From: Marinobacterium rhizophilum DSM 18822
Lineage (GTDB): Bacteria; Pseudomonadota; Gammaproteobacteria; Pseudomonadales; Balneatricaceae
Direction: 5' to 3'
DNA: 64,000 bases
Assembly: GCF_000378045.1 (NCBI RefSeq)
Contig: NZ_KB899090.1
Coordinates: 186,001 to 250,000, forward strand
The notes beneath the pieces are model-generated. The model was not told the origin of the DNA, searched no databases, and saw only the letters and a program-made list of their open reading frames with translations. Made by a program: the position numbers and the translations under genes. This document shows positions 1 through 64,000 of the stretch, one piece after another (the stretch's first letter is position 1; every line of letters starts with the position of its first letter).

Positions 1-304
1 CTGGGCATGATGAACAGCCAACCGCTTCCTGGCACAGGACAAGGAGGCCGGCATAAACTGTATACCACCGCGGCAGACATAATGGCAGGTACGGTCGCAG
101 ATGAAGGAGCAAGCACCTCAAAGCGCGCTCAATATGCCCAATTGCGACGCTCAGGTCGAGCCCCACTTGCACTAAATAATTTTTTTGTTCTATGACAATG
201 CCTTTCAAGCATCACTATCCAGGCACACCTCGGCGCAGACTTCACCCGGCCACAAGCAGCTAACTTCTGGGCCCTGCGCTATGAGATTAACCACCTGGCG
301 CCCT
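1..304. other. Left-edge region without a recognisable gene
   Basis: No coding region is supported here. The one open frame on the plus strand (7-195) has no recognisable family features and no good ribosome binding site. The region may contain the decayed end of something outside the window, but nothing shows what. Confidence 0.5.
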
Positions 305-338
305 TAAAACGCAGCGGGCCACCCGAAGGTGGCCCGCT
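305..338 (-). terminator. Rho-independent terminator after the small gene at 359-547
   Basis: A perfect 11-bp stem (313-323 with 328-338) closes on a CGAA loop, which reads TTCG on the minus strand. On the minus strand it is followed after two bases by a run of four T. It lies 20 bp past the stop of the small minus-strand gene. Confidence 0.8.
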
Positions 339-358
339 CTCAACTGCGCAAAAACATT

Positions 359-547
359 TTAGTGAAGCGCTTCGTACTTTCTCTGAATCGCTGCAAGTTT
401 AGGTTGAATATCCAATGGTGCATAACGTATAGCCTGATCAAACAGCGCCTTGTTCTCTTCAGACAGACGTTCCTCCTCGGTCATCACAGACAGCTTCTGC
501 ATGGCTTCAACGAATTTAGGATGGGTTTTAAGCTTGGTTTCCATCAT
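359..547 (-). CDS. Small hypothetical protein, 62 aa
   Basis: The start is set by a GGGAG ribosome binding site five bases before the ATG at 547; the frame stays open upstream to 631, but that stretch has no better start. The protein (MMETKLKTHPKFVEAMQKL...) is small, charged, probably helical and cytosolic, without Cys pairs, signal peptide or membrane segment. I do not recognise a family. The phrase EERLSEENKALFDQAIRYAP suggests an amphipathic helix bundle. A clear terminator follows directly, so it is probably a short monocistronic unit. Confidence 0.6.
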   Translation of the reverse strand: MMETKLKTHPKFVEAMQKLSVMTEEERLSEENKALFDQAIRYAPLDIQPKLAAIQRKYEALH

Positions 548-678
548 AGTGACTCCCATTCTAGGCAGCTTTTCTGGCCCGCGTTTTTTTATTGTGCCGC
601 AGGTGCACAAAACTTCAAAGCAATAATTCACCCTCCGTGCAACGCCCGCCGCGCACGTAACGCCGGCGACTGCAGTGT

Positions 679-924
679 TCAGTTACAGGGCGGCGACCCC
701 AGGATCATCAGCACGGCCTGTGAATGCTCAGCCGCTTCGCGCCCGAGATCGGTCAGATAGCCACCGTCTACCTGTGTAATGAGACCTTTTTCAAACAGCC
801 GGCCGGTGGCAGAGATCACCGCCTCTTCAGCATCATGATGAACCTTGATGCCCTCCAGGGTGGTTGTCAGATTGAAACGATTCAGCATGTTCAGCTCTTC
901 AATCATTTCAGGCGTATATGGCAT
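679..924 (-). CDS. TIGR02647-family small protein, putative DNA-binding
   Basis: This 81-aa protein has the hallmark pattern of the TIGR02647 family known from Pseudomonas and relatives: a helical N-terminus, the segment GIKVHHDAEEAVISA, then LFEKGLITQVDGGYLTDLG and a hydrophobic tail ending in a short ILG motif. The LITQVDGGYLTDLGREAAEH part resembles the wing of a winged-helix domain, which is why the family is described as a DNA-binding candidate. Its role is not known. I chose ATG 924 over an in-frame TTG at 930 because GAGAG is spaced six bases from the ATG. Confidence 0.8.
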   Translation of the reverse strand: MPYTPEMIEELNMLNRFNLTTTLEGIKVHHDAEEAVISATGRLFEKGLITQVDGGYLTDLGREAAEHSQAVLMILGSPPCN

Positions 925-1226
925 AGGCAACTCTCACGTTAGGATTATTATTTGAGGTTAGGTTTGCGCTCAGCATAGAACGGTTTACCTTGCCCCGTAC
1001 AGCACATGATCGCCGGGCGCCTGCACGGCACTTTACTCGTGACTGAAACCGCAAGCGGCTGGCTACTGTAACGTCAAAACCGATCGCCGGACACGAACAG
1101 GCATGCCCTTGCCAAGAAACTAGATGACTTTTGCGTCAGTGGCAACCACTACCCGGCGGCTTTAAGCCACAACGGGACAAAGGCATTAACGGTTTGCCGC
1201 ACTGGCGCTATACTGGGGCTCGATAA
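925..1226. other. Intergenic region between divergent genes
   Basis: About 300 bp between the TIGR02647 gene and the LysR regulator, which are transcribed away from each other, so both promoters should lie here. I see no convincing -35/-10 pair, palindromic operator or RNA gene. Confidence 0.4.
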
Positions 1227-2174
1227 ATGCGTCCAAGGCGCGACCTGACAGGGAGAGATGCCATCCGCCGCCTGCCACCACTTAACGCCCTGCGAAGCTT
1301 TGAAGCCGCAGCACGACACGGCAGCTTTAACAAAGCGGCCGATGAACTCTATGTCACCCCTTCTGCTGTGAGTCACCAGGTCAAAACACTGGAAGACTTT
1401 CTTGAAGTCAGGCTGTTCCTGCGCGAAAAACGCCGGGTCAGCCTTACCAGTGCCGGCGAGCGGTACCTGGCCTCAGTGCAGCTTGCGCTGGATGAGATCG
1501 ATAGCGCCACAAGACGCCTGATGGCCTCACCAAACTCGGTTGCCGTCACCATCAGCGTAGCGCCGGCGTTCCTGACCCGCTGGCTGGTACCCCGTATCGG
1601 CCAGTTTCAAACCGAATACCCCGATGTCGAGCTGCGCCTGAGTGCAGCGTATGGCCCCATCGATTTCGATCATTCCGATACCGACATGGCCGTCAACTTC
1701 GGCCGCGGCGCCTGGCGCGATGTCGAAAGCACCCACCTGCTGAATGCCCGGCTGGTGCCCGTCTGCAGCCCCGCGCTTATGGCCGGTGACAAACCGCTCA
1801 ACACGCCCGCAGACCTGAAACGCCATACTCTGATCAGGGTCGCCGACAGGCCGGACGAATGGCCGCGCATTCTGCGCCAGGCCGGTGTCAGCAGCACGGA
1901 CATCGGCCGCGTCATGACCTTCTCGAGTACTTCGCTGGCAATGTCGGCGGCAATGGAAGGCGTAGGCATCGCACTGGGCGACGAAAAGCTGGTAGAGAGA
2001 GAGGTGCGCTACGGCCAGCTGGTCAAACCTTTCGACCTGGTGCTGGACAGCGGCAATGCGTTTTATCTGGTGCATCCCAAGGGCCGACCGTTAAGCTACG
2101 GCATGAAAGCATTCCACGACTGGGTTCTCGAGGCGATCACCCACGATGCACCCGTATCAGGCATCCACACCTGA
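1227..2174 (+). CDS. LysR-family transcriptional regulator, GcvA type
   Basis: A 315-aa LysR-type regulator. The N-terminal winged helix-turn-helix (about residues 15-75) begins with RLPPLNALRSFEAAARHGSF, the opening typical of the GcvA/AmpR subgroup, followed by the recognition stretch TPSAVSHQVKTLEDFL. The remaining ~230 residues are the periplasmic-binding-protein-like effector domain. The start at 1227 has GGGG eight bases upstream. A stronger AGGGAGAG at about 1251 serves no in-frame ATG, so the first ~10 residues are uncertain. No target gene is adjacent, since the gene downstream is convergent, so the regulon cannot be read from context. Confidence 0.85.
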   Translation: MRPRRDLTGRDAIRRLPPLNALRSFEAAARHGSFNKAADELYVTPSAVSHQVKTLEDFLEVRLFLREKRRVSLTSAGERYLASVQLALDEIDSATRRLMASPNSVAVTISVAPAFLTRWLVPRIGQFQTEYPDVELRLSAAYGPIDFDHSDTDMAVNFGRGAWRDVESTHLLNARLVPVCSPALMAGDKPLNTPADLKRHTLIRVADRPDEWPRILRQAGVSSTDIGRVMTFSSTSLAMSAAMEGVGIALGDEKLVEREVRYGQLVKPFDLVLDSGNAFYLVHPKGRPLSYGMKAFHDWVLEAITHDAPVSGIHT

Positions 2175-2203
2175 GTCCGGACGAGCCTGCGCCACTTGCG
2201 CTG

Positions 2204-2707
2204 CTAGAGCACCGACGCATCCGGCTCTGGCAGCGGTACCAGACGACTCGGCGCCCGCTCCCGGGCCGATTCCAGAATCAGTTCACCGGCCTGCAGATAG
2301 ACACGTTCAGCGCCGCGCAGTACGCGCAACAAGGCTTCTTCCTGGGACATGATGGCGGGAAAGCAGAGTTTGCGTGTCGTTGCGAGGCGCTTTACCCGCA
2401 ATCCACCGTTTTCCAGCCGATAAGCAGCCGTAAAGCGGTTGCAGCCGGCCGAGCCGAAAACCTGCCCCTGATCATCGAACTGAACGGTTGAGTTTATCGA
2501 TGCGGGCACCGGCTGATCAGCCACCCGTGTAACCTGCCAGCGAGTGCCGGCAAGGCTCGTCACTGCCACAACGGAATTTCCGGGTACCCCGGCGTCCCTT
2601 GCAGAACCCGCGCCTGAGTGCTGCACCCCGGAACATCCCGTCAGTAACAGCCCCGCAGCGAGCACCGCACATTGCGCTCGAAGAGCGTTTGCGAAATTCC
2701 ATTTCAT
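2204..2707 (-). CDS. META-domain (HslJ-like) lipoprotein
   Basis: A 167-aa predicted lipoprotein. The signal peptide ends in the lipobox LLTGC, with the lipidated Cys at residue 25. A META domain (DUF306) spans roughly residues 52-160: LAGTRWQVTRVADQPV, then QVFGSAGCNRFTAAYRLENGGL, as in HslJ and other small outer-membrane or periplasmic META proteins. HslJ is linked to heat shock and novobiocin resistance in E. coli, but a specific role here is not shown. The gene is convergent with the LysR regulator, with a 29-bp gap. Confidence 0.85.
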   Translation of the reverse strand: MKWNFANALRAQCAVLAAGLLLTGCSGVQHSGAGSARDAGVPGNSVVAVTSLAGTRWQVTRVADQPVPASINSTVQFDDQGQVFGSAGCNRFTAAYRLENGGLRVKRLATTRKLCFPAIMSQEEALLRVLRGAERVYLQAGELILESARERAPSRLVPLPEPDASVL

Positions 2708-2821
2708 TTTTAAAATTCCCTTTACTACAGCCTGCCAATGAAGAATAGCAGGCGCACTTCAAAGGGCGCGCCCGGCTATGGCATCCCTGCCGATTTACAG
2801 CACAAGGCGCGTCAGCGCGCC

Positions 2822-4015
2822 TTAAATGTCGATAACGTCGAAGTCGACCTGAGGATCCACATCCGCAGCGTAGTCCACACCGGCCACGCCGAACCCGAAC
2901 AGTTTCAGGAACTCGGCCTTGTAGGCAGCGTAATCCGTCAGCTCGAACAGGTTTTCAGTGGTAACACGCGGCCAGAGCGCACGGCATTCGCTCTGGATAT
3001 CGTCGCGCAATTCCCAGTCATCCAGACGGAAGCGATTACCCTCATCCATCTTGGCGGTGTCACCGCAAAGGCCGGTGGAGAAGAGCCGATGCACCTGCTC
3101 CATGCAACCCTCATGGACACCATGTTCCTTCATGATACGGAACACCATGGAGAGATACAGCGGCATAACCGGAATCGCAGAGCTGGCCTGGGTAACAACG
3201 GATTTCAGCACGGCAACATTGGCCTGACCACCCTTTGCCGCCAGCAAACCGTTGAGCGCTGTCGCCGCGCGGTCGAGGTCCTGTTTGGCCTTGCCCAGGG
3301 CGCCATCCCAGTAAATGGGCCAGGTGATATCGGTACCGATATAGCTGTACGCCACGGACTTGCAGCCATCGGCCAGCACACCGGCATCATTCAGTGCATG
3401 CAGCCAGAGCTCCCAGTCCTCACCGCCCATTACAGTCACGGTATTCGCAACTTCTTCTTCAGTCGCCGGCTCAACTTCCGCTTCGATAATGCAGTCGCGG
3501 TTGGTATCGATGGCCGTCGAACGGTAGATCTCGCCAATAGGCTTGAGTACCGAGCGCACCACTTCACCGGTATCCGGCATTTTGCGCACCGGCGAGGCCA
3601 GGGAGTAGACGACCAGGTCAATCTGCCCCAGATCCTGCTGAATCAGCTCAATAACTTTCTGCTTGGCTTCGTGGGAGAACGCATCTCCGTTCAGGCTCTT
3701 GGCGTAGAGCCCGGCTTCATGTGCCTGCTGCTCGAAAGCGGCGGAGTTATACCAGCCCGCCGTACCGGTCTTGCGCTCGGTTGCCGGCTTCTCGAAAAAA
3801 ACGCCAATTGTGGCAGCGCCTGAACCAAAGGCAGCCGCGATGCGGGACGACAGGCCGTACCCGCTGGACGCGCCGATCACCAGCACGCGCTTTGGACCGT
3901 TCTCAAGAGGACCCTGCTGGCGGGTATACTCGATCTGCTCGCGCACGTTCTGGGCACACCCAGTGGGATGGGTGGTGGTACAGATAAAGCCGCGGATTTT
4001 CGGTTGGATGATCAT
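2822..4015 (-). CDS. fabV: Enoyl-[ACP] reductase FabV
   Basis: FabV is the NADH-dependent trans-2-enoyl-ACP/CoA reductase that completes each round of fatty-acid elongation. It is the triclosan-tolerant alternative to FabI in Vibrio, Pseudomonas and relatives. The product from ATG 4015 ([20 protein letters not shown]) is 397 aa, the usual FabV length. The nucleotide-binding turn [13 protein letters not shown] lies at about 48-60. The catalytic motif Tyr-X8-Lys is exactly Y235...K244 ([10 protein letters not shown]), with the longer spacing that separates FabV from the Y-X6-K of FabI. It stands alone, upstream of a META lipoprotein on the same strand. Confidence 0.96.
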
Positions 4016-4185
4016 GCTTTTTTCAGTCTCAGGCCATTCAATTCGATGCACAAAGTGTGCGGCAACGATACCCGAAACTCCAGCCTGATAACAGCCCGAC
4101 GCCCGGCCGGCCCAAACCTGCTCGCCAATACGGCACTTTGCAGCGCCAAACACTCACCGCAGTAAACGCAACCTGGCTCGCCGAT

Positions 4186-4971
4186 TTATGTCAGCGCCGC
4201 CACCAGCACCTGTTCCGGCGCAAAACTCAGTACCACAGCATCCCCCGGTAGCAGACCCCTTGCCTGAGCGCGCGACACCAGGGCGCACGCCTCGTCACCA
4301 CCGCTGAGGCGCACCTGCAGCTCAATACTCTGACCGCACTCTTCTATACCCGCCAACTGGCCTTCAAGCCGGTTTAGCAGCGGGCGCGATGATGACGCAG
4401 CGCCCGTCACCAGCTGCATGGCGGGTGCCTTGAGCAATAACAGCACATCCTTGCCCGGCGACAGCCCCAGACGCTCGCGACTGCGCCTTGTAATACTTGC
4501 ACACAGGGAGGTGCCGTCGGCCAGCCGCGCGAAGACACGCTCGTCAGCACCCGCTGTATCTATACGCTCCACCACACCGAAAAACTGGTTGCGGGCGCTG
4601 GTTTGCAGCGACATACGCGCCACGACGCCCAGCAAGCTGTGCAGCGGAATGCTGTCGTCATCCAGCGCGGCCAGCGCCTGCTCCTGAACCCGTTCCAGCA
4701 GTTCATACAGCTGCACCAGGCGCAAACCCCGATGGGTCAGCGCAGCGCCACCGCCGCCACGTCCTCCCACGGCGGACTCCACCAGCGCGTCAGGGCTGCG
4801 CTGGTTCATCTCATTCACAGCATCCCAGGCAGCCTTGTAACTGAGCCCCGCCAGCCGGGCGCCCTGGCGAATAGAGCCCGTGGCCTCAATCTGGCGCAGC
4901 AGGGCGATGCGCTTGGGATTGGCCAGCAGCTTGCTATCCTGCAGCAGGGTCAGTACGACATCGAGTTCCAT
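4186..4971 (-). CDS. modE: Molybdate-responsive transcriptional regulator ModE
   Basis: ModE senses cytoplasmic molybdate and represses the molybdate transporter genes. The 261-aa product has the N-terminal winged helix-turn-helix (about 1-110: NPKRIALLRQIEATGSIRQGARLAGLSYKAAWDAV, then a Gly-rich turn GGRGGGGAALT) and two tandem TOBE/Mop-type molybdate-binding modules (about 120-190 and 195-261; SARNQFFGVVERI and a second copy before LSFAPEQVLVAAL). The start is ATG 4971, with GGAG just upstream; an in-frame TTG at 4989 is less likely. The gene is divergent from modABC, with the operator between them, so ModE should control both directions. Confidence 0.94.
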   Translation of the reverse strand: MELDVVLTLLQDSKLLANPKRIALLRQIEATGSIRQGARLAGLSYKAAWDAVNEMNQRSPDALVESAVGGRGGGGAALTHRGLRLVQLYELLERVQEQALAALDDDSIPLHSLLGVVARMSLQTSARNQFFGVVERIDTAGADERVFARLADGTSLCASITRRSRERLGLSPGKDVLLLLKAPAMQLVTGAASSSRPLLNRLEGQLAGIEECGQSIELQVRLSGGDEACALVSRAQARGLLPGDAVVLSFAPEQVLVAALT

Positions 4972-5093
4972 GCATCTCCGCTTGCGCAAGAATATATACC
5001 GGGAGTAGAGCCCATCGCTGCCAAAACCTCAAGACGAGGCCTCAAGCCAGCCCGCACTGGCAAAACCAGCGACAGTGCACTCTGCTTGCGCAG

Positions 5094-5117
5094 CGCTATA
5101 TACCTTGGTATATATCG
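5094..5117. promoter_or_regulatory. ModE operator palindrome
   Basis: Half-sites cgctatata (5094-5102) and tatatatcg (5109-5117) are separated by six bases. This matches the known E. coli ModE consensus of CGCTATATA and TATATAACG halves with a 6-7 base spacer. It lies 44 bp upstream of the modA start and about 120 bp upstream of modE, in the shared promoter region. A weaker TATATA-containing stretch sits beside the modE start at about 4990-4998. Confidence 0.85.
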
Positions 5118-5160
5118 AACACCTGCACTCACCCCTGAACCCTAATCCGGACAGTGCCCC

Positions 5161-5925
5161 ATGCCCCTGAAGCCCTTCGCGCTGCTGCTCACACTGCTGC
5201 TCACTCTGCCATCCGGCCTTGCGCGCAGCGCAGAGTCTCTCACTGTCTATGCGGCAGCTTCGCTGACCAATGCGCTCAACGAGGTGCTTGAGGCCTTTAG
5301 CCAGACCCACTCGACGGCCGTCATCGCCAACTATGCGGCGTCCTCGACCCTGGCCCGCCAGATCGCGCAGGGCGCACCGGCAGACATTTATGTCTCGGCC
5401 AACCTGCAATGGATGGATTACCTCGCCGAGGCCGGCCTGCTGGCCGACGACAGCCGCCGCACGCTGCTTGGCAACCAGCTGGTGCTGGTCACGGCCAGCA
5501 ACAGTTCAATGGCGACGGTCAATCTTGATCAGCACTGGGACCTGGTCGCCAGCCTGGGTGACAGCCGCCTGGCTGTAGGGGACCCCGACCACGTCCCCGC
5601 CGGGCGCTATGCCAAACAGGCATTGCAGTGGCTGAACCTCTGGAGTGTCGCCGAACCCCTTCTGGCCCGTGCCAACAATGTACGCGGTGCCCTGGCACTG
5701 GTGGAACGCGGCGAGGCCCCGCTGGGTATCGTCTATCGAAGTGATGCCACCAGCGCCAGGGTCCGGGTTGTCGCAACATTTGCGGCCCAGAGCCACAGCC
5801 CGATCGAATACCCCGCCGCCATCGTGCGCAATGCAGACAGCCCGCAGGTCCGCGCGCTACTGACGTTTCTGGGTACGTCCGAGGCCGCTGACATCTTTCG
5901 CCGTTACGGCTTTGAGGTACGCTAG
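5161..5925 (+). CDS. modA: Periplasmic molybdate-binding protein ModA
   Basis: The substrate-binding protein of the ModABC importer. The 254-aa precursor has a Sec signal peptide (about 1-24: LLLTLLLTLPSGLARSAES). The mature N-terminus LTVYAAASLTNALNEV and the ANYAASSTLARQIAQGAPADIYVSA region are diagnostic for ModA and carry the oxyanion-binding Ser residues. A second binding segment is VGDPDHVPAGRYAKQAL, and APLGIVYRSDA lies near the C-terminal lobe. It is the first gene of modABC, and the modB start directly abuts its stop codon. Confidence 0.95.
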   Translation: MPLKPFALLLTLLLTLPSGLARSAESLTVYAAASLTNALNEVLEAFSQTHSTAVIANYAASSTLARQIAQGAPADIYVSANLQWMDYLAEAGLLADDSRRTLLGNQLVLVTASNSSMATVNLDQHWDLVASLGDSRLAVGDPDHVPAGRYAKQALQWLNLWSVAEPLLARANNVRGALALVERGEAPLGIVYRSDATSARVRVVATFAAQSHSPIEYPAAIVRNADSPQVRALLTFLGTSEAADIFRRYGFEVR

Positions 5926-6618
5926 GTGCTCAGCGACTATGAATGGCAGGCACTGCTACTGAGCCTCAAAATATCCAGCGTCGCGGTACTCTGGAGCCTG
6001 CCACTGGGCATTCTGCTGGCATGGATTCTGGCCCGTGGGCGCTTTCCCGGCAAGGCACTGCTGGATAGCCTTATCCATCTGCCACTGGTCCTGCCGCCGG
6101 TCGTGGTCGGCTACCTGCTGCTGATCGGCATGGGCCGGCAGGGCCTGCTGGGTGGCTGGCTATATGAAAGCTTCGGCCTGAGCTTCAGCTTCAGCTGGCG
6201 CGGTGCCGCGCTGGCAGCCGCCGTGGTGGCCTTTCCACTGATGGTGCGCGCCATTCGCCTGTCACTTGAGGCAGTCGATCGCCGCCTTGAAGACGCGGCA
6301 CGTACGCTGGGCGCCGGGCGCCTGCGCGTCTTTGCCACCATCACCCTGCCGCTGACGCTGCCCGGCATTCTGGCAGGCACCGTACTGGCTTTCGCCCGCT
6401 GCCTGGGCGAGTTCGGCGCCACCATCACCTTTGTTTCCAATATCCCGGGGGAAACTCGCACACTGCCCCTGGCCATGTTCAGCTTTATCGAGACCCCGGG
6501 CGCCGAGGCGCAGGCCGCGCGCCTGTGCATTATCGCCATTGTGATTGCGTTGGCGGCACTGCTATTTTCCGAATGGCTGGCCCGCCTGACCCGCCGCCGG
6601 CTGGAGGGCGCATGCTGA
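5926..6618 (+). CDS. modB: Molybdate ABC transporter permease ModB
   Basis: The inner-membrane permease of the molybdate importer, 230 aa, with about five or six hydrophobic segments. The cytoplasmic coupling loop has the ABC-permease EAA motif (LEDAARTLGAGRLRVFATITLPLTLPGILAG, residues about 123-153), the contact site for ModC. Translation starts at a GTG that follows the modA stop (TAG) with no gap, and the 3' end overlaps modC, so the three genes are translationally coupled. Confidence 0.95.
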   Translation: MLSDYEWQALLLSLKISSVAVLWSLPLGILLAWILARGRFPGKALLDSLIHLPLVLPPVVVGYLLLIGMGRQGLLGGWLYESFGLSFSFSWRGAALAAAVVAFPLMVRAIRLSLEAVDRRLEDAARTLGAGRLRVFATITLPLTLPGILAGTVLAFARCLGEFGATITFVSNIPGETRTLPLAMFSFIETPGAEAQAARLCIIAIVIALAALLFSEWLARLTRRRLEGAC

Positions 6619-7709
6619 ATATTCGCATCGACAAGCGCCAGGGTGACCTCGACATGCAGCTGGACATCACACTGCCACTGCAGGGCATCAGCGCCATCTT
6701 TGGCCGCTCAGGCGCCGGCAAGACTTCATTGATCAACATGCTCAGCGGACTGAGCCGCCCGGACCAGGGGCACATCGCACTCGGTGAGGAAGTGCTGTTC
6801 GACAGCAGACGACGAATCCACCTGCGCCCCGAGCAGCGCAGGATCGGCTACGTATTCCAGGATGCACGCCTGTTCCCGCACTACAACGTAACAGGCAACC
6901 TGCGTTACGGCAGCCGCCGGCACGACCCGAAACGCTTTGCCGACGTCGTCGAGCTGCTGGGGATAGGCGCGCTGCTGCAGCGGGCACCCGCCACCCTGTC
7001 GGGCGGTGAGCGCCAGCGTGTCGCGATCGGCCGGGCACTGCTGAGCCAGCCGCGCCTGCTGCTCATGGATGAGCCCCTCGCCTCCCTCGACCTTCCTCGA
7101 AAACGCGAGCTGATGCCCTACCTTGAACGCCTGGCAGCGGAAACAAGCCTGCCCATCCTCTACGTCAGCCACAGCCTGGACGAGGTTCTGCGCCTGGCGG
7201 ACCACCTGGTGCTGCTGGACAAGGGGCGTGCGCCCCTGCACGGCCCGCTGGAACACGTCTGGGGATCTGCGCAGATGCGACCCTGGTTTACGGTGGAGGA
7301 ATTGAGCAGTGTTTTGAGCGCCACGGTATCAAGCCAGGAGGTGCGCTGGCAGATGACCCAGCTGTCGCTTGGCGAAGGTTTGCCGCTGTGGGTACGCAGC
7401 ATCGACATGCCGGCCGGACAGAAGGTGCGGCTGCGTATTCGCGCCAACGATATTTCAATTGTGCGCACGCAGCCGCAACAGAGCAGCATCCGCAATATAC
7501 TGCCGGCCCGCATTGAAACACTGCAACCGGACGAAAACGGACACCTGATGGCTGTGCAGCTGCAGATTGGCAACCAGCGCCTGTGGGCACACATTACGCT
7601 TTGGGCCGCGTCGGAGCTTGGACTGGCAGCAGGCCAACAGGTGTTTGCCCAGATAAAAGGAATCAGCCTGAATCAGACAGACTGGGCCGCCCACGATGGA
7701 CGCCCCTGA
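6612..7709 (+). CDS. modC: Molybdate ABC transporter ATP-binding protein ModC
   Basis: The ATPase of ModABC, 365 aa from the ATG at 6612, which overlaps the modB stop by seven bases. Walker A is GRSGAGKTS (31-39), the signature LSGGERQRVAIGRA, and Walker B LLLMDEPLASLD followed by the switch histidine in YVSHSLDEV. The C-terminal ~120 residues form the TOBE/Mop regulatory domain typical of ModC (LRIRANDISIV). Trans-inhibition by molybdate is known for some homologues and is not shown here. A terminator follows about 120 bp downstream. Confidence 0.95.
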   Translation: MLNIRIDKRQGDLDMQLDITLPLQGISAIFGRSGAGKTSLINMLSGLSRPDQGHIALGEEVLFDSRRRIHLRPEQRRIGYVFQDARLFPHYNVTGNLRYGSRRHDPKRFADVVELLGIGALLQRAPATLSGGERQRVAIGRALLSQPRLLLMDEPLASLDLPRKRELMPYLERLAAETSLPILYVSHSLDEVLRLADHLVLLDKGRAPLHGPLEHVWGSAQMRPWFTVEELSSVLSATVSSQEVRWQMTQLSLGEGLPLWVRSIDMPAGQKVRLRIRANDISIVRTQPQQSSIRNILPARIETLQPDENGHLMAVQLQIGNQRLWAHITLWAASELGLAAGQQVFAQIKGISLNQTDWAAHDGRP

Positions 7710-7831
7710 ACACGCCTCGCCCCTGGGCCCCTCATGCAATCGTGGGGAGTGACTGAACGTGCGCAGCCCGAAAGGGGTGAGGCACAGGGATACGCTGACC
7801 CATACGATCCGCGTAATGATCGCCTATGCCC

Positions 7832-7854
7832 GACCCGCTGCTAGCGGGTCTTTT
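7832..7854 (+). terminator. Terminator after modABC, overlapping the gor stop codon
   Basis: An 8-bp stem (gacccgct 7832-7839 with agcgggtc 7843-7850) with a three-base loop and four T after it. The right arm includes the stop codon of the convergent gor gene, so the two units share these bases. Confidence 0.75.
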
Positions 7855-9196
7855 GACGCATGGTGACAAATTCTTCCGCCGCCGTGGGATGAATACCGAT
7901 GGTAGCGTCAAATACAGCCTTGGTGGCGCCAGCCTTCATGGCTATTGCGATACCCTGGATGATTTCGCCTGCATCGCCCCCCACCATGTGTACACCCACC
8001 ACTCGATCGGTGGCAGGATCCACCAGCATCTTCATCAGGGTACGTTCGTCGCTGCCGCTGAGTGTATGCTTGAGTGCGCGAAAGCTTGAGCTGTAGACAT
8101 CGACAGCGCCGTAACGCTCGCGCGCCTGCTCCTCGGTAAGGCCCACCGTGCCGATATTGGGCTGACAGAAAACGGCTGTCGGTATGAGGTCATAATCGAC
8201 TTTTTGCGCCTGGCCATCATACAGATTGCGTACCAGCGTCATGCCTTCGGCCAGGGCCACGGGCGTCAGCTGCACCCGATCCGTCACATCTCCCAGCGCA
8301 TAGACGGACGGCTCGTCAGTCTGAAACTGGTCATTAACGACAATGGCGCCGTTGTCACGCTGACGCACCGCCACGTTCTCCAGTCCCAGGCCCGAAACAT
8401 TAGGCACCCGCCCGGTAGCAAAGAGCACACAATCTGCCGCCAGCACTTCACCACTTTTCAGCTCAACCCTGAGGCTACCATCGGGTGCCTTTTCGATGCG
8501 CTGCACATCGGTATTGAAACGCAGATCCACCTCTTTCTTGCGCATTTCCTCGGCCACGAACTCGCGCACTTCCTGGTCAAAGCCGCGCAAAAACAGCTCG
8601 CCGCGATAGATCTGGTGGGTCTTGGCCCCCAGGCCTGCAAAGATGCCGGCAAACTCGACCGCGATGTAGCCCCCACCCACCACAACCACGCGCTCGGGAA
8701 ACGTCTCAAGATCGAACACTTCGTTGGAGGTCGTAATATGTTCGCGACCCTCGATATCGGGCACGAAGGGCCAGCCACCGGTCGCCACCAATATGCGCTC
8801 TACGCTGTAGTGTTTCTCGCCCACCGCCACGGTGTGAGCGTCGACGATGCGTGCCCGACCCTCAATCAGGGTGCAGCCGGAATTGAGCAGCATATTGCGG
8901 TAAATGCCATTGAGTCGTTCGATTTCCTGGCTCTTGTTATCGCGCAGGGTGGCCCAGCGAAATGTTGGTTTTTCTGCCTGCCAGCCAAACCCCTGCGCCT
9001 CGCAAAAATCATCACCGTAATGGGAGGCATAGACATACAGCTTTTTCGGCACGCACCCCACGTTCACGCAGGTTCCGCCCAGATAACGGTCTTCGGCGAT
9101 CCCTACTCGAACGCCCATGGCCGCGGCCATGCGGCCTGCTCGCACACCGCCGGAACCGGCCCCAATTACAAACAGGTCAAAATCATATTCCGCCAC
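7841..9196 (-). CDS. gor: Glutathione-disulfide reductase
   Basis: An NADPH-dependent flavoprotein that keeps glutathione reduced in the cytoplasm. The 451-aa product has the FAD motif [17 protein letters not shown] (9-25), the redox-active disulfide GGTCVNVGC (Cys43/Cys48), the second dinucleotide fold [21 protein letters not shown] with two Arg residues in the following [12 protein letters not shown], as expected for NADPH rather than NADH, and the C-terminal IHPTAAEE catalytic His-Glu pair. I chose the GTG at 9196 because GGAGG lies five bases before it; an ATG twelve bases earlier overlaps that site. The resulting length matches the ~450 aa of E. coli Gor. The gene is monocistronic. Confidence 0.93.
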
Positions 9197-9374
9197 CCTA
9201 GCCTCCATCAATCTGCGCAGTATCTTTGGCAAACTACTCTATAGATTTCAAACTGCTGAGGCCAATAGCCTGCCACTAAACGCAAAATAGCCCTTGGCTA
9301 TATGCGCAGGGATGAGCCCGCCAAACGGGCATGCTACACTGCGTCGCCGCCCGCCATCAGGAGTACACCCAGGC

Positions 9375-10190
9375 ATGAAGCTGGTTTCATTCAATACCAA
9401 CGGAATACGCGCCCGCCTGCACCAGCTGGCTGCGCTGATCGAGTCGCACCAGCCGGATGTCATCGGCATACAGGAAACCAAGGTTGTGGACGCCGAGTTC
9501 CCCACCGACGCAATCGAGGCCCTGGGTTACCATGTGGAATACCACGGCCAGAAGGGTCACTACGGCGTTTGCCTGATCTCGCGCCAACCGCCGGTCTCTG
9601 TCCAAAAGGGTTTTCTGGGCGACGATGAAGATGCCCAGAAACGCCTGATCATTGGTCGCTATGCCAGCAGCAGCGGCAAGTTGATTACCGTCATCAACGG
9701 CTACTTCCCGCAGGGCGAGAACCTGGCGCATCCGACCAAGTTCCCCGCCAAACGCAAGTATTACGCAGACTTGCTGGCTCACCTGGAACAGCACTGCGAC
9801 CCGCAAGAGCCGCTGGTAGTCATGGGTGACCTGAACATTTCACCCGAAGACATCGATATCGGCATTGGCGAAGCCAACCGCAAGCGCTGGTTACGCGACG
9901 GCAAAACCAGTTTCCAGCCTGTCGAACGCGAATGGCTACAGCGCCTAAAAGACTGGGGCCTGCAGGACACCTACCGGCTGCACAAGCCGAACGATAATGA
10001 ACATTTCAGCTGGTTCGATTACCGTAGCCGCGGCTTCGAGCGCGAGCCCAGGCGTGGTCTGCGTATCGATGCCATCCTGGCGACAGCCCCCCTGGCAGCC
10101 CTGTGCACGGAGGCGGATATCGACTACGCGATTCGCGGCATGGAAAAGCCATCTGACCATGCACCGGTGTGGGCAACGTTTGACGTCTGA
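9375..10190 (+). CDS. xthA: Exodeoxyribonuclease III
   Basis: A 271-aa AP endonuclease/3'-5' exonuclease of the exonuclease-phosphatase fold, acting in base-excision repair. Landmarks: [15 protein letters not shown] at the N-terminus, the metal-binding Glu in GIQETKV (Glu34), [10 protein letters not shown], the catalytic [13 protein letters not shown], and the C-terminal [10 protein letters not shown] and [10 protein letters not shown] with the catalytic His. The length and start fit family members. It is divergent from gor and followed by a strong terminator. Confidence 0.95.
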
Positions 10191-10218
10191 CACCAGGCCG
10201 CAAAAGCCGCATTACCAG

Positions 10219-10246
10219 AACGCCCGCAATATCGCGGGCGTTCTTT
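10219..10246 (+). terminator. Rho-independent terminator after xthA
   Basis: Perfect 9-bp stem (aacgcccgc 10219-10227 with gcgggcgtt 10234-10242) with a six-base loop and a short T-rich tail, 28 bp after the xthA stop. Confidence 0.8.
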
Positions 10247-10279
10247 ATGTTTGCACTGCCGTTGCCTCAACGGCGACCC

Positions 10280-11215
10280 TCAGGCGGCGGACGGTGAAGC
10301 AAAGCCCGGCGGCTTAATCGCCAGCACATCGCAATCCATATTATCAAAGATCCGCTCGATGGTACTGCCAAGCAGCAGCCTGTCGAGAAACCCCCGGGCA
10401 ACGGACCCCATAACCATCACATCAATTTTATGCTGAGCCGCAAATGCGGGCAGCGTGAGATGGCTCTCTCCGTGCAGCTGATGTACCTGTTCGTCATCCA
10501 CGTGCACCCTTCCATCCAGCATTTTTTCCAGTGCCTCGGTATGCTGGCGCTTAACCTTTTCCTGCAACGCGGCATAATCCGTAACCACATGCTCATCAAA
10601 TATCGCCGACTGCGGCAGGGTATGAAAACTGTGCACCACATGCAGACGACCATCCGCCAGGCGTGCCAGCTGGCCGGCATGATCCAGGATACATCGGTCC
10701 AGATCAGCCGGCGCATCACACTCGTGAAAAGGATCGACGCAGGCGGCAATTGCCGGCACACGGCCCCATTGGTGCGCCTTGACCAGCAACATGGGCACCG
10801 CGCACTCACGTAGGAGCTGCCAGTCATCGTGCGCCATCAAGTAGTGCCCCAGACGGCTGTGAACGCCAATCTGGTGAATCAGCAAGTCCGGCCCAAAACG
10901 CTCAACCTTGCGAAGGACGCCGTCGCAATGGTGCCGATCCCACGCCACATCCACATCCACGTTCAGCCCCTGACTCTGCAGCCCGGAGGCGATTGTCAGC
11001 AACCGCCCCTCAACCTGGCGCAGATACCCGTGCCGTGCGTGCAGCCCTGCCTCCCGATCGAACAGGTAGCCATTGCGTACCGACAGATTAAAACAACAGC
11101 AAAACAGTTCGATGGATGCCCCCGAGCGCTCTGCCAGCCATACCGCCTTGGCAATGGCCTGCGCACTATCATGGTGCTCCTCAACATTGACCAGAATCTT
11201 GCTAATCGTTTTCAT
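10280..11215 (-). CDS. Tandem universal stress protein (UspE-like)
   Basis: A 311-aa cytoplasmic protein made of two Usp domains in tandem, as in UspE. The first (about 1-145) starts KILVNVEEHHDSAQAIAKAVWLAE; the second runs from about 155 to 300. The second retains the ATP-binding glycine signature of the family (VMGSVARGFLDRLLLGSTIERI), followed by DVLAIKPPG. The first lacks a clear copy. The start at 11215 has AGGAGG four bases upstream. Usp proteins are generally induced in stationary phase or by membrane and metabolic stress; no regulator is apparent here. Confidence 0.88.
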   Translation of the reverse strand: MKTISKILVNVEEHHDSAQAIAKAVWLAERSGASIELFCCCFNLSVRNGYLFDREAGLHARHGYLRQVEGRLLTIASGLQSQGLNVDVDVAWDRHHCDGVLRKVERFGPDLLIHQIGVHSRLGHYLMAHDDWQLLRECAVPMLLVKAHQWGRVPAIAACVDPFHECDAPADLDRCILDHAGQLARLADGRLHVVHSFHTLPQSAIFDEHVVTDYAALQEKVKRQHTEALEKMLDGRVHVDDEQVHQLHGESHLTLPAFAAQHKIDVMVMGSVARGFLDRLLLGSTIERIFDNMDCDVLAIKPPGFASPSAA

Positions 11216-11337
11216 ATTGCCTCCTGCAACCGCACCTCTTTGCAACCCCATATTTTCACAACCTGCATAATCCCACGATAATGTGACGGACAGCCTCCCA
11301 GACCCCGGCAGAGTCTGCTAGGATCAGCGCACACACT

Positions 11338-12645
11338 ATGAAGGATAGTGCGTTTGTGACGATACAAATTCTTCGCCTGCTTATCGCACCCTTTGCCCTG
11401 ATGCTCATGGCCACGCTCGTGCTGTTCAGCAACCTGAGCAGCCTCTCTGCCGAGCTGCAACTGCTTATAATCACCCTGCCCTACCTGCTGGGCGCTGCCA
11501 ACCTTCTGCTGGGTTTCCTGTTCAATCAGAGCCGGCTGTTACTCGCGGCATTCAATTTGCTGGGGGCCTATGCGCTCATTCAGTTTTGCCTGCAAACGCC
11601 CCTGCAGCAGCCGGACACTTACGTTCTGTTCAGCCTGCTGTCCCTGCTCATGCCGATCAATCATCTGGTGATCTGCCTGGCGCCCGAAAGAGGCCTGCTA
11701 AACAGGGGGGCCTGGCTGCGTCTGCTCGTGCCACTGGCCGCCTATCTGGCCCTCTGGTTCTTGTGGCACCAACAGCTGCTTGGCTACTGGCTGGGTCATC
11801 TGCCCATGTTGCTGCTCGACCTGATCGCCGAAAACCACTACCTCAGCGAAGGTGCCACCTGGCTGTTTGCCATTACCCTGATACTCAACGCAATCGTATT
11901 CTCGCTGCGCCGCACCCGTGCCGACGCGGCCTTGTTTGTCTCCCTGCTGACGATGCCGGCGCTGTTTTTCTGGTTTGATCTGAAACAGATTTCACCCCTG
12001 CTGTTTACCTGCATCCAGCTGATGCTGTGTCAGGCCCTTATCTCCCACTCCCACCAGCTGGCCTTCATCGACGAGCTGACCGGGCTGCCGGCGCGACGTG
12101 CATTGCAGGAGCAGCTTAGCAGCCTGGGACAGCGCTACACGCTGGCCATGATGGACATTGATCACTTCAAGCAATTTAACGACCGCCATGGCCACGATGC
12201 CGGCGACCAGGTTCTGCGCATGGTCGCCGCCCAGCTCAAGCAGGTGGGCGGTGGCGGGCGGGTATTCCGCTATGGCGGCGAGGAATTCACCGTGCTCTTT
12301 CGCGGTAAAACCGAAGCCGACGTCCTGCCGCACCTGGAGCAGCTGCGCGAGTCCATCGCCCACTACCCGCTGCACCTGCGCCAACCCAACCGTAGCGAAA
12401 ATACCAAGGTCGGCCGTCAACAGCGCCAGCCGGGCAAGAAGGCCAGGGATTCAGACAAGGCGCTTCAGGTTACCATCAGCATTGGTCTGTGCGAACGCGG
12501 ACCCATGCAGCTGCACAGCGATGAGGTCATGCAACTGGCTGACAAGGCGCTCTACGCCGCCAAACGGGCCGGGCGCAACCGCACCCTGGCCAATTCTCAG
12601 CTGACCCGACGCCGTCGACGCAGCAGTCAGGCTGATTTCGCTTGA
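11338..12645 (+). CDS. Membrane-bound diguanylate cyclase (GGDEF)
   Basis: A 435-aa protein with about seven or eight hydrophobic segments (residues ~8-235) followed by a cytoplasmic GGDEF domain (about 245-420). The catalytic signature is RYGGEEF, with AMMDIDHFKQFNDRHGHDAGDQVL at the nucleotide site, so c-di-GMP synthesis is likely. The RxxD inhibitory site expected just before GGEEF is absent (GGGGRVF there), so product inhibition is probably lost. A basic insert (NRSENTKVGRQQRQPGKKARDSD split over ~355-377) interrupts the fold before the IGLCERG strand. An in-frame GTG at 11356 with AAGGA upstream is an alternative start. Confidence 0.9.
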   Translation: MKDSAFVTIQILRLLIAPFALMLMATLVLFSNLSSLSAELQLLIITLPYLLGAANLLLGFLFNQSRLLLAAFNLLGAYALIQFCLQTPLQQPDTYVLFSLLSLLMPINHLVICLAPERGLLNRGAWLRLLVPLAAYLALWFLWHQQLLGYWLGHLPMLLLDLIAENHYLSEGATWLFAITLILNAIVFSLRRTRADAALFVSLLTMPALFFWFDLKQISPLLFTCIQLMLCQALISHSHQLAFIDELTGLPARRALQEQLSSLGQRYTLAMMDIDHFKQFNDRHGHDAGDQVLRMVAAQLKQVGGGGRVFRYGGEEFTVLFRGKTEADVLPHLEQLRESIAHYPLHLRQPNRSENTKVGRQQRQPGKKARDSDKALQVTISIGLCERGPMQLHSDEVMQLADKALYAAKRAGRNRTLANSQLTRRRRRSSQADFA

Positions 12646-12719
12646 ATACTTTTCACTCAACAGACTTCACTTGCCGCCGCTAAAGTGGACGTACTCAACA
12701 GCTGCGAGCGCAACCCGCC

Positions 12720-13337
12720 ATGGATATCAAACCCGACAACTTCGGACAGAAGGTAGCGGCCCATGCCAGGGCGCAAGATCGCCCGGGTGGCGGCATTGGT
12801 GAAGAGGTGTCCCACGCTGCGCGTACCGACAAGCAGCTTGCGCCGACAGAGCAATCCCAAAGCCGCAATCAGGCGATTCTCGCAGCCTCGCTCAAGGTCA
12901 GCATCGCTGCCGGCAGCCAGCCGATGGAAATGCTCTATCGCGGCGTCATCGACACACTCAATGCAGAGCTGAAAACGGACCTGGGCGATACGCCACTTCA
13001 AACGGCCTATGCCACACAGCTGGACGTAAGCCCGAAGACCACTGCGATGCGCATCCTGAGCCGTGCGACAGGTTTTTTCGAGTCATATCGCGCGCAACAT
13101 GCGCAGCTGAACGAGAACGATGCCAGGGCCCGCTTCACGGACCTGCTTCGCTCAGGCGTCATACAGGGCTTTGATCAGGCTCGGGATATCCTGCAGGGCC
13201 TGGGCGTACTGGAAACGGATATCGCCAGCGCCATCGATGCAACCTACACCCTGGTCATGCAGGGGCTGAACGCCTTCCAGACGCCCTCCCAGGCAGCGGT
13301 TGACCAAGAACTGAGGCCGGCAAGCACAGCTGACTGA
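12720..13337 (+). CDS. DUF5610-like protein of unknown function
   Basis: A 205-aa soluble protein: a polar, probably disordered N-terminus (1-45), then a helical domain starting NQAILAASLKVSIAAGSQPMEMLYRGVIDTLN and continuing through TTAMRILSRATGFFESY, GVIQGFDQARDILQGLGVL and AIDATYTLVMQGLNAF. That order of motifs matches what I recall of DUF5610 proteins in Pseudomonas and Vibrio. No signal peptide or Cys. The function is unknown. It stands alone between a diguanylate cyclase and an ArsR regulator, all on the plus strand with gaps of ~75-80 bp. Confidence 0.6.
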   Translation: MDIKPDNFGQKVAAHARAQDRPGGGIGEEVSHAARTDKQLAPTEQSQSRNQAILAASLKVSIAAGSQPMEMLYRGVIDTLNAELKTDLGDTPLQTAYATQLDVSPKTTAMRILSRATGFFESYRAQHAQLNENDARARFTDLLRSGVIQGFDQARDILQGLGVLETDIASAIDATYTLVMQGLNAFQTPSQAAVDQELRPASTAD

Positions 13338-13416
13338 CATCAGGCGATTTGTGCTTAACGTAGCCGACACGTAAAATTCAGTCATTGCGTACCATTAACG
13401 TCCGGAGTTTCCGCTT

Positions 13417-13746
13417 TTGTCCCCACCAGCTTCAGCCCCCAAGGCGCCTTCCCTTGAAGACATGAAAGCCAATGCAGCCAGGGCTGCACGCCTGATGCGG
13501 GCCCTGAGCAACGAGCACCGCCTGCTGATTCTGTGTTATCTGCAGGACCGCGAGCTGTCAGTCAGTGAACTCAATCAATGCCTGTCACTGAGCCAGTCGG
13601 CACTGTCACAGCACCTGGCGATATTACGCAATGATGGCCTGGTGCAGACCCGGCGCGAGTCCCAGACCATTTTCTACTCCCTGCACGGAGACCAGGCACA
13701 GCGGGTAATTCAGACGCTGCACGAGCTCTACTGCGCCGACAAATAG
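13417..13746 (+). CDS. ArsR-family (BigR/YgaV-like) transcriptional regulator
   Basis: A 109-aa winged-helix repressor. The region ARLMRALSNEHRLLILCYLQDRELSVSELNQCLSLSQSALSQHLAILRNDGLVQTRRESQTIFYSL is closest to the BigR/SqrR/YgaV branch, whose characterised members sense sulfide or redox state through two Cys. Here only one Cys sits in the canonical early position (ILCYLQ) and one near the C-terminus (LYCADK), which is the usual BigR arrangement, so thiol-based sensing is plausible but inferred. The start is taken as the TTG at 13417, with GGAG about ten bases upstream. No classic target such as a sulfur dioxygenase is adjacent. Confidence 0.82.
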   Translation: MSPPASAPKAPSLEDMKANAARAARLMRALSNEHRLLILCYLQDRELSVSELNQCLSLSQSALSQHLAILRNDGLVQTRRESQTIFYSLHGDQAQRVIQTLHELYCADK

Positions 13747-13752
13747 AGCGAC

Positions 13753-14112
13753 TCAGCCAGCCCCGTCCCAGCGAAACCGTGACAGCGGAATGCGCCCTCC
13801 CAGAAAACAGACACCTTCTGATTCGAGCCTGTTACGCTGCAGCCTGGCGCCTTCGCTGCCCGCCGGCAGCGACAGTTCGCCTTTTGCATTCACCACGCGG
13901 TGCCAGGGCAATCGGCTGCCTTGCGGCAACCGGCTGAGAATGCGGCCCACCAGACGCGCGCGGCGCGGCAGGCCCGCCAAGTCGGCCACCTGCCCGTAGC
14001 TGCATACGCGACCAGAGGGGATTCGCGCGACCACCTGCCAGATACGCTCGGCATCGCTCAAGGGCTCTGTAGTCACGTCGCCTGCCTGACCCTGCCGTTC
14101 TATGCCGCCCAT
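13753..14112 (-). CDS. Alkyltransferase-like protein (ATL), DNA base-flipping
   Basis: A relative of O6-alkylguanine-DNA alkyltransferase. The C-terminal MGMT fold is clear (ARIPSGRVCSYGQVADLAGLP, then RLVGRILSRLP), but the active-site PCHR is PWHR (LPWHRVVNAKGELSLP), so the acceptor Cys is replaced by Trp. That defines ATL proteins, which bind O6-alkylguanine and hand it to nucleotide excision repair without repairing it themselves. The start is uncertain: ATG 14112 gives 119 aa, while a GTG at 14076 with AGGCAGG upstream gives 107 aa, closer to other short ATLs. Confidence 0.88.
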   Translation of the reverse strand: MGGIERQGQAGDVTTEPLSDAERIWQVVARIPSGRVCSYGQVADLAGLPRRARLVGRILSRLPQGSRLPWHRVVNAKGELSLPAGSEGARLQRNRLESEGVCFLGGRIPLSRFRWDGAG

Positions 14113-14203
14113 GAATGACGACCCGCTGCGGTGCTGAACCGGGTCAATGCACCACCCTGCGGGGCGTGCGACGAGCACCCACCGGTGCGTACAGCCGGCC
14201 GGT

Positions 14204-16939
14204 TCAAGACTGCAACCGATACATCTGCCATTCCTCGGTTGGCTCGTTCAGCATCATGACCATTTCGACCACGTCTTCTTCGGCATTGAAGCGGGTTTTG
14301 AAACCCAGTTTGCGGGCCAGTGTCTGCATACCCCGATTAACCGGCAAGGTCGTTCCGTACAACTGCAGCGTTCCCCGACTGCGACAGTAATCAATCAGCT
14401 TTTGCATGAGTACGGCCCCAACGCCCTCGCCCTGCAAATCGTCCCGAATCACAATGGAGAATTCACTGCGCACATTATCTGCATCCGTCACCGCGCGCAC
14501 CACGGCCAACGTTTCGTTGCCTGACCCGTTTTCTCGCGGTGCCGAGACAACAAACGCCATTTCGCGGTCATAGTCGATCTGGGTCCAGTTGGCCAGCTCG
14601 TGGTGGGTTGGCACACCCCGGCTGTAGAAATAGCGCATGCGGATCGATTCAGGGCTGAGATGATTGTAAAAATCCAGGTGATCGGGTTCGTCCTCGCCAC
14701 GAATGGCACGCACCACCGCCTGTCGACCCGAGCGCCGCAGGCGAATCGTCTCGGTCAGATGCTCAGGGTAGGGCGAGATTGCCAGATGGACGGGCTCAGC
14801 CACCGAAACGGCCACATCAACCGCCAGCAACCCGCGCTTGTTTAGCAACAGCGGGTTGATTTCAAGCCCGGCGATATTGGGCAGATCAACCACCATCTCC
14901 GACAATTTGATCAGCAGCTCACACAGCTGATCAACATCCCGCTCAACCTGGTAGCTGTTTTCACAAATAATGTCATAGACCCGCGAGCGCTTTACCAGGG
15001 TACGTGCCAGGGCCTGGTTCAGCGGCGGTAACATCAGCTGGCGATCCGCCAGCACATCCACCGTGTAGCCCCCGGCACCAAACAGCATCAACGGACCAAA
15101 GATTGGATCGCGTGTCACGCCAAGGTTAATCTGCAGCGACTGAAAGCCGCGTTTCATCTGCTGCACGCAATACCCCATGACCTGCTCATCACGAAAACGC
15201 TCGCGCACACGGTATTCGAGCCGGGTCACCGCATGCTTGACCTCGCTGATCGAGTACAGATCCAGCGCCAGATCGCGCCAGCGCTGTCGAACCTTGTCGT
15301 CATAGCTGAATGGGTAGACATTTTCACTGTGCAGTACCCGTACCGCCACAGAACCGCCCAGCTGCTTGGCAGCCTCGACCACACCCTCGACCGTATCGGC
15401 GTAGTAGGAATGGGCCACCGGCACGCCGTACAGATCCAGCAGTTCACAGGCTTCGGCATGATGCAGATAGTCACGCCCCTGCTCCAGCGCCTTCGCCACC
15501 AGGTTACGGGCCTGAATGTGGTTCTGGCTGTTCTGCATCAGAAAAGGCGCCGGTGTCTGGCGCATGACTTCCTGGTTGTGCTTGTAACGCACCATCTGCA
15601 AAAACGCATCAACCGCTTCCTCCGGCGTGAGGAAGGTTGCGATACCGGCGGTATTAAAATAATTGCGCGCCGCAATGGCCGTGGCACGTCCCATCCAGCA
15701 ACTGAGCACATTGCGCGCCGTGACCCGGGCGACAGCAATCACGGCCTGGGCGGTCTCGGCACCCGGGGCCAGGTGAGTCGGCGCATGTATCACCAGCACC
15801 GCATCCACTCCCGTATCGGCCACCAGTATTCGCAGCGCGCTTGCAAAACGCTCGGGCGTGGCGTCGGCATTAAGGTCGACCGGGTTACGCCGGTTCCAGC
15901 CATCGGGCAGTAATGCCGCCAGTGCCTCGCAGCTGGCGTCGGACAACTGCGCCAGCTGGCCGCCGCCGCGCAGCAAACGGTCGGTCGCCAATGCATTAGG
16001 CCCCATGCCATTGCACAGGATTGCAAGCCGCTCACCGCGCAGGGGCTTCATGCGCGACAGGGTTTCCAGCGCATGGAACAGCTGATCCGATGTCTCAACC
16101 CGCAATACACCGGCACGGCGCAACGCCGCATCATAAACCCGATCCTCGTCGTACACACCGGGCGCCAGCTGGGCGCTGTGCTCAGCGTCCTGCACCACAT
16201 CTGACTTGAGTACCAGCACGAGCTTGTTGCGCGATGCGCCGCGTAACGCCGAGAGAAAGTTCCGGGCAGAGCCGGTCATTCGATCCATTTGTAGCAGGAT
16301 GGCCCGCGTATGCGGGTCCTTGGCCAGATAGTCGATTACCGCCGGGATATCGACATCCACGCTTTGCCCCAGGGTTAGAAAATGGGAAAAACCAATCTCC
16401 TGCCCATTGGCCCAGTCAATCATTGCAGTGCCAATCAGTCCTGACTGGCCCACATACGCCACCTTGCCGTTACTGATATTGACATGGGAATAACTGGCGT
16501 TCATATGCGAGCCCGGCACCAGCAACCCCATGCAGTCAGGCCCCAGAATTCGAATTCCGTAAGGGTGTGCCGCATCCAGCACTTCCTGGTGCAGCGTGCG
16601 CTCGGTTTTGCTGTCTCGAATCGACAGCCCCCCGGTCAGAATCAGGGCCGCCTTCACCATGTGGGCGCCCAGCTTGCGGATGATATCGGCCACGGTCTGG
16701 GGCGGCGAACAGATGATGGCCAGGTCCGGCATTTTCGGCAGTTCACTGACCGTTTTGACACAAGCCACACCGCGTACGGTATCGTAGCCCTGCGCATTGA
16801 CGACGATCAGCTCTCCCTCGTAACCGCCGTCGAGCAGATTCTGCAACACGACACCACCCATGCTGTCATCCCGTTCAGAGGCTCCAAAAACAGCGATGGA
16901 TGCGGGTTTGAAAAAGCGCTTCAGGTATTTAGTCGACAC
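14204..16939 (-). CDS. Protein lysine acetyltransferase Pat (PatZ/YfiQ type)
   Basis: A 911-aa fusion of a catalytically inactive NDP-forming acyl-CoA synthetase (about residues 1-690: CoA-binding fold KPASIAVFGASERDDSMGG, succinyl-CoA-synthetase-like flavodoxin domain, then an ATP-grasp part) and a C-terminal GNAT acetyltransferase (about 725-890: SIVIRDDLQGEGVGAVLMQKLIDYCRSRG). This architecture is that of PatZ/Pka, which acetylates acetyl-CoA synthetase and other metabolic enzymes. The start is a GTG at 16939 preceded by AGGAAG. The gene is monocistronic, with a ~220-bp gap to the divergent lipoprotein. Confidence 0.92.
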   Translation of the reverse strand: MSTKYLKRFFKPASIAVFGASERDDSMGGVVLQNLLDGGYEGELIVVNAQGYDTVRGVACVKTVSELPKMPDLAIICSPPQTVADIIRKLGAHMVKAALILTGGLSIRDSKTERTLHQEVLDAAHPYGIRILGPDCMGLLVPGSHMNASYSHVNISNGKVAYVGQSGLIGTAMIDWANGQEIGFSHFLTLGQSVDVDIPAVIDYLAKDPHTRAILLQMDRMTGSARNFLSALRGASRNKLVLVLKSDVVQDAEHSAQLAPGVYDEDRVYDAALRRAGVLRVETSDQLFHALETLSRMKPLRGERLAILCNGMGPNALATDRLLRGGGQLAQLSDASCEALAALLPDGWNRRNPVDLNADATPERFASALRILVADTGVDAVLVIHAPTHLAPGAETAQAVIAVARVTARNVLSCWMGRATAIAARNYFNTAGIATFLTPEEAVDAFLQMVRYKHNQEVMRQTPAPFLMQNSQNHIQARNLVAKALEQGRDYLHHAEACELLDLYGVPVAHSYYADTVEGVVEAAKQLGGSVAVRVLHSENVYPFSYDDKVRQRWRDLALDLYSISEVKHAVTRLEYRVRERFRDEQVMGYCVQQMKRGFQSLQINLGVTRDPIFGPLMLFGAGGYTVDVLADRQLMLPPLNQALARTLVKRSRVYDIICENSYQVERDVDQLCELLIKLSEMVVDLPNIAGLEINPLLLNKRGLLAVDVAVSVAEPVHLAISPYPEHLTETIRLRRSGRQAVVRAIRGEDEPDHLDFYNHLSPESIRMRYFYSRGVPTHHELANWTQIDYDREMAFVVSAPRENGSGNETLAVVRAVTDADNVRSEFSIVIRDDLQGEGVGAVLMQKLIDYCRSRGTLQLYGTTLPVNRGMQTLARKLGFKTRFNAEEDVVEMVMMLNEPTEEWQMYRLQS

Positions 16940-17156
16940 ACGACGCTTCCTATTTAAACGGGCCGGGTAAGATTGCGCATTCGAATCAGCTTACCATTTT
17001 AGCCTGCATTGCCGGTTACGGGGGCGACTCAGGTCATATCAGGTTCGACTCGCGCCGCCCGGCAGCGCCACGGGGGGGCGACGGCCTGTCAGCGACAGCA
17101 AACTCGCATACAATACAGCGCTCAGGATCCCTTCAGACAAAGGACAGATATTCCGC

Positions 17157-17873
17157 ATGCGCCTGCCCAACTTACGCTTGTTTTTGCCTGCCCTGCTGCT
17201 CGCTGGCTGCAGCAGCGCTCCGCCACCGCCGGTTGTCACTCCGGCCCCGCCACCGACCCAGCCGCCAACCGAGGCACCGCGCCTGACCGAAGTCTTGCCC
17301 GACCCTGTACGGCCACAGATCCATGCCCTCAAGGCAGACCCCGGCGAGCTTGCCCAGCGCTTTGTCGAAGACTACCAGAAGCAGGCGTTGTATAGCGGCC
17401 AGCACGCCGCCACTCTGGCGCGTCAGTACCAGTTTCGGGAAAACCGCTGGTCAACCCAGCAGGACCGGCTGATGATGATCTTTGACAACAGCCAGGGGGA
17501 TACCGGTTTTGTCGCCTGGAGCCTGAGCCCCACGGCCACGGCCACCTCCCTGCGCGTAAATGATTCCAGGATCGGTCAGCGCTTTGCGCTCATTCTTCGC
17601 CCGGCACGCCTGTGCTTTGCGATTAATGCCGCCCAGGCGCCAAGTTGGGGTACTGGCCGCTGGAACTATGATCCGCAGCGCCCCGGCTCATTCGAATGCA
17701 ACGGCCTCACCAACAGTTCCGCTTTCAAGCCCGGGACCCGTCTGCCGGCTCTACTGGGCGCCTACTTTTCAGAGGGCGATGCGGTACTGATGTTTGACAG
17801 CCGCGGACAGCGTGATGAGATCGCGGGCGTACTGGCCCAGCTATTTCCCTACCTCACGTTTAGCCCGCGCTAG
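17157..17873 (+). CDS. Predicted lipoprotein with proline-rich linker
   Basis: A 238-aa protein with a short signal peptide and lipobox LLAGC (Cys at residue 18), a Pro-rich tether (about 22-43: PPPPVVTPAPPPTQPP) and a ~190-residue globular domain. The domain includes TTP-free segments such as FVEDYQKQALYSGQHAATLARQY, DRLMMIFDNSQGDTGFVAW and a C-terminal AVLMFDSRGQRDEIAGVLAQLF. Two Cys (ARLCFAIN, FECNGL) could pair in the periplasm. I do not recognise the family. It probably sits in the inner leaflet of the outer membrane with the domain held across the periplasm by the linker. It is followed by a terminator. Confidence 0.75.
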   Translation: MRLPNLRLFLPALLLAGCSSAPPPPVVTPAPPPTQPPTEAPRLTEVLPDPVRPQIHALKADPGELAQRFVEDYQKQALYSGQHAATLARQYQFRENRWSTQQDRLMMIFDNSQGDTGFVAWSLSPTATATSLRVNDSRIGQRFALILRPARLCFAINAAQAPSWGTGRWNYDPQRPGSFECNGLTNSSAFKPGTRLPALLGAYFSEGDAVLMFDSRGQRDEIAGVLAQLFPYLTFSPR

Positions 17874-17905
17874 CCGATAAAACCGGCCTGAGTCCGGCGC
17901 AACAA

Positions 17906-17929
17906 AGGCGGCCCCAGGCCGCCTGTTTT
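17906..17929 (+). terminator. Terminator after the proline-rich lipoprotein
   Basis: Stem aggcggcc (17906-17913) with ggccgcct (17917-17924), loop cca, then gtttt. It lies 33 bp past the stop. Confidence 0.85.
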
Positions 17930-18109
17930 CCCAATTGCAAATCCAATGCGGCAAGCTCTAATATCTGTTCCATACTAGTTTTAGGAAGTTACCCATGAGC
18001 TGCCGCACGGCAGGCTCTGGGCGTATGTCGCTGCCACAAGTCAGGACGCAAGCAGCGACACCCGCATTTTCAGCAAGGCATTGCACGGACAGATGTCGAG
18101 AACAGATTT

Positions 18110-18307
18110 ATGAGCAAAAAACACAACAGCAGCGACATGACAGACGACGATGATGTCGTGGACTGGGACTCCGAACCGGAGATCAAGGAAGACGCCCCCA
18201 TTAAAAGTAAAACCATCGATCCGGCTGCGCGGCGCCGAATCGAGCAGTTGCTCGAAGAGCGTGCCTTGAGACAGCAGATTAGAGATGAGTTTGACGACGA
18301 CTATTAA
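18110..18307 (+). CDS. PA3496-family small protein, copy 1
   Basis: A 65-aa acidic/basic protein. After a run of acidic residues (TDDDDVVDWDSEPEIKED), the C-terminal half is an amphipathic basic helix, ARRRIEQLLEERALRQQIRDEFDDDY, the hallmark of the PA3496-like small proteins of Pseudomonas and relatives. Their role is not well established, and databases describe them as putative envelope-integrity proteins. A second, related gene lies 403 bp downstream in the same orientation. Confidence 0.8.
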   Translation: MSKKHNSSDMTDDDDVVDWDSEPEIKEDAPIKSKTIDPAARRRIEQLLEERALRQQIRDEFDDDY

Positions 18308-18710
18308 ACACCGCTTCAGTGCCGCCTGTTAACAGACGTCCATCCCGGAACCGACCCTCTGCGCCGGTTCCAGCCCCGCTTGCACGCATGCTGCCACAGC
18401 CCCGATCAAGCCCGTCCGCAGCCCCAGCCCCCCGCATCGGAACCCCCTGGTGAGAAATTTACGGCGCGTCGAAAAATTCACTTTACCCGGCGCCAAAAGC
18501 TGCTATATATTCGCGAAATGGACTGCAGGGCCTATTGTCAAGCTCCAAATGGCAGCAATCCGACAGGCACCCGGCAACCCGGCAACCCGGCGCCCGGCAG
18601 CCCGGCGCTCCTGAGTGCAAGCACATCGGCACAGTGGCGCGCTATAAATTATCCACCGACGGGGCCCCGTCCCTGTTTGATTTCAACCTGAGATGTGAGA
18701 ACGAGAGCCG
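18308..18710. other. Gap between the two PA3496-type genes
   Basis: About 400 bp with no supported gene. It includes a C+G-rich stretch at about 18580-18606 made of short imperfect repeats of the type cggcaacc/cggcgccc. The T/A-rich stretch ctgctatatattcgcg at about 18499-18514 could be a promoter core for the second gene. Nothing else was recognised. Confidence 0.4.
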
Positions 18711-18914
18711 ATGGGCACCAAAATTCGTGTCGATCAAGTCCCTGCGGACGATATCGAAGACTGGGACGACGACTTTGAAGACCGGGACACAAGCACCCGT
18801 GGCAAAAAGATCAGCTACAACAGTAAAAAGCGTCGTCAGATAGAAGAGCGTATGGAAGAACGGCTGCTGGCTCGCCAGATCAGCAGCGGCTACGACGATA
18901 ACCTTTACGAGTAA
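18711..18914 (+). CDS. PA3496-family small protein, copy 2
   Basis: A 67-aa paralogue of the gene 400 bp upstream: an acidic N-terminus (DDIEDWDDDFEDRD) followed by the basic helix SKKRRQIEERMEERLLARQ and an acidic tail. The pattern of (K/R)RRxIEexxEERxLxxQI is shared between the two. GAGAG lies a few bases before the ATG. The function is not known. Confidence 0.8.
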   Translation: MGTKIRVDQVPADDIEDWDDDFEDRDTSTRGKKISYNSKKRRQIEERMEERLLARQISSGYDDNLYE

Positions 18915-19337
18915 GCGCTCACCCGCTGGCCACGCACTGGCGTCCCGGCAAGCGGTTCTGCCAGTACCCGCTCATCGCCCGGGTCTCGTGTAGCGTCCTG
19001 CGCATTGCCGGACCTATACGTGGGTACCAGTGCTCAACATTGTTGCTTCCCAGCGCTCGCCACACCGGCATAGTTTCGGTTATGCTAGATGAGCACGGGT
19101 GTTGTCTGATTCATAGAGCCGAGGTCTTTCTCCAGCGAGCTTGTCCACTCATTGATCAGTTCCCGTGCACCTGCTGTGTTTCCTGCACTCCGCTCGACAA
19201 GCCTCCTTAACCACCGTGGCGCACCTCAATGCCCATAGCGTATCCATGTCGCCATTATCACTAGCGCCGAATCCGGCTCGCACCCGGGGTCCTGTTTATC
19301 GTAAACTTCGGCGGTCTGAATCCCAGCTGGAACTCCC
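18915..19337. other. Region between PA3496 copy 2 and yejK
   Basis: About 420 bp without a supported gene. The open frame on the plus strand covering 19165-19392 runs into yejK out of frame and has no family signal. No terminator or RNA gene was recognised. Confidence 0.4.
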
Positions 19338-20378
19338 ATGGAACTACAGAAAGTCGCCATCCGATCCCTGGCCCGCGCCGCAGGCGAGCTGACGGCGCTT
19401 GATCCGCAAGCGCCCCTGGTACAACAACTGTTTGAAGCCGTCAGTGGCAGCTTTGGCCGCCGTTCGGCCCTGACACACGGTGCCTTTGCCGACGATACGA
19501 TGTATGAACATCCCTTCACGGCTGCGCTGCTGCCTTTGGCCGGTGACAGCCCCAGCGATGCGGACTTCGAGACACTTGCCGATGTCAGCCTGGCCGCACT
19601 GCTGGATAGCGCACAGCCCGACCAACCGGCCGACGCCTGCGACAGCCAGGTCATTTTTCTGCTCTATCAAAGTGACCGCTATCACTACCTGCTGCTCGCA
19701 CTGCTGGAGCATGAGACACGCCTGAGCCTGGACGCCAACCTGCAACCCATCCAGACTGAGGTACTTGCCGCTGAACGCCTGGTCCAGGCCCTGCGCATTA
19801 ACCTGACGCGCCTCGGCCGAAGCCAGGACAGTTACCTGAGCTTCGTACCAGGCAAGCGCAACGGTAGCATCGGCCAGGACTTCCCAACGGCACTGGGCTG
19901 CAGCCAGGCGATTCCGGCCAGCCAGAGTACCCGCGAACTGATCCGCGCCACCCGTGACTTCTGCAACCAGAACGCACTGCACGAGCGCAAGGATGAAGTG
20001 GTCGAAGATGTCGTCAACTATCTGGAACAACAGCGGGGCGAGCAGCGTCATGCGTCGCTGAATGAAGTAGAGCGCCTGTTCGATGCCTATATCCCGCCCA
20101 GCGAAGATTCGGCACCAGGCTCGAGTTTCGGCGAATTTGCCAATACCGAGCCCTACCAGGTCAGCCAGGAATTCCAACCCCACCGTGGCACCCTGAAGGC
20201 GCTCAGCAAGGTCAAGACCAAGTCGGATAACTGGCAGCTGGATTTCGCCCGCCGCTCCCTGGGGCCCCAGGGCTCGGACCGCGATATCCTGTTCGACGAA
20301 CAGGGGCAGACCTTGACCCTGCGTCGCCTGCCGACGCGAGTGATTCAAACCATCCGCGACGCCCTGGAGCAGGAATAA
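19338..20378 (+). CDS. yejK: Nucleoid-associated protein YejK/NdpA
   Basis: A 346-aa cytoplasmic nucleoid protein of the 37-kDa NdpA family. Family-wide features visible are the N-terminal IRSLARAAGELTALDP region, QVIFLLYQSDRYHYLLLALLEH, a middle DLSYLSF-like segment (LGRSQDSYLSFVPGKRNGSIGQDF) and the C-terminal block SFGEFANTEPYQVSQEF...RGTLKALSKVKTKSDNW, which aligns with E. coli YejK. Family members bind DNA and colocalise with the nucleoid; the Pseudomonas relative has been linked to DNA topology, and the exact role here is not shown. The start codon ATG 19338 is preceded by a weak site. Confidence 0.9.
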   Translation: MELQKVAIRSLARAAGELTALDPQAPLVQQLFEAVSGSFGRRSALTHGAFADDTMYEHPFTAALLPLAGDSPSDADFETLADVSLAALLDSAQPDQPADACDSQVIFLLYQSDRYHYLLLALLEHETRLSLDANLQPIQTEVLAAERLVQALRINLTRLGRSQDSYLSFVPGKRNGSIGQDFPTALGCSQAIPASQSTRELIRATRDFCNQNALHERKDEVVEDVVNYLEQQRGEQRHASLNEVERLFDAYIPPSEDSAPGSSFGEFANTEPYQVSQEFQPHRGTLKALSKVKTKSDNWQLDFARRSLGPQGSDRDILFDEQGQTLTLRRLPTRVIQTIRDALEQE

Positions 20379-20427
20379 CGCAAACGCGCAGCGAATCTCT
20401 CAATGCATGCGACCCGGCGGTCGGCGA

Positions 20428-21183
20428 TCAGGCCAAGCCTGGGCCTGCAGGGCGCCGGTCGAGACCACACACCCGGTTGCGACCTTCGCGCTTTGACCAG
20501 TACAGCCGTTCGTCCGCGCGCTGCAACAACACAGAGGCCGCCTCACCGCGACGCAACTCCGACACACCAAAACTGGCGGTGACCGGTCGGCCAATGCCAA
20601 AGTCCGCATCACTGAGTATCTGGCGCATTCGCTCCGCCACCTCCCGCGCCATGGCACCGTCGGTTTCGGTCGCGATGAGCATAAACTCTTCTCCGCCGGT
20701 GCGGGCGAGATGGTCTACCTCACGAACCGCTTTGAGCATCAGCGTCGCCACCTGGCGCAGCACCGCATCACCCACGGGGTGGCCGTGGGTATCGTTGATC
20801 TGTTTAAAGTTATCGATATCGAACAAAATCACCGACAGCGGCCGCCGAAAACGCTGCGCACGGCCTGCTTCCTGTGCCAGCAGCCCCTGAACATGACGAT
20901 GGTTGATCAGCCCGGTCAGGCCGTCGGTCGAGCTTTCGCGCACAAGAATGGCCAGCTCACGAAAACGGCGTACCGCAAAGATCCCGATATAGATCGGCAG
21001 GAATAACCCCAGCGAGAACAGCATGTCATCGAGATCAACGGCTTCATAGGCCCGACTGAAAGCGTACAGCCTTTCGCTCAGATCCAGTCGGCTGACAGCA
21101 TAAAAAATGATCAGCAAGAGCAGACAACTGAGCAAAAACTCACGCAGCCAGCGACGCTTGTTCAAGTACTTGTGATTATCCAA
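20428..21183 (-). CDS. Diguanylate cyclase with two-helix membrane anchor
   Basis: A 251-aa protein: two hydrophobic helices (about 14-32 and 54-70) flanking a short loop, then a GGDEF domain (about 85-240) with DIDNFKQINDTHGHPVGDAVL and the active-site TGGEEF. The RxxD I-site is present (REVD, five residues before GGEEF), so unlike the cyclase at 11338 this one should be feedback-inhibited by c-di-GMP. The short loop leaves little room for a periplasmic sensor. It is convergent with yejK. Confidence 0.9.
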   Translation of the reverse strand: MDNHKYLNKRRWLREFLLSCLLLLIIFYAVSRLDLSERLYAFSRAYEAVDLDDMLFSLGLFLPIYIGIFAVRRFRELAILVRESSTDGLTGLINHRHVQGLLAQEAGRAQRFRRPLSVILFDIDNFKQINDTHGHPVGDAVLRQVATLMLKAVREVDHLARTGGEEFMLIATETDGAMAREVAERMRQILSDADFGIGRPVTASFGVSELRRGEAASVLLQRADERLYWSKREGRNRVCGLDRRPAGPGLA

Positions 21184-21399
21184 CGAGGACTATCCAGCTC
21201 GGATGAGAGTACGGCACAAGCAGCCATTGTAAGGACGGCACTGACCCTAAACAACAAGAACGTCGCAATTGAAAGACAGTTATCCACGCAGGTTTCCTGA
21301 ACGCCGCGCGATTCATGCCGCATAGTGCTCAGGAGCGAATGATCAGGAAGTGGGGCCGTCCTGCAGCCACACGCCCCGGTCAATAAGTGCTGGCGAATA

Positions 21400-21423
21400 A
21401 GGCCCTGTCGAGAAACAGGGCCT
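21400..21423 (-). terminator. Probable terminator after trhO
   Basis: Perfect 9-bp stem aggccctgt (21400-21408) with acagggcct (21415-21423) and a six-base loop. On the minus strand it is followed by TATTC, a weak T tract. Confidence 0.55.
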
Positions 21424-21438
21424 GAGACAAATCAACGG

Positions 21439-22422
21439 TCAGGAAGACTGCTGTGCCTGGCGCTCGCGCAACGCCTTTTTCTCGTCCTTGCGCTTGCGAA
21501 TGGCCTTGGCCGCATCGGCGCCCAGGTGCTCTTCGCCGCGCTGCCTGGCGAGTCTTACCTGCAATTCCCGCTGTGCATAACGGCTGCGTTGTTCATCGGA
21601 CAGCGCATCAAAACAATGCGGACAACTCACACCGGCCATGTATTTTTCGCTTTCCATGTCAGCCTGGGTAATGGGTAAACGACAGGCATGGCATTGCTCA
21701 AAACTACCGCGTTCCAGGTCATGATTGACCGTGACCCGATTATCGAACACAAAGCACTCGCCCCGCCACAACGACGACTCCTGCGGCACCTCCTCCAGGT
21801 ATTTGAGAATGCCGCCCTCAAGGTGATAGACCTCGTCAAAACCCTGCTCCTTCAGGTAGGCGGTGGATTTCTCGCATCGAATGCCGCCGGTACAGAACAT
21901 GGCGACCTTGGTATGTTTCGCGGGGTCAAGATTCTGCTGGACGAACTCGGGAAATTCACGAAAGGTCTTGGTCAGCGGATTCACCGCGCGCTCGAATGTG
22001 CCAATCTGCACTTCATAGTCGTTGCGCGTATCGATTACCACCACGTCCGGGTCCGCGATCAGGCTGTTCCAGTCCTGGGGCTTCACATAGGTCCCCACCA
22101 CCTGGCGCGGATCTATGCCCTCGACGCCCATGGTAACGATCTCTTTTTTCAGCTTGACCTTGGTGCGGTAAAACGGCATCTCTTCGTTAAACGATTCCTT
22201 GTGCGACAGGTCTGCCAGCCGCGGATCCGAACGCAACCACGCCAGTACGGCATCGATCCCCTGGCGTGAACCGGCCACGGTACCATTCACACCCTCGCGG
22301 GCCAGCAGCAGAGTGCCGCGCACCCCGTTGGCCTCCATCACATCGTGCAGGGGCTGGCGCATGGACTCGAAGTCCTCAAGGGTCGCAAACTTATACAGGG
22401 CACAAACAACAAACTGAGTCAT
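21439..22422 (-). CDS. trhO: tRNA uridine(34) hydroxylase TrhO (rhodanese family)
   Basis: A 327-aa member of the YceA/TrhO family, which makes 5-hydroxyuridine at the wobble position of certain tRNAs. It has an N-terminal acylphosphatase-like domain (about 1-100), then a rhodanese domain (about 113-215) with the active-site loop [14 protein letters not shown] (Cys177, Cys183), and a C-terminal zinc-ribbon-like part (CHACRLPI...VSCPHCF) followed by a basic tail. The start at ATG 22422 is fixed by GGAAATGAT upstream and by homology at [12 protein letters not shown]. Confidence 0.92.
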
Positions 22423-22777
22423 ATCATTTCCATCGTGCGGTCCGGGGCGTAAGCCCGGAGCAGGGTTAAACAGGCGACGCATTATACCAAACTGGCGCCA
22501 AACCACGATGCCTTCGAGGCGCTAAGCGCCATGCAAAAGTCCGAAAGCCCCCGGCGCAAATCCGGTACTGAACTTTTGCCCGCGCAATGACTCTACTAAG
22601 ACGGATCAAGCATTCCCTGGGATCAGGGGGTGGTTGGTCCTATCATCAGCCGGCGCCCCCGGTGCCTGTGGGACGTCGGCTGACTTTATTGCACCTGCAT
22701 ACCTTGCAGCAGATGCACCAGCTTTCATTTTAAGCCAACCCCGTAACGGCTCCCCGCTCTGCTGACCCGCTATTCAA
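22423..22777. other. Intergenic region upstream of trhO and the repeat element
   Basis: Together with the adjacent repeat it forms a 617-bp gap between the divergent trhO and hisC. Short G/C-rich inverted segments occur around 22620-22690, but I cannot assign a gene, RNA or regulatory element. Confidence 0.35.
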
Positions 22778-22958
22778 CAGGCTGCTAGCAGCCTGTCGGA
22801 CTTACCACTGATCTACTGCGGAAAAGCCGAATTTAGTCATTTTATGTACTCTTTTTTGTTAAATAGAACCACTATTCGCCTCAAAAGAGCTCAAAAACTG
22901 CCGCAAATCGGTCTTTACCTCGCTACGATCGGCCAAGCCCGACAGGCCGCTAGGCCTG
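22778..22958. repeat. Palindrome-ended dispersed repeat, copy 1
   Basis: A ~181-bp element. At the left is the perfect 18-bp palindrome caggctgctagcagcctg (22778-22795), continuing into TCGGACTT; at the right is a decayed copy of the same palindrome (22943-22958). The inner ends form terminal inverted repeats (cagcctgtcggactt against the complement of aagcccgacagg). Positions 22789-22952 match 42483-42646 with seven differences in 164 bases and no gaps. It has no coding capacity, so it resembles a MITE-like non-autonomous element. Confidence 0.85.
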
Positions 22959-23039
22959 CGCCCGACCAACCTGTTATGCTAGTCGCCAATCCAAGTATCG
23001 CCACGGCGCCCTCTCAACCCATCCTGTGAAAGCACTGCA

Positions 23040-24110
23040 ATGAGCAAATTCTGGAGTGACGCGATCAAGCACCTGGTTCCCTATGTACCGGGAGAACAGC
23101 CCAAAGATCTGCAGATCGTCAAACTGAATACCAACGAAAACCCGTACCCTCCCTCGCCCCGCGTCATGCAGACACTGCAGAATTTCGAATTCGGGCGGCT
23201 GCGCCTGTATCCCGATCCCGATGCCCGGGCTCTGAAGCAGGCTCTGGCGGACTACCACGGTGTCGCGCGGGACAACATCTTTGTCGGCAACGGCTCCGAT
23301 GAAGTGCTGGCGCATACCTTTATGGCCTTCTTCCGCCAGAGTGCGCCACTGCTGATGCCCAATATCAGCTACAGCTTTTACGATGTGTACTGCAATCTGT
23401 ACGACATTCAGTACCAGGAAGTGCCACTGCGCGAAGATTTCAGCATCTGCCTGGATGACTACAGTCAGACCAACGGCGGCATCATTTTCGCCAACCCCAA
23501 CGCTCCCACCGGCTGTATCCTGAGTCTGGACGAAATTGAACAGCTGCTGCAGCGCAATACTGAATCGGTTGTGGTGGTCGACGAAGCCTACGTCGATTTT
23601 GGTGCCCAGAGCGCCGTTGCCCTGACGCAACGCTACGACAATCTGCTGGTGGTACAGACCTTCTCCAAGTCACGCTCCCTGGCAGGACTGCGTATCGGCT
23701 TTGCCATTGGACATCCAGACCTGATCGACGGACTGGAGCGGGTCAAGAACAGCTTCAACTCCTACCCGCTGGATATGCTCGCCATCAGCGCCGGTGTCGC
23801 TGCGCTTGAGGATGAAGACTACTTTCGCAGCACGACTGATCGCATCATTGCCACCCGCGAATGGACCTGCAACGAACTCCACGCCCTGGGGTTCGTCGTG
23901 CTGCCCTCGGGCACCAACTTCGTCTTCGCACAGCACCGTTATCTGGAAGGTGCCGAGTTGATGGGGTACCTGCGCGCCAACGGTCTGCTGGTGCGTCACT
24001 TCAGCCGACCGCTGATCAGCAACCACCTGCGCATAAGCATTGGCACCGATGCCGAGATGCAGCAGCTGATCGAAACCCTCGGCAAGCATCCGGACATCAT
24101 CCGCCTCTGA
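23040..24110 (+). CDS. hisC: Histidinol-phosphate aminotransferase
   Basis: A 356-aa fold-type I PLP aminotransferase that converts imidazole-acetol phosphate to histidinol phosphate in histidine synthesis. Features: LNTNENPYPPSPRV near the N-terminus, GNGSDEVL, ANPNAPTGC, VVDEAYVDF, and the PLP-binding Lys210 in TFSKSRSLAGLRIGF, then HLRISIGT near the C-terminus. It stands alone rather than in a his operon, with the repeat element 82 bp upstream of its start, which may contribute to or separate its promoter. Confidence 0.94.
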   Translation: MSKFWSDAIKHLVPYVPGEQPKDLQIVKLNTNENPYPPSPRVMQTLQNFEFGRLRLYPDPDARALKQALADYHGVARDNIFVGNGSDEVLAHTFMAFFRQSAPLLMPNISYSFYDVYCNLYDIQYQEVPLREDFSICLDDYSQTNGGIIFANPNAPTGCILSLDEIEQLLQRNTESVVVVDEAYVDFGAQSAVALTQRYDNLLVVQTFSKSRSLAGLRIGFAIGHPDLIDGLERVKNSFNSYPLDMLAISAGVAALEDEDYFRSTTDRIIATREWTCNELHALGFVVLPSGTNFVFAQHRYLEGAELMGYLRANGLLVRHFSRPLISNHLRISIGTDAEMQQLIETLGKHPDIIRL

Positions 24111-24137
24111 ACGGCAAAGGGACGCGCCGACTGAACG

Positions 24138-25112
24138 TTATTCGAGCACGCTATTGCGTTGCAGGCTGCCATCGGGGGCCAGTTCGAAACGATCATAGTC
24201 GGCCGCAAGCCACAGGTCGCCCGAGTAGCCTGCACGCGCCTCTTGCTCCAGCCGCGCCAGCGGCAAGCCTCGAGCGCCACCCTGCTGATAGCGCGGGCTG
24301 AAATGAGTCAGAATCAGGTGCGGCAGTGCCAGCGACTGGGCAAAGCCCGCAACCTGCGCTGCGCTGGAATGCATCGGCGCTGACCCGATCCGGATCAGCG
24401 TTTCAGCGTCATAGGTTGCCTCGTGTACCAGCAGGTCGATATCCCTGCAGGCCTTGCGCAAGCATTCCGGACTATCGTTGTCACCGCCAATCACCAGCCG
24501 CCGTGCACGCCATGCAGGCTGGGTGTAATCCTCACTCCTCGCCAAACCGCCGCCGGCCAGCGGTACAGCCTCACCCCGCTGCAGCGCACCCCAGAGGGGG
24601 CCGCGGGGAATTGCATCACGCTCGAGGCAATCAACCCGTAACCGGCGTGGCACCCCACGTTCGACAAAGCGGTAAGCGAAACTCGGTACCCGGTGTGACA
24701 GTGGCCAGGCCGACACCTCGAAGTCGTCGAGCTCAAACCCGGCTGGCAGCCGGGTCACGTCAATAAACTCCAGCGGATAATCAAGATGTAGCGCCGTGCT
24801 GGTAAAGACCGCCTGCAGATAGTCCCAGATGGGGGCCGGAGCGATGAGCGTCAGCGCCTCGCGGCGGCCATTGAGCTGCGCCGACGCCAGCAGACCCGGC
24901 AGGCCATAGCAGTGGTCGCCGTGCACGTGCGTGATGCAGATGGCCCGCAACCGCAGCACCGATAACGGCGTGCGCAGCAGCCGGTGCTGGGTGCCTTCAC
25001 CACAGTCGACCAGCACCCAGTCGCGCCGCCGGGGCAACGACAGCGCCACCCCCGACACATTGCGTTGCCGGGTGGGCGCGCCGGACGAGGTCCCAAGAAA
25101 TATCAGCTGCAT
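24138..25112 (-). CDS. rnz: Ribonuclease Z
   Basis: A 324-aa metallo-beta-lactamase nuclease that trims tRNA 3' ends. The zinc motif THVHGDH is at 61-67, with LIFLGTSSGAPTRQRNVSG at the N-terminus, further ligands in PLSHRVPSFAYR and DLLVHEATYD, and the C-terminal LILTHFSPRY. I chose ATG 25112, where homology begins. The gene is convergent with hisC (27-bp gap). Confidence 0.92.
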   Translation of the reverse strand: MQLIFLGTSSGAPTRQRNVSGVALSLPRRRDWVLVDCGEGTQHRLLRTPLSVLRLRAICITHVHGDHCYGLPGLLASAQLNGRREALTLIAPAPIWDYLQAVFTSTALHLDYPLEFIDVTRLPAGFELDDFEVSAWPLSHRVPSFAYRFVERGVPRRLRVDCLERDAIPRGPLWGALQRGEAVPLAGGGLARSEDYTQPAWRARRLVIGGDNDSPECLRKACRDIDLLVHEATYDAETLIRIGSAPMHSSAAQVAGFAQSLALPHLILTHFSPRYQQGGARGLPLARLEQEARAGYSGDLWLAADYDRFELAPDGSLQRNSVLE

Positions 25113-25477
25113 AGGTGGTGGATTCCAGGGTTGCCGTCGCGCGCCACAGGCCGCGCGCTGATCCTGCCAGAATGCCGTGCAATGGCGCAATCCTGCACGC
25201 CGGCGCAGCGTGCGGCATCCGGGCCGGCTTCACCCTTTTCTTTTACCTGATACACCATCGGCCGGCAAATTAACCCGCAACCCCTGTTAAGGACCGGCCT
25301 GCCGCTGATCTGCGCGGTTCTGTTACTGGACTGGCCCCCTGAGCCGAAACGCTTGATAACGTCGGGCGTTATCCACACAGGATCGAAACCTGCCTGCCAG
25401 AGCGCGCGGAGCAAGGTTTGAAAAATGAATTGTCTGGCAGGACACTCGGTTCAGCCGCCCTGCCCTTGCATCACCGG
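25113..25477. other. Gap between rnz and speC
   Basis: About 365 bp. Both flanking genes run on the minus strand, so this should contain the speC 3' region and the rnz promoter. I see no hairpin-plus-T terminator and no convincing gene. Confidence 0.35.
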
Positions 25478-26647
25478 TTAGGCAACGTAGTATTTCAGCG
25501 GCGGAAAACCGTTGAACTCAATTGAGCTGTAACTGGTGGTGTAGGCGCCGGTGGAAAACCAGTACAACCGGTCACCCATCTCCAGTGACAACGGTAGCTG
25601 ATAGCGATAGCTTTCATACATGATGTCCACACTGTCGCACGTGGGCCCGGCCAGTATAACCTCTTCAAATTCAGCCGCAGGGTCTTCATCCCGCTCACTG
25701 GCCAGCGGGTACTTGATGGCTTCATCCAGGGTCTCGATCAGGCCATTGAATTTGCCCACATCGGTAAATACCCAGCGCTCCAGCGCCGTGGCGGACTTGC
25801 GTGAAATCAGTACGACCTCAGACACCAGAATGCCGGCATCACCGACCAGCGAGCGGCCCGGTTCCAGAATGATCTCGGGGACCTCATCACCGAAATCTTC
25901 CTGCAGAAAACGCGTAATCTCCTGCACATACACCGCAAACTCATTGGCTTTGTGCAGATAGCTGGCCGGAAACCCGCCGCCCATATTGATCATTTTCAGC
26001 CCGATACCGTATTCGCTCAGCAGGCGCTCAAAGATAAACTTGACCTTGGCAATGGCGCCGTCCCAGACATCGATATCCCGCTGCTGCGAGCCGACATGAA
26101 ACGACACGCCCCAGGGCACCAGACCAAGATCCCGGGCCAGCACGGCCAGCTCCATCGCCATTTCCGGATTGCAGCCAAACTTGCGCGACAGCGGCCAGTC
26201 GGCGCCCTCTGAACCTTCGGTCAGTACCCGAATATAAACGCGGGATCCCGGCGCCTGCTCGGCAATATTGCGCAGATCCGCCTCCGAATCAGTGGCATAC
26301 AACCGCACACCCTTGTCATAGAAGTAACGGATATCCCGCGCCTTCTTGATCGTGTTGCCAAAGCTCATGCGCGAGGGCTCAACGCCATGCTTCATGACCT
26401 TGTCCAGCTCATAAATAGAGGCGATATCGAAATTTGAGCCCAGCTGTGCCAGCAACGCGATGACTTCATCGGCCGGATTCGCCTTCACCGCATAGAACAC
26501 CCGGGCGTAATCGAAGCCCTGCACCAGCTGCGTGTATTTCTGGCGAATATTGTCCAGATCAATCACCAGACAGGGGGTGTCCTTGCTATCGGCAATCGCC
26601 TTGGCACGTTGCCACTGTTCGGGGCTGATATGTTCTGGCAGCTTCAT
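25478..26647 (-). CDS. speC: Ornithine decarboxylase, fold-type III (SpeC-like)
   Basis: A 389-aa PLP decarboxylase of the alanine-racemase fold, the eukaryote-like ornithine/lysine decarboxylase found in Pseudomonas as SpeC, making putrescine (or cadaverine). The PLP Lys55 is in VFYAVKANP, followed by GSNFDIASIYELDKVM, the HVGSQQRD loop, MINMGGGFPA, ILEPGRSLVGDAG, and the active-site Cys in GPTCDSVDIMYE. The sequence follows Pseudomonas SpeC closely end to end. The substrate preference between ornithine and lysine cannot be read directly. ATG 26647 and GTG 26659 are alternative starts. Confidence 0.9.
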   Translation of the reverse strand: MKLPEHISPEQWQRAKAIADSKDTPCLVIDLDNIRQKYTQLVQGFDYARVFYAVKANPADEVIALLAQLGSNFDIASIYELDKVMKHGVEPSRMSFGNTIKKARDIRYFYDKGVRLYATDSEADLRNIAEQAPGSRVYIRVLTEGSEGADWPLSRKFGCNPEMAMELAVLARDLGLVPWGVSFHVGSQQRDIDVWDGAIAKVKFIFERLLSEYGIGLKMINMGGGFPASYLHKANEFAVYVQEITRFLQEDFGDEVPEIILEPGRSLVGDAGILVSEVVLISRKSATALERWVFTDVGKFNGLIETLDEAIKYPLASERDEDPAAEFEEVILAGPTCDSVDIMYESYRYQLPLSLEMGDRLYWFSTGAYTTSYSSIEFNGFPPLKYYVA

Positions 26648-26737
26648 CTGGTACGGCACCTCTCAATAGACGATGGTCAGGGCCACAATCATGCAACTGG
26701 CGAGCAGATCGTTTGCTCCATGCCACCTGGGCCCCAT

Positions 26738-26778
26738 AAAAAAGAACCCGCAGTGATGGCATCAGCGCGGGCTCTTTT
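26738..26778 (-). terminator. Terminator after the CBS-domain gene
   Basis: A 12-bp stem with one mismatch (aaaagaacccgc 26740-26751 with gcgggctctttt 26767-26778), followed on the minus strand by T-rich sequence. It lies 80 bp past the stop of the CBS gene and 90 bp before speC, so it should separate the two. Confidence 0.85.
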
Positions 26779-26857
26779 CTGAATTTTCGCGGAGTATAGA
26801 GCAATGAGATCAGGGCGCAAATCTTTTCGCCACTGCGGGCAAATCTCCCCCGCTCGT

Positions 26858-27460
26858 TTAGAGCCCACCACCGTGGGCTACGATCTTTTCAATCTCGGCA
26901 AACGTCTTGGCCTCGTACATCACATCGAAACTGACCTTGAGCAGGCGCGAAATATCACTGGCCGAGATGACACCCCGTACCCGCTTCACGCCGGCATAGC
27001 CCTCATCGATCACCACGACGTGCTGCTCACCGGATCCCTGCATGGTGAGCATCAAGTCACCAATGGTGGCATCGGCAACCTGATCAAAGGTGAGACAGCG
27101 AATACTGGCTCTATCCAGCATGATATGGCGCACCTGCACATCAGTCCTGGCAATGCCGCTCTTGTGCGCATATGCCATGGCCCGGGTACCGGCAATGTCG
27201 CGGGCTGTAATCACGCCGGCAAACTGCTCCTTGTCATCAAGCACAAATAACATGCGTACATGCTGGCTTTTCATCCATTCCAGCGCTTCGTCGACGCCAA
27301 GCTGTGCCGACACGGTAACCGGCGCCGTCTCGACAAAATCGGTCATGGCTTCCAGCGCGGGACTGCGCAGGGTGTAGGGGGGGCGAACCTGGGTGGGCGA
27401 AAGCAGGTGGTCGACGCCTGACATGTCCTGCACTCTCAAATGACGAAATTCCTGAAACAT
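26858..27460 (-). CDS. CBS-domain protein
   Basis: A 200-aa cytoplasmic protein with a tandem CBS pair (Bateman module). The first CBS is about residues 50-105 (VSAQLGVDEALEWMKSQHVRMLFVLDDKEQFAGVITARDI); the second is about 120-185 (ADATIGDLMLTMQGSGEQHVVVIDEGYAGVKRVRGVISASDI). No enzymatic partner domain is present. Such stand-alone CBS proteins bind adenine nucleotides, and the partner here is unknown. The start is ATG 27460 with AGGAACGC upstream. It is 121 bp downstream of phzF on the same strand. Confidence 0.85.
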   Translation of the reverse strand: MFQEFRHLRVQDMSGVDHLLSPTQVRPPYTLRSPALEAMTDFVETAPVTVSAQLGVDEALEWMKSQHVRMLFVLDDKEQFAGVITARDIAGTRAMAYAHKSGIARTDVQVRHIMLDRASIRCLTFDQVADATIGDLMLTMQGSGEQHVVVIDEGYAGVKRVRGVISASDISRLLKVSFDVMYEAKTFAEIEKIVAHGGGL

Positions 27461-27581
27461 AAGCGTTCCTACTGCAATTGTTCTTATAGACGCTAGACAA
27501 AGCATAGCGAGTTTAAGAGCATATTTCATCGCGTAAAATGACCTGCAGCGGGCCACTGGCCGATAAGCCTGCCAACTTTTC

Positions 27582-28463
27582 TCAACTGAGATAGAAATGC
27601 CCCTCACTCACGAACCGGGCCTGCCCTTCAACAAACACGGCCTCGGCCCCCTCGGCAGTGACACGAACCTCGGTTTCGATCAGGCTCGGCCGCCCCATCT
27701 CGACACCTTGCTCTATGCGCAGCCGATAGCACCCGGGTACAGCGCCCGCCAGCATCCCGGCCAGTGCCGACGCCGCGGCACCGGTGGCCGGGTCTTCCGC
27801 AATGTTAAATCCGGGTCCGAACATGCGGGTGCGCGCCGACCGCCGGTCCGCTGCCAGGCTGTATAGATAGAGGTCGGGGGCGGAATGCCCCGACAGCAGA
27901 CGGCGCCACAGCGCCAGATCCAGCGCGGCGCGCCCAAGACTTTCGACATCAGTCACTTGCAGCATCTGGAACGGTGTACCACACGACGCCACGACCGGTG
28001 CAGCGAGCAGTTGTGACGGTTCAAGACCGACCAGCGCGGCGGCTTCCTCGCGGCTCAGCGGGCTGGCAGTCAGCTCCGGCACGCGGACGGTACGAAAACG
28101 GGCAATGGCAGCGTCACCCTGCCCCCTAATCTGGACCGGCACATCGCCGACACGCTGCACCAGGGTCAGTGCCGTGCCCTGCTCCGGCGCCAGCCGGCCG
28201 AGACGCGCGAGCAGCAACGCCGTACCCACGGTGGGATGGCCGGCAAAGGGAATCTCCCCGCCGGGGGTAAAGATCCGCACGTCAAAGCGGTTGTCGGAAC
28301 CTGCAGACGTGACGAATACCGTTTCCGACAGATTCAGCTCAGACGCCAATTGCTGCATCTGCGCGAGCGGTAACTCACCCGCATCGGGAAAGACCGCCAG
28401 CGGGTTACCGGCGAAGGGACGATCGGTAAAGACATCCAGGGTGTAATAGGCAAGCGCGGACAT
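27582..28463 (-). CDS. PhzF-family isomerase
   Basis: A 293-aa protein of the PhzF/diaminopimelate-epimerase-like fold. Family features are the start LDVFTDRPFAGNPLAVF, the catalytic Glu in LNLSETVFV (Glu47), FTPGGEIPFAGHPTVGTA, and the C-terminal FGPGFNIAEDPATGAAASALAG. The true phenazine enzyme is one member; most chromosomal homologues have unknown substrates, and no phenazine genes are nearby. It follows the DUF1127 gene by 65 bp on the same strand. Confidence 0.9.
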   Translation of the reverse strand: MSALAYYTLDVFTDRPFAGNPLAVFPDAGELPLAQMQQLASELNLSETVFVTSAGSDNRFDVRIFTPGGEIPFAGHPTVGTALLLARLGRLAPEQGTALTLVQRVGDVPVQIRGQGDAAIARFRTVRVPELTASPLSREEAAALVGLEPSQLLAAPVVASCGTPFQMLQVTDVESLGRAALDLALWRRLLSGHSAPDLYLYSLAADRRSARTRMFGPGFNIAEDPATGAAASALAGMLAGAVPGCYRLRIEQGVEMGRPSLIETEVRVTAEGAEAVFVEGQARFVSEGHFYLS

Positions 28464-28528
28464 TTCAATCTCCTGTGCAAATGAGGCGCATGGCCGGCCC
28501 GAATCCCGAGCCGGCCAACAGTATCGCG

Positions 28529-28699
28529 TCAGGCGCGCCAGAACGGCTTATCGCCCTCGTACACGGCATCGGCACGGCTGATACCGATATCCTTTAGCAT
28601 ATGATCGCTGAGTGCCAGCAACTGACGGCGCGAGCGGCGGCGCTGCGCAACCCGGCGCAGGGCATCCAACAGGCGGCGGAAAATCTCAATACTTAACAT
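28529..28699 (-). CDS. DUF1127 (YjiS-like) small protein, 56 aa
   Basis: Reading the minus strand from ATG 28699 gives MLSIEIFRRLLDALRRV, then QRRRSRRQLLALSDHMLKDI, then GISRADAVYEGDKPFW. The pattern RRQLLALSDHMLKDIGISRADA is the DUF1127 signature. AGGAGG sits eight bases before the ATG. The protein is Arg-rich; a few characterised homologues affect RNA turnover, phosphate or polyamine responses. It probably forms an operon with phzF and is divergent from the MocR regulator, which makes it a likely target. Confidence 0.85.
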   Translation of the reverse strand: MLSIEIFRRLLDALRRVAQRRRSRRQLLALSDHMLKDIGISRADAVYEGDKPFWRA

Positions 28700-28751
28700 G
28701 GCATTATCCTCCTGCGGTTGATGGCATTCAGAGTAAGGCTGCGACGCTTTC

Positions 28752-28869
28752 CATTACAGATTCAAAATAAACTTATTTAACCATTACAGATTTTGATTTA
28801 TCCCAACTGTACTGCTATTTTTCAGACTATCTGTACTGCATTAATATTCTGTACTGAGTAACTGTAATG
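28752..28869. promoter_or_regulatory. Six-box operator region of the MocR regulator
   Basis: Six copies of CTGTA(A/C)TG: two on the minus strand (28752-28759 and 28782-28789, exactly 30 bp apart, in the longer shared context of ccattacagatt), and four on the plus strand (28807-28814, 28831-28838, 28849-28856, 28862-28869). The last box overlaps the ATG of the regulator gene. The region is A+T-rich and lies between the divergent DUF1127 and mocR-type genes. Binding is inferred. Confidence 0.7.
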
Positions 28870-30297
28870 AAACTCTATGAACAGGTCGCGGATGAACTGC
28901 GTCAGCGTATCGAACAGGGCTATTACCGCTGTGGCGACCGCCTGCCATCGATTCGAGCCCTGAGCCGGGAGCACGGAATCAGCATCGCCACCGTACAGGA
29001 AGCCTACCGGCTGCTGGAGGATGAGGGACTCGCACAGGTACGGCCGAAATCCGGTTACTACGTCCGGCCGCGGCCGGCCACGCCACAAATGCCGCAAGTC
29101 AGTCGCCCAACGCAACGTCCGCTGGAAGTTTCGCAGTGGGAACAGGTGATGGAGCTGCTGTGCGCCAATGAACTGCCCGGCGTGCTCGCGCTTGGCCGCG
29201 GCATGCCGGACATCAGTGCGCCGACCCTCAAGCCATTGCACCGTGCCCTGGCTGACGGGCGCGGCGCCAGCCCGATACGCGGCTTCTCCTACGACAGTCT
29301 GCGCGGCTCCCCTGAGCTACGCCTGCAGGTGGCGCGTTTGTGCATCGATTCGGGCTGTCGGCTGCATCCGGACGATATTGTCGTTACCACGGGCTGCCAG
29401 GAGGCGCTCTCCACCAGCATGCGTGCCGTGACCCAACCGGGCGATGTGGTCGCCGTGGACTCGCCGAGCTTCTACGGCTCGATGCAGGCAATCAAGGCGT
29501 TCGGGCTAAAGGCGATGGAAATCCCGACGGATCCGGTGACCGGCATCAGCCTGGAGGCGCTGGAACTGGCGCTGGAGAAGTGGCCGATCAGGGTCATCCA
29601 GGTGACACCCACGTGCAACAACCCGCTGGGATACACCATGCCCGAGGAGAACCGCCGCCGGTTACTGTCGCTGGCGCAGCGCTTCGATGTAGCCATTATC
29701 GAGGACGATATCTACGGCGACCTGAGCTACCAGTTTCCGCGCCCGCGCACCATCAAGTCATTCGATGGCGACGGCCGGGTGCTGCTGTGTAGCTCTTTCT
29801 CCAAGACACTGGCACCGGGACTGCGCGTGGGCTGGGTCGCGCCGGGACGCTATGGCGAGCAGGTGCTGCACATGAAGTACGTCGGCACGGCGGCCTGTGC
29901 CAGTCTGCCACAACTGGCGGTCGCCGACTTCGTCGCCCAGGGGCACTACGAGCGTCACCTGCGCCGAATGCGCGCCCAGTACCAGCATGGTCGTGACCAG
30001 ATGATTGCCTGGGTCGAGCGCTACTTTCCCGCCGGTACCCGCATCAGCTATCCCCAGGGCGGGTTTCTGCTCTGGGTCGAGCTGCCGGGTGACGCCGACA
30101 GCGTACGCCTGAACGAGCGCCTGCTCGACCAGGGCATCCGCATCGGCCCGGGAGTCCTGTTCTCGGCCTCGGGCAAATACCGCAACTGCATGCGCCTGAA
30201 CTACTCGGAGAAACCCAACGAGCGGGTCGAAAGCGCAATCCAGCGCATCGGCGAGGAGTGTACCCGCATGCTGCTGGATATCGAACAGGTAGCCTGA
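28867..30297 (+). CDS. MocR-family (GntR-aminotransferase) regulator
   Basis: A 476-aa fusion of a GntR winged helix (about 1-70: RCGDRLPSIRALSREHGISIATVQEAYRLLEDEGL) to a fold-type I aminotransferase-like domain (about 100-470). The PLP-binding residue is Lys313 (SSFSKTLAPGLRVGW), with TGCQEALS, CNNPLGYTMP and IIEDDIYGDL also present. Known MocR regulators (PdxR, GabR, TauR) sense PLP or amino compounds. The divergent DUF1127-phzF unit and the six boxes in the shared region suggest it controls those genes and itself. The effector is not known. The first Met overlaps the sixth box. Confidence 0.9.
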   Translation: MKLYEQVADELRQRIEQGYYRCGDRLPSIRALSREHGISIATVQEAYRLLEDEGLAQVRPKSGYYVRPRPATPQMPQVSRPTQRPLEVSQWEQVMELLCANELPGVLALGRGMPDISAPTLKPLHRALADGRGASPIRGFSYDSLRGSPELRLQVARLCIDSGCRLHPDDIVVTTGCQEALSTSMRAVTQPGDVVAVDSPSFYGSMQAIKAFGLKAMEIPTDPVTGISLEALELALEKWPIRVIQVTPTCNNPLGYTMPEENRRRLLSLAQRFDVAIIEDDIYGDLSYQFPRPRTIKSFDGDGRVLLCSSFSKTLAPGLRVGWVAPGRYGEQVLHMKYVGTAACASLPQLAVADFVAQGHYERHLRRMRAQYQHGRDQMIAWVERYFPAGTRISYPQGGFLLWVELPGDADSVRLNERLLDQGIRIGPGVLFSASGKYRNCMRLNYSEKPNERVESAIQRIGEECTRMLLDIEQVA

Positions 30298-30327
30298 TAC
30301 AGGCGTGGCAGCCTTGGCCGGCAGTCC

Positions 30328-32028
30328 TTAACCGCCCTGCAACAGATGGGTCAGCAGTGCACGCAGCTTGCCGGGGCGAACAGGCTTTGGCAGTACCGGC
30401 AGGCCCTGTTCACGGAATAGCCTAAGGGTGTCAGCGGAGCGATCCGCTGTGATCATGGCCGCCGGGAAACCCTCGCCGTAATGCCGGCGCAGTGCCTGCA
30501 CGACCTCAAGCCCGGTCCGCCCCCAATCCAGATGATAATCGGCCAGCAGCAACTGGGGCTCCACCCCCGGGGCCTCGGCCTGACACAGTGCCAGCGCCGC
30601 TTCGCAGTCGCGCGCCACACTCAGTTCACAGCCCCACTGTTCGAGCAGTGCACACATGCTGAGTAACACATTTTCATCATTGTCGACCACCAGCACCCGA
30701 GTACCCGCCAGCGTATCTATCGGGGGGCTGAGCTGCGCCGGCGCAGCAAAGGACACCGGCCCTCTGGCCCGTGGGACCTCAATGGCGAACATCGAGCCCT
30801 TGCCCAGACGGGAGCTGACCTCGATACGGTGCTCCAGTACCCGCGCTATACGATCCACAATTGCCAGTCCCAGGCCGACGCCGCGGCGCTCACCGGCATG
30901 GTGATCGGGCAGCTGGTGGAACTCGCGAAAAATATCCTCCAGCTTGGAATCCGCAATGCCATCCCCGGTATCCCAAACCTGAATGCTGACCCGGTCGTCC
31001 CGGTTGCGCACTCCCAGCAGCACCCTGCCTTGGTCGGTGTAGCGCAGCGCATTGCTGAGAAAATTGCGCAAAATGCGTGTGAGCAACCGGCTGTCACTGC
31101 GAATACTGAGGCTACTCTGCTGCAATTTGAGCTGCAATCCCTCACTGGCGGCCACAGGCTGTAACTCCGCCGCCAGCGGCTCCAGGATCGATTGCAGGGA
31201 AAACTCGGCAACGTCCGGCCGCACGGCATTCTGATCAAGCCTGGATATATCCAGCAGGTCAGTCAGCAGCTCCTCAGCCCCTTCCAGCGCCATATGCACG
31301 CGTTCAATCAGGTAGCCATCCTGCCCGGCAAGCGCACGCTCTCGCAGCGTGGACACCAGCAGCCGCGCGGCATTCATCGGCTGCAGCAGGTCATGGCTGG
31401 CCGCGGCCAGGTACTTATCCTTGCTCTTGTTGGCAGCTTCCGCGGCATCCCTGGCCAGGCGCAGCTGCTCGTTCAGTTCGAGCAGCTCTTCAGTGCGCTC
31501 AGCGACGCGCTGTTCAAGCTCGGCATTGAGTTGCTGCAAACGCTCGCGGGCACGCTTTCGCTCTGTATAGTCGGCCACAAAGGCTTCGATGATTTCCCCA
31601 CCGTCGACGCGCTTGAGCAGGATGTTCATGGCCACATCGACGGTGCCCCCATCACGACAACGCAGCCGGGTCTCGTAACCGGTCAGCCGCTCGCTTGTAA
31701 GCAGCATCTGGCGTATGGCTGCAAACTCGCCCGGATCGACAAAAAGCTGGGTCGACAGATCCCGCACCTGTTCGATCACCTCGGCGGGCGAGGCATACCC
31801 ACAGAGACTGGCAATGGCGGGATTGGCAGCCAGTACGCCACCGGTCATTTCCGCCCGGAAGATACCGTGCAGGGCATTTTCAAACAGCCACTTGTACCGG
31901 TTACGTTCCTGCTCGAGCTCATGCACCTTGCGCTCAAGCTCAGGGTAATAACTCTTGCGCGCCGACTGGCTGCCAAGACCAATCAGATCCTCAAAGGTGG
32001 CTGCGCCTTGTTCAGAGGGCTTCTTCAT
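30328..32028 (-). CDS. ercS: Hybrid sensor histidine kinase, ErcS-like
   Basis: A 566-aa soluble hybrid kinase: an N-terminal PAS domain (about 40-155), coiled coil (about 160-200), HisKA with the phospho-acceptor His212 in AAASHDLLQPMNAARL, HATPase (NFLSNALRYTDQG; DTGDGIADSKLEDIF; GVGLGLAIV) and a C-terminal receiver (about 435-565) with phospho-Asp in LLADYHLDWG. No membrane segment. The partner gene immediately upstream encodes an ErcA-like alcohol dehydrogenase; in P. aeruginosa the ercA-ercS pair belongs to the regulation of ethanol oxidation. The start is ATG 32028, with GAGG six bases upstream, overlapping ercA by 17 bp. Confidence 0.82.
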   Translation of the reverse strand: MKKPSEQGAATFEDLIGLGSQSARKSYYPELERKVHELEQERNRYKWLFENALHGIFRAEMTGGVLAANPAIASLCGYASPAEVIEQVRDLSTQLFVDPGEFAAIRQMLLTSERLTGYETRLRCRDGGTVDVAMNILLKRVDGGEIIEAFVADYTERKRARERLQQLNAELEQRVAERTEELLELNEQLRLARDAAEAANKSKDKYLAAASHDLLQPMNAARLLVSTLRERALAGQDGYLIERVHMALEGAEELLTDLLDISRLDQNAVRPDVAEFSLQSILEPLAAELQPVAASEGLQLKLQQSSLSIRSDSRLLTRILRNFLSNALRYTDQGRVLLGVRNRDDRVSIQVWDTGDGIADSKLEDIFREFHQLPDHHAGERRGVGLGLAIVDRIARVLEHRIEVSSRLGKGSMFAIEVPRARGPVSFAAPAQLSPPIDTLAGTRVLVVDNDENVLLSMCALLEQWGCELSVARDCEAALALCQAEAPGVEPQLLLADYHLDWGRTGLEVVQALRRHYGEGFPAAMITADRSADTLRLFREQGLPVLPKPVRPGKLRALLTHLLQGG

Positions 32029-33175
32029 ACATGACCTCGACATCCCGCCGCGAGGACTTGCGCGGATTGGTCAGGATGCAGGGGTCCTTGATGGCATTTT
32101 TTGACAGCGAGGGTATATCACTCACATTCACCCCAAAGACACCGAGCGACTCGCGCAGCCCGACCTCCTGCTTGAGTCCAATGATGCGCTGCATCAGTCG
32201 CTTGCGAATCTCACCGCTGTTCATGCCGCGAACATCCACACCCAGGGTGTCGGCGATGACCTTGAACTTGTCCGGCGTTTCGCGGTAATTGAAATCGATC
32301 ACATGCTCGAGCAGCATGGCGTTGCACAGTCCGTGGGGCAGATCCAGGTAACCTCCCAGGCTGTGGGACATGGCATGCACGGCGCCGAGAATCGCATTGG
32401 AGAAGGCCAGCCCCGCCTTCATGCTGCCCAGCATGACCTGTTCACGCAGCTGCAGATCATCGGGGTGACGAATCAGGTCCGCCAGGTTGCCGTTGATCAG
32501 GCGAATGGCGTCCAGCGCATGCATGTCAGTCATGGGACCGGACCCTGTGGAAACAAATGCCTCAATGGCATGTACCAGCGCATCCACCCCGGTACAGGCC
32601 GTGAGAAACGGATCCATGGTCATGGTCGTTTCGGGATCGATAAGCGACACATCCGGTACCACGGACTTGCTGACGATGGAGATTTTTACCCGCTCAAACT
32701 CGTCATTAATGATGGCGAACTGGGATACATCCGCCGACGTGCCGGCAGTAGTGGGAATCAGGATCAGCGGTGGAATCGGCACTGAAAGGGTATCAACCCC
32801 CTCGAACTCCAGGATGTGCCGGCCATGGCTGCTAACGATGCCGATCCCCTTGGCGCAATCCATCGGGCTGCCGCCGCCCACCGCCACGATGAGGTTGCAG
32901 CCTTCGGCCTCATACAGGGCGGCGCCGCGCATAACCTCGTCAGAGCGGGGATTGGGCGAAACCTCGGTGTAGACAACACAGTCAATCAGCGCTTCTCGCA
33001 GCGTCTGCTCGACATCTGCAACCCAGCCCGCCTGCTGCACACCTGGATCGGATACCAGCAGAACCTTGCGCGCCCCGAACGTTCTGGCGTAGTTGGCGAC
33101 CGCCTTGCGGGCGCCCGCACCGAAAAGGATTTCAGGGGCTACAAATTTGCGCAGGTTGGAAAGTTCATGGCTCAT
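32012..33175 (-). CDS. ercA: Iron-containing alcohol dehydrogenase, ErcA-like
   Basis: A 387-aa group III (Fe-dependent) alcohol dehydrogenase. NAD-binding motif GGGSPMDCAKGIG (about 97-109), the segment IPTTAGTSADVS, and metal ligands in DALVHAIEAF and GAVHAMSHSLGGYLDLPHGLCNAMLL. The pairing with a PAS hybrid kinase resembles ercA of Pseudomonas, whose product has a regulatory or catalytic role in alcohol oxidation; the in vivo substrate is not shown. The 3' end overlaps the kinase gene, implying coupling. Confidence 0.88.
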   Translation of the reverse strand: MSHELSNLRKFVAPEILFGAGARKAVANYARTFGARKVLLVSDPGVQQAGWVADVEQTLREALIDCVVYTEVSPNPRSDEVMRGAALYEAEGCNLIVAVGGGSPMDCAKGIGIVSSHGRHILEFEGVDTLSVPIPPLILIPTTAGTSADVSQFAIINDEFERVKISIVSKSVVPDVSLIDPETTMTMDPFLTACTGVDALVHAIEAFVSTGSGPMTDMHALDAIRLINGNLADLIRHPDDLQLREQVMLGSMKAGLAFSNAILGAVHAMSHSLGGYLDLPHGLCNAMLLEHVIDFNYRETPDKFKVIADTLGVDVRGMNSGEIRKRLMQRIIGLKQEVGLRESLGVFGVNVSDIPSLSKNAIKDPCILTNPRKSSRRDVEVMYEEAL

Positions 33176-33265
33176 GGTCAGGTTCCGTCACCGGGCGGTT
33201 ATTGTTTTAACTGCATTATACCTGCAGCAACAGCCAACAACACCGACCCGGTGCCGCGCCGGTAA

Positions 33266-33634
33266 CTAACGTACTTCCTGCTGTTGCTGACAGTTCAGGC
33301 ACAACGGAGATTCGGGTCTTACACTCAGGCGCGCAAAGGGAATCTCGGCATCGCAGCTGCGACAGTAGCCAAAATCCTCGTCCCCTTCGTTGATGCGGCG
33401 CAACGCCACTTCCACCTGCCGCAGACGGCGCTCGCTCAGCATGATGTTGGCCTTGGCCATGTTGCGCTGCTGCAAGGCATCGCTGCGCTCGCTGGTATCG
33501 AACTGCTCACGATCGGTACCGACTTCTGCCAGCATGTCGCGCAGACCCGCAATTTCTTCGCCGAGGTCGTGCTGCAATTTGTGCAGACGCTGAACAATCA
33601 GCTCCATTTGCTCATTCTGTACGGAGTGTTCCAT
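33266..33634 (-). CDS. DksA/TraR-type zinc-finger protein
   Basis: A 122-aa protein with an N-terminal coiled coil (about 8-80: NEQMELIVQRLHKLQHDLGEEIAGLRDML) and a C-terminal C4 zinc finger, CRSC-X17-CLNC (YCRSCDAEIPFARLSVRPES then PLCLNC). It is shorter than DksA (~150 aa). The coiled-coil tip lacks an obvious DxxDxA motif: the closest acidic segment is EVGTDREQFD. So it is a paralogue rather than DksA itself. RNA polymerase secondary-channel binding is possible but inferred. The start is ATG 33634, with AGAGAGG eight bases upstream. Confidence 0.85.
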   Translation of the reverse strand: MEHSVQNEQMELIVQRLHKLQHDLGEEIAGLRDMLAEVGTDREQFDTSERSDALQQRNMAKANIMLSERRLRQVEVALRRINEGDEDFGYCRSCDAEIPFARLSVRPESPLCLNCQQQQEVR

Positions 33635-33704
33635 GCGTTGGGCCTCTCTAATAATCAAGTTCAGAAAGCGCCTGTCGGTCTCATGTATCAGGCGTTTCAA
33701 TGGC

Positions 33705-33733
33705 AAAAAAAAGGCGGACCCTAAGGCCCGCCT
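33705..33733 (-). terminator. Strong minus-strand terminator or attenuator upstream of the DksA-type gene
   Basis: Stem aggcggacc (33712-33720) with ggcccgcct (33725-33733; one A-C mismatch), loop ctaa. On the minus strand a run of eight T follows. It lies 71 bp before the DksA-type start and is not at the end of any annotated gene. Confidence 0.8.
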
Positions 33734-34056
33734 GGATAATCCAGCAGTGGCTCAGGGGTCTGACCGCAGGGGCGTCAGCTCCGAGATGGTACCCGCCTCC
33801 CGTCGCCGCAGGGGCGCCGGAACAGCAAAGAACTGGCGTTGACAGGGCCTGCTACCATGAAAATTAATGGCGTGTCGAATAACGGACATTGTTGACCTGA
33901 GTGCGTTTGAAAATGCAGTTGGTAGAAGCCGAGTGTCACTGATCTGGTGCAGAATTACCAGTATCCTGCGCAGGGATTTGCTGGCGCTGGCACCGTTGTT
34001 TCAGCAGGCCGGCCGGCAGCCCGATCAAGCGCCGCGACGCGCTGGCAAATCAGCAT
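33734..34056 (-). other. Gene-free interval between two minus-strand terminators
   Basis: About 320 bp between the htpG terminator and the one at 33705. No protein gene is supported on either strand; the open frame on the plus strand (33867-34058) has no family features. A non-coding transcript or a leader for the DksA-type gene would explain the second terminator. No known RNA family was recognised. Confidence 0.4.
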
Positions 34057-34084
34057 AAAAAAAGCGGCCTTGGCGGCCGCTTTT
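34057..34084 (-). terminator. Terminator after htpG
   Basis: Stem aaaagcggcc (34060-34069) with ggccgctttt (34075-34084); on the minus strand the T run extends to 34057. It lies 17 bp past the htpG stop and could also work on the plus strand. Confidence 0.85.
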
Positions 34085-34100
34085 GCATAATGCGAAACGC

Positions 34101-36026
34101 TTACTGGCTCAGTTCAAGCAGCAGCTTGTTGAGACGGGCCACGTAGGCAGCCGGATCATCCAGCTGACCGCCGGCGGCAAGACCGGCCTGATCAAAGATC
34201 ACCAGTGACAGTTCGCCAAAGCGGTCTTCATCCGTTTCCTGGTCCAGTTTCTGAATCAGCGGATGTTCCGGATTAAGCTCAAAGACAGGCTTCACTTCCG
34301 GAACCGGCTGGCCGGCTGCTTCCATGATACGGCGCATCTGCGCGCCCATGTCGTAGCTGCCCAGCACCACGCAGGCCGGGGAGTCGGTCAGGCGATGGGT
34401 AATGCGTACGTCCGACACCCGGTCACCAAGCTGAGTTTTAACGCGCTCAACCAGACCCGCCAGCTCCTTGGCGGTTTCTTCCTGAGCGGTCTTCTCTTCC
34501 TCGTTTTCCACCTCGCCCAGATCCAGCTCACCCTTGCTGACGTCCTGGAAGGATTTACCGTCGAAGTCGAAAAGATGGCTCATCATCCACTCGTCAATGC
34601 GATCGGTCATGAGAAGCACTTCGATGCCCTTCTTGCGGAAAATCTCGAGGTGCGGGCTGCTCTTGGCGGCATTGAAGGTGTCGGCAACCACGTAGTAGAT
34701 CTTGCTCTGACCTTCCTGCATGCGCGCCACGTAATCATCCAGGCCGACATTCTGCTCGCTGGTGCCGGAATGTGTCGAGGCGAAACGCAGCAGCTTGAGT
34801 ATTTTTTCGCGGTTGGCGTGGTCTTCCGCCGGGCCTTCCTTGAGCACCTGGCCGAACTCTTTCCAGAACGTCTGGTACTTGTCGGCATCGTTCTTGGCCA
34901 GTTTCGCCAGCATGTCCAGCACGCGCTTGGTCAGTGCGGAACGCAGCTTGTCGACATGCGGGTCCTTTTGCAGGATTTCACGGGAAATGTTCAGCGACAG
35001 GTTGCTGGAATCCACCACACCCTTGATAAAGCGCAAATACAGGGGCAGGAACTGGTCAGCCTGATCCATGATGAAAACACGCTGAATGTAGAGTTTCAGC
35101 CCACGGGGCGCTTCACGGTTCCACAGGTCATAGGGTGCTTTTTCCGGCACATACAGCAGTGAGCTGTATTCCAGGTTGCCTTCGACCTTGCTGTGGGACC
35201 AGCTCAGCGGATCGTTGAAGTCATGCGAAACATGCTTGTAGAACTCGGTGTATTCCTCGTCCGTCAGCTCGTTTTTGCTGCGGGTCCAGAGCGCTGTGGC
35301 GCTGTTGACCGTCTCATCCTGCGGCGGCTCCACCGGAGCGGGCTCCTGGCCTTCTTCCGGCTCCTGCGGCTCAGCCGCTTCCTTTTGCATGATCACCGGC
35401 AGGGCGATGTGATCGGAATACTTGCGAACCAGCTCGCGCAGGCGCCAGCTATTGGCGAACTCGGCTTCCTCTTCTTTCAGGTGCAGGACGATGGTGGTAC
35501 CGCGACTTTCCTTTTCCAGCGTGGCGATACTGAACTCGCCCTCGCCCGTGGACGACCAGTGAACACCCTCGGCACTGGAAAGACCCGCACGGCGGGTAAA
35601 CACATCGACCTTGTCGGCGACGATAAAGGCCGAGTAGAAGCCCACGCCGAACTGACCGATCAGCTGGCTGTCCTTCTTCTGATCACCGGTCAGCTGTGAC
35701 AGGAAGCCGGAAGTGCCGGACTTGGCGATGGTACCCAGGTGATCGATCACATCCTGGCGGCTCATGCCAATGCCGTTGTCTGCAATCGTGATGGTCTTGG
35801 CGTCTTCGTCAAAGCTGACACGGATATTCAGATCGCCATCATTCTCGTACAGGTCTGCGTTGGACAGTGCCTCGAAGCGCAGCTTTTCCGCCGCATCGGA
35901 CGCGTTGGAAATCAGCTCGCGCAGGAAGATCTCCTTGTTCGAGTAGAGGGAGTGAATCATCAGATGAAGCAGCTGCTTCACTTCCGTCTGGAATCCGAGA
36001 GTTTCTTTCTGGGTTTCGGTGCTCAT
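34101..36026 (-). CDS. htpG: Molecular chaperone HtpG (Hsp90)
   Basis: A 641-aa bacterial Hsp90. The N-terminal GHKL ATPase domain shows [16 protein letters not shown] (with the ATP-site Glu and Asn), TIADNGIGM and [12 protein letters not shown]; the middle domain has the catalytic Arg segment (LNISREILQ); and the C-terminal dimerisation domain follows. A charged insertion ([16 protein letters not shown]) lies between the N and middle domains. It folds and remodels proteins in the cytoplasm with DnaK. I could not find a convincing sigma-32 promoter just upstream. It is monocistronic. Confidence 0.96.
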
Positions 36027-36157
36027 GGATATATAGGCCCTTGGTTCTGCAACAATTTCAGGTAACTCGCCTGTGTTCCAGAGATGGGGCCAGCGATATC
36101 GATTTCAAGCCCTCGGTGCAAAGCGGATTTCAATCCGGGTCTGCACAGAGCACTGTT

Positions 36158-36880
36158 TCAGCGCTCGACCTCGGTGCTCATCATCATGGTCTGCAGCGCC
36201 TTGGACACGAACTCACGTCGATACAGGACGATTACAACAATGCCGGACATGAGCATGAACAGCCAGGGATTGATAAACCAGCCCAGCACAGCGATGCAGA
36301 AATAGTAGGTGCGCAGACCGGTATTAAAATTATTGGCCGCCAGGGAGGTCATATCAGCAATGCGGTCCGCGTGGGCATGCAGGCGCTGTTCGGAGAGCGA
36401 CTCGCTCGGCAGAGGTGCACCGCCCACCATGACCGAGGTAAAACCGTACTGACGCAGGCTCCAAGTAAACTTGAAGAACGAATAGACAAACAGCAGGATC
36501 AACACCAATAGCTTGATTTCCCACTCTCCGGCCGTGAGTGGGTAAGCGTAGGGGATGTCCCGCACGATGTTCATGGCTTCATCGGCCACATTGAGCAGCG
36601 TCATGAGACCGGCCAGAATCAGGATGGTGGTGGAGGCAAAAAACGCCACCGTCCGCTCCAGATTGGCGATGGACGTGGTGTCAGGCACCCTGTTTTCTCG
36701 CATCAGCATGTGCCGCATCCATTCCAGCCGGTACAGGTGCATCACGCTCGCCAGGCAGGGTGTAGTCTGCGCCTTGATCCGCGCATAGGTCATATAACCG
36801 CGAAAGCACAGCAGGAACCAGCCCAGCGCCAGGAGGTTGACCCACTGCTCCCCCAGAAAACCCGCCACATCCGTTGTCAT
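36158..36880 (-). CDS. DUF599 integral membrane protein
   Basis: A 240-aa inner-membrane protein with four hydrophobic segments (about 10-28, 75-97, 120-138, 185-225). It matches the DUF599 family: RGYMTYARIKAQT near the first helix, then the central RVFFASTTILILAG-type helix (LERTVAFFASTTILILAG), EIKLLVLILLFVYSFFKFTWSLRQYGF, and the conserved AANNFNTGLRTYYFCIAVLGWFINPW. Function unknown. The start is ATG 36880 with GCGGA upstream. It is 131 bp upstream of htpG, with which it shares a strand. Confidence 0.85.
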   Translation of the reverse strand: MTTDVAGFLGEQWVNLLALGWFLLCFRGYMTYARIKAQTTPCLASVMHLYRLEWMRHMLMRENRVPDTTSIANLERTVAFFASTTILILAGLMTLLNVADEAMNIVRDIPYAYPLTAGEWEIKLLVLILLFVYSFFKFTWSLRQYGFTSVMVGGAPLPSESLSEQRLHAHADRIADMTSLAANNFNTGLRTYYFCIAVLGWFINPWLFMLMSGIVVIVLYRREFVSKALQTMMMSTEVER

Positions 36881-36977
36881 CAATATCCGCCCGCCTCAGA
36901 AAGCACGCCATTGTAAATCAAGGCCCGGCGCGCCTCCACCGAAGCCCAGCAACAAACTGACCGTTATAACTGACGCA

Positions 36978-38447
36978 TCAGGATGAACAGGTGAGGCAGA
37001 TGGACTCTGCCCAGCCCGGCGGCTGGCCGGCAAAGCGTTCGAACCCGGGTTGCTCGGCAAAAGGATCACGCAGCAGGGTCATGAGGTCGTTTACCGGCTC
37101 GAAATCTCCCTGATGCGCCGCACGAATGGCCTCCTCGGCCATATAGTTGCGCAGAATATACTTGGGATTCACCGCCAGCATTCGAACCTGGCGCTGCGCA
37201 GCATCGATCTTCTCCCTGCCCAGCCGCGCCTGATACTGCAACAGCCAGTCGGTGACCTTGGCAGGCTCTGGCCAAACGGCCAGGACAGCCTCCAGCGCCG
37301 CATCGGATCCGTTGAGCCGGCACAGCGCACGGAAAAAGCGCGTCATGTCGACCCGCTGCTCCGCCATCAGAAGCTTGAGCGCGGACACCAGCGCCGCATC
37401 CTCGTCATGCGCCTGGAACAGGCCCAAACGCGCCCGGTAATGCGCCAGCTCAGCCGCTTCATACAGCCCCCCGAAACACTCGAGCTGCGCCTCCAGGTCC
37501 GCACGATCGACCAGCGGCAGCAACGCCTGGCCAAGGCAGGCGAGATTCCACAACACGACCCCGGGTTGCGCCTTGAACGCGTAACGTTTCTGATGATCGT
37601 TCTGGTTGCTGACATAATCGGTCTGATAGCCATCCATGAAACTGTACGGGCCGTAATCGAAGGTTTCACTGAGCAGTGACATGTTGTCTGTATTCAGCAC
37701 GCCATGCACGAACCCGTAAGCCTGCCAGCGCGCCACCAGATCGGCTGTACTGTGCAAAACTTGCCTATACATTGACCGATAGGGGTTTTCATCCCCGGCC
37801 AGGTGCGGAAAGTAACGCTCGATGCAATAATCAGCCAGCTGCCTGAGCTCGTCATGCATACGGTGATAATAGAAATATTCAAAATGGCCGAAACGGATAT
37901 GACAGCGACTGACACGCAACAGCATGGCGCAGGGCTCCATCCCCTCACGCATCGTATAATCATCACTGCCAATCAGACAAAGTGCCCGCGTGGTGGGAAT
38001 ACCCAGCCCCTGCATGGCCTCACCGGCCAGATACTCGCGTATGCTCGAACGCAATACCGCACGGCCATCGCCAAAGCGGGAGAACGCTGTTTTGCCAGCC
38101 CCCTTCAGGTGCAGATCCCACCGCTCCCCTGCCTGATTGAGCACTTCGCCCAGTAACAGCCCACGGCCATCCCCCAGATCCGGATTGTAGACGCCAAACT
38201 GGTGCCCGGTGTATTTCATGGCCAGCGGTTCGGATCCCGGCAAAGGCGCCTGACCACCGAAATACTGCGCCAGCACTTCAGGCGTTACCGTGCACGGATC
38301 AAGATCCAGCAAGGCCGCCACCTCAGCATTGAAACTGATCAGGTGGGCGCCTTTAAGCGGCTGCGGCTTAGTGATCTGATAGAATCGCTCCGGCAACCGT
38401 GCAAAGCTGTTATCAAAATTCAGGTTTTCCAGGGATCGCAGCACGCT
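36978..38447 (-). CDS. selO: Protein adenylyltransferase SelO
   Basis: A 489-aa SelO/YdiU pseudokinase that transfers AMP to Ser/Thr/Tyr of target proteins, linked in E. coli to redox homeostasis. Seen: FDNSFARLPERFY, AMKYTGHQFGVYNPDLGDGRG, the Lys of DLHLKGAGKTAFSRFGDGRA, EYLAGEAMQGLGIPTTRAL, the GVLNTDNMSLL metal/catalytic loop with DYGPYSFMD, and a C-terminal CLTC. The final CxxC sits where eukaryotic SelO has its selenocysteine region and may form a disulfide. The start is MSVLRSLENLNFDNSF at 38447; longer versions back to 38459 or 38474 are possible. Confidence 0.92.
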   Translation of the reverse strand, partial: SVLRSLENLNFDNSFARLPERFYQITKPQPLKGAHLISFNAEVAALLDLDPCTVTPEVLAQYFGGQAPLPGSEPLAMKYTGHQFGVYNPDLGDGRGLLLGEVLNQAGERWDLHLKGAGKTAFSRFGDGRAVLRSSIREYLAGEAMQGLGIPTTRALCLIGSDDYTMREGMEPCAMLLRVSRCHIRFGHFEYFYYHRMHDELRQLADYCIERYFPHLAGDENPYRSMYRQVLHSTADLVARWQAYGFVHGVLNTDNMSLLSETFDYGPYSFMDGYQTDYVSNQNDHQKRYAFKAQPGVVLWNLACLGQALLPLVDRADLEAQLECFGGLYEAAELAHYRARLGLFQAHDEDAALVSALKLLMAEQRVDMTRFFRALCRLNGSDAALEAVLAVWPEPAKVTDWLLQYQARLGREKIDAAQRQVRMLAVNPKYILRNYMAEEAIRAAHQGDFEPVNDLMTLLRDPFAEQPGFERFAGQPPGWAESICLTCSS

Positions 38448-38619
38448 CATGGTGGGTCTCATCAAAACACTCATTGACTGGGGAGCAACTTGGCATGCGC
38501 CTGTGTGGCCCCTTTGGACCGCAGCGCCGCCGCAACCCCTATACCCTAGCATTTGTATCAACTATTATCAGCACCCCAATCCGTTTACCCGTGCAAAATC
38601 AGCCAATGGATAATGCAAT

Positions 38620-38937
38620 ATGAATATCGAGCTGCAGGACCTGTTCTGGCTCAGCCTTGTCACCTTTGTATGCCTGCACTGGTGGCAGGGACAGAAAGTG
38701 CGGGAACTGGCACTGCGTGCAGTGCGCAAACGCTGCGACGAACTGGATGTCCAGTTGCTCGATGACAGCGTGGGCCTCAGGGCCATCTGGCTCAAGCGCG
38801 ATGTGCGGGGCAGCCTGCGCTTCTGGCGCAGCTACCAGTTTGAATTCACGGCGACCGGCGAAAACCGCTATCGTGGTCGCGTGGTGACACTGGGGCAGCA
38901 GGTGCTGTCCATTGATCTTGATGCGCACCGGTTTTGA
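38620..38937 (+). CDS. DUF3301 single-pass membrane protein
   Basis: A 105-aa protein with one N-terminal membrane helix (about 6-22: LFWLSLVTFVCLHWW) and a small cytoplasmic domain, VRELALRAVRKRCDELDVQLLDDSVGLRAIWLKRD...LRFWRSYQFEFTATGENRYRGRVV, which is the DUF3301 pattern. Function unknown. Its last 16 coding bases, including the stop codon, are part of a 27-bp direct repeat found again at 40666-40692. Confidence 0.85.
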   Translation: MNIELQDLFWLSLVTFVCLHWWQGQKVRELALRAVRKRCDELDVQLLDDSVGLRAIWLKRDVRGSLRFWRSYQFEFTATGENRYRGRVVTLGQQVLSIDLDAHRF

Positions 38938-38948
38938 TTCCGGTTCTG
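38922..38948 (+). repeat. 27-bp direct repeat, left copy
   Basis: Covers the 3' end of the DUF3301 gene (TGCGCACCGGTTTTGATTC, then C, then GGTTCTG). It differs at a single base from the copy at 40666-40692, 1,744 bp away. Flanking sequence diverges immediately on the inner sides. Confidence 0.9.
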
Positions 38949-39150
38949 CCTGAGTGCGAATGAGACCTCGCCATACCTGTTCATTCCGTTGTCCTGTTAT
39001 GGCGCTACGCCATCATACCGCACATGGACAACCCGGCTGTCCTGATAAATAGCCCATATAAAAACCTGGCCGGCGCCATATAGAGACAACCAGGAGTCTT
39101 CTGATCTTCACGTAAGCCTGTCAGTCGAATTGAACGCCAGGCCTAACCTT

Positions 39151-40092
39151 TCATCTGATATTCAAGCTGGCGCGGTACCACTCGACGGTTTCCCTGATGG
39201 CTACTTCATGGGGTGTACTGTCGTTGCCAAACCGGTCTTCGTATTTCTTGTGGTCGACGATGTATTGCTGCTCCCATTCATACATCATCTCTTTCATCTC
39301 TTTCAGCATGGGATTGAAAACACCCAAAAACGAAACCATGCGCTTCCCGGCAGACCGTATCTTTACCGGTTTCTGTAGGTATTCTTCGACAAGTGAAACC
39401 AGCTGCCGCGTTGTAACGGTTGGCGGATTGGCGACATGCCACACCTGGCCAAAGGCGTCGTCCTGATCACTCAGCCTGACCAGCGCCCTGGCGAAGTCTT
39501 TTATATAGGTATAGGTATGCGGCAGATCCACATTACCCAGCAAGTTGGCTGGTTTCCCGGTCAACGCCGCCTTGAAAAACATTTCACCAAAGGCGGAATT
39601 CGTGACCAGGGGCCCATAAAAGTCAGACGCTCTTGCAATCACCACCTTCACATCGGCCTCACTCAACAGTATCTGCGCCATGGACGCCCTTACCTTTCCC
39701 TTGTGACCGGTTGCGTTATACGGAAGCGACTCAGTTAATGGCAGGCCTTGAGTATCGCCGTACCCATACAGATTATCTGCATAAATTAGTCTACAGCCCG
39801 CCCGTTTCACTCCATCAAGGATTCCCCGCGTCAGTGACGGGAATTTTTCGGGCCATTTTGTATAAGTCGGCATTGCGCAATGAAACACGGCATCCGCACC
39901 TTTACAAATCTCATAGACCTTTGCAGAATTGCTGGCATCTCCCTCGATGACCTTTATCCGGGCCGGAATCTCATGATCCACTTTCCCGCTTCGATTAACG
40001 ACAGTGACCTCCTTGTCTTGTTCGAGCAGCATTTGAGCAACCCATAATCCAAGAGGCCCAGTACCGAAGACGATGTTCCTTTGGTTCTTCAT
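39151..40092 (-). CDS. Atypical extended SDR, NAD-dependent epimerase/dehydratase-like
   Basis: A 313-aa Rossmann-fold protein. The dinucleotide motif is FGTGPLGLWVAQML (GxGxxG variant), followed by VIEGDASN and a YADNLYGYGD segment typical of extended SDRs. The usual YxxxK catalytic pair is not present at the expected place (YNATGHKGKVRASMAQ there), so catalysis may use a different arrangement or be lost. Substrate unknown. AAGGA lies six bases before the ATG. Base composition is visibly richer in A+T than the neighbours, and the gene is inside the segment bounded by the 27-bp repeat, so recent transfer is likely. Confidence 0.8.
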   Translation of the reverse strand: MKNQRNIVFGTGPLGLWVAQMLLEQDKEVTVVNRSGKVDHEIPARIKVIEGDASNSAKVYEICKGADAVFHCAMPTYTKWPEKFPSLTRGILDGVKRAGCRLIYADNLYGYGDTQGLPLTESLPYNATGHKGKVRASMAQILLSEADVKVVIARASDFYGPLVTNSAFGEMFFKAALTGKPANLLGNVDLPHTYTYIKDFARALVRLSDQDDAFGQVWHVANPPTVTTRQLVSLVEEYLQKPVKIRSAGKRMVSFLGVFNPMLKEMKEMMYEWEQQYIVDHKKYEDRFGNDSTPHEVAIRETVEWYRASLNIR

Positions 40093-40250
40093 AAATATCC
40101 TTGTATTCGAAAGAGGATTCAGCGGCTGGAAGACCGAATATAAAGTAATTAGCGCTTAGGGTCAGGCCTTGAAACTGAATAATGCAGGCTCAAGAGCTCG
40201 GTTGTAGTTTTCGCCCCCTATCGACCCGAACACCCGCCACGTCGCATAAC

Positions 40251-40665
<415 letters not shown>

Positions 40666-40692
40666 TGCGCACCGGTTTTGATTCTGGTTCTG
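40666..40692 (+). repeat. 27-bp direct repeat, right copy
   Basis: Same 27 bases as 38922-38948 with T in place of C at position 20 of the repeat. It ends 51 bp before the truncated haemoglobin start. Confidence 0.9.
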
Positions 40693-40743
40693 ACACGGCC
40701 CTCACCGTACAATAGCTGCCACCTTCCCTGTCCAAGTCGTGCC

Positions 40744-41160
40744 ATGCAGATTTCAGAACCCGGCCAGCCCCGTTACGGCGATGGCGATACATCCTACCAG
40801 GCCACCGGCGGCATTGCGGGCATCCGTCGCCTCGTTGATGCCTTTTACGACCAGATGGAATCCCTGCCGGAGGCGGCCGAGATCCGTGCCCTGCACCCGC
40901 GCAATCTCGACGAGTCGCGGGACAAGCTCAGCTGTTTTCTGAGCGGCTGGCTCGGTGGTCCCAAACTGTACCGCGAGAAATATGGCCCGATCAGTATTCC
41001 CGCCGCTCACGCGCACCTGGGTATTGGCAGCCAGGAACGCGATGCCTGGCTATTGTGCATGGAAAAGGCGCTGGATCAGCAATCCTGGCCCGAGGGCTTC
41101 AAACACTATCTGCTGCGTGCTCTGAGCGTACCCGCCGAGCGCTGCCGCACCCGTGACTGA
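40744..41160 (+). CDS. Group II truncated haemoglobin
   Basis: A 138-aa globin of the 2-on-2 TrHbII type. Visible landmarks: GIRRLVDAFYDQMESLPEA (B-helix Tyr in FYDQM), KLSCFLSGWLGGPKLYREKYG, the proximal His in AHAHLGIGSQERDAWLLCM, and a C-terminal helix. Such proteins bind O2 or NO and have been tied to oxidative or nitrosative stress tolerance. The start is ATG 40744, matching the homologous MQISE...RYG opening. The last eight bases overlap the next gene's GTG start, so the membrane protein downstream is translationally coupled. Confidence 0.9.
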   Translation: MQISEPGQPRYGDGDTSYQATGGIAGIRRLVDAFYDQMESLPEAAEIRALHPRNLDESRDKLSCFLSGWLGGPKLYREKYGPISIPAAHAHLGIGSQERDAWLLCMEKALDQQSWPEGFKHYLLRALSVPAERCRTRD

Positions 41161-42505
41161 ACCCGAACTCTGTCGCCGGAACCGCGGAGACCTGACCGGC
41201 TGGACTGGCACTCGGCTGGCCGGCTGGCTCTTGCTCGGTGCGGCCCTGTGCTCGATCCTCGGCGCCCTTGCCGCATTTCCGCCACCCGAGCTTGCGGGCA
41301 CACTGGCCTGGTGTGCCGGCATCCTGCTGTTCCGTCGCCTGGGCGGACTACAGCGCGCACAGGTGCTGCTGATGCTGAGCGTGGGCGGTGCAGGTCTACT
41401 GCTGGCAGCATACCAGGGCGAACTGCTCGTATACGGCGCCCGAGCGCTGGCCAACAGTCAGGTACTGATCGCCATGCTCGTCGCGGTGGGCTTTTTGCGC
41501 CTGGTCGCTTTGCCCGCGACAACCGCAAGCCCAGACCTTCCCCAAGGCCGGGCAGCCCTGTGGAAGACCCTGTTCGGCACCCACCTGTTCGGCGCTGCGA
41601 TCAATTTTTCGGCCCTCACCCTTATTGGCGATCGCCTGCACAGCGCACATCCACTGCAGCCAACCCAGGCCCTGGCGCTGTCCCGCGGCTTTGGACTTGC
41701 TGCCCTCTGGTCGCCTTTTTTTGTCGCCATGGGCATTGCGCTTACGCTGGCACCGGGCGCCAGCCTGCTGCCGCTAAGCTTGGGTGGCCTCGCGGTGGCG
41801 CTCCCTGCCCTGTTGCTGGCCGGATACAGTCTGGGTCGGCGGGACGATAGCCACACCTTTGCCGGCTACCCGCTTCAGTTCGATTCGCTGCGCATACCCC
41901 TGGTACTCGTACTGCTGGTGATGGCCGGACATCAGTTGCTGCCAGGACTCGGCATCCTGAGTCTGATTACAATCTGCGGCCTGACTCTGCCCTGGCTGGT
42001 ACTGGCCGTTAAATCACACCGCCAGGGCCTGCGACGCTACCGCGATCATATCGAGCAGGCAGTGCCCGCAATGCATAGCGAGCTACTGCTTTTTCTGGCT
42101 GCCGGCGTACTGATGGCCGGCATTTCGGCGCTGGTGCATTTTAGTGGCGTCACGCTGTCACTGCAGCACTTTGGCGCGACGCAAGCAGCGGGCCTGGTTG
42201 GACTCAGCGCGCTGGCGTCCATTATCGGCATTCACCCGGTAATCACCGTCAGCAGCCTGGCCGGCATGCTGATGCCCGTGGTAACAGACCCCAACCTCCT
42301 GGGCCTCAGCATTCTGATGAGCTGGTCACTGGGCGTGATTGTCTCGCCCTGCTCCGGCACACACCTCGCCATGCAGGGGCGTTTTAACCTTAATGCCTTT
42401 CGATTTTTTAGCTGGAACTGGCGCTTTGGTCTGGGTCTTTATGGCCTGGACTGCCTGGCGTTATTTGGCTACGAAGCGCTTTCAGCCTGTCGGACTTACC
42501 ACTGA
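41153..42505 (+). CDS. Polytopic membrane protein, ion-transporter-like, 3' end rewritten by a repeat
   Basis: A 450-aa inner-membrane protein with about eleven or twelve hydrophobic segments in two halves, each ending in a re-entrant-looking Ser/Pro-rich stretch (FGTHLFGAAINFSAL; GLSILMSWSLGVIVSPCSGTHLAMQGRF). The arrangement resembles ion-transporter-superfamily carriers, but I do not recognise the family or substrate. It starts at a GTG overlapping the haemoglobin gene. The last codons (ACRTYH) and the stop lie within repeat copy 2 (from 42483), so the native C-terminus has been replaced or extended. Confidence 0.75.
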   Translation: MTEPELCRRNRGDLTGWTGTRLAGWLLLGAALCSILGALAAFPPPELAGTLAWCAGILLFRRLGGLQRAQVLLMLSVGGAGLLLAAYQGELLVYGARALANSQVLIAMLVAVGFLRLVALPATTASPDLPQGRAALWKTLFGTHLFGAAINFSALTLIGDRLHSAHPLQPTQALALSRGFGLAALWSPFFVAMGIALTLAPGASLLPLSLGGLAVALPALLLAGYSLGRRDDSHTFAGYPLQFDSLRIPLVLVLLVMAGHQLLPGLGILSLITICGLTLPWLVLAVKSHRQGLRRYRDHIEQAVPAMHSELLLFLAAGVLMAGISALVHFSGVTLSLQHFGATQAAGLVGLSALASIIGIHPVITVSSLAGMLMPVVTDPNLLGLSILMSWSLGVIVSPCSGTHLAMQGRFNLNAFRFFSWNWRFGLGLYGLDCLALFGYEALSACRTYH

Positions 42506-42654
42506 TCTACTGTGGAAAAGCCGAATTTGGACATTTTACGTACTCTTTTTTGTTAAATAGAACCACTATTCGCCTCAAAAGAGCTCAAAAACTACCGCAA
42601 ATCGGTCTTTCCCTCGCTACGATCGGCCAAGCCCGACAGGCTGCTAGCAGCCTG
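42483..42654. repeat. Palindrome-ended dispersed repeat, copy 2
   Basis: A 172-bp element, 96% identical over 164 bp to 22789-22952. The right end carries the perfect 18-bp palindrome (42637-42654); the left end keeps only its inner half, cagcctg. Inverted ends match 14 of 15 bases. Its left 23 bp are read as the last codons and stop of the upstream membrane-protein gene. Confidence 0.88.
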
Positions 42655-42686
42655 AACAGGACGCCATTGGAAAACGTCAACAGCCC

Positions 42687-43265
42687 CTAATGCTCCCAGT
42701 CAATGGAGTCATGAATCAGCTTGAGACGTGCCACCGGGCTGTCACAGCTCAGCAGCTCCTGCTTGTCTTCGGCGGAAAACGGCAGCCAGTCGGCCAGGCG
42801 ATAGGCCACCACAACCGCATCATCCGTGTCGGTGTCCGCCGCAAAGGGGGCGAACGAGGGATGTTTGAGCATCTGACGCAGCAGCTGCTGCAATGACTGG
42901 TATTGCGCAGGCACAGCTTCGGCAGCCTCCAGGTCCAGCCAGTCGCAATCCCCCAGCAGCAGGTTATCAGGCTGCACCTGCACAGGCCCGATACGCACTC
43001 GACGCAGCCCCTGTACCACAATACCCAGTCGCTCATTGGGGAGTTGATCCCAGTCGATAATCTTTCCATAGACGCCAATATCGTAAAACGGCGTCTGTCC
43101 GTTCACGGCCGCCTGATCGACACGGGTCTGCACGATGACAAAACCGCTCTGGTGACGGAAGGAATCCGACACCATCTGCAGGTAGCGCGGCTCAAAAATC
43201 TGCAAGGGCATGCGACTGCCTGGAAACAGCACCACGGGCAGCGGAAACAGGGGCAGAATATCCAT
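42687..43265 (-). CDS. LON substrate-binding-domain protein
   Basis: A 192-aa protein consisting of a Lon N-terminal (LAN) domain alone: ILPLFPLPVVLFPGSRMPLQIFEPRYLQM, then FYDIGVYGKIIDWDQLPNERLGIVVQGLRRVRI, and a helical C-terminal part. It has no AAA+ or protease domain. Such stand-alone proteins are common in gammaproteobacteria and have no assigned reaction. The start is ATG 43265, with GGAGG five bases upstream; repeat copy 2 ends 33 bp past its stop. Confidence 0.88.
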   Translation of the reverse strand: MDILPLFPLPVVLFPGSRMPLQIFEPRYLQMVSDSFRHQSGFVIVQTRVDQAAVNGQTPFYDIGVYGKIIDWDQLPNERLGIVVQGLRRVRIGPVQVQPDNLLLGDCDWLDLEAAEAVPAQYQSLQQLLRQMLKHPSFAPFAADTDTDDAVVVAYRLADWLPFSAEDKQELLSCDSPVARLKLIHDSIDWEH

Positions 43266-43463
43266 CGGACCTCCAGACACTTCACCAGCCAGGCATACAA
43301 GCAACAACCACCAAGACGGACAGCCCTGGCAAGCCGCCTGTTCAACCTTAGCGTAGCAACAGCGAGAGCGGCAATGAGGGATGCGACGCTACGCCCGGAA
43401 TATGAAACACTCCACAGCCAAGCGGCAGGGGCGAACATGCATCGAATCCTGATCCGCAGGCAC

Positions 43464-43491
43464 AAAAAAGGCAGCCGAGGCTGCCTTTTTT
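43464..43491. terminator. Bidirectional terminator after sucD
   Basis: Perfect stem aaaaaaggcagcc (43464-43476) with ggctgcctttttt (43479-43491), T-rich on both strands. It lies 23 bp past sucD and ends the sucAB-lpd-sucCD unit. Confidence 0.9.
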
Positions 43492-43514
43492 AATCGCCTG
43501 AAATCAGACGATTT

Positions 43515-44396
43515 TTACTTGATTTCCCAACCGGTGATCTCAGCAAGAGCCTTGCCGATGTCAGCCAGGGAACGTACGGTCTTGACGCCAGCGTCTTCAA
43601 GCGCAGCGAACTTCTCGTCCGCAGTACCCTTGCCGCCGGAGATGATCGCACCCGCGTGGCCCATGCGCTTGCCGGCAGGAGCCGTAACACCCGCGATGTA
43701 GGACACAACCGGCTTGGTCACGTTTGCCTTGATGTAGGCAGCAGCTTCTTCTTCAGCGGAGCCGCCGATTTCACCGATCATGACGATCGCTTCGGTCTGC
43801 GGATCATTCTGGAACATTTCCAGAATGTCGATGAAGTTGGAACCCGGAATCGGGTCACCACCAATGCCGACACAGGTAGACTGGCCGAAGCCTGCATCTG
43901 TGGTCTGCTTGACCGCTTCATAGGTCAGGGTGCCTGAACGGGACACGATGCCAACCTTGCCCGGCAGATGAATGTGACCCGGCATGATGCCGATCTTGCA
44001 TTCACCCGGCGTGATCACGCCCGGGCAGTTCGGGCCTACCAGGCGTACGCCCAGCTCGTCACACTTGACCTTGCACTGCAGCATGTCCATGACCGGAATG
44101 TGCTCGGTGATGCAGACAATCAGCTTGATGCCTGCATTGGCAGCTTCCAGGATGGAGTCCTTGCAGAACGGAGCCGGTACGTAGATCACGGAGGCGTCAG
44201 CGCCAGTCGCGTCAACGGCTTCCTGCACGGTGTTGAACACCGGCAGACCCAGGTGCTCGGTACCGCCCTTGCCCGGTGTAACACCACCGACCATCTTGGT
44301 TCCGTACGCAATCGCCTGCTCGGAGTGGAAGGTACCCTGGCCACCGGTGAAACCCTGGCAGATGACCTTGGTGTCCTTGTTGATCAAAATCGACAT
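43515..44396 (-). CDS. sucD: Succinyl-CoA synthetase, alpha subunit
   Basis: A 293-aa subunit that carries the phospho-histidine and binds CoA. It starts [29 protein letters not shown], has the CoA-binding [10 protein letters not shown], and the active-site His in [19 protein letters not shown]. With SucC it makes succinate and ATP (or GTP) from succinyl-CoA in the TCA cycle. Its ATG shares one base with the sucC stop (TAATG), indicating coupled translation and equal stoichiometry. Confidence 0.97.
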
Positions 44397-45562
44397 TATT
44401 TACCCTCCGCTGCTTTAACCGCCTGCTGAGCACCGTCGGTCAGGCTGGTTGCTGCAATGATATCCAGTCCGGATTCAGCCAGACGCTGTGCACCGAGTTC
44501 CGCGTTGTTGCCTTCAAGGCGCACAACTACGGGCACGTTAACGCCCACTTCCTTAACCGCACCGATGATACCGTCGGCAATCAGGTCACAGCGCACGATA
44601 CCGCCGAAGATGTTGACGAATACCGCTTTAACATTGTCGTCAGACAGGATGATCTTGAACGCTTCAGTGACACGTTCCTTGGTAGCGCCACCGCCAACGT
44701 CCAGGAAGTTGGCCGGCTGGCCGCCGTGCAGCTTGACGATGTCCATGGTACCCATGGCCAGGCCTGCGCCGTTAACCATGCAACCGATGTTGCCATCCAG
44801 CGCAACGTAGTTCAGATCCCACTCAGCCGCACGGGCTTCGCGAGCATCATCCTGGGACGGATCGTGCATTTCCAGCAGATCCTTGTGACGGTACAGAGCA
44901 TTGCCGTCCAGAACGATTTTGGCGTCCAGGCAGTGCAGGTTACCGGCTTCGGTGATAACCAGCGGGTTAATTTCCAGCAGTGCCAGATCCTTTTCTTCAA
45001 ACATCTTCGCCAGACCCAGGAAGATGTTGACGAACTGCTTGATCTGATCGCCCTGAAGGCCCAGCTTGAACGCCAGGTCGCGGCCCTGGTAAGGCTGCGC
45101 GCCAGTCAGCGGATCGATGGTTGCCTTGAGAATCTTTTCCGGAGTCTCTTCTGCAACTTTCTCGATCTCGACACCACCTTCGGTGGAGGCCATGAACACG
45201 ATGCGACGTGAAGAACGGTCTACAACCGCACCCAGGTAAAGTTCCTGAGCGATATCGGTGCAGGTTTCAACCAGAATTTTGGAAACCGGCTGTCCGTTGG
45301 CATCAGTCTGGTAAGTCACCAGGTTTTTGCCCAGCCACTGTTCTGCAAATGCACTGGCTTCTTCGGGAGATTTGATCAGTTTGACGCCGCCGGCCTTGCC
45401 TCGGCCACCGGCATGCACCTGAGCCTTAACAACCCACTGGCTGCCGCCAATTTTCTTCGCTGCTGCAGCTGCGTCTTCCGGAGTATCTACCGCGAATCCT
45501 TTGGAAACCGGCAGACCATAGGTGGCAAACAGCTGTTTACCTTGGTACTCGTGAAGGTTCAT
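44396..45562 (-). CDS. sucC: Succinyl-CoA synthetase, beta subunit
   Basis: A 388-aa ATP-grasp subunit: [22 protein letters not shown], the nucleotide-binding [36 protein letters not shown], and [10 protein letters not shown] with [12 protein letters not shown] in the C-terminal flavodoxin-like half that contacts SucD. The length is the family norm. It lies 142 bp downstream of lpdA in the same orientation, close enough to be cotranscribed. Confidence 0.97.
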
Positions 45563-45704
45563 GCTCTTGTCCGTTGTCTGGTCAATTATGAATACTGTAT
45601 CCGCTAGGCGAGCTTACAGTATTCGTGCTCACTCGTTTATACGACAAGCGTCTAATAAGAGGCGCCGGAGGATATCCGGCCCCTCATAAACCCCTTTTAG
45701 AGGC

Positions 45705-47150
<1,446 letters not shown>

Positions 47151-47186
47151 CTATCCTTAAATGCTCTCGAAGTACTGTGGGCTGCC

Positions 47187-48401
47187 TTAAACGTCCAGCA
47201 GCATGCGAGCAGGATCTTCCAGCAGATCCTTCAGAGTTACCAGGAACTGAACAGCCTCTTTACCATCGATCATACGGTGGTCGTATGACAGCGCGAGATA
47301 CATCATCGGCAGAATGACGACCTGACCGTTGACCGCCATAGGACGCTCCTGGATCTTGTGCATGCCGAGGATCGCAGTCTGTGGCGGATTCAGGATCGGT
47401 GTCGACATCAGGGAACCAAACACACCACCGTTGGTGATAGTGAAGGTACCGCCCTGCATGTCATTCAGGCCCAGTTTGCCATCACGGCCACGCTTGCCGA
47501 AATCGGCAATGGTGGACTCGACATCGGCCAGACTCATGCTGTCGGTATCACGCAGTACCGGCACCATCAGGCCACGATCGGTGGATACGGCGACGCCGAT
47601 ATCCTGGTAACCGTGGTAAACCATGTCGTTGCCATCGATGGAGGCGTTGACCGCCGGGAAACGTTTCAGCGCTTCGGTAGCCGCCTTGACGAAAAAGGAC
47701 ATGAAGCCCAGACGGGTGCCGCCGTGAACTTTTTCGAACAGGTCCTTGTACTGCTTGCGCAGTTCCATGACCGGCTTCATGTTGACTTCGTTGTAGGTTG
47801 TCAGCATGGCAGCGTTCTGCTGTGCTTCGACCAGGCGCTTGGCGATGGTAGCGCGCAGACGAGTCATCGGTACGCGTTTCTCAACCCGCTCTCCGGCAGC
47901 AACGCTGACGGTAGCAGCCGGTGCCGGAGCCGCTTTGGCCGCAGCTGGTGCAGGCGCTGCAGCAACCGGAGCCTGGGCGCCGGACTTGATGAAGTTCTGT
48001 ACGTCTTCCTTGGTAATGCCGCCGCCCTTGCCGGTGCCGGCAATCTGACTGGCATCCAGATTGTTCTCAGTGATCAGCTTGCGTGCAGCCGGGCCGACCT
48101 TGTCGGTATCGCCACCGGCAGCCGTTTCGGCTGCAGGCGCAGCATCGGCACTGGTACCGGCAGCGCCGGCTTCAAACTGTGCAATGACTTCATCGCTGAG
48201 GACGGTTTCGCCTTCACCCTTGAGAATTGACGTAATCACACCGTCAGCCGGTGCAACCACTTCCAGTACAACCTTGTCGGTTTCGATATCGACAATCAGC
48301 TCATCGGCCGCACAGGCTTCGCCCGGCTGCTTGTGCCAGGTGGTTACTGTGCCGTCTGCGACGGATTCCGGAAAAGTCGGGGCTTTGATTTCGATGGACA
48401 T
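47187..48401 (-). CDS. sucB: Dihydrolipoyl succinyltransferase (E2)
   Basis: A 404-aa core subunit: one lipoyl domain (about 1-77, lipoyl Lys in [11 protein letters not shown]), an Ala/Pro/Gly-rich linker, an E1/E3-binding domain (about 100-145: [32 protein letters not shown]), a second Ala/Pro linker, and the catalytic domain with the active-site [16 protein letters not shown]. The start is ATG 48401, with AAGGA six bases upstream. It transfers the succinyl group to CoA in the TCA cycle. Confidence 0.97.
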
Positions 48402-48452
48402 GTTGTTTCCTTTTGTGCTCCGCAAGGTCGTATCCCGCGATACGACCTGTCA

Positions 48453-51284
48453 TTAACCGTTGAGTGCTTCGTTGACCAGCGCATCTTGCTGTTCGATGTG
48501 CACCGAAATATGACCCACCGCAGGCGCCGCCGCATGCGGACGTCCGACACCATGCAAGTGCAGCGCAGGATTGTGACGCTGCAACACGTTGCGCATGTGA
48601 TGCTGACTGCAGTACCAGGCCCCCTGGTTCATCGGCTCTTCCTGACACCAGACGACAGATTCCAGATTGGTGTAGCCGGCAATCGCTTCTTCCAGGGCCG
48701 CTTCCGGGAACGGATACAGCTGTTCGATGCGCACAATGGCAACATCTTCCAGGCCCTGTTCGGCGCGGCGGTTGTACAGATCGTAATAGACCTTGCCACC
48801 ACACAGCACCAGACGCTTCACCTTGGCGGCATCCTGCTGATCCACTTCGCCGATAACCGGCAGGAAAGTGCCTTCGGCCAGGTCTTCCAGCGTCGATACC
48901 GCCTGCTTGTGACGCAGCAGGCTCTTGGGCGACATGACAACCAGCGGCTTGCGCAGCGGACGGGCAACCTGACGACGCAGCAGGTGGTAAATCTGTGCCG
49001 GCGTGGTCGGTGTGCAAACCTGGATGTTGTGTTCTGCACACAACTGCAGGAAGCGCTCCAGACGGGCAGAGGAATGCTCCGGCCCCTGGCCTTCAAAGCC
49101 GTGCGGCAGCAGCATGGTCAGACCACACAGACGGCCCCATTTCTGCTCACCACTGGTGATGAACTGATCGATCACCACCTGGGCACCGTTGGCAAAGTCA
49201 CCAAACTGGGCTTCCCAGATCACCAGTGCATTCGGGATCGTCGTGGCATAACCGTATTCGAACGCCAGCACTGCCTCTTCCGACAGGTAGGAGTCCAGAA
49301 TCGTCATGTTCGGCTGATCCTCCGCCAGATTTTTCAGCGGCACGTAGCAGCTGGCATCTTTCTGGTTGTGCAGCACCGCGTGACGGTGGGAGAACGTGCC
49401 GCGACCCACATCCTGCCCTGTCAGACGAATGGGATAGCCTTCGGCCAGCAAAGTGGCGTACGCCATGGTCTCGGCGAAGCCCCAGTTGAGCGCCATTGCA
49501 CCAGCGGCCATGCGTTTGCGATCTTCATAGATCTTCTGCACCTGGCGCTGCACGGCAAAGCCTTCCGGCGTTTCGCAAACCTTGTTCGCCAGTTCCTGCA
49601 GCAGCTTCATGTCGACCCGGGTATCGCACTCAAAGGACCATTCATGGCCCAGGTACGGACGCCAGTCAACGAACAGCTCGGTATTGGGCTCGAGCACCAG
49701 TGACTTGGCGACATGATCGCCATTTTCCAGCGCGCGACGGTATTCCTGCTCCATCGCCTTGCTTTCATCGGCGTCGATGACACCCGCTTCAATCAGGCGC
49801 TGCGCATAGAGTTCGCGGGTGGTCTTCTGGGCCTTGATCTTGGCGTACATCAGCGGCTGGGTACCGGAGGGCTCATCCGCTTCGTTATGACCGCGGCGGC
49901 GGTAGCACACCAGGTCGATAACGACGTCCTTCTTGAACTCGTTGCGGTAATCCAGTGCCACCTGGGTGACAAAGCTGACCGCCTCGGGATCGTCGCCGTT
50001 AACGTGCAAAATCGGCGCCTGGACCATTTTGGCCACATCGGTGCAGTATTCGGTCGAACGCGCGTCTTCCTTGCGGGACGTGGTAAAACCGACCTGGTTG
50101 TTGATCACGATGTGAATGGTGCCACCGGTCTTGTAGGCACGGGTCTGGGACATCTGGAATGTCTCCATTACCACACCCTGACCGGCAAAGGCCGCATCAC
50201 CATGGATCGACACCGGCACGACCGTACTGCCGACGGGATCTTCACGACGATCCTGACGCGCACGCACCGAGCCTTCGACTACCGGAGACACGATCTCCAA
50301 ATGCGACGGGTTAAACGCCATGGCCAAGTGAACTTCACCACTTGCCGTCATCACGTTGGACGAGAAGCCCTGGTGGTATTTGACGTCACCGGAAGAAGAA
50401 ATCATCTTCTTGCCTTCGAATTCGCCGAACAGCTCGGCCGGATTCTTGCCGAAGATGTTCACCAGCACGTTCAGGCGACCACGGTGCGCCATGCCGATGA
50501 CCAGCTCCTTGGCGCCATCGCGACCTGCGCGCTGTACCAGCTCATCCATCAGCGGAATCAGCGCTTCGCCGCCTTCCACGCCAAAGCGCTTGGCGCCGGC
50601 ATAGCGGGCACCGAGATACTTCTCCAGTCCCTCGGCCGCGGTCAGGCGCTCAAGAATATGCTTGCGCTCCTGCGGCTCCAGGGTTGGATGGCAGCGCACC
50701 GGCTCGAGGCGCTGCTGCAGCCAGCGTTTTTCCTGGGTATCAACGATGTGCATGTACTCGGCACCCACAGTGGTGCAGTACGTGCGTTTCAGATCCTCAA
50801 CAATCTGTTTCAGCGGTGCTTCTTCGGTGCCGAAGAACAGTGAACCCAGCTGAAACACAGTGTCATAGTCCGCTTCGCTCAGCTCGTGAAAACGCAGGTC
50901 CAGATCGGGTACCGGCTCACGCTTGTGCAAGTTAAGCGGGTCAATATCCGCGGCCTGATGTCCGCGCACACGGTAAGCATTGATCATCCGCAGGACACGC
51001 ACCTGCTTCTTTTCATGCTCAGACGAGACGCTGCTGACTTCAACCGGACGGGATAATCCCTGGTTTTTGGATAGATAGAGGAAGTGTTCACGGATCGGAG
51101 AATGAGGCACATCCTGAGATATGTGCTCGCCGACCTTTGGGAGCCGGTCAAACTCTTCGCGCCATTCGTGGGGAACGGCGTTTGGATCCATAAGGTAGGT
51201 TTCGTAAAGTTGTTCAACGTATGAAAGGTTGCCACCGTATAGGTGGGCGTTCTTCCATAACAGCTCCATTACGCCATCTTGCAT
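48453..51284 (-). CDS. sucA: 2-Oxoglutarate dehydrogenase E1 component
   Basis: A 943-aa thiamine-diphosphate enzyme decarboxylating 2-oxoglutarate. The N-terminal LYGGNLSYVEQLYETYLMDPNAV segment is the OGDH E1 signature, followed by GMAHRGRLNVL, the ThDP motif region HGDAAFAGQGVVMET...VINNQVGFTT, and the C-terminal transketolase-like part. The length is close to the ~933 aa of E. coli SucA. I chose ATG 51284 (MQDGVMELLWKNAHL), where family similarity begins; the frame is open to 51350. First gene of sucAB-lpd-sucCD. Confidence 0.97.
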   Translation of the reverse strand: MQDGVMELLWKNAHLYGGNLSYVEQLYETYLMDPNAVPHEWREEFDRLPKVGEHISQDVPHSPIREHFLYLSKNQGLSRPVEVSSVSSEHEKKQVRVLRMINAYRVRGHQAADIDPLNLHKREPVPDLDLRFHELSEADYDTVFQLGSLFFGTEEAPLKQIVEDLKRTYCTTVGAEYMHIVDTQEKRWLQQRLEPVRCHPTLEPQERKHILERLTAAEGLEKYLGARYAGAKRFGVEGGEALIPLMDELVQRAGRDGAKELVIGMAHRGRLNVLVNIFGKNPAELFGEFEGKKMISSSGDVKYHQGFSSNVMTASGEVHLAMAFNPSHLEIVSPVVEGSVRARQDRREDPVGSTVVPVSIHGDAAFAGQGVVMETFQMSQTRAYKTGGTIHIVINNQVGFTTSRKEDARSTEYCTDVAKMVQAPILHVNGDDPEAVSFVTQVALDYRNEFKKDVVIDLVCYRRRGHNEADEPSGTQPLMYAKIKAQKTTRELYAQRLIEAGVIDADESKAMEQEYRRALENGDHVAKSLVLEPNTELFVDWRPYLGHEWSFECDTRVDMKLLQELANKVCETPEGFAVQRQVQKIYEDRKRMAAGAMALNWGFAETMAYATLLAEGYPIRLTGQDVGRGTFSHRHAVLHNQKDASCYVPLKNLAEDQPNMTILDSYLSEEAVLAFEYGYATTIPNALVIWEAQFGDFANGAQVVIDQFITSGEQKWGRLCGLTMLLPHGFEGQGPEHSSARLERFLQLCAEHNIQVCTPTTPAQIYHLLRRQVARPLRKPLVVMSPKSLLRHKQAVSTLEDLAEGTFLPVIGEVDQQDAAKVKRLVLCGGKVYYDLYNRRAEQGLEDVAIVRIEQLYPFPEAALEEAIAGYTNLESVVWCQEEPMNQGAWYCSQHHMRNVLQRHNPALHLHGVGRPHAAAPAVGHISVHIEQQDALVNEALNG

Positions 51285-51578
51285 TCTTTGATCACCCTGG
51301 CTCAAGGCGTACATCAGCACGAAAGGTTGCACCAAGTCCTTTCGTAACATCCGCTGGATGCCACCTTTTTGTTACCGTTTTGTGTCGCCTCACGCCTATT
51401 AAGAAAGCGCATAAACGCGGGGCAGTATTGTACGCCTTTTGTGACAGGCTTTACACATCAAAGCCGCGCGGCATTCGACAAAAAAACTTAATCAACCGGT
51501 GCATATTTCTATGCTCTTGCCAGCTGACAATTTTCCGACCACTCGAACCGGACGCCCCTTGATGTGCTGCACGCTACC
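51285..51578. other. sucA upstream region
   Basis: About 290 bp between the sdh terminator and sucA. It should hold the promoter of the suc operon. A convincing -35/-10 pair was not picked out by eye. Confidence 0.4.
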
Positions 51579-51605
51579 AAAAAAAAGCGGCACCACCGGT
51601 GCCGC
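51579..51605 (-). terminator. Terminator ending sdhCDAB
   Basis: Perfect 8-bp stem gcggcacc (51587-51594) with ggtgccgc (51598-51605), loop acc, followed on the minus strand by eight T (51579-51586). It is 14 bp past the sdhB stop. The plus strand also has a seven-T run, so it may act both ways. Confidence 0.92.
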
Positions 51606-51618
51606 CTTTTTTGTCGGA

Positions 51619-52323
51619 TCAGGTCGCCTGTTGTAGCAACATATTCCGGATTTTGCCGATTGCCTTGGTGGGGTTAAGCCCCTTTGGACAAACGCTGACA
51701 CAGTTCATGATGCCGTGGCAGCGGAAGACGCTGAACGGATCATCCAGTTCGGCCAGACGCTCCCGGGTCGCGGTATCACGGCTGTCCGCCAGGAACCGGT
51801 AAGCCTGCAACAGGCCGGACGGCCCGACAAACTTGTCCGGATTCCACCAGAAGGACGGGCAGGCAGTGGAACAGCATGCACAGAGAATACACTCGTACAG
51901 ACCATCCAGCTCAGCACGCTCTTCCGGCGACTGCAGACGCTCGATCGCCGGCGCCGGCGTATCGTTGATAAGGAACGGCTTGATCTTCTCGTACTGCTTG
52001 TAGAACTGCCCCATGTCGACCACCAGGTCACGAATGACCGGCAGGCCCGGCAACGGGCGCAAGACAAGCTTGTCCTTTTCCACCACCGCCGACAGCGGAG
52101 TGATGCAGGCCAGACCATTCTTGCCGTTCATGTTCATGCCATCGGAGCCACACACGCCTTCACGGCATGAGCGACGGTAGGCCATGGACGGATCCTTATC
52201 CTTCAGAAGCTGCAGCAGATCCAGCACCATGATGTCCTTGCCACCCGGGATATCAATATGGATATCCTGCATGTAAGGCGCATCGTCGGTCTCAGGATTG
52301 TAGCGATATACACTTACCAGCAT
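51619..52323 (-). CDS. sdhB: Succinate dehydrogenase iron-sulfur subunit
   Basis: A 234-aa subunit with three clusters: [2Fe-2S] ligands in SCREGVCGSDGMN and the following GLAC, then CILCACCSTACPSFWW, FRCHGIMNCVSVCPKGLNP for the [4Fe-4S] and [3Fe-4S]. It passes electrons from SdhA to the membrane quinone site. It follows sdhA by 12 bp. Confidence 0.97.
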   Translation of the reverse strand: MLVSVYRYNPETDDAPYMQDIHIDIPGGKDIMVLDLLQLLKDKDPSMAYRRSCREGVCGSDGMNMNGKNGLACITPLSAVVEKDKLVLRPLPGLPVIRDLVVDMGQFYKQYEKIKPFLINDTPAPAIERLQSPEERAELDGLYECILCACCSTACPSFWWNPDKFVGPSGLLQAYRFLADSRDTATRERLAELDDPFSVFRCHGIMNCVSVCPKGLNPTKAIGKIRNMLLQQAT

Positions 52324-52335
52324 CGTAACAGCCCC

Positions 52336-54108
52336 TTAGTAAGTTCTGATTTTCGGCGGAAAAGCTTCCATGGTCTTGGGCGCAAAGTTCACCGCACGCT
52401 TGGTGATGCGCTTTTCTCCCGGAATGAACAGGGAGTGACACAGCCAGTTTTCGTCGTCACGCTCGGTGAAGTCATTACGCGCATGCGCACCGCGGGACTC
52501 CTTGCGGACCTCAGCAGCAATGGCAGTCGCCTCAGCCACCTCCATCAGGTTTTCAAGCTCCAGGGCTTCGATACGCGCGGTATTGAAGGCGCCGGACTTG
52601 TCTTCCAGATTCAGGTTGGCAACGCGCTCACGCAGACCCTTGAGCAGCTCAAGACCCTTCTGCATGCTTTCGCCATCACGGAATACGCCGAAGTACAGCT
52701 GCATGGTGCTCTGCAGATCCTTGCGAACCTCAGCCACACTTTCACCACCAGTGCTGTTGTTGAGACGATTCAGACGTGTCATGGCCGCGTCGATGTCAGC
52801 CTCGGTCGCATCCAGGCACTCATAGCCTGCCTGCAGCTGTTTCTCGATCTGGATACCGGCCGCACGACCGAACACCACCAGGTCGAGCAGCGAGTTACCG
52901 CCCAGACGGTTGGCACCGTGAACCGATACGCAAGCCACTTCGCCGCAGGCGAACAGACCATCGATGATGGTGTCGTTACCGTCAGCATCAAGGCCAATGG
53001 CCTGACCGCCGATGTTGGTAGCGACGCCACCCATCATGTAGTGACAGGTCGGCACAACAGGGATCGGCTCTTTCACCGGATCCACGGCAGCAAAGGTCTT
53101 GGCCAGCTCACAGATACCCGGCAGACGGGAGTGCAGCACCTCTTCGCCCAGGTGATCCAGCTTCAGGAAAACATGGTCTCCATCCGGGCCGCAGCCACGG
53201 CCGTCGAGCAGTTCCAGAATCATGGAGCGCGCAACCACGTCACGACCGGCGAGGTCCTTGGCGTTCGGCGCATAACGCTCCATGAAGCGCTCACCATCCT
53301 TGTTGATCAGGTAACCGCCTTCACCACGGCAACCTTCAGTGACCAGCACGCCGGCACCGGCAATGCCGGTCGGATGGAACTGCCACATTTCCATATCCTG
53401 CGCCGGCACGCCTGCGCGCAGCGCCATGCCCATGCCGTCACCGGTATTGATCAGCGCATTGGTGGTGGACGCATAAATGCGACCCGCACCGCCAGTTGCC
53501 AGTACCGTAGCCTTGGCCTTGATGTAGACGGTTTCACCCGTCTCGATGCAGATGGCAATACAGCCCACCACAGCACCTTCGGCATTCTTCACCAGATCAA
53601 CGGCATACCATTCGTTCAGGAACACGGTGCCGGCTTTCAGGTTAGCCTGATAGAGCGTGTGCAGCAGGGCGTGACCGGTACGGTCGGCCGCAGCACAGGT
53701 ACGCGCCGCCTGACCACCTTCACCAAAGTTCTTCGACTGACCGCCGAACGGGCGCTGATAGATGCGACCCACTTCAGTACGGGAAAACGGCAGACCCATG
53801 TGGTCCAGCTCAAACACTGCCTGGGGACCAACAGAACACATGTACTCGATCGCATCCTGGTCACCGATATAATCGGAACCCTTGACGGTGTCGTACATGT
53901 GCCAGCGCCAGTCATCATTCGGATCAGCACTGGCAATCGCACAGGTAATGCCGCCCTGGGCGGACACTGTATGCGAACGGGTCGGAAACACCTTGGTGAC
54001 ACAGGCCGTATTCAATCCGGACTGAGCCAACTGCAGTGCTGCACGCATACCCGCACCACCGCCACCGACTACAATTGCGTCGAAAGTTAGCGTACGCAGC
54101 TTAGTCAT
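52336..54108 (-). CDS. sdhA: Succinate dehydrogenase flavoprotein subunit
   Basis: A 590-aa catalytic subunit with covalent FAD. FAD fold [20 protein letters not shown], the flavinylated His in [11 protein letters not shown], active-site [23 protein letters not shown], and the Arg-rich C-terminal [17 protein letters not shown]. It oxidises succinate to fumarate at the inner face of the membrane. The start follows the sdhD stop by three bases. Confidence 0.97.
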
Positions 54109-54111
54109 CGC

Positions 54112-54459
54112 TTAGATACCCCACAGAATCTGAATGCCCCACACGACATAAATAAAGGTCAGCAGACCACACACAGACTGGAACAGAAAACGCGCACCAG
54201 TCGGCTTAATGTAGTCGGTCGATACTGACCAGAGCCCGATCCAGGCATGTGCTGCCATGGAAAACAGAGCCAGCAGGGTAAAAATGCGCATTGCGGTGCC
54301 TTCAAACAGTGCATGCCACTGCTCAAACGTTAGCTCGTCACCGAACGCCAGGTAGACAATCATGAATACCGCATAGGCGACCAGAACGACAGCAGTGACC
54401 CGCTGCACCATCCAGTCATACAGGCCGCTACGGCCAAAACTCGTGATACTGGTTACCAT
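54112..54459 (-). CDS. sdhD: Succinate dehydrogenase membrane anchor SdhD
   Basis: A 115-aa anchor with three membrane helices (YDWMVQRVTAVVLVAYAVFMIVYLAF; FTLLALFSMAAHAWIGLWSVSTDYIKPTG with the haem/quinone-region His; the last helix near the C-terminus). The start is ATG 54459, which overlaps the sdhC stop by seven bases; a TTG at 54465 is less likely. Confidence 0.94.
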   Translation of the reverse strand: MVTSITSFGRSGLYDWMVQRVTAVVLVAYAVFMIVYLAFGDELTFEQWHALFEGTAMRIFTLLALFSMAAHAWIGLWSVSTDYIKPTGARFLFQSVCGLLTFIYVVWGIQILWGI

Positions 54460-54830
54460 ACCCAAACCCCCACCAAAAGGATCGACACACCGCCGGCAAT
54501 CAAGGTTGCCTTTGCTGCCAGCTGACCGCTTTCCAGTTCTTCAAAGTAGCCAGCGTCCATCAACAGATGCTTGACGCCCGCGAGGCAGTGGTATACCAGT
54601 GCTGACAGCAATCCCCACGCTATCAGTTTTGCAAAGAAGCTGTCTTCAAACATGACAACTGCTTCGTTAAATCCAGCCTCGGATTCCAGTGACAATCCCA
54701 ATGCATACAACATAAAGATGGCGCCGAAGAACAACGCGACACCCGTGATGCGATGCAAAATTGAAGAGATCGCCGGAAGGGGCTGTTTAATAGTTCGCAG
54801 ATCTAGGTTTACAGGTCTTTTTTTGTTCAC
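54453..54830 (-). CDS. sdhC: Succinate dehydrogenase cytochrome b556 subunit SdhC
   Basis: A 125-aa anchor, three membrane helices, with the SdhC signatures RPVNLDLRTIKQPLPAISSILHRITGVAL and the haem-ligand His in YHCLAGVKHLLMD. The start is a GTG at 54830. First gene of sdhCDAB; promoter about 115 bp upstream. Confidence 0.95.
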   Translation of the reverse strand: MNKKRPVNLDLRTIKQPLPAISSILHRITGVALFFGAIFMLYALGLSLESEAGFNEAVVMFEDSFFAKLIAWGLLSALVYHCLAGVKHLLMDAGYFEELESGQLAAKATLIAGGVSILLVGVWVW

Positions 54831-54952
54831 GGCTCTAGTTCACACTTGGCTGTTCTATTGCAGAACAGGGTTGCTAGGAAGTGCTCAGAGAGTAAATACC
54901 CCTGTCGTCGAAGCCGCGAAAACCATCGTTGGCGCCGCAACTTCGGCTCGAG

Positions 54953-54981
54953 AGTATAAGCATTCCCCCCACACATTACAA
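54953..54981 (-). promoter_or_regulatory. Candidate sigma-70 promoter of sdhCDAB
   Basis: On the minus strand TTGTAA (54976-54981) and TATACT (54953-54958) are separated by 17 bp. Predicted leader to sdhC about 115 nt. Confidence 0.55.
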
Positions 54982-55129
54982 TGAAACTGCAGCCTCTCAA
55001 CGCATCCGGATCGCCCGCCAACCCGCATTTGCACGGCACTTACAACTAATGTCCAATACGCGCAAGCCTGTCTAGACATGGCATTATCGTTTTTTTGCTG
55101 CACTGCGAAGATAAGACCCATTCGCCCAA

Positions 55130-55157
55130 TTGACAATCCCGCTTCAATCTCTATATT
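55130..55157 (+). promoter_or_regulatory. Candidate sigma-70 promoter of gltA
   Basis: Perfect -35 TTGACA (55130-55135) and TATATT (55152-55157) with a 16-bp spacer, about 86 bp before the gltA ATG. The sdh promoter faces the other way 150 bp off, so sdh and gltA share a ~410-bp divergent control region. Confidence 0.6.
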
Positions 55158-55243
55158 GGGTGGGTCCAATCGGGTCTAGATATTAAAATGCGGCATGCCA
55201 CTTGCGTGCCACTGAAAAATTACGACGAGAATAGGAGCTGAAA

Positions 55244-56521
55244 ATGGCCGACATGAAAGCACGGTTGACAGTCGACGGTCTTGAAGAAGCTATCGAATTG
55301 CCTGTTTATTCCGGCACAGAAGGCCCTGACGTAATCGACGTCCGCCCGCTCACCGGCAAGGGTCTGTTCACGTACGACCCCGGCTTCGTCTCCACAGCCG
55401 CCTGCGAATCCAAAATCACCTACATCGACGGCGACCAGGGCATACTGCTCCACGGCGGTTACCCCATCGAACAACTGGCCGACAAATCCGACTACCTGGA
55501 AGTGTGCTACCTGCTCCTCAATGGCGAACTCCCCACGCCGGAACAGAAAGAAGAGTTCGTGCGCATCGTCAAGAACCACACCATGGTTCACGAACAGATG
55601 AGCCACTTCTTCAACGGTTTTCGTCGCGACGCGCACCCCATGGCCATCATGGTCGCCTGCGTTGGCGCCCTGTCCGCCTTCTATCACGACTCCCTGGACA
55701 TTAACGACGCGCACCACCGCGAAGTCTGCGCCTTCCGTCTGATCGCGAAGATGCCGACGCTGGCCGCCATGTCCTACAAGTACTCAATCGGGCAGCCGTT
55801 CATGTACCCGCGCAACGATCTGGGCTACGCCGAAAACTTCCTGCACATGATGTTCGGCACACCCTGCGGGGAATACAAGCCCAATCCGGTACTGGCCAAG
55901 GCCATGGATCGCATCTTTGTACTGCATGCCGACCATGAGCAGAACGCGTCAACTTCCACCGTCCGCCTGGCAGGCTCCTCTGGCGCCAACCCCTTTGCCT
56001 GCATATCGTCCGGCATCGCGGCACTCTGGGGACCGGCTCACGGCGGCGCCAACGAAGCCGTGCTGACCATGCTAGAAGAGATTGGCGACGAAGCAAATAT
56101 TCCCGAGTTTGTTGCCCGCGCCAAGGATCCTGAAGATGCGTTCCGTCTGATGGGCTTCGGCCACCGCGTCTACCGCAACTTCGACCCTCGCGCCAAGGTC
56201 ATGAAGGCAACCTGCGACCAGGTACTGACAGAACTCGGCGTCGACAACGAACCCTTGCTGAAGATCGCCAAGCGCCTGGAACAGATCGCACTCGAAGACC
56301 CGTATTTTGTCGAGCGCAAACTGTACCCCAATGTCGACTTTTACTCCGGCATCATCCTCAAGGCCATTGGCATCCCAACCAGCATGTTCACCGTGATTTT
56401 CGCACTGTCACGCACCATCGGCTGGATCTCCCACTGGAGCGAGTTCCACAGCAGCCCGAACCGTATCGGCCGCCCGCGCCAGCTTTACACTGGCCCGAAA
56501 AAACGCGACTACCCGCTCTGA
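55244..56521 (+). CDS. gltA: Citrate synthase (type II)
   Basis: A 425-aa hexameric-type citrate synthase. Seen: the allosteric N-terminal domain start [33 protein letters not shown], the active-site His in [40 protein letters not shown] and the catalytic Asp in the C-terminal [14 protein letters not shown] sits a few bases before the ATG. It condenses acetyl-CoA with oxaloacetate. It is divergent from sdhC, as is usual in Pseudomonas and Enterobacteria. Confidence 0.97.
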
Positions 56522-56618
56522 CAGCAAGACCCTCACAGACTCTTACTGCCAGAGTGTGACACAGAGCGCCAGGGACGGCGCTCCCCATCCGCCAGAAGGC
56601 ACACGAACCCGAACCGTG

Positions 56619-57560
56619 CTACTCCAGCCCCAACAGCGCCTTCATTTCAGCTATATCCCGCACAACCTGATCCGCAGAGCCATCAAACATTGCCCGCTCC
56701 TGCTCGTTCAGATCCAGCTCGATTACCCGCGTAAGCCCGCCTTCTGCCAACACGCAGGGGACCCCCATGGCAACGTCCTCACGACCATACTCACCCTCGA
56801 GTATCGCCACGGCAGGCAGGATTCGGTTACGCCCATTTGCAATCGCATCCACCATCTGCGCAATCGCCACCCCCGGCGCATCGCAGGCACTCCCAAGCTT
56901 TTTCAGCCCTAAAATCTCGCCACCCCCGTTGCGCGTGCGCTCGACGATATGCCCTATCTGCTGAGCAGACAGAAAATTCGACAGCGGTACACAGCCAACC
57001 GCGCAGTAACGCATCAGCGGAACCATGCTGTCACCATGCCCGCCCAGCACCAGCGCGCTAATATCCCGCACCGAAAAGCCCGTCTCCTCGGCGATAAAAC
57101 ATTTCATGCGCGCCGTATCCAGCACCCCGGCCTGCCCAAACACCTTATTGCGACTCAAGCCACTGAGAGACCAGGCCCGATAGGTCAGCACGTCGACCGG
57201 ATTTGATACCACCAACACGGTTGCCGTGGGCGCATGACGCTTAATATCCTGCATAATGCCGTCGAGGATCGGCAAATTGGTACTTAACACCGCCTGACGC
57301 GACTGACCCGGCTTTCGCGGCACGCCTGCAGTAATCACCACCAGCTCGGAATCCTGCAGCAATTCAGCCCTGGACCCACCATACACCCAGGTATCAGACC
57401 CCGACTCCACAGCAGCCTGCCAGACATCCAGCGCCTTGCCTTGCGCCAACTCGCCCTGAACATCGATCAACATTAGTTCACGACAAAGCTCGTCCCTGGC
57501 GATAATCTGTGCCGCAGCCTCACCCACCATGCCGGCACCTACAATCGATAGCTTGTTCAT
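56619..57560 (-). CDS. mdh: Malate dehydrogenase, LDH-like type
   Basis: A 313-aa NAD-dependent dehydrogenase of the LDH/MDH fold. Motifs: NKLSIVGAGMVGEAAAQII, the acidic NAD-ribose residue in MLIDVQGE, ITAGVPRKPGQSR with the Arg-rich substrate loop typical of MDH (LDH would have Gln there), VSNPVDVLTYRAW, and the catalytic His in VLGGHGDSMVPL. It belongs to the LDH-like MDH branch, not the E. coli Mdh dimer type. The start is ATG 57560, with GGGAGG eight bases upstream. Convergent with gltA; completes the TCA set. Confidence 0.9.
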   Translation of the reverse strand: MNKLSIVGAGMVGEAAAQIIARDELCRELMLIDVQGELAQGKALDVWQAAVESGSDTWVYGGSRAELLQDSELVVITAGVPRKPGQSRQAVLSTNLPILDGIMQDIKRHAPTATVLVVSNPVDVLTYRAWSLSGLSRNKVFGQAGVLDTARMKCFIAEETGFSVRDISALVLGGHGDSMVPLMRYCAVGCVPLSNFLSAQQIGHIVERTRNGGGEILGLKKLGSACDAPGVAIAQMVDAIANGRNRILPAVAILEGEYGREDVAMGVPCVLAEGGLTRVIELDLNEQERAMFDGSADQVVRDIAEMKALLGLE

Positions 57561-57690
57561 TTCACACCTCCCGGCCGGCACGCTTGCATTCGCACACCAA
57601 CCCCTACTAGGAAGTATTAACGCTGTATTCGAACCCCGCTACCACAGAACCCATCTGGCGCACTCATGAGAACAGAGCACGCCAAATAAT

Positions 57691-57713
57691 AAAAAGGCCA
57701 CCCGAAGGTGACC
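57691..57713 (-). terminator. Terminator after amt
   Basis: Stem ggccacc (57696-57702) with ggtgacc (57707-57713), one mismatch, CGAA loop on the plus strand (TTCG on the minus strand), followed on the minus strand by five T. It lies 52 bp past the amt stop and resembles the terminator at 305-338. Confidence 0.8.
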
Positions 57714-57765
57714 CGAAACAGAATCTCAACGCTGTACGAACACGGCCACAGCTGGCGAGGTAACG

Positions 57766-58974
57766 CTACTCCACCGAGGTTGACTCAATGCGATGAATAC
57801 TCAGGTCAGCGCCATTGAACTCCTGCTCCTGACTCAGGCGCAAACCGACAATCAGCTTGACGCCGCCATAGACCACGAGACCACCAACCAGCGCCACCGT
57901 CACACCGACCAGGGTGCCAGCCAGCTGTGACAGCAGACTCACACCGCCCAGACCGCCCAGCGCCTCGCTGCCGAAGATACCTGCCGCAATCCCTCCCCAG
58001 GCGCCACAAACACCGTGTAACGGCCATACACCCAGCACATCGTCGATTTTCCAGCGATTCTGCATCAGCGTGAACAACCAGACGAAAAGTGCCGCCGCAA
58101 CTCCGCCCACCGCGAGAGCACCAATAGGGTGCAACAAGTCAGAGCCCGCACACACCGCCACCAACCCCGCCAGCGGGCCGTTATGAATAAAGCCCGGGTC
58201 ATTACGCCCCAGTATCAGCGCAACAATAATACCGCCGACCATTGCCATCAGACTGTTCACGGCCACCAGACCGGAAATACCATCCAGTGTTTGCGCAGAC
58301 ATGACGTTAAAGCCAAACCAGCCAATACAGAGAACCCAGGCACCCAGCGCGAGGAATGGAATACTGGACGGCGGGTACGCCACCAGCCGATCACCCCGAT
58401 AGCGACCATGGCGATTCCCCAGCAACAACACCGCCACCAGCGCGATCCAGCCACCTACGCCATGTACGACAACAGACCCGGCAAAATCATGAAACTGCGC
58501 GCCAAAACGGGACTCAAGCCCGGCCTGAAAACCGTAATTTCCATTCCAGATAATGCCCTCAAAAAACGGATATACCAGCCCCACCGTCAGCGCCGAAGCC
58601 GTCAGCATGGGCCAGAAACGCGCACGCTCAGCCACGCCACCGGAAATAATGGCGGGAATCGCCGCTGCAAAGGTCATCAGGAAGAAAAACTTGACCAGCG
58701 TGTAGCCGTTATTTTCGGCCAGTGTCGCTGCATCAGTGAAAAAGGTGACATCGTAAGCCACCCAGTAACCCACAAAGAAATAGACCACGGCCGAAAAACC
58801 GAAATCGGTCATGATTTTGACCAGCGCATTCACCTGATTCTTGTGTCGTACCGTACCGACTTCAAGAAAAGCAAAGCCCGCATGCATGGCAAAAACCATG
58901 ATTGCACCCAGCAGAATAAATAGCGTGTTTGAACTCTGAATCAGGGTTTCAACCGCACTGTTGACAGTATCCAA
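57766..58974 (-). CDS. amt: Ammonium transporter, Amt family
   Basis: A 402-aa channel with about eleven membrane helices. Family signatures: ILLGAIMVFAMHAGFAFLEVGTVRHKN, HDFAGSVVVHGVGGWIALV with the pore His, GWFGFNVMSA, and WPLHGVCGAWGGIAAGIFG with the second pore His. The start is best placed at TTG 58974, six bases after a perfect AGGAGG; the frame continues upstream but without a site. No glnK gene is adjacent, although the two genes are usually linked. Confidence 0.92.
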   Translation of the reverse strand: MDTVNSAVETLIQSSNTLFILLGAIMVFAMHAGFAFLEVGTVRHKNQVNALVKIMTDFGFSAVVYFFVGYWVAYDVTFFTDAATLAENNGYTLVKFFFLMTFAAAIPAIISGGVAERARFWPMLTASALTVGLVYPFFEGIIWNGNYGFQAGLESRFGAQFHDFAGSVVVHGVGGWIALVAVLLLGNRHGRYRGDRLVAYPPSSIPFLALGAWVLCIGWFGFNVMSAQTLDGISGLVAVNSLMAMVGGIIVALILGRNDPGFIHNGPLAGLVAVCAGSDLLHPIGALAVGGVAAALFVWLFTLMQNRWKIDDVLGVWPLHGVCGAWGGIAAGIFGSEALGGLGGVSLLSQLAGTLVGVTVALVGGLVVYGGVKLIVGLRLSQEQEFNGADLSIHRIESTSVE

Positions 58975-59251
58975 GACCAGCCTCCTAAAGGTGCGCGCCA
59001 TCAGACAGACACGCATAGCACCAACGAGGTGCATTTTATTATTTAATGAACCACCACGGTGCAAATCATGCTACAGCGAAGCAACACCCTCCAGCTTCAC
59101 TGTATGCCTTCAAACCGCCATTTCCAGCGTATCGACACATTGAAATCCAACATATCGAGCCCTTAAATAGCGCACACCCCAATATTTGGCCCCTATTTGA
59201 AGCATTATTTATGCCATAAGGCCGCCCTGAAGAAACCCCGACGCCAAACGC

Positions 59252-59282
59252 AAAACGCCGCACCCCCCAAGGGTGCGGCGTT
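59252..59282 (-). terminator. Terminator after rlmKL
   Basis: Perfect 12-bp stem aacgccgcaccc (59254-59265) with gggtgcggcgtt (59271-59282), loop of five, then TTTTG on the minus strand; 26 bp past the rlmKL stop. Confidence 0.85.
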
Positions 59283-59308
59283 ACCGACCTTACCGAGCGC
59301 CTGACAAT

Positions 59309-61438
59309 CTAGCCACGGTGCCGAATTTCAAAGCACACGTGAATACCCTTACTTCGCTTGAAATCCGGATCCAGCGTTTTGGCCGTAATATCCTTGATAT
59401 CAAAACCGGCCAACGCCTCGTAATCGAGACTAAAACGGCGATAGTTGTTGGAGAACAGCAGAACGCCACCCGGGCGCAACAGTTTCATGGCCGCCTGCAC
59501 CAGGGACACATGGTCACGTTGAATATCGAGCACTTCCTCCATGCGCTTTGAATTGGAGAAGGTCGGCGGGTCCATGAAGATCAGATCGAAAGTTGCCGCA
59601 CGGGGCTGATTCAGCCACTTGATGCAATCCGCCTGGATAAACTGGTTGGCGCCGCCGGAAAAACCGTTCAGACCCATGTTCTTCATGGCCCAGCCCAGGT
59701 AGGTGGCGGACATGTCCACACTGGTGGTCGACGCCGCGCCACCGAGCGCCGCATGTACCGATGCCGTGCCCGTGTAACAGAACAGGTTCAGGACATCCTT
59801 GCCGGCGGACAAGGCCTGAATATGCCGACGCACCGGGCGGTGATCCAGAAAGAGCCCGGTATCCAGATAATCGTGCAAATTGACCCGCAGCTTGCAGCCA
59901 TGCTCCTGCACTTCGAGAAAATGATCGGTCTGCCCCTGCTTGCCATACTGGCTGGAGCCCTGCTGACGCCGGCGCTGCTTGAGCACCACTCGCTCCGGCT
60001 TGACCCCCAGAGCATCGGGAATGACACTGATTACGTCCTGCAGGCGCTCGAAGGCCTTGCGCGGATCAACAGAGCGCGGCGGTGCATACTCCTGCACATG
60101 CACCCAGTCACCGTAACAGTCCACGGCCACGGCATACTCAGGCATGTCGGCATCGTACAGGCGATAGCATTCAATCTGCTCCCGCTTGAGCCATTTGGAC
60201 AAGCCCTTGAGGTTTTTCTTCAGCCGATTGGCAAACATCTGCGCCTGCTCGCTATGCACCCCACCTTCCTGCGGCAGCGGGCGGTCGCGTTCGGCATGCA
60301 GCGTGAAGACGAACAGGCCACATTCAATCGCACCGTTATACAGCTTGTACTGACGATCGACCTTGAGACCGATCACCTTGCACTGCTGCGCATTACCACT
60401 GAAGATCGCCACCTTCCAGCCGCCAAACTGCCGCTTAAGCCGCTCTCCCATCTGGCGATACATGTACATGAGTTCGGTTTCATCCCCGATACGCTCAGCG
60501 TAGGGCGGATTGGTTACCAGCAAACCGGGGCCCGGTGCCGGCGGCGCCAGCTCCACCATGTCCTGTTCACGCCAGTCGATCAGTCCGGCAAGACCCGCAC
60601 GCTCCGCATTCTGCGCGGCAATCTGCAACACCGAAGCATCGCGATCGTAACCACTGAAACGCACAGCCAGGCCAGCCAACCCCCGCTCGCGACGCTGCAC
60701 GGCCTCTTCGTGCAGCTCGCGCCACAGGCCCTTGTCATGCTTGAGCCAGCGACTGAATCCAAAGCGCTGACGCAACAGGCCCGGCGCAATATCCGCCGCC
60801 ATCATGGCCGCCTCAATCAGCAAAGTACCCGATCCGCACATCGGATCAAGCAACTGCGGATGTGTCGCCGCCAGCTCAGGCCAGCCGGCACGGTACAGCA
60901 CCGCCGCCGCCAGGTTTTCCTTCATCGGCGCCTGACCGGCACGTTTGCGGTAACCACGCCTGTGAAGACTGTCGCCAGACAAATCCAGCGCGATGGTGGC
61001 CTGCCCGCTATACAGGTGCACATTGATACCAAGATCCGGCTGCACCCGGTCCACCGTCGGACGGTTACCCGTCACGGCCCGTACCTGATCGACCACCGCG
61101 TCCTTAACCCGCTGAGCGCCAAAGTGCGTATTGACGATATGCTCCGTGCGCCCAGTAAAATCCACCGACAGCGTCCCCTGCGGTCGCAGGTGATCCAGCC
61201 ATTGCACCTGTTGTACGGCTTCATACAGATCATCCGCCGTATTAACCGGGGATACCTGCAATGGCAACAAGACACGATTTGCCAACCGCGACCAGAGACA
61301 GACCCGATAGGCATCGGCCAGCTCACCGTCAAAATAAGCCCCCGCCTGCGTTTCCTTCACAGACGACATGCCGAGCGTCTTTAGCTCTTCCAGCAGCAGT
61401 CCTTCGATACCCTTGGGGCAGGTCACAAAAAATTTCAT
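59309..61438 (-). CDS. rlmL: Bifunctional 23S rRNA methyltransferase RlmKL
   Basis: A 709-aa fusion that modifies 23S rRNA G2445 (m2G, RlmL half) and G2069 (m7G, RlmK half). It has a THUMP domain (about 45-160), the first methyltransferase with LLDPMCGSGTLLIEAAMMA and the catalytic NPPY (LLVTNPPYAERIG), then the second with LNLFCYTGTASVHAALGGA and DPPTFSNSKRMEEVLD. The length is as in E. coli RlmKL (702 aa). Stands alone. Confidence 0.95.
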   Translation of the reverse strand: MKFFVTCPKGIEGLLLEELKTLGMSSVKETQAGAYFDGELADAYRVCLWSRLANRVLLPLQVSPVNTADDLYEAVQQVQWLDHLRPQGTLSVDFTGRTEHIVNTHFGAQRVKDAVVDQVRAVTGNRPTVDRVQPDLGINVHLYSGQATIALDLSGDSLHRRGYRKRAGQAPMKENLAAAVLYRAGWPELAATHPQLLDPMCGSGTLLIEAAMMAADIAPGLLRQRFGFSRWLKHDKGLWRELHEEAVQRRERGLAGLAVRFSGYDRDASVLQIAAQNAERAGLAGLIDWREQDMVELAPPAPGPGLLVTNPPYAERIGDETELMYMYRQMGERLKRQFGGWKVAIFSGNAQQCKVIGLKVDRQYKLYNGAIECGLFVFTLHAERDRPLPQEGGVHSEQAQMFANRLKKNLKGLSKWLKREQIECYRLYDADMPEYAVAVDCYGDWVHVQEYAPPRSVDPRKAFERLQDVISVIPDALGVKPERVVLKQRRRQQGSSQYGKQGQTDHFLEVQEHGCKLRVNLHDYLDTGLFLDHRPVRRHIQALSAGKDVLNLFCYTGTASVHAALGGAASTTSVDMSATYLGWAMKNMGLNGFSGGANQFIQADCIKWLNQPRAATFDLIFMDPPTFSNSKRMEEVLDIQRDHVSLVQAAMKLLRPGGVLLFSNNYRRFSLDYEALAGFDIKDITAKTLDPDFKRSKGIHVCFEIRHRG

Positions 61439-61777
61439 CAGCCACGCTCTTCAAGTTGTTTCACACAGCCAGCCACGGATACCGCGGCACGCAGCTGATT
61501 AGAGAAATTCATTCAAACTTTACAAAATTTTAATGAAAATAATTCATTAACTGACTATATCTGGCGACAGTAATTTAACTAATTGATAATTAACAATTTT
61601 TTATGGAAATCTAGCACTGGCACTATTACAGCGTTCACCTTCATAGTTTTTTAGGATCGTAACTGCCGTCAAATTCCGTTATCAATGAAAGCTGTGGTAC
61701 ACGAGAGGATCTGCCACACCTGCTGGGAACGGTCGGTTAAGCCCCTTCCCGGATTTAGAATTTTAGAGAGGCGTACT
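61439..61777 (+). promoter_or_regulatory. A+T-rich upstream region of rmf
   Basis: Between divergent rlmKL and rmf. Positions ~61500-61625 are markedly A+T-rich with inverted taattgataattaacaatt-like sequences (61577-61597), unlike the rest of the window. It should carry the rmf promoter and stationary-phase control sites; no individual box is assigned. Confidence 0.45.
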
Positions 61778-61984
61778 ATGAAGACACAGAAACGCGATAA
61801 AACCTCTACTTTGTTTAACCGCGGTTTCCAGGCGGGCTTAGACGGTAAATCAAAAAGTTCCTGCCCAGTTAGCGAGGTCGCTTTACGTACACACTGGATG
61901 AGTGGATGGCGCGAGGGACGAGAGGCCCACTGGAGCGGTCAATCCGGCGTCTCTGCAATACAAGCCAACCCGTCGCTGCACTGA
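61778..61984 (+). CDS. rmf: Ribosome modulation factor
   Basis: A 68-aa basic protein that dimerises 70S ribosomes to inactive 100S particles in stationary phase. The pattern KRDKTSTLFNRGFQAGLDGKSKSSCPVSEVALRTHWMSGWREGRE is the Rmf family (RGxxAGxxGxxxxxCPyxxxxxRxxWxxGWRxGR). The start is ATG 61778, with GAGAGG six bases upstream. Monocistronic, with a hairpin downstream, next to pyrD, as in many gammaproteobacteria. Confidence 0.95.
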   Translation: MKTQKRDKTSTLFNRGFQAGLDGKSKSSCPVSEVALRTHWMSGWREGREAHWSGQSGVSAIQANPSLH

Positions 61985-62020
61985 TAGATACTACTCGAAC
62001 AACCTAATTACCAGGATTTT

Positions 62021-62046
62021 AAGTGGCTCCCCGCGGGGAGCCACTT
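62021..62046. terminator. Hairpin between rmf and pyrD
   Basis: Perfect 12-bp stem aagtggctcccc (62021-62032) with ggggagccactt (62035-62046), between convergent genes. T tracts are short on both sides, so it is a probable rather than certain bidirectional terminator. Confidence 0.65.
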
Positions 62047-62067
62047 GCAATTAAACAGCCGGAAAAA

Positions 62068-63102
62068 TTACTTTGACCGTACCTGTGCAGCCCTGATCGC
62101 CTCAACCGAGTCACTCACCAGACGGGGCCCCTGGTAAATAAAACCGGTGTAAATCTGCACCAGACTGGCGCCCGCTTCAATCTTCTCAGCAGCATCAAAG
62201 CCTTCTGTAATCCCCCCCACACCAATGATCGGCAACGCTCCATCCAATTCGGCCGCCAGCTGTCGTATGGTGCGGGTCGACCGATTGCGCACCGGCGCGC
62301 CACTGAGCCCACCTTCTTCGTTGCGCAGCGGAGAATCCTCAACACCGTCACGAGACAGGGTCGTATTGGTTGCGACAACACCGTCCAGCTCATAGGTTTT
62401 AAGCGCCTTGGCGACCATAACGACCTCCTCATGGGTCATGTCCGGCGCAATTTTCACCGCTATAGGCACATAGCGGTCATGCAGCCTGGCCTGACGCGCC
62501 TGTTCCAGCTTAAGACGATTCAACAGGCTGTTGAGCGACTCGCCAAACTGCAACGAGCGCAGCCCGGGCGTGTTGGGTGACGAGATATTTACCGTGATAT
62601 AGCTTGCCCGCGCATACACCTTGCGCAAGCAATAGATGTAATCCTCGTCGGCACGCTCGTTCGGTGTATCCTTGTTCTTGCCGATATTGATCCCCAGCAC
62701 ACCGTCAAAACGACTGCGTTCAATATTTTTCAGCAACTGGTCCACGCCCAGGTTGTTAAAACCCATGCGGTTAATGATGGCCATGTGCTCGGGAATGCGA
62801 AACAGGCGAGGACGCGGATTGCCGGGCTGGGGTCGCGGCGTTACTGTTCCCACCTCAAGAAAACCAAACCCCATGGCGGCCAGGCCATCGAGGGCCACGC
62901 CGTTTTTATCCAGTCCTGCAGCCAGCCCAACGGGATTGGGAAAGCGAATGCCCATGACCTCTACCGGACAACTCTCCTCCCGGGCACCCAGTAATCGGTG
63001 CATACCCAGATTCGCCATCAGGTTCATGCCCGCCAGCGCCAGATCATGGGACAACTCGGGCTCCAGTTTGAACATCGAATAACGCGCAAGCTGATACAAC
63101 AT
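62068..63102 (-). CDS. pyrD: Dihydroorotate dehydrogenase (quinone), class 2
   Basis: A 344-aa FMN enzyme of pyrimidine synthesis, associated with the inner membrane and reducing quinone. The N-terminal membrane-association segment is [20 protein letters not shown]. Motifs: [38 protein letters not shown], the catalytic Ser in [23 protein letters not shown] and IGVGGI near the phosphate site. The length is as in E. coli PyrD. Confidence 0.96.
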
Positions 63103-63186
63103 GGATTATCCAAGTAGGGTTTTTGGAAAATAAGGCGGCATTATAGGCGACGCGGGGGGTCCTGAACACCCGCCAGGCTGACCGCC

Positions 63187-63411
63187 TCATCGCAAGCGCT
63201 CAATGGAACTCAGCCGACCCTGCACATCGAAATGAATCACAAAGCGCCCCCGCACGCCATCGCTCAGCACAAAAGGTTGCAGAATACCGGCGGGGAAGCG
63301 CACCCGCCGCCCGTCCAGTGCCATCACCGTGACCTGAACTCGCCCCTGCGCCTGATAGTACCTCAAGTACTCTTCCCGACTTATTGAGAGATCAAACTCG
63401 ACCTGCGCCAT
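63187..63411 (-). CDS. DUF2835 small protein
   Basis: A 74-aa protein. The pattern FDLSISREEYLRYYQAQGRVQVTVMALDGRRVRFPAGILQPFVLSDGVRGRFVIHFD matches the DUF2835 family: a short all-beta cytoplasmic protein of unknown role, common in gammaproteobacteria. AGGGC precedes the ATG. It lies 84 bp upstream of pyrD on the same strand and may be cotranscribed. Confidence 0.85.
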   Translation of the reverse strand: MAQVEFDLSISREEYLRYYQAQGRVQVTVMALDGRRVRFPAGILQPFVLSDGVRGRFVIHFDVQGRLSSIERLR

Positions 63412-63831
63412 GTGCTGCCCTGCATGCTACGGTTCAAAACCATGTGATAGGCCATCCGCTTCAGATAATGCCCCATCAAGTGGCCGATTTCGATCCCCCG
63501 CACAGCATGCTTCAAGCACGGTTTGGCGCCCCAAATGCCACCCGGCCCGGCAAGCTCTGCTATTGTTCCGGGATAACTGCTTCTTTTCGCTCTCTGTATC
63601 AAAGCACCGGGAGCAAAGACGCGTCGAGATCTGCCAGCCCTGCCCGCGGTAACATAAAGCTTCAGACTGGCCAGGACTTCCAACAAGTCATTGATATACG
63701 AGGGGGGTTACCTGATAATGACGCAGGACGCGGATCTGAAACTTGGGCCATTTCAAGCTTGCACCCCGCTTGACGGCATGCCTCGGAGTGGCCCTGACGG
63801 GTCTTTCATAGCCAGCTGAATTAAAGGCACT
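63412..63831. other. Gap before the BatD-like gene
   Basis: About 420 bp without a supported gene. Overlapping open frames on both strands have no family features. The promoters of the DUF2835 gene and of the BatD-like gene are expected here. Confidence 0.4.
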
Positions 63832-64000
63832 ATGCGCAAGCTGCCGTTAGTACTGAACCTCATCTGCCTGCCCGTCTTTGCTGACGTGTCGGCTTACCTT
63901 GATCGAAATACGATCACGGCGCAGGACACGGTTCGTCTGACGCTTGAGGCAGACTCGCGCATTCAGCAGGAAATCGACTTCTCCCCGCTTTATCGCAACT
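63832..64000 (+). CDS. BatD-like protein, N-terminal fragment (cut by window edge)
   Basis: The frame runs from ATG 63832 to the window end (56 codons). It has a signal peptide (MRKLPLVLNLICLPVFADVSA) followed by YLDRNTITAQDTVRLTLEA and QQEIDFSPLYRN. The start of a beta-sandwich beginning shortly after the signal peptide, with a conserved Leu-Asp-Arg-x-x-Ile element, is the pattern of the BatD (oxygen-tolerance) family. batA, batB or batC are not visible upstream, so if correct this is the first gene of its unit or stands alone. Confidence 0.6.
   Translation, partial: MRKLPLVLNLICLPVFADVSAYLDRNTITAQDTVRLTLEADSRIQQEIDFSPLYRN

Follow-up and report, generated by a model that had tools for sequence, protein, structure and literature searches.

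In this study, we describe a short repeat element of Marinobacterium rhizophilum DSM 18822 which, in our judgement, is probably a MITE mobilised by IS1182-type transposases, and whose body would be a hairpin under selection on one strand, in all likelihood as an RNA. Two copies lie in the window (the whole stretch of 64,000 nucleotides that was analysed), where a first, sequence-only reading had proposed either a MITE-like element or a structured RNA. Both proposals turn out to be supported together, the former by the ends, the copies, the CTAG target, the empty sites and the related insertion sequences (ISs), the latter by covariation of the stems and conservation of the loops. Bacterial MITEs are often viewed as passive remnants with little beyond their ends. 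The body of this element is strongly constrained: its stems turn over without losing their pairing, which is kept mainly on one strand.

The two copies in the window are real, as BLASTN aligns them with 163 of 172 positions identical and one 2-nt gap. With boundaries taken from many copies, each spans 169 bp, and the two align without gaps at 160/169 identical positions (154/161 between the CTAG ends). Copy 1, both CTAG ends included, lies at 22785..22953 and copy 2 at 42479..42647, each assigned to the minus strand, the strand of conserved pairing; the left CTAG of copy 2 has decayed to CTTT. The terminal repeats, to which no strand is assigned, occupy 22785..22803 (left) and 22935..22953 (right) in copy 1, and 42479..42497 and 42629..42647 in copy 2, the left one of copy 1 consisting of CTAG plus 15 bp, a sequence that several IS1182-type ISs have unchanged at one of their ends. 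Between them, positions 1-127 of our model R1 cover a structured core on the minus strand at 22806..22933 and 42500..42627. This core holds a conserved apical block (minus strand, 22858..22882 and 42552..42576; GAGGCGAATAG-TGGTT-CTATTTAAC in copy 1) and, in copy 1, two conserved internal-loop blocks that read CCGCAGTAG (22813..22821) and CGTAGCGAG (22919..22927) on the minus strand. An 18-bp palindrome had been placed at opposite ends of the copies, left of copy 1 (22778..22795) and right of copy 2 (42637..42654), neither with a strand. This placement stands, but the palindrome is no separate module: it joins 11 bases of the element end (CTAGCAGCCTG) to a mirroring flank of 7 bases, flank first in copy 1 and element end first in copy 2. 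Flanks that mirror their own element end at 6-7 of 7 positions were found at 9/273 ends, compared with 1/273 at a control offset, and are with only nine cases a minority feature. In some cases, among them L007, L198 and L218, the neighbour is the true end of another element, with one CTAG in common.

A search for further copies, which the sequence-only reading had proposed, returned at least 28 near-full copies and at least 63 matching pieces in the own genome, where 40 of 90 candidates were scored. Every one of the seven genus genomes searched, the six congeners plus the own, has matches, as do 22 of 96 relatives with the own genome counted in. With copy 2 and its flanks as query, three congeners hold at least 41 matching pieces each. 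Counts of the end motif in the own genome, allowing up to two mismatches, were 90 on one strand and 83 on the other (173 in all), against 15 and 11 (26) for the reversed motif; this control and the copy number rule out a chance repeat. Pairs of common ends, picked by hand from lists, delimit size classes of about 58, 169, 183, 230-250 and 432 bp. The smallest are derivatives without the core, four of which lie in fetched loci (L007 2820-2877; L031 1292-1349 and 2466-2523; L046 1490-1547) and consist of one 19-bp end plus about 39 bp of the opposite side, with the CGCAGTAG block exact in 2/4 and changed by one base in 2/4. Since forms without most of the hairpin recur, the hairpin seems dispensable for movement. 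Longer forms, in which one hairpin arm is broken up or swapped for other sequence, were noted at L319, L045, L194, L029, L030 and L043.

The copies have 19-bp ends in common that are also found on IS1182-type ISs: the element end, CTAGCAGCCTGTCGGACTT, is equal or near-equal to the ends of complete ISs of this type, and for L215, L216, L237, L098, L137, L166 and L204 the match is 19/19 at one end or both. Full ISs of 1,538-1,686 bp lie between such ends in a Thiocystis MAG (L098), Thauera sp. 28 (L137), an Acidobacteriaceae MAG (L166) and a viral contig (L204). The L098 protein contains DUF772 and DDE_Tnp_1_6 and, like those of L137 and L204, exceeds the cut-off score of the NCBIfam IS1182 model (NF033551). 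In congener G003, L215 is a 1,572-bp IS with one perfect end and one mismatch in the other; the G003 transposase shares 71% identity with the L098 enzyme but is decayed, with in-frame stops and a split across two frames. Near-identical ends also occur at L400 in G522. Element and ISs have a stretch of about 19-28 bp per end in common, their interiors being unrelated, and none of the searched ISs carries the core between its ends, the R1 matches in L218 and L237 being adjacent MITEs. The CTAGCAGCCTGTCGGACTT end pattern is present in at least 117 stretches of the GTDB genome collection (by record title from Gammaproteobacteria, Betaproteobacteria, Verrucomicrobia and others); when one of its bases is allowed to vary, it also occurs in 14 viral contigs.

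Movement had been tentatively attributed to a transposase elsewhere in the genome, with use of the same terminal repeats as a check. Such repeats do bound full ISs elsewhere and a decayed one in G003, but no matching transposase was found in the own genome, where the best match, on contig 43, is only 30% identical. This IS1182-type transposase of the own genome (G000; contig 43, 6088-7287, and right end of contig 14) is a 417-codon open frame that runs into a contig end, the contig stopping within the gene. The PF13751 matches in this genome have no corresponding ends inside the fetched loci, and a facing-end search of G001 and G002 gave no autonomous element among the places listed. IS1182 matches (1e-20) were obtained in 19/64 genomes with the element versus 38/210 without it (one-sided p = 0.037), an association so weak that other enzymes, lost transposases or assembly gaps may be involved; 45/64 element-bearing genomes have no match at this threshold. 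When 30 IS1182-hit loci were scanned for one IS end each, few had element-like ends, most representing other IS1182 subgroups.

A second end type, CTAGGAGGCTGTCCGAGAA, flanks elements with a transposase both in the genus (L218, L219) and in G541; over the matched parts, the L218 and L219 proteins share 36-38% identity with the L098 protein. In congeners, this second IS1182-like group was seen at L218 1256-1410 and 1407-3158 and at L219 497-2248, the L218 pair being a MITE and an IS of the group that adjoin with one CTAG in common. The same core occurs with clearly different ends (CTAGAAGCTGTTTCATAACTCT, CTAGAAGCTGCCTGG) at L330 in G070 and on the viral contig L351; such deviant ends suggest further matching transposases. 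IS1182-type transposases are DDE enzymes, acting on double-stranded ends, and we would expect a member of this family to recognise the double-stranded ends of the element and to move it in trans.

A different route of movement would be that of a REPIN-like element, carried as single-stranded DNA by a RAYT (Y1) transposase, with the IS1182-like ends being incidental. REPs carry a GTAG tag, and GTAG stands in the blocks of many copies. REPINs, as described in the available text of one study (PMC3116915), are likewise short, extragenic and non-autonomous, with hairpins that show compensatory changes. According to that text they are associated with RAYT genes, whereas the present element is bounded by DDE-type ends and conserves both its internal and its apical loop; moreover, its CTAG target, together with complete ISs that have the same ends, fits a DDE enzyme. 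We therefore regard a REPIN-like nature as highly improbable. A GTAG-tagged REP was rejected because the tag next to the hairpin varies, with CGTCGCGAG, CGTCACGAG and CGTAACGAG occurring.

For the target, an exact CTAG was counted at 243/314 ends, some of them from loci that had been fetched with a CTAG-containing pattern. Five sites besides the window copies were queried in four congeners, and the empty sites to be expected of a mobile element could be read at 4/7 loci (copy 1, L006, L022 and L023), consistent with a duplicated CTAG target. At the site of copy 1, where the left flank was aligned by eye (15/20), all four congeners are without the element and have a single CTAG; in G001 and G004 this CTAG is followed by 15 bases of the second end type, which leaves G002 and G003 as the plainly empty alleles. 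The homologue of window position 22950 in G001 and G004 carries a 19-base second-group end, as though one CTAG had served as target on two occasions. Empty alleles read CTTG/CCTG at L006, CTAG/CTAT at L022 (one CTAG in 1/2) and CTG at L023. Among the remaining loci, L020 yielded no homologue, the relatives at copy 2 are without the element and have flanks too diverged to read, and L009 was not readable. IS1272 and the other palindrome-targeting IS1182 members resemble this system in transposase family and in a preference for palindromes, but in the available description (PMC5678879) IS1272 swaps out its target stem-loop without duplication, whereas the present element keeps CTAG at both ends. 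Replacement of an inverted repeat after the manner of IS1272 was rejected, CTAG standing on both sides of copy 1 and singly in relatives.

As for the surroundings of insertions, 43 copies lie outside predicted genes, with a gene end within 30 bp in 25 and a gene start in 8 (longest-ORF calls, raw counts without a chance model), and in 12 copies the TAG within the element's CTAG doubles as the stop codon. Element orientation relative to neighbouring genes shows no bias (25 vs 29). Copy 2 (42479) sits at the 3' end of ORF 41153-42505, whose stop falls within the element, while the short end found there in congeners is another one. Sites with a flank stem score of at least 8 amount to 8/91 against an expected 3.5%, and with so slight an excess within hairpins the targeting of terminator hairpins was rejected as a rule. 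Judged from its sequence features, namely a length of 169 bp, 19-bp ends, the lack of a transposase gene, dispersed copies, a CTAG target and empty sites, the element is a MITE.

Folding of the element as RNA, a check that had been put forward with the first observation, beat shuffled sequence on both strands, with z scores for copy 1 of -5.7 (plus) and -7.2 (minus) and of -11.95 for a Pseudomonas aestuarii copy. Covarying helices together with conserved loops, as expected of a structured RNA, were found in three sets of copies (A1, A2 and A3), the structures being derived from sequences within the sets themselves. In A1, which comprises 56 of 108 near-full copies, 90.0% of cells are paired on the copy 1 fold, and 31/56 pairs show double changes in 87 cells, compared with 18.4 after shuffling and 16-31 when the structure is slid; the central stem alone has double changes in 12/15 pairs. 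A first RNAalifold run on A1 gave 21 pairs only; more were resolved with the fold of L001 and with the broader set A2. In A2, 32 diverse cores aligned on sequence alone, 92.5% of cells are paired and 30/40 pairs are doubly changed (177 cells vs 46.6 shuffled and at most 68 slid), on a structure that was derived from the same alignment and is favoured over slid versions on cells paired. A3 consists of the 29 best-scoring further genomes outside the model, with a mean identity of 66%; 96.3% of cells are paired and 35/40 pairs have double changes (224 cells vs 59.9 shuffled and at most 70 slid), pairing and GU counts being inflated here because the alignment was fitted to the model.

While the stems turn over, both loops, internal and apical, remain fixed in sequence in A2 and A3. 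On the minus strand of A2 the conserved blocks read CGTAGCGAG, RGGCGAATAG-N4-5-CTATTTAACG and YCGCAGTAG, the stems between them showing as many as six pair types, and the apical block recurs with unrelated stems and even with other ends, such as CTAGGAGGCTGTCCGAGAA. The two conserved loops could act as recognition points, for example for a nuclease or an RNA-binding protein.

The minus strand appears to be the one that matters. Read on this strand, the internal pairs of 108 copies contain 263 GU vs 54 AC cells (sign test over internal pairs 27 vs 9, p = 0.004), while the terminal repeats contain 68 GU vs 66 AC cells. Parsimony events leading from Watson-Crick pairs to GU versus AC number 124:40 internally and 59:47, which is not significant, in the terminal repeats; with the pairs of the plus-strand fold, which has the opposite bias, the internal events are still 97:32. 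Completion to a Watson-Crick pair was counted 32 times from GU and twice from AC, and folding favours the minus strand over the plus in stability for 31/32 cores of A2 and 29/29 of A3. R1 gives copy 1 a score of 127.6 bits on the minus strand and 29.3 on the plus, and copy 2 scores of 124.3 and 20.3. The GU excess is mostly A-to-G at paired sites, with rates of A>G and T>C of 0.079 and 0.021 at paired and of 0.082 and 0.053 at unpaired internal sites; since a slight lean of this kind is also present at the unpaired sites, and the strand asymmetry by columns with three or more copies is weak, part of it may be mutational. The simplest account would be that the element's ends are read as double-stranded DNA and its body as a folded single strand, and the body most likely acts as RNA, as we infer from these patterns. 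The minus strand would then work in folded form, its RNA arising by read-through or by transcription of its own.

An ordinary fold-back MITE, with arms kept complementary by template switching or conversion and no selection at all, would be a simpler explanation of paired arms. Template switching corrects long imperfect palindromes, the element is a near-symmetric dyad, and the weak lean of unpaired sites fits an asymmetry of partly mutational origin. Nevertheless, correction of the arms alone gives no excess of GU over AC of the kind seen internally (124:40, vs 59:47 in the terminal repeats), and it leaves the persistence of unpaired positions within the stem (columns 51/123, unpaired in 56/56 rows of A1) and the fixity of the loop blocks amid stem replacement unaccounted for. 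We consider this explanation improbable.

More weight, though still at the level of an unlikely alternative, belongs to a hairpin that acts as DNA, in which one strand folds and is bound by protein when single-stranded, on the lagging strand or during a strand-specific step of mobility. With selection acting on a mobile element, a role in mobility or replication is natural; G-T pairs are tolerated in single-stranded DNA hairpins too, and neither a promoter at either copy nor a bias of orientation towards genes was found. On the other hand, DDE enzymes use double-stranded ends, the searched ISs have no hairpin inside their ends, and the 58-bp derivatives are also copied without the core. We continue to favour a selected RNA hairpin within an IS1182-mobilised MITE.

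The statement that neither copy has coding capacity proved too strong, as a stop-free frame of 55 codons spans the whole element on the plus strand in both (22787-22951 and 42481-42645). That this frame is the conserved feature nonetheless seems very doubtful: it is stop-free in 69/108 copies, but its synonymous fraction is 0.341 vs 0.295 expected, which is little sign of coding selection, and the apical loop in A2 differs in length by one base among lineages, so that the frame shifts. In the window, Rfam gave 0 matches at gathering score; at eight element-bearing loci it gave sub-threshold hits only, far below gathering, to microRNA, snoRNA and other unrelated families. A known RNA family was accordingly rejected. 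Searches for sigma-70 promoter-like and terminator-like sites within or next to the two copies gave none. In the literature covered on IS1182 MITEs, CTAG and palindrome targets, MITE hairpins and structured-RNA surveys, which included few subscription papers, the element is undescribed, and the available text of PMC10969869 and PMC2267715 makes no mention of IS1182.

Several described MITEs invite comparison. The ISMac2 MITEs of Methanosarcina acetivorans, in the available text (PMC3852290), belong to an IS1182-family element and measure 160 and 169 bp, one of them having a 4-bp direct repeat. They resemble the present element in size, in having inverted repeats (25-26 bp) and in similarity to the IS at the ends only; they differ in their archaeal host, and a conserved internal structure is without mention in that text, the comparison being one by description. 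YPAL/RU-2 of Yersinia, again compared by description (available text of PMC2229807), has about 168 bp, a palindromic body, dyad-symmetry targets and a contiguous open frame, but its inverted repeats are internal and its duplications measure 3-26 bp. QMITE1 and QMITE2 of Coxiella are MITEs that yield small RNAs (PMC5896051, available parts); by the ranges shown there, full QMITE2 copies have about 170 bp and some overlap gene 3' ends, whereas the rows shown have direct repeats of 7-9 bp and no CTAG, this too being a comparison by description. For the present element, the hairpin could be retained out of self-interest of the element, or because it is beneficial or harmless beside gene 3' ends; both are possible.

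The core is widespread. In the window, R1 at E 0.01 finds the two minus-strand copies, weak plus-strand echoes of them and nothing more. At E <=1e-5, with up to 12 candidates scored per genome, it matches 64/274 genomes of the class (the own included) and 54/222 genera, the class being taken as Gammaproteobacteria (GTDB sense) from carriers such as Marinobacterium, Pseudomonas and Neptunomonas; by our count, the positive genomes span 48 bacterial families. Beyond these, 26 of the 117 loci from the GTDB collection match at E <=1e-3, including Extensimonas, Undibacterium, Rhodoferax and a record titled Deltaproteobacteria, and 0/14 viral loci with the end pattern do. An origin from phage or E. 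coli was rejected, no match at E 1e-3 being present in 50,697 phage and 20,395 E. coli records. Going further, one may tentatively picture, with slightly less than even confidence, a payload RNA without an Rfam match that has spread on IS1182-mobilised MITEs through Gammaproteobacteria (GTDB sense) and beyond, its ends being exchanged to follow the transposases and its loops kept by selection. Were the RNA reading true, a large family that Rfam lacks would be added, and whether transposon-borne hairpins can be selected RNAs is directly testable on the many natural variants. The exact apical block occurs in at least 11/390 genomes of the order, compared with none for the reversed control among the matches listed, and one copy, the sole plasmid match, lies on a conjugative Pseudomonas plasmid.
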